36,851 nt of DNA from the NCBI GenBank assembly GCA_029054825.1, contig JAIDEM010000126.1:1-36851 (forward strand), written 5' to 3'. The notes under the pieces are model-generated. The model was not told where the DNA came from. It worked only from the letters and a program-made list of their open reading frames with translations, and ran no database searches. Source of the stretch: Prevotella sp. GTDB taxonomy: Bacteria > Bacteroidota > Bacteroidia > Bacteroidales > Bacteroidaceae. How positions within the stretch are numbered: the stretch's first letter is position 1; every line of letters starts with the position of its first letter. Both the position numbers and the translations under genes were made by a program. This document shows positions 1 to 36,851 of this stretch, one piece after another.

Positions 1-60
1 TAATGCAGACTGAGCGCATCCGAACTTGTTCGTTACAGCCGAGGTGCAGCTTATCTTATG

Positions 61-68
61 CAAAGGTA
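61..68 (-). promoter_or_regulatory. possible Bacteroidetes -7 box (TACCTTTG on minus strand) for a gene off the left edge
   Basis: caaaggta on + strand = TACCTTTG on - strand; no clear -33 TTTG at the right distance. Confidence 0.3.
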
Positions 69-194
69 CATAATTATTTTGAATAAGATGTCGTTTTGCG
101 TGAAAAAATGACGGTATGTGGTGTGCTTTTTTTATGAAAAAATGTCTGAAAGGAGACACTTCTCTTATTTTGCTGTATTACAGCGCGTTGCGGA

Positions 195-246
195 GGGTGA
201 CCTTTTACCTTGCAAAAGGTCACCCTTTGCCGGCGAAAAGGTCACC
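195..246. repeat. REP-like intergenic palindrome with an extra copy of one arm
   Basis: gggtgacctttt (195-206) / aaaaggtcaccc (214-225) perfect 12-bp inverted repeat; third arm copy aaaaggtcacc at 236-246. Confidence 0.65.
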
Positions 247-468
247 TCTCGCACGGTAAACCCTTACCTTTTGCTTTGTGTATGGTGACGGCGTAGCATG
301 AATGGCCTGTACCGCTAGATGTAAAACATTACCATAGATACGAAAATGCCACGCTACAGATGTGCGAATTCCGACCATAGTATGCATGGAATCATGTTGA
401 AAACAAGTTTTGAAGAGAATATTTTTATAAAAAATCCGTTAAAACACTAAATCTTCGGATTTTATTTG

Positions 469-476
469 TAACTTTG
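469..476 (+). promoter_or_regulatory. Bacteroidetes -7 element upstream of the ATPase gene
   Basis: TAACTTTG matches TAnnTTTG; -33 element weak. Confidence 0.45.
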
Positions 477-556
477 CATCTGAGGGCGATTTTTCCGTAT
501 TTACCTCAGTCGGATGCATGTAACAAGTCCATGGATGGGCTTAACGATTATCATTT

Positions 557-1711
557 ATGAAAGAATATATAACAATAAAAGGCGTTGGTCCTCTAAGGGA
601 TATCAATGGACTGGAGATATTGCCGATAACAGTATTGATAGGCGAATCGGCGATAGGCAAGAGCACATTGATGAAACTCGTATCCATGATGCGCTATTTG
701 TACAAGATGGCAAACATACGCTCCTATCTGAAGCATTCCAGAATCACCAGTTCGCCGTTCCGTGTACGCTTCGATACGATGATAAAAAATACAGGCCTGC
801 AGTCCATGCTCGGGGCGGAAAGCTTCATAGAGTATGCCGTGCTTATGGCCAACGGACACAGATACAGCGTCTCTGTATGCAACAAACGTCTTGGAAAATT
901 GCCGATAATCGACAAGGAAGACCTGCTTTTCACGAAAATTTCCTTTATCTCAGAAAACAGGAATGTCATACCGATATGGGCGGAAAAGGCCTCCGTCAAT
1001 GCCGGAGCGACATTGGGCTTCTACTTCCACGAGACGAACAACGACTTCACCCGAGCGTCAGAGGCGGATCAGGTGGTGAGTCTTGACTATGTCAACTTGA
1101 AGCTCCATATTACCCATCCGAAGGGAAAGGCTGTGCGTTATCGTGTGGAGCATACAGGCAATGCTCATGCGCCGATAGACCTGCGGGAAGCATCGTCCGG
1201 CATACAGACGTCAGCACCGTTGGCGTTGATTGTCAAACACTTTGCCCATGAGTATTCTTTCAAGGACGCATTTAACCGCTCCGTCCTGAGTTACCTCCAC
1301 GAGATAGAACGTCTGACAAAGTTCAAGGCCGTAGCGGAATCGTCAGACTTGGAGAATATAGTCTATGTGCATGTTGAGGAACCCGAACTGAGCCTGTTCC
1401 CTGACGCACAGTGTAAGTTGGTCGAAGAACTTGTTTTCGCGGCGACACATGCAGAGGCAGACAGAAAGGTCAATATGATGTTTGCGACACATAGCCCATA
1501 TATCCTTAATTACCTTAATATTGTGCTGAATCAGACAGACACAGGCCGTGCGAGCCTTGATCATGACAGCCTTGCCGTTTACCGTCTGTTTGACGGGCAG
1601 GCCCAGAGTCTGCTGGCGCAGGATGAGAATGGCCGATGGATTGTAGACACATACGACCTTACAGAGATGATGAACTGCATATATAACGAATACTCAAGAC
1701 TTGTGCGATGA
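557..1711 (+). CDS. AAA ATPase (OLD/AAA15-like)
   Basis: Walker A GESAIGKST near the N-terminus; HVEEPELSLFPDAQ (Walker B region) and MFATHSPYIL near the C-terminus. Confidence 0.8.
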   Translation: MKEYITIKGVGPLRDINGLEILPITVLIGESAIGKSTLMKLVSMMRYLYKMANIRSYLKHSRITSSPFRVRFDTMIKNTGLQSMLGAESFIEYAVLMANGHRYSVSVCNKRLGKLPIIDKEDLLFTKISFISENRNVIPIWAEKASVNAGATLGFYFHETNNDFTRASEADQVVSLDYVNLKLHITHPKGKAVRYRVEHTGNAHAPIDLREASSGIQTSAPLALIVKHFAHEYSFKDAFNRSVLSYLHEIERLTKFKAVAESSDLENIVYVHVEEPELSLFPDAQCKLVEELVFAATHAEADRKVNMMFATHSPYILNYLNIVLNQTDTGRASLDHDSLAVYRLFDGQAQSLLAQDENGRWIVDTYDLTEMMNCIYNEYSRLVR

Positions 1712-2388
1712 TAGATCTTCTGTTGAGACGTCGGCTACCATCGGAGTATGGGCTGAACGCTGATGATGTTGAGGTTCGGTCTTCCGTCATGTCTGGTATT
1801 TTCACACTGTCAGACAGCAAGTCTTGCAGGTCTTGTCACGAGAATCCCCTCCGTGAAGACAGGAAGGATTGCAATGAGGAAGTCTTGAAGATAGATGCAG
1901 GCATGAATGCCGTCACCGTGGTAGCTTTTGAAGAATATATTTCCCAATATGAACATTCGGAAGCGGATGTCAAGGAACGGTGTGATTATCTGATGGTTGA
2001 CGATACAGAGGACCACAGGAAGATAGCTTTCTGCGATTTGACCTGCTCCGATGTGAAATGGGTTGAGCCAAATGACGGCAGATACCCTGAGGGCAAGAGG
2101 GCGAAAGCCGTTAGCCAGATGCTGAAATCCATGGAGGTATTGCTGGCTGAACCCTTGATGTGCCAGTATATACTGACATCTGCAGACAAGGTCTGTCTGT
2201 TCGGGTGGAGAGACTACGGCTCATCTCCACGCATTGCCATAGCCAGGAGAGGCGACGCCATGCAGAATATGCAGGCTTTCTTGTCAACACCTTCAAGTAT
2301 GGCTCGACAGATGACCTCGTGCCAGAAGATCGGGAAACACGACTTTAAGTTTGTACAGATAAAATATCCGCGGGAATACATTTGGTAA
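1708..2388 (+). CDS. hypothetical partner protein of the ATPase (Cys-containing, possible nuclease-like fold)
   Basis: 226 aa ORF overlapping the upstream stop (atgatag at 1708); motifs CRSCHENPL and CDYLMVDDTEDHRKIAFCDLTCSDVKW. Confidence 0.7.
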   Translation: MIDLLLRRRLPSEYGLNADDVEVRSSVMSGIFTLSDSKSCRSCHENPLREDRKDCNEEVLKIDAGMNAVTVVAFEEYISQYEHSEADVKERCDYLMVDDTEDHRKIAFCDLTCSDVKWVEPNDGRYPEGKRAKAVSQMLKSMEVLLAEPLMCQYILTSADKVCLFGWRDYGSSPRIAIARRGDAMQNMQAFLSTPSSMARQMTSCQKIGKHDFKFVQIKYPREYIW

Positions 2389-2420
2389 CGGAAATCTTAT
2401 CTGTAAAAAGTGGTATTGTA

Positions 2421-3344
2421 ATGAATCATAGAGTTTTGGCGCAGTTCAAGTCTGCGTTTCGCCCAGCCACGAAGACAACACTGTGGCTGTTGAAGATAAT
2501 GCTTCCTATCTCGTTGCTTGTGAGACTGTTGCAGTACTGCGGCGTCATAGCGTGGCTGGCGCAGTATCTGGATGTCGTCTTCCAGTACATGGGGCTGCCG
2601 GGAGCCTCGGCGATAGCGTTCCTCACAGGAGCCTCTGTCACCACATACGCCAGTCTTGCCGTAATGCTGAGCATGGAACTGACATTGCGCGAGGCAACGA
2701 TAATATCCATCATGGTGCTCATCTGTCATGCCCTGCCGCTCGAGAGTGCGGTGATAAGCCGTGTGGGCTCCAATCCCTGGAAGATGGCGACGCTGAGAAT
2801 CATCGCCGCTTTCCTTGCCGCAATATTCCTCAACGCCGTGCTCCCCGAGATGAGCAGCCATTTCACTGCCCATCCTGATGCGGAAGCGGAAGGCACGGTG
2901 TGGAGCGTCATGGAAGTGTGGCTTGTCGCTTCCGTGAAGCTGTCGCTGATGATTTACGGACTGATATACAGTCTGATGGTCGTCCAGCGTCTGCTCAGCG
3001 AGTTCGGCGTCATGCCCTTGCTCGACAGGCCGTTACGCCCTGTGATGCTGTTTTTCGGTCTGCCCGAAAACGCCGCTTACCTTTGGCTCGTGGGCAATGT
3101 CCTCGGCATAAGCTACGGGTCGGCCATGATGCTTGATTTGGAAGACTCCGGGGCGATAACGAGGGAAGAGGCCAACGAGGTGAACTATCACCTGATAATG
3201 AATCACTCCATGCTTGAGGATACGCTCGTGTTCGCCGCCGTAGGCATATCGGCGTTCTGGATACTCTTTACCCGTATGCTGTTTGCCTTCATGCTCGTTT
3301 GGGGACGGAGGCTACTAAAAAAGGTTAATCTCTTGCGCGCGTGA
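2421..3344 (+). CDS. nucleoside recognition (Gate) domain membrane protein
   Basis: Multi-TM protein with GASVTTYASLAVML and ICHALPLESAVISRVG; ORF opens at 2382, likely start ATG 2421. Confidence 0.65.
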   Translation: MNHRVLAQFKSAFRPATKTTLWLLKIMLPISLLVRLLQYCGVIAWLAQYLDVVFQYMGLPGASAIAFLTGASVTTYASLAVMLSMELTLREATIISIMVLICHALPLESAVISRVGSNPWKMATLRIIAAFLAAIFLNAVLPEMSSHFTAHPDAEAEGTVWSVMEVWLVASVKLSLMIYGLIYSLMVVQRLLSEFGVMPLLDRPLRPVMLFFGLPENAAYLWLVGNVLGISYGSAMMLDLEDSGAITREEANEVNYHLIMNHSMLEDTLVFAAVGISAFWILFTRMLFAFMLVWGRRLLKKVNLLRA

Positions 3345-3355
3345 GTTTTTTTGAG

Positions 3356-3363
3356 TACCTTTG
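3356..3363 (+). promoter_or_regulatory. Bacteroidetes -7 element upstream of ftsX
   Basis: TACCTTTG upstream of the GTG start at 3391; -33 weak (CTTG 20 nt upstream). Confidence 0.45.
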
Positions 3364-3390
3364 CACGGTATTTTGTAAATTGGATAAAAA

Positions 3391-4275
3391 GTGGCAAAAA
3401 ATAAACGCAAGAAGAAATGTCGCCGTCATGGCGGACTGCAAGTGGTCACACTCTGCATCAGTACCTCCCTTGTGCTCATACTCCTTGGCATGGTGGTGTT
3501 CTCTGTCCTCACAGCCCGCAATCTGTCGAGCTATGTGAAGGAGAATCTTACGGTGACGGTGATGCTCAGCGAGGAGATGACACAGCCTGAGGCGCATAAT
3601 CTCTGTGTGAAGCTGAAGCGCCGTCCATATACTTCCCAAACGGCATACATCAGTCCGGAACAGGCTCTGAAAGAGCATGTAAAGGCGATGGGCTCAGACC
3701 CTACCGAGTTTCTTGGCGGCAACCCTTTCGTAGGCAGCATCGAGATGCAGCTCAATGCCGACTATGCCAACAGCGACTCTCTCAAATGGATAGCCAAGGA
3801 GCTGAAATCCAATGTCAAAGTGACAGATGTCACATATCAGAAAGACCTTATGGACCAGGTCAATGACAATCTGAAAAAGGTCAGCATCGTGCTCCTCGCC
3901 CTTGCTGCCCTGCTGACATTCGTGTCGTTCTCGCTGGTAAACAATACCGTGCGCCTAAGTGTCTATGCTCGCCGCTTCTCCATACACACCATGAAGCTCG
4001 TCGGAGCGTCATGGGGATTCATACGCTGGCCGTTCATCAGGCGTGCCCTTCTCATCGGTCTGCTGGCAGGCATCGTGGCGGATATTGTCCTTGCCGGATG
4101 TGTCTATGGCCTGTATACCGTGGAGCCTGGGATACTTGTCGTTGTAGACTGGATGGTCATGGCGATAACTGGAAGCTCTGTGCTCCTCCTCGGACTGCTG
4201 ATAACATCGATATGCTCGTCGTTTTCCGTAAATAAGTTCCTGAAGATGAAGGCTGGAGACTTATACAAGATTTAG
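3391..4275 (+). CDS. ftsX: cell division permease FtsX-like
   Basis: N-terminal TM, YVKENLTVTVML, YISPEQALKEH, three C-terminal TMs with FSIHTMKLVGASWGFIRWPFIRRA; GTG start. Confidence 0.85.
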   Translation: MAKNKRKKKCRRHGGLQVVTLCISTSLVLILLGMVVFSVLTARNLSSYVKENLTVTVMLSEEMTQPEAHNLCVKLKRRPYTSQTAYISPEQALKEHVKAMGSDPTEFLGGNPFVGSIEMQLNADYANSDSLKWIAKELKSNVKVTDVTYQKDLMDQVNDNLKKVSIVLLALAALLTFVSFSLVNNTVRLSVYARRFSIHTMKLVGASWGFIRWPFIRRALLIGLLAGIVADIVLAGCVYGLYTVEPGILVVVDWMVMAITGSSVLLLGLLITSICSSFSVNKFLKMKAGDLYKI

Positions 4276-4333
4276 CCGGCGGCGTGGTGTTTTGGGGTTG
4301 AATAGCTTAGGATAAACAAAATAACTTTTATAC

Positions 4334-4567
4334 ATGGATAAGAAAAATCTTGCATTTGCCAAAGGCAATTTCATAGCCTTGGGTATAGGCTTTGTCATCG
4401 TCGTCATAGGTCTGCTGCTCATGTGCGGCGACAGTTCTACGGTGGAGCATTATAATGCTGACATCTTCAGCGTGCGCCGCATAAAGGTTGCGCCGGTAGT
4501 GACATTCATAGGCTTTGTATCGATAATATACGCTATCATCCGCAAGCCTAAGTCTACAGAAGAGTAA
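4334..4567 (+). CDS. small two-TM protein (DUF3098-like)
   Basis: MDKKNLAFAKGNFIALGIGFVIVVIGLLLM...FSVRRIKVAPVV; between ftsX and uppP. Confidence 0.7.
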   Translation: MDKKNLAFAKGNFIALGIGFVIVVIGLLLMCGDSSTVEHYNADIFSVRRIKVAPVVTFIGFVSIIYAIIRKPKSTEE

Positions 4568-4619
4568 TAGAGGGAAGAGGGGATTAAAGTAAATACTAAA
4601 AATACGATAAAATAAAGTT

Positions 4620-5417
4620 ATGGATTGGTTACAGGCACTTGTCTTGGGACTCATACAGGGACTTACGGAATATCTTCCTGTCAGTTCGAGCGGTCATCTT
4701 GCCATCGGCGCGAGTCTCTTTGGCATAGAAGGCGAGGAAAATCTTGCCTTCACCGTAGCGGTACATGTGGCGACAGTGATGAGCACCTTCGTCATATTGT
4801 GGAGCGAGATAGTATGGTTGCTGAAAGGCATATTCAAGTTTGAGATGAACGATGAGACCAAGTATATGCTCAATATCGTTGTCAGCATGATACCGATAGG
4901 CATTGTCGGCATATTCTTCAAGGAAACTGTTGAGGGAATCTTCGGCTCGGGACTGCTTATTGTCGGCATTATGCTGTTGTGTACCGCAGCCCTGCTTACA
5001 TTCTCTTACTACGCCAAGCCCCGCCAGAAAGGGAAGATCGGTATGCGTGACGCCTTCATCATCGGTCTGGCACAGGCCTGCGCCGTCATGCCAGGTCTCA
5101 GCCGCTCTGGTTCCACGATAGCCACAGGTCTGCTTCTCGGCAACAAGAAGGAGAGCCTTGCACAGTTCTCGTTCTTGATGGTTATACCTCCTATCCTTGG
5201 CGAGGCACTGCTTGATGTGCTCAAGGCTGTCAAGGGCGACGAGGCTTTCGGCGGAATAGACACTCTTCCCCTTGCCGTAGGTTTTGTCGCGGCTTTCGTC
5301 AGCGGATGTCTGGCGTGCAAATGGATGATAAACATTGTGAAGAAAGGCAAGCTCATCTATTTCGGCATATACTGCGCGATAGCAGGAGCGGTCACCATTC
5401 TGTGCAATTTCATCTGA
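4620..5417 (+). CDS. uppP: undecaprenyl-diphosphatase
   Basis: [21 protein letters not shown] and [18 protein letters not shown] motifs. Confidence 0.95.
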
Positions 5418-5436
5418 ATATAGTATACATATAAAG

Positions 5437-6201
5437 ATGATGAACTTTCACGAAGGAGAGTATTTATACATAAACAAGCCATACGGCATGTCGAGTTTCG
5501 GAGCTTTGGCCCACATACGTTATGTGGTGTCAAAGCGTCTTGGCGTAAAGAGAGTCAAGATGGGACATGCCGGGACGCTTGACCCTCTTGCCACAGGAGT
5601 GCTGATACTCTGTACAGGCAAGAAGACCAAGGAGATAGAGACCCTGCAGCTTCATACAAAGGAATACATAGCCGGGGTACAGTTCGGATGCACGACAGCA
5701 TCCTACGACCGTGAGCATACTGTAGACCATACATACCCGAAAAACCATATCACACGAGAGCTTCTGGAAGAGGCCTTGAAGAGGTTCGAGGGAGACATCA
5801 TGCAGACACCTCCTGTCTACAGTGCCATAAAAATCAACGGTACGCGTGCCTATAAGCACGGAAGGGCAGGCACGGAAGTCGTGATATCTCCCAAGCCGGT
5901 GCATATAGACGAGATAGAACTGTTGGAATTCGATGATGTCAGGAAATGGGCGCGTATCCGTGTCGTTTGCGGCAAGGGAACATACATCCGCTCTCTCGGC
6001 AGGGACATCGGTGAGGCTGTCGGCAGCGGAGCCTATCTTACGTCACTTTGCAGGACACAGCTGGGCAATGTCCGCATAGAAGACTGTATGGATTTCGAGC
6101 AGTTTCACGAGTGGTTTGCACAGCAGGACGTGGAACCTTATTCTGTCGGAGGCAATAATGCAGGTGCTGGCGGTGCTTCCAGGCATCGCAGACGTAAATA
6201 G
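5437..6201 (+). CDS. truB: tRNA pseudouridine(55) synthase
   Basis: KMGHAGTLDPLATGVLILCTGKKTK and QTPPVYSAIKINGTRAY motifs. Confidence 0.95.
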   Translation: MMNFHEGEYLYINKPYGMSSFGALAHIRYVVSKRLGVKRVKMGHAGTLDPLATGVLILCTGKKTKEIETLQLHTKEYIAGVQFGCTTASYDREHTVDHTYPKNHITRELLEEALKRFEGDIMQTPPVYSAIKINGTRAYKHGRAGTEVVISPKPVHIDEIELLEFDDVRKWARIRVVCGKGTYIRSLGRDIGEAVGSGAYLTSLCRTQLGNVRIEDCMDFEQFHEWFAQQDVEPYSVGGNNAGAGGASRHRRRK

Positions 6202-6317
6202 TTGATGGAGGTAATCAAGCAAAATCAAACGGCAATATAGACCTGTTGTACATTGATTTTGCCCATTCGCTTATATAAAAATAAGGTAAATAAACAGGAA
6301 AATAAAAACAATCATAT

Positions 6318-7499
6318 ATGAAGTTAAGTAATTTCAAATTCAAATTGCCGGCAGAGCAGGTGGCACTTTATCCTCATACAGAGGAACATACGTTGAAATC
6401 GGGTATGACATTCAAAATCAAGCGTCCCGACCAGTGCCGTCTGATGGTGCTTCATAAGAAATCGCAGACAATCGACATGTACCGCACGGATATGGATGGT
6501 AATCCTATGAAGGATGTGGATGGCAATCCTACATATCTCCGTTTTGTGGATATTGTAAACTATTTTGACGAGGGAGACACATTCATATTCAATGATACAA
6601 AGGTTTTCCCAGCACGTCTTTACGGCACGAAGGAGAAGACCGACGCGAAGATTGAGGTGCTTCTGCTCCGCGAACTGAAGGAGGAAATGCGTCTGTGGGA
6701 TGTGCTTGTCGAGCCGGCGCGCAAGATACGTATCGGCAACAAGCTGTTCTTTGACGAGTCAGGCACGATGGTCGCTGAGGTGATAGACAATACCACAAGC
6801 CGTGGACGTACGCTGCGCTTCCTCTATGACTGCCCTCACGACGAGTTCAAACGTGAGCTTTTCGCCCTCGGCGAATCGCCGTTGCCACGCTATATCATAG
6901 ACCCTGCGATGAACGGAAAGCGTGAACGTCCCGTCACGGCAGAGGATATGGAGGATTTCCAGTGTGTGTTTGCAAAGAATGAAGGTGCCGTGACGGCTCC
7001 TGCTACAGGACTTCATTTCTCTCGTGAGGTGATGAAGCGTCTCGAGATAGCCGGGATAAACACCGCCTTCATAACGCTCCATTGCGGTCTCGGAAATTTC
7101 AATGACATAGAGGTGGAGGACCTTACGAAGCACAAGATGGACTCGGAGCAGATGGTTGTCACGCCTGAGGCCTGCGAACTGGTGAACAACACGAAGAAGG
7201 CCGGACACCGCGTGTGCGCTGTGGGTACGAGTGTCACGAAGGCAACGGAGACATCTGTCGGCACTGACGGCTTCCTGAAGCCTTATGAGGGGTGGACCAG
7301 CAAGTTCATTTTCCCTCCGTATGATTTCGGACTTGCAGACTGTATGGTGGCAAACTTCTATCATCCGCTCTCCACACTCATCATGAATGTCGCAGCTTTC
7401 GGCGGTTACGACCTTGTCTGGGAGGCTTACAAGAAGGCTCTTGACAACGGTTATCAGTTCGGATGCTTCGGCGACGCGATGCTGATACTTAACGACTAA
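6318..7499 (+). CDS. queA: S-adenosylmethionine:tRNA ribosyltransferase-isomerase
   Basis: FIFNDTKVFPARLYG, LFALGESPLPRYI, APATGLHFSREVM motifs. Confidence 0.93.
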   Translation: MKLSNFKFKLPAEQVALYPHTEEHTLKSGMTFKIKRPDQCRLMVLHKKSQTIDMYRTDMDGNPMKDVDGNPTYLRFVDIVNYFDEGDTFIFNDTKVFPARLYGTKEKTDAKIEVLLLRELKEEMRLWDVLVEPARKIRIGNKLFFDESGTMVAEVIDNTTSRGRTLRFLYDCPHDEFKRELFALGESPLPRYIIDPAMNGKRERPVTAEDMEDFQCVFAKNEGAVTAPATGLHFSREVMKRLEIAGINTAFITLHCGLGNFNDIEVEDLTKHKMDSEQMVVTPEACELVNNTKKAGHRVCAVGTSVTKATETSVGTDGFLKPYEGWTSKFIFPPYDFGLADCMVANFYHPLSTLIMNVAAFGGYDLVWEAYKKALDNGYQFGCFGDAMLILND

Positions 7500-7559
7500 A
7501 TGGCTGTTGACAGCCCTATGGGCGCTGTCAACGATGCTTTCATGGCGAGTGGAAAGGAT

Positions 7560-7967
7560 ATGGAGCATACTGTTTATCTGGGTCTGGGTACAAATCTTGG
7601 TGACAAGGAAGGCAATCTCCATGTCGCCATCGACAGGATAGGGGAGGAGATCGGCACGGTCATGCGTCGGTCTTCATTCCTTGCGACAGAGCCATGGGGC
7701 TTTGCCTCCGACAACACTTTCGTCAATGCCGCTGTAATGGTGAAGACGTGCATGACACCGCTTGAGGTGCTGCACGCCACGCAACGGATAGAACAGGGGA
7801 TGGGGAGGACGGTGAAATCTGTCGACGGCAAGTATCATGACAGGATAATAGACATTGATATCCTGCTGTATGACGATATAAGCATGTCTACGGAGGAACT
7901 TGCCATACCGCATCCGTTGATGCATGAACGTGACTTTGTCATGATACCGCTGAGGGAAATATTGTGA
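7560..7967 (+). CDS. folK: 2-amino-4-hydroxy-6-hydroxymethyldihydropteridine pyrophosphokinase
   Basis: VYLGLGTNLGDKEGNL, IEQGMGR, HDRIIDIDILLYDD, IPHPLMHERDFV; ORF opens at 7500, homology-like region starts at 7560. Confidence 0.9.
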   Translation: MEHTVYLGLGTNLGDKEGNLHVAIDRIGEEIGTVMRRSSFLATEPWGFASDNTFVNAAVMVKTCMTPLEVLHATQRIEQGMGRTVKSVDGKYHDRIIDIDILLYDDISMSTEELAIPHPLMHERDFVMIPLREIL

Positions 7968-8069
7968 AAGATGAATCGCCTATAACATTTTCGTTATCCC
8001 GGACAGGAGGATGGAGCTCGCTCGATTCTGTTGTTACGGGAAAAAGGCGCATGAATATGACTTATTTAT

Positions 8070-9557
8070 ATGAAACTATATTCAGACGACGAACTTGCGG
8101 AGATACTTGATACCCCGGTGTTTCACCTTATCGGCGAGACCGCCGATGAACTTGGGGTGGAGTGTTATGTCGTTGGCGGATATGTGAGGGATATATTCCT
8201 GGAACGTCCGTCAAACGATATTGATGTCGTGGTCGTGGGCAACGGCATCAGCGTGGCACAGGCACTGAAGGACAAACTTGGGAAGAGAGCACACCTGTCG
8301 GTCTTCCGTAATTTCGGAACGGCACAGGTGAAGTTCCGCGAGCGTGTCAAGGCCGGTGAGCCAGACAAGCCTTCTTACAAGGAAATCGAGGTGGAATTTG
8401 TCGGCGCGCGTAAGGAGAGTTACCAGCGTGGCTCACGGAAACCGATTGTCGAGGACGGCACTCTGGAAGACGACCAGAACAGGCGTGACTTCACTATAAA
8501 CGCCCTCGCGATATGTATCAACAGAGACCGTTTCGGAGAACTTGTAGACCCGTTTGACGGTATCTATGACATGGAGGACGGCATCATACGCACTCCGTTG
8601 GACCCAGACATAACATTCTCCGATGACCCATTGCGTATGCTGCGCTGCATCCGCTTCGCGACACAGTTGAATTTCTTCATAGACGATGAGACTTTTGACG
8701 CTCTCGAACGTAACCGTGAACGTATAAGCATCATTTCCGGCGAGCGTATTCAGGATGAGCTTAACAAAATAATGATGACACGGACACCGTCAAAAGGCTT
8801 TATGGACCTCCATCGTTGTGGTCTGTTGCAGCTTATATTGCCGGAAGTGTCAAATCTTGATATCGTGGAGACAAGGAACGGCAAGGCGCACAAGAACAAT
8901 TTCTACCATACTCTGGAGGTTCTTGACAATGTCGCACGTGCCACATCCGGTCCTGACACCACGAAGATGGTTCTTTGGTTGCGCTGGAGCGCACTGCTGC
9001 ACGATATAGGCAAACCGAAGTCAAAGCGCTGGGAGCTTCCAGCAGGCTGGACATTCCATAATCATAACTATCTCGGAGCGAAGATGGTGCCGGGGATTTT
9101 CCGCAGATTGAAACTCCCTATGGACATGAAGATGAAGTATGTCCAGAAACTCGTGGACCTGCACATGCGTCCGATAGTCATTGCCGACGAAGAGGTGACG
9201 GACAGCGCTGTACGTCGTCTGCTGAATGATGCCGGTGACGACATTGACGACCTCATGACCCTCTGCGAGGCAGACATAACGTCGAAGAATGAGGTAAGGA
9301 AGAAGCATTTCCTTGAAAATTTCAGACTTGTGCGTGAGAAACTTGCGGACTTGAAAATACGTGATTTCAGGAGAATCTTCCAACCTGTCGTCGACGGGAA
9401 CGAAATAATGGAGGTGTTACATCTTCCACCGTCACGCGAAGTGGGAACTCTCAAGCAGACATTGAAGAATGCTGTCTTGGATGGTGTCGTGCCTAACGAG
9501 CGGGAACCTCTTATAGAACTTCTCATGAAAAAGGCAAAAGAAATGAAATTGATATGA
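8070..9557 (+). CDS. cca: tRNA nucleotidyltransferase / poly(A) polymerase family with HD domain
   Basis: VVGGYVRDIFLERPSNDIDVVV, RRDFTINALAI, DPLRMLRCIRFA, LLHDIGKPKS. Confidence 0.92.
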   Translation: MKLYSDDELAEILDTPVFHLIGETADELGVECYVVGGYVRDIFLERPSNDIDVVVVGNGISVAQALKDKLGKRAHLSVFRNFGTAQVKFRERVKAGEPDKPSYKEIEVEFVGARKESYQRGSRKPIVEDGTLEDDQNRRDFTINALAICINRDRFGELVDPFDGIYDMEDGIIRTPLDPDITFSDDPLRMLRCIRFATQLNFFIDDETFDALERNRERISIISGERIQDELNKIMMTRTPSKGFMDLHRCGLLQLILPEVSNLDIVETRNGKAHKNNFYHTLEVLDNVARATSGPDTTKMVLWLRWSALLHDIGKPKSKRWELPAGWTFHNHNYLGAKMVPGIFRRLKLPMDMKMKYVQKLVDLHMRPIVIADEEVTDSAVRRLLNDAGDDIDDLMTLCEADITSKNEVRKKHFLENFRLVREKLADLKIRDFRRIFQPVVDGNEIMEVLHLPPSREVGTLKQTLKNAVLDGVVPNEREPLIELLMKKAKEMKLI

Positions 9558-10810
9558 AATATAGAATATCGGCACCGAATATAATAAAGACAGAGGTCAA
9601 GTTGCCTTCGTCAAAGAGCATCAGCAACAGGGCACTTGTGATATCTGCCATGGCTGGCGATTTCAGTCAGATGGACAATATCTCAGACTGTGACGACACG
9701 GATGTCATCATACGGGCACTGCATGATATGCCTGAGACCATTGACATAAAGGCGGCTGGGACAGCAATGCGCTTCCTTACGGCATATCTCTGTACATTGC
9801 CGGGAGAGACTCATGTGCTTACTGGTACGGAAAGGATGAAGCATCGGCCGATAAAGATACTTGTCGATGCCCTGCGCCGTATCGGCGCACAGATAGAGTA
9901 TGTCGGTGAGGAGGGCTATCCGCCTTTGCGCATTACGGGAAAGAGGCTCCCGGGCGGTGTGCTGTCCATTCCGGGAAATGTAAGTTCACAGTATATCTCG
10001 GCCTTGATGATGATTGGTCCTGTGATGGAGGAAGGGCTGACGCTTACACTTGAAGGAAATATTGTCTCGCATCCGTATATCGACCTGACTCTGTGTACTA
10101 TGCGCGATTTCGGTGCGGAGGCTTGCTGGACGGGTGTGGACACGATAGTGGTAAAGCCTGTGCAATATAAGCCGATACCTTATTATATAGAGAGCGATTG
10201 GAGTGCCTCAAGCTATTGGTATCAGATGATGGCAATGTATTGCAATGAAGACTGCAATATCAGACTGTTAGGAGTCATGGACGGTTCGCGGCAGGGGGAT
10301 TCGCAGGTGAAGTACATGTTCTCGATGCTTGGCGTGAAGACGACATTTGAGGCCACTCAGAAACTCGTGCCTACTGTTGCGACACTGACTTGCCATGACC
10401 GCACATTGTCTCGCATGGATTTTGACTTCACCCATCAGCCGGATCTTGCACAGACCCTCATTGCCACATGCTGTGCCTGCAATCTGCATTTCTATTTCCG
10501 TGGACTGGCTTCATTGAAGATAAAGGAGACGGACCGTATAGAGGCGATGAAGACAGAGATGCGCAAACTCGGCTTTGTCCTGCATGATTTCAACGACTCG
10601 GAATTGCGTTGGGACGGCGACAGGTGTGAGAGAATGGCAGATGCCGTGATAGAAACCTATGATGACCATCGCATGGCAATGGCGATAGCTCCTATGTCGA
10701 TAATCCTTGGACCTCTGACAATAAACCATCCTGAGGTCGTGAGCAAGTCTTATCCGCATTTTTGGGATGACCTTGCAAAGGCCGGATTCTGTATAGAAGA
10801 AGTACAGTGA
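9554..10810 (+). CDS. aroA: 3-phosphoshikimate 1-carboxyvinyltransferase
   Basis: LPSSKSISNRALVISA, AGTAMRFLTAYL, SSQYISALMM, KETDRIEAM, YDDHRMAMAIAP. Confidence 0.92.
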   Translation: MKYRISAPNIIKTEVKLPSSKSISNRALVISAMAGDFSQMDNISDCDDTDVIIRALHDMPETIDIKAAGTAMRFLTAYLCTLPGETHVLTGTERMKHRPIKILVDALRRIGAQIEYVGEEGYPPLRITGKRLPGGVLSIPGNVSSQYISALMMIGPVMEEGLTLTLEGNIVSHPYIDLTLCTMRDFGAEACWTGVDTIVVKPVQYKPIPYYIESDWSASSYWYQMMAMYCNEDCNIRLLGVMDGSRQGDSQVKYMFSMLGVKTTFEATQKLVPTVATLTCHDRTLSRMDFDFTHQPDLAQTLIATCCACNLHFYFRGLASLKIKETDRIEAMKTEMRKLGFVLHDFNDSELRWDGDRCERMADAVIETYDDHRMAMAIAPMSIILGPLTINHPEVVSKSYPHFWDDLAKAGFCIEEVQ

Positions 10811-10969
10811 GACGGTGCATTGTTGCCGTTCTGCTGTATTTCAGATGACAGAGACAATAATTCCGCATAGTTTGCGTTATACATAAAGGAGGTGTGTGGT
10901 TTGTAGAGATTGTCTGCAACACCGCTATGTCGCCTGATATGATACGAACATGACAAAACCTGCATTCCA

Positions 10970-13900
10970 TTGCTTATACTCATAGCCTCAATACTCGTTC
11001 TTGGTGTGGTATGCGCACTGTTTGGATTTCTTGCCAAAGGCGGCAAGGAACAGCCTGTTGATGCCGAACCGACATGTATCACTTGTACAGGAGAGAATGC
11101 GAAATGTGAGCAGGAATGCATGATGGAAGCTGCCATTAAGGACATCGAATACTATGATGACGAGCAGCTTGACAAGTTTCAGGGACGCCCGTCTGACGGT
11201 TATGACGATGACGAGATAGAGGAGTTCGCTGATGTCCTTTATACCTTGAAGGAAGAGGATGTTGCCGGATGGAACCGCAGTCTTATCCTTCGCAACATCA
11301 ATATACCCAATCAGTTGAAAGACGACCTTATAGCCTTGCTCTCAAAGGCTTCGGTCATTATAGCCTTTATCTTTGTCTTTGTCGGTCTGCAAGGATGCTC
11401 CACACAGAAAAATACCTCTGCTTCCCGTTGGTGGCACAGCTTCAATGCGAGATATAATACATACTTCAACGGTTCGCAGGCATACATAGAGGGCTCTCTG
11501 GAAAAGGAGAACGGCAATAAGGACAATTATACGGAGATGCTTCCGCTGTATTATGTCGGCAATAAAGCCAGTCGCGAACTGGGAAAGTCTAATTTCGAGA
11601 CAGCTATAACGAAAGCACAGAAAGCCATAAAGCAGCATTCTATAAAGAAGCGTCCGCAATGGACGAAAAGCCGTAAGAAGACGGAACGCGACATAGAATG
11701 GCTCAACCGCCGTGAATATAACCCTTTCCTGTGGAAGGCATGGATGCTCATGGGACGTTCACAGTTTCATACAGGAGCATTTGACGAGGCTGCCGCGACG
11801 TTCTCATACATGTCGAGACTGTATAAGACTCAGCCTGCAATCTACGGCAAGGCACGTGCCTGGCTGGCAAAATGCTATATAGAGCAAGACTGGCTGTATG
11901 ACGCGGAGGATGTCATACGCAATATGTCGCGCGACTCCATAGACTGGCATGCACAGAAGGAATGGGATTATACTCTTGCCGATTATTATCTCCGTACAGG
12001 AAACCTTGCGCAGTCTGCCGTGTATCTCCGTAAGGTTATCCGTCATGAGATGCGTTCCAAGCAACGTGCACGTGAGTGGTATATCCTCGGACAGGTCTAT
12101 GCCGCTATGGGCAAGAATACGGAGGCTTATGCCGCATTCCGCCGTTGTGTACGTCAGAATCCTCCTTACGAACTTGAGTTCAATGCGAGGATATCGATGA
12201 CAGAGGTTATGCCTCGCGATTTGGCTAAGTCAAAGATAGGAAAGCTCAAGTCTATGGCACGCTCAGACAAGAATGCAGAGTATCTTGATCAGGTTTATTA
12301 TGCCATAGGAAATGTCTATCTTGCCGAGAATGATACTGTCCAGGCTATTGCCGCGTATGAAAGAGGCAATAGGGAAGCCACTCGCTCTGGTATAGAGAAA
12401 GGGGTGCTGCTGCTACATCTCGGAGATCTTTATTGGCAAGTGGAGAAGTTTGGCGATGCACGTCGCTGCTATGGGGAGGCGATAGGACTGCTCGACAATG
12501 ACCGCCCTGATTACAGTCAGTTGGCGGAGCGTTCCAAAATTCTTGACATCCTTGTCCCTCACACAGACAATATCCAGTTGCAGGACTCTTTGCAAGGTCT
12601 TGCCAGAATGGACGAGAAGGAGCGTAATGCGGCGATAGACCGTGTCATAGACGCTCTTAAAAAGAAGGAAAAAGAAGAGCGTCTCAATAAGCTGGAAGAA
12701 GAGGCACAGAAGAATGCCGCACAGGGCAATGTCTCAGGCAACAATACCTCAACTATGCCGCAGGCTCCTGGAATGGGACAGACAAGCACTTTCTATTTTT
12801 ACAATCCTAATGCCGTGCAACAGGGTAAGCAGATGTTTATCCGGCAGTGGGGCAGGAGAGAGAATGCTGATGACTGGCAACGTGCAAACAAGACCGTTGT
12901 GGCTTCTGCCTCTTGGAATGATGCAGACGGTATGGATGCACGGACGGACAGTATGGATGTCGCAGGAAACGATTCTATCTCTGGTAGTGACGATATGGCG
13001 GAGCAGGCTGACTCGGCTGCTCTTGACCCGCATAAACGTGAGTATTATCTTGCACAGATTCCTTTTACAGAAGAGCAACTTGCGACTTCTAATCAGATAT
13101 TGTCTGATGCATTGTTCAATGCTGGTGTGATATTCAAGGACAAGTTGGATAATCTTCCTCTCTCGGAAAAAGAACTGAAACGCCTTTCGGCAGACTTTCC
13201 TGATTTTGAGAGAAATGATGAATTGTATTATCACCTGTTCCTGCTATATTCAAGAAAAGGGGATGTCCTCAAGGCAAGGTACTATAAAGAACTGCTTGCG
13301 GAACGCCATGCGGACTCGCAGTGGTCGAAGATAGTCAATGACCCTGACTTTGAGGATAATATGCGCTATGGCACACACAAGGAGGACTCGCTGTATGCTG
13401 AGACCTACGATGCATTCAAGGCTGATAATTTCCAGACAGTATCGCGTAACAGCCTTGTCTCTGAGACGCGGTATCCTCTCGGGGCACATCGTGACAAATT
13501 CCTTTTCATTGGCGGCATGACACGCCTCAATCAAGGCGATGCTGACAGTTGTCTCCATGCCATGGAGCGCGTCGTTGCTGAATATCCTCAGAGCGATGTC
13601 TCTCCTCTTGCAGGAATGATAATAAATGGCGTAAAGGCTGGAAGAAAACTGAGAGGGGCAAAGTTTGACATATCCAATATATGGGACTACCGCTCCACAG
13701 TGCTTTCAGAGGACGTTGATACGGCGAGCGCGTTCTCTGCCAATCCGAATGAGGAGTTTGTCTTCCTCATGACATATCATCCTGACTCTCTTAATGAAAA
13801 TCAGTTGCTTTACAATCTTGCGAAATATAATTTCACAAGCTATCTTGTACGCAATTTTGACATTGAGATAGAGAATTTCAGTGACATGCATCGTCTTTCC

Positions 13901-14731
13901 GTCAGCGGTTTCCGCAATTTCGGCGAGGCATTGGTGTATGCACGTGAGCTTTATCGTAATACACAGATTATGTCTGTTGCCAAGGGTAGCCGCAATGTTG
14001 TCATAAGCAGATCCAATCTTCCGCTTTTGGGAGCGCAGTTCAGCTACAATGACTATGACAAATTCTATTCTGCGCACTTCGCTCCTTTGCCACGACCTTC
14101 CATCGCTGTGCTGGAGGAACAGGTGGTTTCTCCAGAGCAGTATGACCCGGAGATGACACCAGTCACAGAGACCAAGGGCGATGAAGACGAGGAAAATGCT
14201 GTTCCTATAGCAGAAGAAGATAACAGTATCATTGTGTCGGAAGAGATGCCTGCTGCGCCTGAGGGTACAGAGATTTCAGATATTGTGGACGATGTACCTG
14301 TTGTGAATGACGTGCCTGCTGTAGACGATGGCGTCGTTGTTCCTACGCAGCAACCAGCAGAACAGCCGGCAGGGATGCAGGATGCATCGGTAACAGTTGT
14401 TGCAGAGCAACCGCAAGATGCTCCTGCTGATGATACAACTGTGGTAGAGCAACGACAGGAAACTTCTTCCGATGATATGACTGTAGTAGAGATGCCTCAG
14501 GAAACTCCGGTAGAAAAGGCGGTCGTTACCCCTGCTGATACAAAGAAAAAGCAGGAAGAAAAGCTGCAGACACAGAATAACGGCAATACTATACGTATGG
14601 ATATAAACAGTGATATCCTTGAGATTATAGATGAGGATGCTCCAAAAAACGAGACACCTGCCGACAGGAAAGAGGACAGCAAGAGGTCTGTAGAAAACGA
14701 TGACGAATACTTCGACTTCGATGGCTTTTGA
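10970..14731 (+). CDS. PorW/SprE-like tetratricopeptide lipoprotein with an extra N-terminal TM/Cys region
   Basis: 1253 aa; internal lipobox-like FVFVGLQGCSTQKN, WWHSFNARYNTYFNGSQAYIEG, multiple TPR-like repeats, acidic tail; adjacent to a PorX-like gene. Start codon uncertain (TTG at 10970). Confidence 0.65.
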   Translation: MLILIASILVLGVVCALFGFLAKGGKEQPVDAEPTCITCTGENAKCEQECMMEAAIKDIEYYDDEQLDKFQGRPSDGYDDDEIEEFADVLYTLKEEDVAGWNRSLILRNINIPNQLKDDLIALLSKASVIIAFIFVFVGLQGCSTQKNTSASRWWHSFNARYNTYFNGSQAYIEGSLEKENGNKDNYTEMLPLYYVGNKASRELGKSNFETAITKAQKAIKQHSIKKRPQWTKSRKKTERDIEWLNRREYNPFLWKAWMLMGRSQFHTGAFDEAAATFSYMSRLYKTQPAIYGKARAWLAKCYIEQDWLYDAEDVIRNMSRDSIDWHAQKEWDYTLADYYLRTGNLAQSAVYLRKVIRHEMRSKQRAREWYILGQVYAAMGKNTEAYAAFRRCVRQNPPYELEFNARISMTEVMPRDLAKSKIGKLKSMARSDKNAEYLDQVYYAIGNVYLAENDTVQAIAAYERGNREATRSGIEKGVLLLHLGDLYWQVEKFGDARRCYGEAIGLLDNDRPDYSQLAERSKILDILVPHTDNIQLQDSLQGLARMDEKERNAAIDRVIDALKKKEKEERLNKLEEEAQKNAAQGNVSGNNTSTMPQAPGMGQTSTFYFYNPNAVQQGKQMFIRQWGRRENADDWQRANKTVVASASWNDADGMDARTDSMDVAGNDSISGSDDMAEQADSAALDPHKREYYLAQIPFTEEQLATSNQILSDALFNAGVIFKDKLDNLPLSEKELKRLSADFPDFERNDELYYHLFLLYSRKGDVLKARYYKELLAERHADSQWSKIVNDPDFEDNMRYGTHKEDSLYAETYDAFKADNFQTVSRNSLVSETRYPLGAHRDKFLFIGGMTRLNQGDADSCLHAMERVVAEYPQSDVSPLAGMIINGVKAGRKLRGAKFDISNIWDYRSTVLSEDVDTASAFSANPNEEFVFLMTYHPDSLNENQLLYNLAKYNFTSYLVRNFDIEIENFSDMHRLSVSGFRNFGEALVYARELYRNTQIMSVAKGSRNVVISRSNLPLLGAQFSYNDYDKFYSAHFAPLPRPSIAVLEEQVVSPEQYDPEMTPVTETKGDEDEENAVPIAEEDNSIIVSEEMPAAPEGTEISDIVDDVPVVNDVPAVDDGVVVPTQQPAEQPAGMQDASVTVVAEQPQDAPADDTTVVEQRQETSSDDMTVVEMPQETPVEKAVVTPADTKKKQEEKLQTQNNGNTIRMDINSDILEIIDEDAPKNETPADRKEDSKRSVENDDEYFDFDGF

Positions 14732-14770
14732 TACAGTAGGGGATAAATGATCTTTTAATCACTTTTTGAC

Positions 14771-16393
14771 ATGACAAACGGCAAAATCCTTTGGGTAGAC
14801 GATGAGATAGAACTCCTCCGCGCCCATATCATATTTCTAGAAAAGAAAGACTACGAGGTCATAACCGTATCCAATGGCACTGACGCCATAGAGCAGTGCC
14901 AGCAACAGACATTTGACCTCATACTGCTTGACGAGATGATGCCGGGCATAACAGGACTTGAGACTCTGCAGCAGATAAAGGACATACAGCCACAGACTCC
15001 TGTCGTCATGGTCACAAAGTCAGAGGAAGAGAATATCATGGACCAAGCGATAGGGCAGAAGATAGCCGACTACCTCATAAAGCCTGTCAATCCTTCGCAG
15101 ATACTTCTCGCCTTGAAGAAGCATATACATCGGCGTGAGATAGTCACAGAGGTGACACAGACACAGTACCAGCAGTCGTTCGGACAGCTTTCCATGCAGA
15201 TTATGGACTGCCGTACACTGGCCGACTGGAAAGCGGTCTACCACCGTCTTGTGCTTTGGGAACTAGACCTGTCAGAGACGGACTCCAGGATGACGGAAAT
15301 GCTTGCTTCTCAGAAAGAGGAGGCGAATATAGGATTCGCAAAGTTCATAAAGCAGAACTACATGTCATGGGTCGACCCGAAGACATTCCTCGACTACGAC
15401 AACCGCCCGGTGCTCTCGCCGGATATATTCCGTGAATACATCTTCCCTGCGCTTGATGGCAAAGCATCCCCTGATACAAAGCAGGAGAAAGTGTTCTTCA
15501 TCGTCGTTGATAACTTCCGCTATGACCAATGGCGCATACTATCAAAGGAAATTGGGGATATGTTCGACATTGATGAAGACATGTACCTTGCAATACTCCC
15601 TACTGCCACGCAGTATGCACGCAATGCCATATTCTCTGGACTTATGCCTGAGCAGATAGAACGGATGTTCCAAGACTTGTGGGTGGATGAAGACAGCGAG
15701 GAGGGCAAAAACCTTAACGAAGAACCGCTCATACGTACCCAGATAGAGCGGTACCGCCGCAAATACTCGTTCTCTTACAATAAGGTAAACGACTCTCAGG
15801 GAGCAGAACGCTTCCTCAGTAAGTTGCCGAGTCTTGCACAGAACGATCTCAATGTTCTTGTAGTTAACTTTATAGACATGCTTTCACATGCAAGGACAGA
15901 GTCGAAGATGGTACGCGAACTTGCCAATAATGAGTCGGCATATCGCTCAATCACGCTCTCATGGTTTCGCCATTCTGTCCTTGCAGAACTTTTCCGCCTG
16001 CTCGCGCAGAGCGATTATCGTATAGTGCTGACAACAGACCACGGCTCTATCCGTTGCGGAAAACCAGTGAAAATCATAGGCGACAAGAATACCAATACCA
16101 ACCTGCGTTATAAGCTCGGCAAAAACCTTAATGTCCTTGCCAACGGTAACGGCAATGCAAAGGAGAAAGACCTCTCGAAGGAACTCTTTGTGATAAAGGA
16201 ACCTGCCAAGGCTCAACTGCCGTCCCCAAATCTCTCCACAAGCTATGTCTTCGCCACAGGCAATTCGTTCTTCGCCTATCCGAACAATTACAACTACTAT
16301 GTTTCCTATTTCAAGGACACATTCCAGCACGGAGGCATATCCATGGAAGAAATGCTTGTGCCTATCATAACATTGAAGCCACGCAGACGTTGA
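14771..16393 (+). CDS. porX: PorX-like response regulator with C-terminal PglZ (alkaline-phosphatase-like) domain
   Basis: N-terminal receiver ILWVDDEIE...LILLDEMMPGITGLE...VVMVTKSEE...DYLIKP; C-terminal FFIVVDNFRYDQW and VLTTDHGS. Confidence 0.85.
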   Translation: MTNGKILWVDDEIELLRAHIIFLEKKDYEVITVSNGTDAIEQCQQQTFDLILLDEMMPGITGLETLQQIKDIQPQTPVVMVTKSEEENIMDQAIGQKIADYLIKPVNPSQILLALKKHIHRREIVTEVTQTQYQQSFGQLSMQIMDCRTLADWKAVYHRLVLWELDLSETDSRMTEMLASQKEEANIGFAKFIKQNYMSWVDPKTFLDYDNRPVLSPDIFREYIFPALDGKASPDTKQEKVFFIVVDNFRYDQWRILSKEIGDMFDIDEDMYLAILPTATQYARNAIFSGLMPEQIERMFQDLWVDEDSEEGKNLNEEPLIRTQIERYRRKYSFSYNKVNDSQGAERFLSKLPSLAQNDLNVLVVNFIDMLSHARTESKMVRELANNESAYRSITLSWFRHSVLAELFRLLAQSDYRIVLTTDHGSIRCGKPVKIIGDKNTNTNLRYKLGKNLNVLANGNGNAKEKDLSKELFVIKEPAKAQLPSPNLSTSYVFATGNSFFAYPNNYNYYVSYFKDTFQHGGISMEEMLVPIITLKPRRR

Positions 16394-16492
16394 GAAACAT
16401 CTCCGCAGATGTCCTGTAAGCCACAAAGTTATATATGTATAAGGCGAATAGAAGGCAAATTTACGGTAAAGAGTAAAAAAACGCAAGAATTA

Positions 16493-16524
16493 TTTGGTCA
16501 GTTGAAAAAAAAACAGTACCTTTG
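16493..16524 (+). promoter_or_regulatory. Bacteroidetes-type promoter for tRNA-His
   Basis: TTTG (16493-16496) - N20 - TACCTTTG (16517-16524). Confidence 0.75.
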
Positions 16525-16598
16525 CACTCGCTTTTGAGATTGGTGCTTGAATCGTCAAGTCACGGATTCTTATCCTGTCTCATTGGTTTTATATAGAT

Positions 16599-16673
16599 GG
16601 TGCCCGTAGTTCAGTTGGTTAGAGCGTCAGATTGTGGTTCTGAAAGTCGTGGGTTCGAGCCCCACCGGGCACC
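16599..16673 (+). tRNA. tRNA-His (GTG anticodon)
   Basis: GTGCCCG/CGGGCAC acceptor stem with G-1:C73, D-loop TTCAGTTGGTTAGAGC, anticodon loop TTGTGGT, T-arm GTGGGTTCGAGCCCCAC; CCA not fully encoded. Confidence 0.92.
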
Positions 16674-16679
16674 CAATAA

Positions 16680-16717
16680 AAAAGAGGGTGCAGATTACAA
16701 ACTGCGCCCTCTTTTTG
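16680..16717 (+). terminator. rho-independent terminator after tRNA-His
   Basis: aagagggtgcag / ctgcgccctctt stem followed by a T run. Confidence 0.75.
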
Positions 16718-16836
16718 TATTTGTAAATCAAGCATTTACGGCTAATAAACGGCATTCCCCTGTGAATAAAGAAGTCAAGATAAACATCGTCCGTGTTGCC
16801 ACAAGTAGCATCTAAAAACCACAAATAATATCAAGA

Positions 16837-16869
16837 TGTTTACCCATTGTTTACCCATTGTTTACCCCG
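16837..16869. repeat. three tandem 11-bp direct repeats tgtttacccat upstream of the integrase
   Basis: tgtttacccat (16837-16847), tgtttacccat (16848-16858), tgtttaccccg (16859-16869). Confidence 0.8.
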
Positions 16870-16887
16870 ATTAGATAAATATTAGAT

Positions 16888-18090
16888 ATGGCTACATTTA
16901 AAGCGACAATAAAAAAAGACAAGATGCGTGCCGATAAGACTTGGAATGTACTCATAAGACTTACGCACGACAGGAAGACAAGGTATATATCCACAACCAT
17001 GTATGTCACCAAAAAGGATATGACCGCATCTTTCAAGATTAAGAACCAGCAAATCTTAGACAAATGTGACGACCTGATAAGGTCTTATCGGAAAAGAGCA
17101 AGCCAGCTTAATCTTGAAATGAATGACATTGACATCGACACGATTATAGACTACCTTAAAAAAAAAGATGAGAAAGCAGGCATCGACTTTATAGAGTTCT
17201 CTCGTAAATGGTGTAGCCGACACACAGAAATAAAAGGAATAAAAAACTACATGTCTGCCATCAATTCTTTTTGCTCTTTCTTCGGGCGAGAAAAGGTATT
17301 CTGCAACGAGGTGACAGTACAGAAGATGAAAGAATTTGAGAACCACTTGTCAGAGAAGAAAAGAGCACAGTCTTTATATTGCAATGCCATCATGCGCCTA
17401 TTCTCGGAGGCACGAGACTGCTATAATGATGAAGACAACGACATCATAAGGATAAAGCAGAATTTATCGAAATTCAAGCCGAAACATCAGAATACCGCCG
17501 AGAAAAGAGCACTCTCCGAGGATGTTATAAGACGGATATTCTCCTTGCCATATCTAAACATAAAGGTGAAAGGGCAACAGTGCCGCAGAGACCTTGCAAA
17601 AGACTGCTTCATGCTTTCGTTCTGCTTGATGGGCATGAACTCAGCAGACTTGTATAACGCAGAGGAATATGACGGCGAATATATCACCTATTGCCGAACC
17701 AAAACCAAAGACCGCAGGAACGACAAAGCAAAGATGGTCGTAAAAGTTCACCCAGCAATTAAGCATCTGGTCGAGAAATACCAAGGCAAAAGCAAAGTGT
17801 TCAACTTCAGTGAACGCTTCTCCTCAATGAGCGATTTGAACAGGGCTGTCAATATAGGTCTAAAAGAAATAGGGAAAGAGATAGGGGTCGAAAATCTCCA
17901 ATACTACGCTGCAAGGCACTCAATGGCTACTATAGCTATTAATAGGGTAGGGATTAACAAGTACATCGTCAATGACATGCTGTGTCATACAGACAGCGCA
18001 ATGAAAGTCACGGATTTATATATTCAAAAGGACTACACGATAATAAATGATGCAAACACCAAGCTTATAGACTACATCTTGCGTGATTAA
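16888..18090 (+). CDS. tyrosine recombinase / phage integrase
   Basis: C-terminal YYAARHSMAT, MLCHTDSAMKVTDLYIQ; N-terminal Arm-DNA-binding-like region; directly after a tRNA. Confidence 0.9.
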   Translation: MATFKATIKKDKMRADKTWNVLIRLTHDRKTRYISTTMYVTKKDMTASFKIKNQQILDKCDDLIRSYRKRASQLNLEMNDIDIDTIIDYLKKKDEKAGIDFIEFSRKWCSRHTEIKGIKNYMSAINSFCSFFGREKVFCNEVTVQKMKEFENHLSEKKRAQSLYCNAIMRLFSEARDCYNDEDNDIIRIKQNLSKFKPKHQNTAEKRALSEDVIRRIFSLPYLNIKVKGQQCRRDLAKDCFMLSFCLMGMNSADLYNAEEYDGEYITYCRTKTKDRRNDKAKMVVKVHPAIKHLVEKYQGKSKVFNFSERFSSMSDLNRAVNIGLKEIGKEIGVENLQYYAARHSMATIAINRVGINKYIVNDMLCHTDSAMKVTDLYIQKDYTIINDANTKLIDYILRD

Positions 18091-18104
18091 GATATATTAA
18101 AATT

Positions 18105-18146
18105 AGCGAGGTCGTATCAAAATTGCTGATACGACCTCGCTTTTTT
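18105..18146. terminator. bidirectional terminator between the integrase and the converging late region
   Basis: agcgaggtcgtatca / tgatacgacctcgct perfect 15-bp inverted repeat with flanking T/A runs. Confidence 0.85.
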
Positions 18147-18149
18147 ATT

Positions 18150-19772
18150 TTACTCCATTTCCCAAAAGTCTTCAAGCCCTCCTGTCTCCTCGGGTTCATC
18201 AGCTTCCGCAAGTGTCATTTCCCTTGCTCTCCGAAAATCAGCAGCGATATTGTCCCTATCCTCGTATTTCATCAGCTTGTTCATGACGAGTTTCATCTCC
18301 TTTTCTGTCAGTTCCCTGTCAAAGAGGATTAGGGAGTTGAAAGCCATGGTTGGAAATCTGCTTGTCAGTGTCTCATCACTTCCAATGACAATGCCTCTAT
18401 TAGCAGGCATTTCAAATACCTCCTCTGCATTAACAGATACCACCTGCCTTTTATTCAGGAGGTCTAAATACCTAAGTTTATCATTATACAGCCCATTAAT
18501 ATAGGTATCGTAAGCATTATATGGTTTATATGCTATATTTTTTAAGTAGGCATTTGTAAACATTAAAGCATATTTAGCACCCAGTTGCTGTTGTCTCTGT
18601 GTATAATATGTAATATAATCAGAGTGCTTTATTGGGAATGTTGGCATAAAGTCCATCATCATGCCCTTAGCCCCTTGCCTTATTGAAGGTATAACTCCAT
18701 ACATCTTTGTAGTGGGAGCAGGGTAGTTAGGGAGAATCTCAATTTCACAGTTTTCGTCCTCTACGAAGTTATGTGTTACAAATTCAACTTTTGCTGTCGG
18801 AACAAAAGTTTCATCTGTCGGCTCTATTGTATAATCCATTCGTGGAGTATTATATGTTCCATCTTTTCTAATTGTAAGATGGTATACGTAGACAGAGTTA
18901 ACATTATCAAGAACATTTATCATGAGATGCTTATCTGTCTCGACGTTTGATTGAAAACCTGTAACTTTAACTATAAGAGATGGAACCAAAATATGCAAAC
19001 GCTGTCCCGCCTCTCCTTTGAAATGTCTTGTTACCCTACCGTAAGCTGTATATTTGAATTTATTTAGGCCAACAGCTGTGGCAGTGCCCAGCAACACAAC
19101 ATTGTTCCTGTTAATAACATACTCAGGAGTAACCCCGTTGAAGACAAGAGAATCAGGAAAATTCGGGAGAATCTCTATTGTATATTGCAGTGTGGTTCTC
19201 TCTGCTGGTGCGAAGTAAATCCAGCTAAAATAATCACTATAAATCTCAAATACCCCATTCTCATCAGCTGAAACAGTAGCAGTAGCTGCTACAAGACTTC
19301 TAACCTCAAATACTCCTGGAACATCCACTTTAGCCTTAAAATAAACAGGTTCGTCTTTATACTCCAGACGAAAATCTGGAGTATAGGCAGAAGAGACATT
19401 AACAGTAGCTTTATGGGCAGTTCTGTTGATAATTGCTCCTGAATCAGTAACAGTCCACTTTGTCAAGTCAGTACCATAGCCTCCCATTCCACTGAGACCG
19501 TCAAAAGTGAAATTATGAAGCTCCAAAGGATGGTTATTCCCACTCAAATCCTCCAGCACAGGATTCTCGGCAAGACTGTCATTCGTACAGCCCTGCCTCT
19601 TCACGTCATACCAGCCGATAATGTGGGATTTAAGGTCTCTCAGCACATCATCCCCAGCCTGCCGACCAGCCTCCCTGTTGCCGATTATCGGCATACATAC
19701 TCTTCCCATCCCTATCCTCGGCATACATATACGCATGCCTGTCCCTATCGCCTTCCCCATCCTGTACGTCAT
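18150..19772 (-). CDS. phage late protein of unknown function (540 aa)
   Basis: Long ORF whose start overlaps the upstream stop (19769-19772); last gene of the minus-strand block. Confidence 0.7.
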   Translation of the reverse strand: MTYRMGKAIGTGMRICMPRIGMGRVCMPIIGNREAGRQAGDDVLRDLKSHIIGWYDVKRQGCTNDSLAENPVLEDLSGNNHPLELHNFTFDGLSGMGGYGTDLTKWTVTDSGAIINRTAHKATVNVSSAYTPDFRLEYKDEPVYFKAKVDVPGVFEVRSLVAATATVSADENGVFEIYSDYFSWIYFAPAERTTLQYTIEILPNFPDSLVFNGVTPEYVINRNNVVLLGTATAVGLNKFKYTAYGRVTRHFKGEAGQRLHILVPSLIVKVTGFQSNVETDKHLMINVLDNVNSVYVYHLTIRKDGTYNTPRMDYTIEPTDETFVPTAKVEFVTHNFVEDENCEIEILPNYPAPTTKMYGVIPSIRQGAKGMMMDFMPTFPIKHSDYITYYTQRQQQLGAKYALMFTNAYLKNIAYKPYNAYDTYINGLYNDKLRYLDLLNKRQVVSVNAEEVFEMPANRGIVIGSDETLTSRFPTMAFNSLILFDRELTEKEMKLVMNKLMKYEDRDNIAADFRRAREMTLAEADEPEETGGLEDFWEME

Positions 19773-20065
19773 TCCGTTGTTACCTTGCCCTCTACAGGCT
19801 CATTCAAACTCTCTACCGTCACCTCGACACCCTCAGGCACGTCAACCTCGAACAGATAATACTGCTCCTGCGACGGTCTCCCCAATGTAGCGAGGATAAC
19901 CCTTTCCATCTCAGGCAGGTTGCCGTAAACGATGACATCAACGCTCGTGCCGCTGTATACGTTCAAGTCCACCTTAATCTGCACGGCAGACGGACTGCCT
20001 GTTGAGACAAAAGAACTTTCCCATCTGTTCCTGCCGTTCTTTGTAAAAGTCAATTCCTGTACCAT
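19769..20065 (-). CDS. small phage protein, unknown
   Basis: MVQELTFTKNGRNRWESSFVSTG...; overlaps the next start; ORF opens at 20089. Confidence 0.65.
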   Translation of the reverse strand: MVQELTFTKNGRNRWESSFVSTGSPSAVQIKVDLNVYSGTSVDVIVYGNLPEMERVILATLGRPSQEQYYLFEVDVPEGVEVTVESLNEPVEGKVTTE

Positions 20066-20066
20066 A

Positions 20067-20336
20067 TTAATGTTCTTTTTTTTCAGCAACTTGCTCCTTT
20101 TCCTCTATTTCGGCGGGAACTTTCCCGTCATACGCTGGATACGAAGGACTGCGGAATGTCTTTGAAACCATCTCTCTCATGGCACTGAGAGTGTCATACA
20201 TTTCAGGAAGCTCCGCATCACCAAGGATATACTTCGCAATTTCCTCACTTACGGCGATAACATTCTTGTCTGTTACACCCTTTACATTGACTGCCAGTTT
20301 TACAGCCTCAATTCTCGCTTCAATTTTCGAGTTCAT
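20067..20336 (-). CDS. small phage protein, unknown
   Basis: 89 aa ORF tightly packed in the operon. Confidence 0.6.
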   Translation of the reverse strand: MNSKIEARIEAVKLAVNVKGVTDKNVIAVSEEIAKYILGDAELPEMYDTLSAMREMVSKTFRSPSYPAYDGKVPAEIEEKEQVAEKKEH

Positions 20337-20355
20337 AGTTCTATTTATTTTTTTG

Positions 20356-20769
20356 TTAATGATGTCTTCTGCAATGGTCGCACAGCAAGTCCTTTGCTAT
20401 CTCCCACGTAGCCTCCACGATATCGTCACCGATGTATTGCAGTTCCTCACCATGGGGATTTATCCCGAACGTCTGCGCTATATGGTCTTGCAAGTGCCCT
20501 GTCTCATGCTTGTAGGACTGCTGGAACTCCTTTGCGCTTGATGTCCTTGCAATAACCATTACCGTCTCCTGTGTGTCCCTGTTGGAATACGTCAGTCCTG
20601 TATCAAGATTGCCGGATGTAAGATTGGTGTATGCACGCTCCAAATCCTCACCACCACATCCTATATGCACAAGCGCATCAAGAACCTCTTCCGCATTGGG
20701 TTCGGTGACGACATAATAGGCGTAGATACGCCAACCATATCGTGGAAGTTCAAACCGTTGTCGTATCAT
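20356..20769 (-). CDS. small protein with zincin-like HETGH motif
   Basis: QQSYKHETGHLQDHIAQTFGINP...EELQYIGDDIVEATWEIA. Confidence 0.6.
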   Translation of the reverse strand: MIRQRFELPRYGWRIYAYYVVTEPNAEEVLDALVHIGCGGEDLERAYTNLTSGNLDTGLTYSNRDTQETVMVIARTSSAKEFQQSYKHETGHLQDHIAQTFGINPHGEELQYIGDDIVEATWEIAKDLLCDHCRRHH

Positions 20770-21188
20770 AGAATCTCTTCCCAGTCGATTACAAAGCCAA
20801 GCGCATCAGCGTCAGCCAGCCATTTGCGGAAGAGGTTGCCGCCCGGATTGTCAGGGTCATCGATAATGTCCTTGACCATCTTTGCCATGTGCGCCTCATC
20901 CTCAATAGAGGATTTCCAGAAATCAGCCTTCACCATGTTGGCCGCATAGACGAAGTTATGCCCTTCATTATTTTCTATCTTTATCCCATGTTTCCTGAGC
21001 ATCTCTTCGACATTCTCCTTTGAAAGAGGCTCAATGGCCTCCTTCTTGCCAGTGGCAGGGTTCGTCCTTTTCATTCGGTTTACAGCGAACTCGCAAGCCT
21101 TGCGGTTGAAATTATAGCCGTATGAGCGGAGATATGACCGCATTTCCCTCGGCATGTCTATTGTGAATATATCTAACGGCGTTGTCAT
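20766..21188 (-). CDS. phage protein, unknown
   Basis: MTTPLDIFTIDMPREMRSYLRSYGYNFNRKACEFAVNRM...; ORF opens at 21245, better start at 21188. Confidence 0.65.
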   Translation of the reverse strand: MTTPLDIFTIDMPREMRSYLRSYGYNFNRKACEFAVNRMKRTNPATGKKEAIEPLSKENVEEMLRKHGIKIENNEGHNFVYAANMVKADFWKSSIEDEAHMAKMVKDIIDDPDNPGGNLFRKWLADADALGFVIDWEEIL

Positions 21189-21252
21189 ATCGTTTTCTTT
21201 TTTTGAGATTATGGAGTGCAGCCTGGAAGCCGCACTCCAACGCATGATTCAG

Positions 21253-21594
21253 TTATCTGCGCATGTAACGGCCTGTCGTGGCCGAACGTCCGCGTCTTTC
21301 TCCCATGTAGGGCGGCATCTCGTCCCAGCGGTCACGGGGATAACGCTCTTCCATACGGTCGTAATCATCATGACGCATGTCATCTTCGCGCATGCCATAA
21401 CGGCCACCGCGTCCATAGCCGCGCTCTCCCATACGGTCACGTTCATCCTCCTCGTCCCGGAAGCCCATTCGTCCGCCGTCACTGCGCCGCATCTCCTCTA
21501 TGCACTCCATGGCCTTGCCGCCATAGTGCAGCATCTTGCCTACAGTATCGGCAAGATGAGAAACCTTGTCCTCTGAAATTTCAATTACATACAT
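21253..21594 (-). CDS. Arg/Gly/Asp-rich low-complexity phage protein
   Basis: MYVIEISEDKVSHLADTVGKML... followed by an RGYGRGGRYGMRED-type tail. Confidence 0.65.
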   Translation of the reverse strand: MYVIEISEDKVSHLADTVGKMLHYGGKAMECIEEMRRSDGGRMGFRDEEDERDRMGERGYGRGGRYGMREDDMRHDDYDRMEERYPRDRWDEMPPYMGERRGRSATTGRYMRR

Positions 21595-21597
21595 AGC

Positions 21598-22134
21598 TTA
21601 TTTGTTTTTTACAGGTTTTGTCCCATCACCATCGAGCTTTTCCATCAGACGTGCCATCATGTTTTCAAGATTGGAATTTGTTTGAGCCAACTGTGCAACC
21701 TGATTCTTTAGATTAGCAATCTCTTGCTCCTGTCTCTGCTTCTCAGCAAATTCAGGATTAAGCTGCATCAGAATCTCGTCATACTTGACTATCTTCTGAC
21801 GCTCCTCGTCAACACGGTTGATAATGCTGACCGATTCATTCTTGAGGTTCGATATTTCAGCGTTCATTGCATCGCGGCTGATAGTAACGAACACATTGCC
21901 CGTTTTAAAGTCCGCACTCTCCTTATCAGCAGGAAGCTGCTGGAACTGACGCTGTGAACCGCCGACATTGGCGTATACGTCCACGACCTGCTCCTGCATT
22001 GTTCCATAAGGAACGCCCATAGGATATTTAGACACAGGCTGTGTCACTTGTGTAATACTGCCTATCTCTATGCGTGGCACACTCTCCTTATACAGGATAT
22101 ATATTGTCTGGTTTACTCTTGATGATGAGAACAT
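21598..22134 (-). CDS. coiled-coil phage protein, unknown
   Basis: 178 aa with heptad-like C-terminal half NLKNQVAQLAQTNSNLENMMARLMEKL. Confidence 0.65.
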   Translation of the reverse strand: MFSSSRVNQTIYILYKESVPRIEIGSITQVTQPVSKYPMGVPYGTMQEQVVDVYANVGGSQRQFQQLPADKESADFKTGNVFVTISRDAMNAEISNLKNESVSIINRVDEERQKIVKYDEILMQLNPEFAEKQRQEQEIANLKNQVAQLAQTNSNLENMMARLMEKLDGDGTKPVKNK

Positions 22135-22188
22135 ATCTGTGTTGTTGATTAATAGATGTGTGAGGGGACGTGAATCCCCTCACGTTGA

Positions 22189-22623
22189 TTATGCCGCTGG
22201 GGCCTCTGTCGCCGCAGGGGCTGTGATTTCAATAAGCAACGAATCGTTAACCGTCACGCCCTGGGCATATCCGCACCTTACACAGCTCGGCTGGATGTCA
22301 CGTCCGAGGTTTGTTACGGTCACGGATGTCGGCAGGCCGGAATAACCTTGGAAAGCGACCACGAATGTCTCCGCGAAAACTTTTGGATATGCATTGCAGC
22401 AACCGTCAGGGACCATCATGGAAATAGTCGCTGTGATGGGGATGAAGATTGTCGTGTCCACAAGCCTCGGCGTACCGTTCTTATACGTCAGAGTGGCCTG
22501 TGGCTGTACGGTGGAATCCACACAGTACGGCCTGCGTAGCTTCCTTTCCATCACAGCCAAAATGCGTAGCTGGTTAGCTGCCGGAGCGGCACTTGCTCCT
22601 GCCGGTGATAAATAAACTGCCAT
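22189..22623 (-). CDS. phage protein, unknown (possible structural)
   Basis: 144 aa ORF in the operon, Ala-rich at both ends. Confidence 0.6.
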   Translation of the reverse strand: MAVYLSPAGASAAPAANQLRILAVMERKLRRPYCVDSTVQPQATLTYKNGTPRLVDTTIFIPITATISMMVPDGCCNAYPKVFAETFVVAFQGYSGLPTSVTVTNLGRDIQPSCVRCGYAQGVTVNDSLLIEITAPAATEAPAA

Positions 22624-22669
22624 CTTATTCCGATTTTTGAAATTAGATATATAATTATAGATTTATCTA

Positions 22670-23596
22670 TCAGCAACCGCATCCGTTGTTGCATCCGCCG
22701 CAATTGTTCCCATTGAACGGATAGCCGTAGTTATTGCATCCGCATCCAAAAGGATTCGGGACAACGTATGCCGGACTTGGACATGGGCGAAGCTGTGCTA
22801 CAAGATTTGCAGTCTGCTGCTGCTGTGAAGCGGAAAGCTGGAACGCCTGTACCTGATCACGGAGATTTTGGTTCTCACGACGCATCTGGTCCATTCTGTC
22901 CTGACAGAACTGGTCGCCAACGTACTGTTTGAGTGCGTTAATCTCATTCTTGAGCTGGCATGTCTGGTCGGCAAAAGCATAGTTTGTGGCGGCAAATCCG
23001 CGCTCAACAGAGCTGTTGACGAAGTTTATGGCACCCTGCAGTGTGTTGGTCTGATTGGCTATTGCAAGGCGGTTCTCGCAGCAGCAGTCACACAGCTTGC
23101 TCATGATAGAGGTGTTGCCGTTCTCCATGGCGGCGATAATGTCGCGCTGACCGAGACCGAGAGTGTTGCCGAGCTGGCACATCTGAGTGGAAAGGCTCTG
23201 GATAGCTCCCTGCAAAGCATTCTGGTCGCAGTGGACAGTTGAAGCAAGCTGGGAGATGGCAGTGGCGTTACCCTGAATAGCCTGCATGATAAGCTCGCGG
23301 CCTGCGTCGCTGTTCACGAGATTGCCGAGGTCTGCAAGTCCCTGTGCTGAGCCACGGCCGCCGAAACCGCCGCCGAAACCGTTGCCGAAGCCACCCCAAC
23401 CGAAGATGAGGAGAATTACAATCCACCATGCACCCATGTCACCGAAAGCTCCATTACCACGGTTGTTGTTCATCATTGCGGCTACCATGTTCGGGTCAAG
23501 GCCGCGGTTCTGACAGAGTGAAGCGATAAGACTGGCCATACCTCCGCCGCCCAGTCCGCTTTGGTCACCAAAAGAAAAGATTTTTGTGTCTGACAT
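22670..23596 (-). CDS. Gly-rich phage protein with CNCG-rich C-terminus
   Basis: WWIVILLIFGWGGFGNGFGGGFGGRG and terminal FGCGCNNYGYPFNGNNCGGCNNGCGC. Confidence 0.7.
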   Translation of the reverse strand: MSDTKIFSFGDQSGLGGGGMASLIASLCQNRGLDPNMVAAMMNNNRGNGAFGDMGAWWIVILLIFGWGGFGNGFGGGFGGRGSAQGLADLGNLVNSDAGRELIMQAIQGNATAISQLASTVHCDQNALQGAIQSLSTQMCQLGNTLGLGQRDIIAAMENGNTSIMSKLCDCCCENRLAIANQTNTLQGAINFVNSSVERGFAATNYAFADQTCQLKNEINALKQYVGDQFCQDRMDQMRRENQNLRDQVQAFQLSASQQQQTANLVAQLRPCPSPAYVVPNPFGCGCNNYGYPFNGNNCGGCNNGCGC

Positions 23597-23642
23597 AAAA
23601 AATGTGTTTGTGTTGTTGTTTCGGTCAATATCAACCGTGTGG

Positions 23643-23673
23643 CAAAGATATAAACAATCCTCCTTGCCTCAAA
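23643..23673 (-). promoter_or_regulatory. consensus Bacteroidetes promoter for the 308-aa gene
   Basis: minus strand TTTG - N19 - TATCTTTG (+ strand caaagata 23643-23650, caaa 23670-23673). Confidence 0.75.
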
Positions 23674-23783
23674 AGTATTTCTTCCGCGAAAAAGGGCGTT
23701 ATTTCCCTAAAAGGGGAAGAAAGTGCACTTGCAGAATCAGGAAGAGACTGTCAAACACGCAGATAGAGCTTTTGCAAAGCAAG

Positions 23784-23987
23784 TCACTTCCTCGTATGAT
23801 TCAGCACATAGGCTATCGTCTTTGTACAAAGCCCTGTCCGCTCATGTATTTTCTCATAGATATATGATTTCGACACCACATGAGCCAGTTCACCAAGACC
23901 GTTCACTATTTCCTCATACACCTTGTGAACTTCGGCATACCTCATTACTGTACTCTCACGTCTGTTCTTGTCGCTTGATATTGCCAT
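23784..23987 (-). CDS. small putative DNA-binding (HTH-like) protein
   Basis: 67 aa; SYIYEKIHERTGLCTKTIAYVLNHTRK resembles a helix-turn-helix. Confidence 0.55.
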   Translation of the reverse strand: MAISSDKNRRESTVMRYAEVHKVYEEIVNGLGELAHVVSKSYIYEKIHERTGLCTKTIAYVLNHTRK

Positions 23988-23991
23988 ACAA

Positions 23992-24366
23992 TTATAATGT
24001 TTTCCTGATTATCAAATAAACGACCGTGGCGGCACCCATCCACATAAGCATCTCCTGCCACCAGTAGAGCGTGTGCTTCTCCTTCTCCATACAGTACGGC
24101 ACATATATGCTGTCAGTCCTTTCCACATACACGGTATCCGTCCGCAACTTGTCCCTGTACAATGTCCGTTCCCTGTACTTCGCCAGATATACGGTATCTC
24201 CCGTATGCCGTTCGCTGACATACACGCTGTCATGGAGATACACGCTGTCACGTCTGTATCTGACCTCTACACTGTCCTGATACCTGTATTCCGGGACTGT
24301 AACATACTTTGTCCTGCACCCTGCCAGCAGCAGCGTCAGAAACATAAAAAACATAACCCTTTTCAT
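23992..24366 (-). CDS. candidate unimolecular spanin (lipoprotein with C-terminal TM)
   Basis: MKRVMFFMFLTLLLAGCRTKY lipobox and C-terminal WMGAATVVYLIIRKTL; next to lysis genes. Confidence 0.6.
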   Translation of the reverse strand: MKRVMFFMFLTLLLAGCRTKYVTVPEYRYQDSVEVRYRRDSVYLHDSVYVSERHTGDTVYLAKYRERTLYRDKLRTDTVYVERTDSIYVPYCMEKEKHTLYWWQEMLMWMGAATVVYLIIRKTL

Positions 24367-24382
24367 GTCAATAAAAAATAAT

Positions 24383-24412
24383 AGCGGCATCCCTGACATG
24401 TGGGATACCGCT
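24383..24412 (-). terminator. rho-independent terminator of the protease gene (minus strand)
   Basis: agcggcatccc / gggataccgct stem (one mismatch), T-rich on minus strand (attattttttat). Confidence 0.75.
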
Positions 24413-24423
24413 AAAAATATTCG

Positions 24424-25317
24424 TCATACTTGCTGTATGAACGCCTTACCTTGGTTATTCTCTATGATTTTTATTACATTTGTTTGAGTTATGCTTATAA
24501 CCATGGAATGATGTACACTCAATATCAAATCCTGCAAATCCTGGTCTTTCTCCATCTCTTCTATTTTAAGTCCTATGCCTTTCAGGTTGTCAACATGCAG
24601 ATGCCTGCTGTGTGACAGTGTTGCAGAATGACTGCCCAAAAATTCAACAACCTTTTTTGCACAATGGCTTGGAGACGGTTCTTTTAAGAACATGTTTTGT
24701 TCCAACCATTCCTTTACCATCGTATCTGCCCATTCAATGGCCTTCTCACATTCGCCAATCAATGTAGGATGATATTTTGCAAGAACCTCACGCCATAGAA
24801 CAATAGAGCGAGGGTCTTTTTGAATTTCATTTTGTATACGTTTGAATTCTTCTATGATACCATGTGCCGGATAAATGCCAAGCTGAGGGTCTATTGGACC
24901 GAGATTTGATTGCTTGCCCATTACAATGCTCTTGCATGAGCAGGCTATCATTGTTCCAGCAGACATTGCTATTTGTGGCACAATCGCACGTATATCATTG
25001 CCGAATATAGACTTAATGTAGTTGACGATGGACTCAGTGGAAGCAACATCGCCACCAGGTGTATGCAGGATAAGGTCAAGCCCCTTTTTGCGGTCAAGTT
25101 TGTTGACCACAGTCATAAAACCATTCTTGTCATTGTCGTTGATGGAAAAATCAACACCTTGTCTTGAGAGTTGTGATTTCTGCAAGAACCCCGAATAATA
25201 AACAATGGTATTCCTGCCAGTATATTCTGACAGCTTGTGTATATATTTCCTGCGAGTTACATCAAATATACTGCTTGATGCTCCAACCTCTTTCAGGATT
25301 TCATCCCATGTAGGCAT
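24424..25317 (-). CDS. ClpP/crotonase-fold serine protease, SDH/SppA-like
   Basis: LDLILHTPGGDVASTESIVNYI, IVPQIAMSAGTMIACSCKSIVMGKQSNLGPIDPQLG. Confidence 0.8.
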   Translation of the reverse strand: MPTWDEILKEVGASSSIFDVTRRKYIHKLSEYTGRNTIVYYSGFLQKSQLSRQGVDFSINDNDKNGFMTVVNKLDRKKGLDLILHTPGGDVASTESIVNYIKSIFGNDIRAIVPQIAMSAGTMIACSCKSIVMGKQSNLGPIDPQLGIYPAHGIIEEFKRIQNEIQKDPRSIVLWREVLAKYHPTLIGECEKAIEWADTMVKEWLEQNMFLKEPSPSHCAKKVVEFLGSHSATLSHSRHLHVDNLKGIGLKIEEMEKDQDLQDLILSVHHSMVISITQTNVIKIIENNQGKAFIQQV

Positions 25318-25330
25318 ACGAAAATCATTT

Positions 25331-25513
25331 TTAACAGCACGCTATAGGATTCGTGCTGTTTGATAATTTAATTGTTTTCACCTCGCTAACGGCATGACCT
25401 TCCCAAAATGAATCGTATGGCATAGACTGCTTTGCAAAATCTATTCCACACTGATGGAAAAATTCCTTTATCTCCGCTATTCTATTTTCGTTATCTTTGA
25501 TGATCCTTTCCAT
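25331..25513 (-). CDS. 60-aa hypothetical protein upstream of the protease
   Basis: Short ORF immediately downstream of a -7 box and directly upstream of the protease. Confidence 0.55.
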   Translation of the reverse strand: MERIIKDNENRIAEIKEFFHQCGIDFAKQSMPYDSFWEGHAVSEVKTIKLSNSTNPIACC

Positions 25514-25539
25514 ATCAGAGTATCGGTTGGTTATTTCTG

Positions 25540-25547
25540 CAAAGATA
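25540..25547 (-). promoter_or_regulatory. Bacteroidetes -7 element (TATCTTTG) for the protease cassette
   Basis: caaagata on + strand; ATTG 18 nt upstream as a weak -33. Confidence 0.6.
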
Positions 25548-25643
25548 ACAATTATGTTTTATAATCAATGACTATAATCTACATATTTATCAATAATTAA
25601 CGGTATCCCACCATGTCAAAGAACGCCTGTCAAACATCCTGCC

Positions 25644-26174
25644 TCACTTCATTATCCCAAGAGCCTTCTTCGCCCTTCCGAGATATTTCTGCCTTGCGGC
25701 AAGACCGTTGTACCCTCCGTTTATACGCTTCGTAACGGCCTTTACATCGTCGCCGTCGGCAAGCGCGTTCAGGTCATGTGTCTTCCAGTACCACATCGAT
25801 GAACGCACCGCGCCGAGAGGCTGCTCCAGCAATTCCGGCTTGGCTACAACGTCAAAGCCGCAATGCTCAGCATACGCCTTGTAGTTGGCCTTGCCCGTGA
25901 GCTGTATCAGTCCGCGCCCCTTGTACCTTACACCGTCACCTTTTGACGTGTTGCCGAGGTCTTTCCGTCCCTCATATTCCGCTCCGCTCGCAAGCTCCTT
26001 TGTATACCTCAGCTCTCCGCTCTCATGTGCTATCTGCGCAAGGTAATGCGCCATGCGCAACGCTGTCGTTATGCCGAACTCCGAGGCATAACGGTTAATG
26101 AAGACAAGAAACTTGTCAACCCTGCCGTCTGCTGTCGGCATTATCCTTAGAACCTGTCCCCTTGTCACTTCCAT
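25644..26174 (-). CDS. endolysin, GH19 chitinase-like
   Basis: LAQIAHESGELRYTKE, YKGRGLIQLTGKANYKAYAEHCG, TKRINGGYNGLAARQKYLGRA; ATG at 26174. Confidence 0.9.
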   Translation of the reverse strand: MEVTRGQVLRIMPTADGRVDKFLVFINRYASEFGITTALRMAHYLAQIAHESGELRYTKELASGAEYEGRKDLGNTSKGDGVRYKGRGLIQLTGKANYKAYAEHCGFDVVAKPELLEQPLGAVRSSMWYWKTHDLNALADGDDVKAVTKRINGGYNGLAARQKYLGRAKKALGIMK

Positions 26175-26658
26175 ATTCTGTAAATATTTTCTGGTTATTG
26201 TCTTTTGTGGACAGCCGCTGTATGGCATCAATGATAGCCTCCGCGTCTTTCTCCCTCGCGCATTTCACGATATTCGTCACAAGCTCCGGCAACAGGGCGG
26301 CATGGCTTTTCTTCCGCCTCTTGTTCTCCAGCACGCTCCAGCCCTCAATCAGTATGCTGCCCATGGCTATGACAATCTGAAAGAACGGCAGATAATAGAA
26401 CGTGAACATGCTTCCTATTATGTCAATGAAGAGAAACGGCAGGAGTACCCCAGCATAGTCCTTGATTTTCTGGAATGTCTCCCTCAGCCTGTGCGAGTGT
26501 ACCTTCTCGCCGATGGCTCTTGCCGTGTTCACTCCGCTCCACATGTCGGCAAAGCAGGCTACAGCCATGCCCAGCCATGTCACACATACCACGCCCGACC
26601 ACAGTACCATCCGCAGGGTCAGGGCATCCCACTCGCTATTTATAATTAGTTCAAACAT
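26116..26658 (-). CDS. phage holin family protein
   Basis: Several TM segments, AVACFADMWSGVNTARAIGEKVHSHRLRETFQKI; overlaps the endolysin start. Confidence 0.75.
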   Translation of the reverse strand: MFELIINSEWDALTLRMVLWSGVVCVTWLGMAVACFADMWSGVNTARAIGEKVHSHRLRETFQKIKDYAGVLLPFLFIDIIGSMFTFYYLPFFQIVIAMGSILIEGWSVLENKRRKKSHAALLPELVTNIVKCAREKDAEAIIDAIQRLSTKDNNQKIFTEYGSDKGTGSKDNADSRRQG

Positions 26659-27291
26659 CTATTCCAAGTCATTTTTATGTTGTTCAACTTTTGATATACC
26701 CATAATCTCATCAATTTCTTCGGGAGTGATTGCAGTACCGCCGCCAGTGCCGATGGAATCCTTGTTGATATGAAGGCCGTCCCTGTCTACGGAAAGCACA
26801 TCGGCAGAATCCTCCGCAACCTTCACGTTCACAGTCTCACCGTCACTCTCGAGACCGTTGCCCCATACGCTGCGCGCTATGTTATACACGTGGATTACAC
26901 CCTTGCCGAGGGACGGTATCTGTAACTCGCTCATGAGTTCCACGGTCTCCACGGCAAGACCACAGTGACATCCGCATGAACCGCTGTCCGAGATGACGCT
27001 ATCCTGTTTCGGCACGAGACGGAAGACCTTCTGTCTGTCCACCGTCACCATGCCGTCCTGTCCACGGTTCTCCGTAAGTGTGAGTGTGTATGTGCCCGTA
27101 TATACCTGTTGCCTGCCGCGGAAAGTCACCTCTATATCGCTTCCGACGGCAGACCACTCGATGTACGCCTCCCTTCCCATGGAATCCGCAAGCGTCACCG
27201 TCACCTCCTTGCCTGTGAAATCCTCTGGCTCTCCGCTGCACATTATGTGCCAGCGGATATGAATGTCGTTGCCTATTCTTATGTCCTTCAT
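26659..27291 (-). CDS. phage tail/fibre-associated protein
   Basis: 210 aa, Ig/BppU-like N-terminus (MKDIRIGNDIHIRWHI), C-terminal ITPEEIDEIMG motif. Confidence 0.6.
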   Translation of the reverse strand: MKDIRIGNDIHIRWHIMCSGEPEDFTGKEVTVTLADSMGREAYIEWSAVGSDIEVTFRGRQQVYTGTYTLTLTENRGQDGMVTVDRQKVFRLVPKQDSVISDSGSCGCHCGLAVETVELMSELQIPSLGKGVIHVYNIARSVWGNGLESDGETVNVKVAEDSADVLSVDRDGLHINKDSIGTGGGTAITPEEIDEIMGISKVEQHKNDLE

Positions 27292-27356
27292 GATTCCCTG
27301 TGTTTAAGCCACAGGGCAGAATCCAATTTCCTGCCCCGTGGCGACGGTTACTGTTC

Positions 27357-27680
27357 CTATGCGCCGATTATGGCATCTATCTCCGCTGTTGTCAGCGCAC
27401 TGTCCTGTGTGCCGACGACCACCTCTGCCCAGCCAGCGGCGGCTCTTCTGTCAGCCCATGCGACAAGGCGGTAATCCTTGTTCACCGTGCCGCCGACATG
27501 CCACACCTGCCCGAGAGCATCGTTGTCGGCGTTCGTGCCGCTTCGCGACAGTATGCAGTCCTTCAACGCATACAGTTCTGTAAGGGATGCCACACTCCTG
27601 TGGCCGCTTATCTCCGTGGCATCGACTATGCCGTATGCCGCAGGGTTGTTACTTTTCAGTTTGTCCGGATAAAAAAGCAT
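27357..27680 (-). CDS. small phage fibre-associated protein
   Basis: 107 aa ending in ALTTAEIDAIIGA. Confidence 0.6.
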   Translation of the reverse strand: MLFYPDKLKSNNPAAYGIVDATEISGHRSVASLTELYALKDCILSRSGTNADNDALGQVWHVGGTVNKDYRLVAWADRRAAAGWAEVVVGTQDSALTTAEIDAIIGA

Positions 27681-27707
27681 ATCTGTATCTTTCTTTTAAT
27701 TTAAGGA

Positions 27708-29003
27708 TTATTTTGCGAATTGCAGTGACGCATTGGTGAACGCTCCAGGATTATTCGATACATAGACATTGTAGGTCTGCAGATACCCTGCACCGTTAGT
27801 CACGCTCACTGTCTTCTTCGTGAATGCGCCAAGGACAGGGGTCGCACCGTCTTGGATAATCTTCGTCAGGTCTCCGAGAGCTGACGGATACGCCATCACA
27901 TAATACTGCGTTGCCGTGGTGGTAATGCCGCCCTTCGTGGTGTTCGGTGTCGTGACAAGCTCACCAGTCAGAGCCTTCACCATTTCCTCCGTGACATCCT
28001 TTGTCGTTGTCATGCCCGTAAACATGCGGTACTTGAAGGTCACTGATACGGAAGCCTCCTTGTAGTCGTTGCCCGAAGCAGGCTTTACGTCTGCACCGCT
28101 CACCATGAGCCCGGTCTTCGGCGCGCCGAGCCTTACCTTGTATGTGGCGTTGCTTCCTGTCACACTTGATGTAAAGGCATCGGATTCCACACCTGATGCG
28201 GTGAGGGTCTTCCAGCTTGATGTGCTGTCGATTATAGTCGGGTTCTTCTTTCCTGCCGCCGCTGTCCACTTGTATGCACCCCTGAACTGAGCCTTGTAGC
28301 CGATTTCAAGGGTGAGAGCCTTTGAACTGTTGTCGCTGAGGACCCGCGTCGTGCCGTCGTTCTTGAATATCGTCCAATTGAAGATGCTGATGGCTACATC
28401 CGCAAGAGGGAGATTCCCGGCGAAGATTCCATCCATCCTCGTCTTGTCCTCGGCAGACATCGCACCGTTCTCCGTTGTCGTGGCCGTGTCTGTCCTCTTT
28501 ATGTACTGCGTAAGGTCGACATCGGCCTTGTACTGCCCTATCTCCTCCCATTTGTTGTCAACGTAAATATATTCTGTGTACAGGTTCTGTGCTTCCTGCT
28601 TGCTTGACAGCACAAGGTAAATCTTGTTTGCATCAATGCCTGTCGTCGGCAGCGTCTCCACAATCTTGTACAGCGACAGGTCTATGGCTATGTTGCCGCT
28701 GCCTACGACAGACTGGCCGTTGACGGTCTTCATGGCAGGCAGCTGTGCCGTAGGGAGCTTGCCGTCAGTGCCGAGTGTGGCGACACCGTTGGCGACACCC
28801 ATCTCGGAGCGTTTCACTTGCGCGTCATTCGTCACGTTGCCAAGCCCGACATCCGTCTTCGTCAGTGTCGGATTAGAACTTATCTTCTTGCCATTGACGG
28901 TATAGTCGCCGACGGCTGTCTTCGCCGCCTCCACTGCACCCGCCACATGCGCCTTAATCTGAGACCAGAAATAGGCAAGGGATTCTTTGTCTACATATTT
29001 CAT
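27708..29003 (-). CDS. tail fibre-like protein
   Basis: N-terminal MKYVDKESLAYFWSQIKAHV, followed by TKTDVGLGNVTNDAQVKRSEMGVANGVATLGTDGKLP repeats. Confidence 0.75.
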   Translation of the reverse strand: MKYVDKESLAYFWSQIKAHVAGAVEAAKTAVGDYTVNGKKISSNPTLTKTDVGLGNVTNDAQVKRSEMGVANGVATLGTDGKLPTAQLPAMKTVNGQSVVGSGNIAIDLSLYKIVETLPTTGIDANKIYLVLSSKQEAQNLYTEYIYVDNKWEEIGQYKADVDLTQYIKRTDTATTTENGAMSAEDKTRMDGIFAGNLPLADVAISIFNWTIFKNDGTTRVLSDNSSKALTLEIGYKAQFRGAYKWTAAAGKKNPTIIDSTSSWKTLTASGVESDAFTSSVTGSNATYKVRLGAPKTGLMVSGADVKPASGNDYKEASVSVTFKYRMFTGMTTTKDVTEEMVKALTGELVTTPNTTKGGITTTATQYYVMAYPSALGDLTKIIQDGATPVLGAFTKKTVSVTNGAGYLQTYNVYVSNNPGAFTNASLQFAK

Positions 29004-29032
29004 TTTTTCCTGTTTGTTGATTATTTATTGCA

Positions 29033-29854
29033 TCATCCTGCTATGATAGCGTCAATCTCTGCATCCGTTATCGCCTGAAGCTCAGTCTTGTCAAGTTTCA
29101 GGTCAAGCTGTCCCTGGACGGCGGCAGGGGTTACCGCGCCGTCTGTCTTCGCCTTGTTCGCGGCAAGGTCGTTGTACACTTTCGTCACGCCGAAAGCTGA
29201 TGTGCTTGCGGCAGGGATGTTCACGGTCTTGTCAGAGCCTACCGCAAGTGCAGTGCCGTTGACCTTCACGCCCTCAAGCACGTTGGGCTCGCCACCCTGT
29301 GAGGTGATGTCGCCCATCTTCTTCTCCAGCTTGCCTATTGCGGTGTTAAGGCTGTCCGTGGCGGTGATGGCGGCGGCAGTGGATGCCTTTGCGTATCCCG
29401 TCATTGCCGTGATGGTGTTGGACGCCTGATTGTGCGGGCTCGGCGTGAAAGAGCCTGGCTTCCCGGTCACGCCGCTCCATGCCACCTTGCCTGCCTCAGT
29501 GGCATGGTCGGCACTGTCGGCGTGCACGGCACTGCCTACGGAATACTCCTTGTAACCTGCTTCGGTGCTGAGCTTCGTGTCATCCACCACGAAATACATC
29601 TTGCCTGTACTCTCCACCTTCACGGTGTCGCCGTTCTGCACGGTCGCTGTCGTAAGCGCGAGACGTGCCGTGTCGTCGGATACTACCGCAAGACGCTCCA
29701 GCGCGCCTGCCGGGAGTTTTTCAAGAGGGATTGTCCCCTCGATGTTCGTGGCCTTGACCTTCTCGGCTTCCTGTGCCTTGCCTACTACCAGTGTCCCGTC
29801 CTTGAGATTTTCAGTATAATGCTGTAAGCCCGCTGAATCTACATATTTTCCCAT
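29033..29854 (-). CDS. tail fibre-like protein
   Basis: N-terminal MGKYVDSAGLQHYTENLK; C-terminal ITDAEIDAIIAG. Confidence 0.72.
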   Translation of the reverse strand: MGKYVDSAGLQHYTENLKDGTLVVGKAQEAEKVKATNIEGTIPLEKLPAGALERLAVVSDDTARLALTTATVQNGDTVKVESTGKMYFVVDDTKLSTEAGYKEYSVGSAVHADSADHATEAGKVAWSGVTGKPGSFTPSPHNQASNTITAMTGYAKASTAAAITATDSLNTAIGKLEKKMGDITSQGGEPNVLEGVKVNGTALAVGSDKTVNIPAASTSAFGVTKVYNDLAANKAKTDGAVTPAAVQGQLDLKLDKTELQAITDAEIDAIIAG

Positions 29855-29910
29855 TTGTCTTGATTTTATTTTATATAATTATTAAAAAGATATTTTACCA
29901 AATACTGATA

Positions 29911-30636
29911 TCATGATATACCTATGTAGCAACTTCCTGCCGTCGCTGTCACAGGCAACGGTATGAACCATGTGGTTATATCCCCCTGTGGCATGTTGGT
30001 GTATTGGTATGTGTACCGTTTCCGTGCCAGCACCTGTCCTTTATAGGTAGCCAGATACGTCTGGTCTTCGGTGTCATTGAGCAGTACTGTGACACACCAC
30101 AGGTTCATGTCGCCCACGGTCATTACTATATCCACGTCCATCATGTCGCAATAATCAAACATGAACGGATGGGATGCCGCTGGATTCACGGTGCTCTTCC
30201 CGAAGCTCGCCGTATCGTTGAGTATCTGCTTGTCATGTGCTGACATGACACCAGCCGTGCTGGTTGTTGCCGCTCTTATGTCGAATGACTGATATTCGGG
30301 ATTCTCCAAATCAAAACCGTCGTTGATGTGCCCCAATGATATATAATCAGCTGCGTAAATCGGCAGCTTGTCTTTGGTGACAACCTCAATGTACCTGTTG
30401 AATCTCGGCTTGTAATACTCTGCCGTCTTCTTGTCTTCGGGTGTCATGAGACCAGGACGCGTCGAGGTACCATTCACTGCCTGAATGGGGAAATCCTTGT
30501 CGCTTTCTCCCATCGTGTCATACATGTACATCTCTGAGGAGCTGTCCCAGAATATCCTTGTGATGCAGCTGTCGAATAAAAGCCTTATACCCCTCCATAG
30601 GCGGACAACCCCGTCATAATTAAGAAATTTTCCCAT
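29911..30636 (-). CDS. tail fibre/receptor-binding-like protein
   Basis: N-terminal MGKFLNYDGVVRLWRGIRLLFDS; C-terminal module shared with the next gene upstream. Confidence 0.6.
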   Translation of the reverse strand: MGKFLNYDGVVRLWRGIRLLFDSCITRIFWDSSSEMYMYDTMGESDKDFPIQAVNGTSTRPGLMTPEDKKTAEYYKPRFNRYIEVVTKDKLPIYAADYISLGHINDGFDLENPEYQSFDIRAATTSTAGVMSAHDKQILNDTASFGKSTVNPAASHPFMFDYCDMMDVDIVMTVGDMNLWCVTVLLNDTEDQTYLATYKGQVLARKRYTYQYTNMPQGDITTWFIPLPVTATAGSCYIGIS

Positions 30637-30662
30637 ATATTCCTGTCCTTTTCTTGTTTACA

Positions 30663-31121
30663 CTACCAGTCAAGCTCACAGCTTCCCTTCCCTGCCGTCT
30701 TTGGTAACGCCATAAACCATATATACGGCTCTTCCTTTTCCACGTAGAACCGCTTCATGGATATTGCCTCCCCGTTGTATACTGCCTTTATCAGCTGGTC
30801 TTCACTGTCGCTGAACTTCAATGCCAGACACCACAGGTTCGTGTCGCCTACAGTCATTACAAGCTCCGCATCATAGGAGAGCACACCCGTAACATCCGTG
30901 AACGGATTCACTGCCGTCTCGTCTTTCTCCAGCCCTGCAAGGCCTGCATAAAGCATCGGCATCGGGACGAGGACAAGCTTGTCGCCCTGCACCGCAGGAA
31001 TGCCTGCAAGACCGCCGAGTGACACAGCAGACGCCAGTTTCGTTATGTCACTGCTCTCTGCACGGATTTCGTTAAGTACCGCCTCTTTCAGTTCGTTCTT
31101 CTCTGCTGCTGTCATTGCCAT
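30663..31121 (-). CDS. phage protein sharing a C-terminal module with the 29911-30636 product
   Basis: ELVMTVGDTNLWCLALKFSDSEDQLIKAVYNGEAISMKRFYVEKEEPYIWFMALPKTAGKGSC. Confidence 0.65.
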   Translation of the reverse strand: MAMTAAEKNELKEAVLNEIRAESSDITKLASAVSLGGLAGIPAVQGDKLVLVPMPMLYAGLAGLEKDETAVNPFTDVTGVLSYDAELVMTVGDTNLWCLALKFSDSEDQLIKAVYNGEAISMKRFYVEKEEPYIWFMALPKTAGKGSCELDW

Positions 31122-31125
31122 GTCT

Positions 31126-31404
31126 TTATTCTTTTGGTTGTTTTCCTATCTGCTCGTTAAGCCCGTCGATGAAGCCGGGGATGCAATGCCTCTCCGCTAT
31201 TTCCTTTATCATCTCCTCCTCGTCAGGTGTGTACTCCGTCTCTCCCTCGCTCTCGTATATCTTGAACGCAAGGGCGTGTGCGCGGATGCCTCCTGCCTGC
31301 TGATATATCAGGTCTGCGAACATCTCGCGCGCGTCACAGGCATGTGCCGTCTTGTGGCTTACGCCTGTGTAGATTTTCATGTGCTGGAAGTCAATCTTTT
31401 TCAT
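31126..31404 (-). CDS. small phage protein, unknown
   Basis: 92 aa ORF tightly packed in the operon. Confidence 0.6.
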   Translation of the reverse strand: MKKIDFQHMKIYTGVSHKTAHACDAREMFADLIYQQAGGIRAHALAFKIYESEGETEYTPDEEEMIKEIAERHCIPGFIDGLNEQIGKQPKE

Positions 31405-31420
31405 TACTGTATCATTTTTT

Positions 31421-34400
31421 TCATTTTACTATCGCATAAAAGTCATCCGTTCCATTGTATACCAGCAACACGTCAACAGTATTGCAGGCTGATAACTGGA
31501 GAAACGCTTGGCTGTCTCCGGTCGCCCTGATAAAATTCGTCTTGGATTCCCCACTCCGGAAGAATATGTTGGTCGGTCTGTTTTCGTTAAGCGAGACAAG
31601 ACGAATAGGTACGGCAAACACACCGTCTGTCTGCATCATCCTCTTCATGTTTGCCAGCTTTGGCATGTAAACATTTTTGCCTCCGTTCGTATTTTTAATC
31701 AGCACCGTTGCCCCATACGCCGGCTCTATGATGTCATAATTGGCTGTATCCATAAGACATGCCGCTCCCCACAAACCGCCCTGGCAAACAATCGCGCCTT
31801 TTGTGTACAATGCGACATCCCTGCTTATAACATTGTCGCTGATAATCTTCACCGCAGGATGATAATCGTAAGGGGCGACGGCATTCATCTGACGGTAGAA
31901 ATATCCGGCACAGCAGGCCTTGGCGGCAAATATGTCTTCTATTGAAGGGTCTGCTCCATCGCCTATCGCAGCTTTTATGTTTGCCACATCGCCTGGTTTA
32001 AATTCACCATATTGCGCCTGAAGCTTGACCGTTCCCGGTGTGATGTGCGCAAGATCCTGCTTGTAGCTGTCGTCATGCCACATGCTGGGTTTTCCATAAT
32101 ACAGGCCCTCCTCATCAATGGAGAAATAACCTATCCTGCCGGACGAGGCGGCAATCTCGCCCGTGAACTTGCCGTTCTGCGTCTCAATGCTGCCGTCTTC
32201 AAGTATCTTGAAGTTATCGTTGGCAGTGACAATGCCCTCCAGCTGTATGTGGTCGGCAGTGAGCTTTATCACGCTCTTCGGGTTACCGTCATCATCATAG
32301 TCCTCTACGGCAACGCCGATGAGTGCTATCTTCCCGTCTGCTCCCTGAGCATAGATGCCGCTGCCTTCTGCTGTCGTGACAAGTCCCGAGGTGTTCCTGA
32401 TGCTGCCGTCCTCGTTGAACCGTTCGGAAATCAGCATGTTGTATTTCGATGTGGTGATTATCTCTGAACCTGCAAGCACATTGCCGTTCTTGTCGAAATT
32501 CTGCGCCACTATCCTCACCACGGTGTCGGTCTGCTCCACCAATGTACTGTACTTGGCCGTCAAGGCCGCCACATCGTCCGTAGTGAGGACTATCATACAC
32601 ACGCTTATCTCGCCCGTGAAGCCTAAAGTGAAGTCTCCCGTGCCGTTCCACAGACCGCTGCATGTGTACTGCCTGTAGCCCTCCGTCTCTGACAGCTCCT
32701 CTTCCACAGCCAACGGACTGAAGTTCTCAAAACCTGTCTTGTCCAGCCCATCAAAATGCACGCTCAGCGTACCTGCCTTGCGCACCTTGTACAGGAATGA
32801 CAGATAGACCGATGCAGGCTCTTTCCTGCCGGCGGCATTCGTCTCTATCTCCGGCAGGGCATAGTAATCGGCGGCTCTTTGTATGATAGACGTGTTCCGA
32901 ATATTCACGACAGTCCTGTCCCTGTCAACGGAAAGCACCGCGCCGTCACCCTGCTTTGACAGTATGCCGCCGTTAGCCCATATCCAGCTGTTGCCCACGG
33001 CAAGGAATCCCGTGTCGCTCTCGGCAGACCAATGGTTGAAGCCATCGGCGAAAAGAGGGTTGGAGAGGAAGCCCTCACTCTCCGCAAAGTCCTGACGCAC
33101 GCTTTCCACGGCAGAGGAAATCATGCCCTCCACTACCTCGAACTTAGTCTTGATGTCCTCGCCTGTCGCCAGCAGGAACGTGCCCTTCAGATATGCGTTG
33201 TCCGCATACAGGCCGTCACCGTGTGGCTGGTTGTCTGCTGGAAACCAGCTGTCCTTTATGCCGTCAAGGTTGCCGAGACGGGCGCGGAGACAGCCCTCGA
33301 AACTCTTGCCGCTTATGCCGTCCATGACATCGATGCGTGGCTGGCCGTCCTCCGTGGCTGAGATGAGTATCATGTTTTGACGCATAGGATTCCCTGTGTT
33401 GCCCATAAGCACGCACTCGTCACCTGCCATGGGCTCCACGCCCTCAAACTCTGATGCCAGCACCCATGCGCGGTCTGCCACGACACCAGCAATTTCCACC
33501 CAGTACGCATGCTGCTCCTTGCCGTCCTTCCACGTTGCACAGCGCATGAGGTCGTTCTTCACGAAATCACACCCGTTCTCGAAGCTGATAAAATAGACGT
33601 CTCCCTGACGCGCCACGCTCTTTATCTTGCCGTTGGCCGCACTTACTGCTATCTGACCGCCCACGCTGCGCACCTTCATGATGAGAAGCTCAAACACATT
33701 CATCACCTGCCGCACCGTCAGCTTGTCAATGGTGAGATGCGACAGCGCATCCTCCATCCATATCTGCCAACCCTCGCCGCCGAAGCCGTCCCTGAATACA
33801 GGACTGCGCAACAGGTCGCGCACGACAAGGGTCAGCAGCTCCGCGTTTCCCTTACCGTCAATAAAGCCACCTTGCACTGCTGGCACATAGTCGCCGAAAT
33901 CGACACCTTCCTCAAAAGTGATTTTATGCTTCGCACGGTCACGCTGCCTTTTGGAGAGGAAATGTTTTTGCGCCAGCGCAAGATAATCTAGTGCTGCTCT
34001 TCCTCCGCCAATAACTTCGTGTGTTACTTCTGCTATCTTATCACGTAACATACTTTGTCCCACAGAGAACTCTGACGTGACATCAACAGTAATCTCATAT
34101 AGTATATCATCTGTAGCCTTGCATGAGTATGACGAGACATATAATGTATAGTCGTGTTCGTTGTATCTTACGATAAGTCTCGCATTCTCGTTAAGCATTG
34201 AAACAATATCTGAGTTTCGTTGCAGATAGATACGCGAGAGTGTAATATTAAACGAGAACTTCTCATCATTGTTCTCGCTCATATACTTTATGAGGGCATT
34301 TTTCAGTTCGTTTTCTGCATTAGTGATATACACATCAGGCATTAGGATATTTGTGATAACGAACGTGTCTCCAACTGATGGCTTATAGTTGTTTGTAACA

Positions 34401-36625
34401 TTCGGCATGACGACACCGAATGTATCAATTTCCTTTTTCAGTGCCACCCACACCTCATAGACAGATGTATCCTGCTGACGTGGCTGTATATTGTTAAAAT
34501 TAACCTTGTCGTTGTAACTTCCGCTTACTATATCACCGTTTTCATCAACCTGCACGGGGTTCTCAAACTCATAATGCCCCTCGACAAGTTTAGGCTGTGA
34601 CACGCCGACTTCAAAAGCACAGGGGGCGCAGTTCCCACTGGTCATGTTGAATGTCATAGCCCCGCTTGCTGTGGCTTGCTTGAACAGGTTGAATCCATAC
34701 GTGCCGTTATACACATGTAGCTTCACATAGAAATAAGAATGTACATAATCGCCATTATCGTCTATTTCATCAGAATCATCAGAGTCAAATGCTATGTCAG
34801 CAATTTCTCCGAGCAACTGCCCCATAGAATTTTTCATACCCTTAATGGAAGGCTTGATATCTTCAAAATTCTGTATACCTTCTAATGGGTTGCTCTCCGT
34901 ATACGGATTGCTGAAAATGTACTTTCCACCATCGGGATTGTCATAAGTGTTGTTCTGTGCATTATAGAAGCGCTCGCCACCATTGCTCTCTCGATATATT
35001 GGCGGCATGAGGGCAGAAGTTGGGGTTACCCATGTTCTATCTATGATTATTACTTGTGCTGGATAGTCAGAACTACTGGCTTCATCTATAAGTGTTTCAA
35101 CTGAATATTTGCTATATTGTGGATTTATGTCCTCTTTCTTCAGTTCGTACTTGTATCTCGTACATGGGGCGTTCTGCACATCATGAAGATATATTCCTCC
35201 ATCCTCATAAGGCATAACACTGCCGTTCCCATAACGGAATCCATATCCTGTGAATCCGTTTGGTTTGTATATGACATTCAAAAATCCACCTGCTGATACA
35301 GTAAGATAGTCTGCAGGGTCGCCAATGTCTTCTTTGTATAGCCTTCGTGATATTTTATAATCCAGCTTGACCCCGACAAGATAATTGTCTTCTTCCGTTA
35401 TGGTATACGAACTGGAGATAGGCTTTAGACGACCAAAATAAGTGTCATCATCAAAATACCTATATTCCGTAATGACAGTCTGATATGAGCTCTTGTCTAT
35501 ACGGACAGTTCGTGGGTCTTTTGTGCCAGCGGTTGCGGTCATCAGATAATCCTCCAATACCGTCCCACTTGTAAGATGTACAAGAATGGTTATCAAGACA
35601 CTGCCTTCTGCCACAAATCGCTTTTCAATATCGTTAACATCTTCCTCATAATATGTCTTTGCACTGTATATTGCAAAACCGTCCTTGGCAAGACTAAGTG
35701 AGAAGGAGAACTTTGGAGGATTATATGTCAGGGTATAAGTGCTGGGGTATATATCTGTATTATATTGTAGCACCTTTGATAAAAATATATCCCTGACTTT
35801 CTCCTTATCAATATTAACGGTCTCGAAAATAGCAGTTCCTTCAGGGTTCGTGTTGGGATAATAATATGGGATGTTGTCACTGCTGCCTACACCAGTAATG
35901 CGGTTGATGATGCGATAGTTCTCATTCGTCTTTGTCACCGATAACAACCCATTACCTAACCCATACTCAAACGGTATAGTAATGGAGTTTTCTGCATATC
36001 CTACATGACATGTCGTGCCAACCCAATAGTAAGGCACTTCAAATTTCGTATATATCTCCTGCAATGCTGTGGCGAAATATACATTTTCTAAAGATATTTC
36101 TTTCTCTTCTGTAATGCTTACCCCCTCGTCTATTATGACTTGGTATCCCTTGTTGGTGGCAACATCATAAAGTTTGGTGTATATCAGTGAATCATTCAGG
36201 CGTGCTACAAGCTCTTGTAATGTACCATAAAAACTGAATGTTGTTCCATTACTCCGATACCTGTCTTTATACTGGGCTTCCGTCTCTGATGTCACAACAT
36301 CAAAGAAATAGACATTCTCAAGAACGATTCTCTCACTTGTCAGTGTTATCTCATGACTGTATCGCGCATCATCCGTATTCTTTGATGATGTTGGAATCTG
36401 GTCGACGAAGTAACGTTCCCCATTAAATTCCACATACTCCCTCTTGCTCCACAAGTCGTCAAGGCACATACTGTGCATGAGTGAACCTGTTATTGTAGGC
36501 GCACCAGCCATACGTTCGGCTGTATACCCCCATTCCGACAATACAGCAGGCTCTTGTGCAGAAGGAAACGGCATTGTACTTCCTTCCGCAGTAACTGTAT
36601 ATATATGCAGGCTCTTCCTTAACAT
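31421..36625 (-). CDS. large phage tail protein (tail-tip/tail-endopeptidase-like)
   Basis: 1734 aa; N-terminal tail-protein-like region followed by long fibre-like C-terminal half with NGKFTGEIAASSGRIGYFSIDEEGLYYG. Confidence 0.75.
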   Translation of the reverse strand: MLRKSLHIYTVTAEGSTMPFPSAQEPAVLSEWGYTAERMAGAPTITGSLMHSMCLDDLWSKREYVEFNGERYFVDQIPTSSKNTDDARYSHEITLTSERIVLENVYFFDVVTSETEAQYKDRYRSNGTTFSFYGTLQELVARLNDSLIYTKLYDVATNKGYQVIIDEGVSITEEKEISLENVYFATALQEIYTKFEVPYYWVGTTCHVGYAENSITIPFEYGLGNGLLSVTKTNENYRIINRITGVGSSDNIPYYYPNTNPEGTAIFETVNIDKEKVRDIFLSKVLQYNTDIYPSTYTLTYNPPKFSFSLSLAKDGFAIYSAKTYYEEDVNDIEKRFVAEGSVLITILVHLTSGTVLEDYLMTATAGTKDPRTVRIDKSSYQTVITEYRYFDDDTYFGRLKPISSSYTITEEDNYLVGVKLDYKISRRLYKEDIGDPADYLTVSAGGFLNVIYKPNGFTGYGFRYGNGSVMPYEDGGIYLHDVQNAPCTRYKYELKKEDINPQYSKYSVETLIDEASSSDYPAQVIIIDRTWVTPTSALMPPIYRESNGGERFYNAQNNTYDNPDGGKYIFSNPYTESNPLEGIQNFEDIKPSIKGMKNSMGQLLGEIADIAFDSDDSDEIDDNGDYVHSYFYVKLHVYNGTYGFNLFKQATASGAMTFNMTSGNCAPCAFEVGVSQPKLVEGHYEFENPVQVDENGDIVSGSYNDKVNFNNIQPRQQDTSVYEVWVALKKEIDTFGVVMPNVTNNYKPSVGDTFVITNILMPDVYITNAENELKNALIKYMSENNDEKFSFNITLSRIYLQRNSDIVSMLNENARLIVRYNEHDYTLYVSSYSCKATDDILYEITVDVTSEFSVGQSMLRDKIAEVTHEVIGGGRAALDYLALAQKHFLSKRQRDRAKHKITFEEGVDFGDYVPAVQGGFIDGKGNAELLTLVVRDLLRSPVFRDGFGGEGWQIWMEDALSHLTIDKLTVRQVMNVFELLIMKVRSVGGQIAVSAANGKIKSVARQGDVYFISFENGCDFVKNDLMRCATWKDGKEQHAYWVEIAGVVADRAWVLASEFEGVEPMAGDECVLMGNTGNPMRQNMILISATEDGQPRIDVMDGISGKSFEGCLRARLGNLDGIKDSWFPADNQPHGDGLYADNAYLKGTFLLATGEDIKTKFEVVEGMISSAVESVRQDFAESEGFLSNPLFADGFNHWSAESDTGFLAVGNSWIWANGGILSKQGDGAVLSVDRDRTVVNIRNTSIIQRAADYYALPEIETNAAGRKEPASVYLSFLYKVRKAGTLSVHFDGLDKTGFENFSPLAVEEELSETEGYRQYTCSGLWNGTGDFTLGFTGEISVCMIVLTTDDVAALTAKYSTLVEQTDTVVRIVAQNFDKNGNVLAGSEIITTSKYNMLISERFNEDGSIRNTSGLVTTAEGSGIYAQGADGKIALIGVAVEDYDDDGNPKSVIKLTADHIQLEGIVTANDNFKILEDGSIETQNGKFTGEIAASSGRIGYFSIDEEGLYYGKPSMWHDDSYKQDLAHITPGTVKLQAQYGEFKPGDVANIKAAIGDGADPSIEDIFAAKACCAGYFYRQMNAVAPYDYHPAVKIISDNVISRDVALYTKGAIVCQGGLWGAACLMDTANYDIIEPAYGATVLIKNTNGGKNVYMPKLANMKRMMQTDGVFAVPIRLVSLNENRPTNIFFRSGESKTNFIRATGDSQAFLQLSACNTVDVLLVYNGTDDFYAIVK

Positions 36626-36657
36626 GATTTGTTATTCTCTGCTGTATTTTGTTAACC

Positions 36658-36851
36658 TTAGTTATTCCTTTTTTCTTTCTCTACAAGGTTGTAATATTTC
36701 ATGCACACCTCTTTCGGCGGCATGTTACTGCACTCCCTGTTTGTGTGAGGGCAGATGAATAGATGCTTTGGTGGTAAGAGTATATATCTCTTCTCCTTAT
36801 TAGACATCTCCAGTTCAAATTTATCTTGCAGACGAAAGCGGATAGCGGAAA
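36658..36851 (-). CDS. 3' end of an upstream phage gene (truncated by the window edge)
   Basis: Open minus frame to the edge: ...SAIRFRLQDKFELEMSNKEKRYILLPPKHLFICPHTNRECSNMPPKEVCMKYYNLVEKEKRNN*. Confidence 0.55.
   Translation of the reverse strand, partial: SAIRFRLQDKFELEMSNKEKRYILLPPKHLFICPHTNRECSNMPPKEVCMKYYNLVEKEKRNN

Follow-up and report, generated by a model that had tools for sequence, protein, structure and literature searches.

A mobile protease and small-partner module in a prophage cargo slot, with a putative role in conflict between mobile elements

Introduction

Serine proteinases of the ClpP-like SDH type are recorded in protein family libraries as phrog_11747 and PF01972, entries that cover the protease alone and leave partner, context, and function unrecorded. 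SDH-type proteases number in the hundreds among phages and bacteria, and no role has been assigned to them. Accessory genes of prophages have been tested as defense genes, among them BstA, Tai, and GiPD474 (PMC8585504, PMC11364771, PMC12724215). Proteases also take part in antiviral nuclease-protease pairs, in which a trypsin-like protease is combined with an MBL nuclease; these pairs are mobile and common to immune loci (PMC12799240). The locus described here holds an SDH-type protease together with a small ORF within the lysis region of a prophage.

Locus and prophage setting

The window (the whole stretch of DNA that was analyzed, 36,851 nucleotides) contains a prophage part of minus-strand genes from about 18 to 36.8 kb (about 20 kb). 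Its closest relatives and its type of promoter make it Bacteroidales-like. A tRNA-His gene (16600-16674) is followed by a gene of a tyrosine-type integrase (16888-18090); the prophage attachment site probably lies in this region (window 16600-18090). Outside the prophage, at window 557-2388, an AAA_21 ATPase (PADLOC PDC-M29A, 8e-29) and an overlapping 226-aa ORF without a family look like a chromosomal candidate defense pair.

A preliminary description of this DNA placed a 60-aa ORF and an SDH/ClpP-fold serine protease between the endolysin and the spanin, and both ORFs were found there. The features of the locus are as follows:

25644..26231, minus strand: GH19-type endolysin, bordering the slot upstream (PF00182, phrog_181)
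25566..25569, minus strand: ATTG, -33 element of a predicted Bacteroidales promoter, 18 nt upstream of the -7 box
25540..25547, minus strand: TATCTTTG, -7 element, about 27 nt upstream of the ATG of the small ORF
25331..25513, minus strand: 60-aa ORF of the small partner, which is conserved alongside the protease in different phyla
24424..25317, minus strand: SDH/ClpP-fold serine protease, 297 aa (PF01972, phrog_11747, AF2 model)
24961..24963, minus strand: codon of the presumed nucleophile Ser119 (MSAGT), invariant among aligned homologues
24382..24413, minus strand: intrinsic terminator in the protease/spanin interval, possibly belonging to the cargo slot (12-bp stem, dG -21.6, T-run)
23992..24366, minus strand: spanin-like lipoprotein, bordering the slot downstream (lipoprotein start; weak Rz-like match; homologues follow endolysins in relatives)

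Occupancy of the endolysin-spanin junction

Homologous endolysin-spanin junctions that lack the module were found in related phages (loci L027, L225, L231, and L248); the pair is thus not present at this position in all relatives. The prophage of genome G053 (locus L214), from another species of the genus, carries at the same junction a module whose protease is 46% identical to that of the window. In the phylogenetic tree, the G053 protease grouped with those of Porphyromonas gingivalis phages (support 99) and the window protease with those of loci L037 and L117 (support 97), in different major clades. The two modules entered the same slot independently. In a third prophage, of genome G172, the same slot is occupied by a Fic gene. 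At L117, the module is convergent with an endolysin gene. In prophages of this group, the endolysin-spanin junction is a slot for cargo, where further genes of the kind may be sought, and the protease and its partner are mobile accessory cargo of the moron type. The moron reading of the preliminary description is well supported by the accessory presence of the pair, empty sites, independent occupation of the slot, AT-richness, and a promoter predicted for the pair itself.

The Fic gene of G172 encodes a Fic/DOC family protein (PF13784 and PF02661; L249:3166-4293, G172:C26) and is followed by a terminator nearly the same as in G053.

The terminator is the feature on which the preliminary description was borne out in part. 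It had assigned to the cassette its own rho-independent terminator, and a hairpin with the 12-bp stem and T-run is present, but its ownership is doubtful. The terminators ahead of the spanin are nearly identical in sequence in G172 and G053, and the empty slot of L225 contains a related, weaker one. Because relatives share this terminator with a Fic-carrying slot and retain a weaker one in an empty slot, the terminator cannot be taken as established property of the cassette. From its sequence, it looks like a part of the slot, rather than of the cassette, in the lineage of the G172, G053, and L225 relatives, and the same may hold for the terminator of the window. In its longest form, the spanin reading frame begins within the terminator hairpin (window 24366-24399); read-through or the downstream ATG at 24366 may therefore be needed for the spanin to be translated.

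Properties of the protease

The protease matched PF01972 (SDH_protease) above the curated cut-off (2e-22, 80 bits; cut-off 31.3) and phrog_11747 as a full-length profile match (E 1.2e-98, residues 18-296). It scored 96 bits against NCBIfam NF047768 (Clp_like_SDH), below the equivalog cut-off of 250, and is therefore not a member of that family by the curated rule. The AF2 model had a pLDDT of 93 and a pTM of 0.90. The nearest solved structures were ClpP chains, and the nearest viral models were 'serine dehydrogenase proteinases' of giant viruses. Ser119 of the MSAGT motif was invariant in 15/15 and in 78/78 aligned homologues. His85, Asp143, His236, His269, and His270 were likewise invariant in all 78, and Lys283 was nearly so. 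No histidine at the ClpP spacing (about +25) was present in the protease; the ClpP-type fold was matched, and the invariant histidines and the aspartate are other ones.

The family comprises at least 534 matches in GTDB genomes and 128 in IMG/VR, ranging from Bacteroidota to Actinomycetota, Bacillota, and archaea. Relatives of the SDH/SppA/NfeD type act on membrane proteins. This background, together with the presence of the module in the chromosomes of many phyla, would be consistent with host modulation, in which the protease of the lysogen trims membrane or regulatory proteins of the host for a fitness gain unrelated to phages. We consider it improbable, since no host gene recurs next to the module and the family is rare and patchy within the genus (strong protease match in 3 of 399 genomes). 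An all-against-all comparison of 1,181 neighboring ORFs revealed no recurrent third partner or sensor, which counts against a defensive role, and gave mainly genes that related phages share, integrases, and endolysins.

The small partner ORF

The 60-aa ORF had no family match, yet it is conserved. An ORF of 45-125 aa ended within 60 nt of the protease start at 113 of 123 non-redundant diverse loci, compared with 160 of 532 (30%) other ORFs of at least 250 aa from the same loci taken as a control. Partner profiles were built for four subfamilies, which overlap via the subfamily of the window itself; run over 7,914 ORFs, they matched module ORFs exclusively, among them the partners at four loci with swapped gene order (see below). 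At about 46 loci, the upstream small ORF lies beyond the reach of the four profiles, and a homologous partner there is a candidate only. The proposal that the 60-aa ORF is a partner of the protease is strongly supported by these data, and, as judged from sequence conservation, the small ORF is a real partner. Overlaps of the small ORF with the protease gene cluster at 1, 8, 17, 26, and 29 nt, and this recurrence of fixed lengths suggests that translation of the two is coupled.

The partner has a predicted N-terminal helix (residues 2-21), a flexible linker, and a conserved C-terminal segment, IKLSNST in the window; in the model of the small protein, the helix alone was confident. The segment is of the type h-x-[YL]-S-x-x-[ST], and its loose form occurred in 70 of 113 tails vs. 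32.7 in shuffles. The closest partners carry IRLSNST (L037) and VRLSNST (L117) near their ends.

A short, variable gene that comes first, overlaps the next one, and encodes a helix with a flexible tail could also belong to an addiction module similar to toxin-antitoxin systems, in which the free protease is toxic and is kept in check by the small protein, a labile inhibitor, and the gain is maintenance of the prophage, not defense. The location of the module on prophages and near integrases fits this alternative, as does the HicAB pair adjoining it in P. gingivalis phages. At four loci of one clade, however, the order is swapped, unlike in strict antitoxin-first operons: the partner lies immediately downstream of the protease (L091:3742-3910, L092:5546-5732, L113:6937-7138, and L116:6939-7137), and no convincing partner was found upstream. 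Overall, a partner upstream of the protease was not found in about ten loci, and no DNA-binding domain was found, which also argues against addiction. We regard it as unlikely, although worth keeping in mind. At locus L132, the partner is located 64 nt upstream of the protease. The HicA/HicB pair of the P. gingivalis phages lies ahead of the protease module in the head-gene region (L008:4855-5517).

Promoter, composition, and expected transcription

The -7 box reported in the preliminary description, TATCTTTG at 25547-25540, was confirmed, with ATTG 18 nt upstream; the promoter predicted from these letters, ATTG-N18-TATCTTTG, is of the Bacteroidales type. Only two full TTG-N17-23-TAnnTTTG sites were found on the minus strand of the prophage (about 20 kb), the module promoter and a site at 23672. 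This second complete promoter of the Bacteroidales type (23672-23643, minus strand) lies upstream of a 308-aa ORF (phrog_16490, unknown function). The TAnnTTTG element occurred upstream of the small ORF in 9 of 14 Bacteroidota homologues (2.5 expected from shuffles) and the complete promoter in 4 of 14 (0.31 expected from shuffles). The prophage module of G053 likewise has its own promoter, TTTG-N20-TACTTTTG.

The module is also richer in AT than its neighbors, as had been noted: its GC content was 0.396 (GC3 0.39) vs. 0.526 (GC3 0.61) for the endolysin and 0.48 (GC3 0.65) for the spanin, i.e., 40% against 48-53% in the flanking genes. An inverted repeat of 15 nt (93%) surrounds the module (24400-24414/25597-25611); it is not clearly above chance in 3 kb.

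Transcription of the module from its own promoter is predicted to occur in the lysogen. Late read-through is possible as well, since no strong terminator was found to separate the endolysin from the module; lysogenic expression is therefore not assured.

The module in other genomic contexts

The pair recurs in other prophages, namely in G053, in prophages of Escherichia coli, and in phages near integrases or lysis genes. In E. coli, the module was detected in 80 of 5,426 genomes. In the prophage of strain 120899, it is located between lysis and terminase genes, and strain Ecol_AZ146 contains a prophage with the same flanks and without the module. In strain Nissle 1917, it is located between Q and a methyltransferase/holin block. 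The small ORF ahead of the 'SDH family Clp fold serine proteinase' is left unannotated by RefSeq in 120899 (L274:6675-7248) and is a 'hypothetical protein' in Nissle 1917.

The module adjoins lysis genes (endolysin, holin, or spanin) in the prophage group studied here, in a Mu-like phage of Shewanella, and in lambdoid prophages of E. coli. This recurring position could hint at a late function and thus speaks somewhat against a defensive role. Together with the remote similarity of the protease to head-maturation proteases, it is what one would expect of a factor of the phage life cycle, i.e., a late protease for lysis timing or virion maturation. Close relatives, however, keep their lysis and head genes and have no module. 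The module is also found beside integrases (12 of the 132 proteins nearest to its phage copies) and amid chromosomal housekeeping genes; several of its chromosomal neighborhoods are plainly of this kind, with EF-G, tRNA synthetase, and ribosomal proteins. The prophage of E. coli 120899, moreover, already has a separate ClpP-like prohead protease/capsid fusion of its own. A life-cycle role is thus quite improbable in our view. Head maturation was rejected as the main reading because of this fusion in a homologue-bearing prophage and because the positions of the module vary.

Some chromosomal copies lie next to known immunity genes. The module is situated directly behind pglZ-brxL (BREX) at locus L064 and ahead of a GmrSD-like gene at L086. 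At L106, the protease is flanked by Mrr and a reverse transcriptase, and no partner was found at this locus. With PADLOC (E<=1e-10), 121 families were matched by 95 neighbors of the module at 20 chromosomal loci vs. 5 by 95 control proteins of the same genomes, a contrast to be discounted, since the families are redundant, about eight proteins from five or six loci out of the 20 account for all 121, and the surroundings at other loci are housekeeping genes. The link between the module and chromosomal defense loci is thus suggestive. Neither module protein had a match in PADLOC, and the module is not labeled as defense by PADLOC, Pfam, or NCBIfam.

Discussion

The recurrence of the pair in unrelated viruses and near bacterial immunity genes suggests that here a dormant virus is probably protecting its host from rivals. 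Superinfection exclusion or abortive infection would fit these contexts, namely cargo sites of prophages and some chromosomal defense loci. We favor, with rather modest confidence, the reading that this prophage-borne, moron-type module comprises a protease regulated by its partner and acts in conflict between mobile elements, probably defensively. The pair would be expressed in the lysogen from its own promoter, with the partner produced first and controlling or aiming the protease; the conserved C-terminal segment of the partner would probably bind the substrate groove of the protease. Infection by another phage would then release the enzyme or trigger cleavage of a phage or host protein, and the cleavage would block the invader or kill the cell. 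In this scheme, the fold is predicted; the module with its conservation and mobility, the slot, and the conserved serine are observed; and we infer the lysogenic expression, regulation by the partner, the trigger and substrate, and a defensive outcome.

With a dedicated small partner, which is often left out of annotations, the orphan enzyme becomes part of a two-component system that can be tested, and relatives in E. coli, Nissle 1917 included, make testing easier. Should its function be defense, this protease-based immune module would be unusually widely distributed. Tentatively, and with less assurance than for the window itself, it might represent a very widespread undescribed family of protease-based immunity or conflict systems, in which the conserved C-terminal tail of an approximately 60-aa partner gates an SDH/ClpP-fold protease in temperate phages and chromosomal defense loci of bacteria and some archaea. 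Prophage cargo as a concept is already known, and so is the protease family; in the libraries and open-access journal papers that were searched, the conserved pair and its distribution appear not to have been described. The same papers contained no account of these proteases with a role in phages or in defense.

Among known systems, the closest entries are phrog_11747 and PF01972, with the same fold and the same serine motif as the window protease. NF047768 (Clp_like_SDH) belongs to the same superfamily and gives the homologues in E. coli prophages their RefSeq name. ClpP and the SppA/1510-N (NfeD) peptidases were the best matches among solved structures (TM-score about 0.4 of the query) and have the serine in the same fold. 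Unlike them, the window protease has a large C-terminal extension with the invariant His236 and His270 and the near-invariant Lys283. No ATPase partner gene was seen. The nuclease-protease pairs are also mobile pairs with a protease, with no sign of homology to the pair described here. BstA, Tai, and GiPD474 are different proteins; like them, the window pair is accessory and variable between relatives, and its defense role is predicted.
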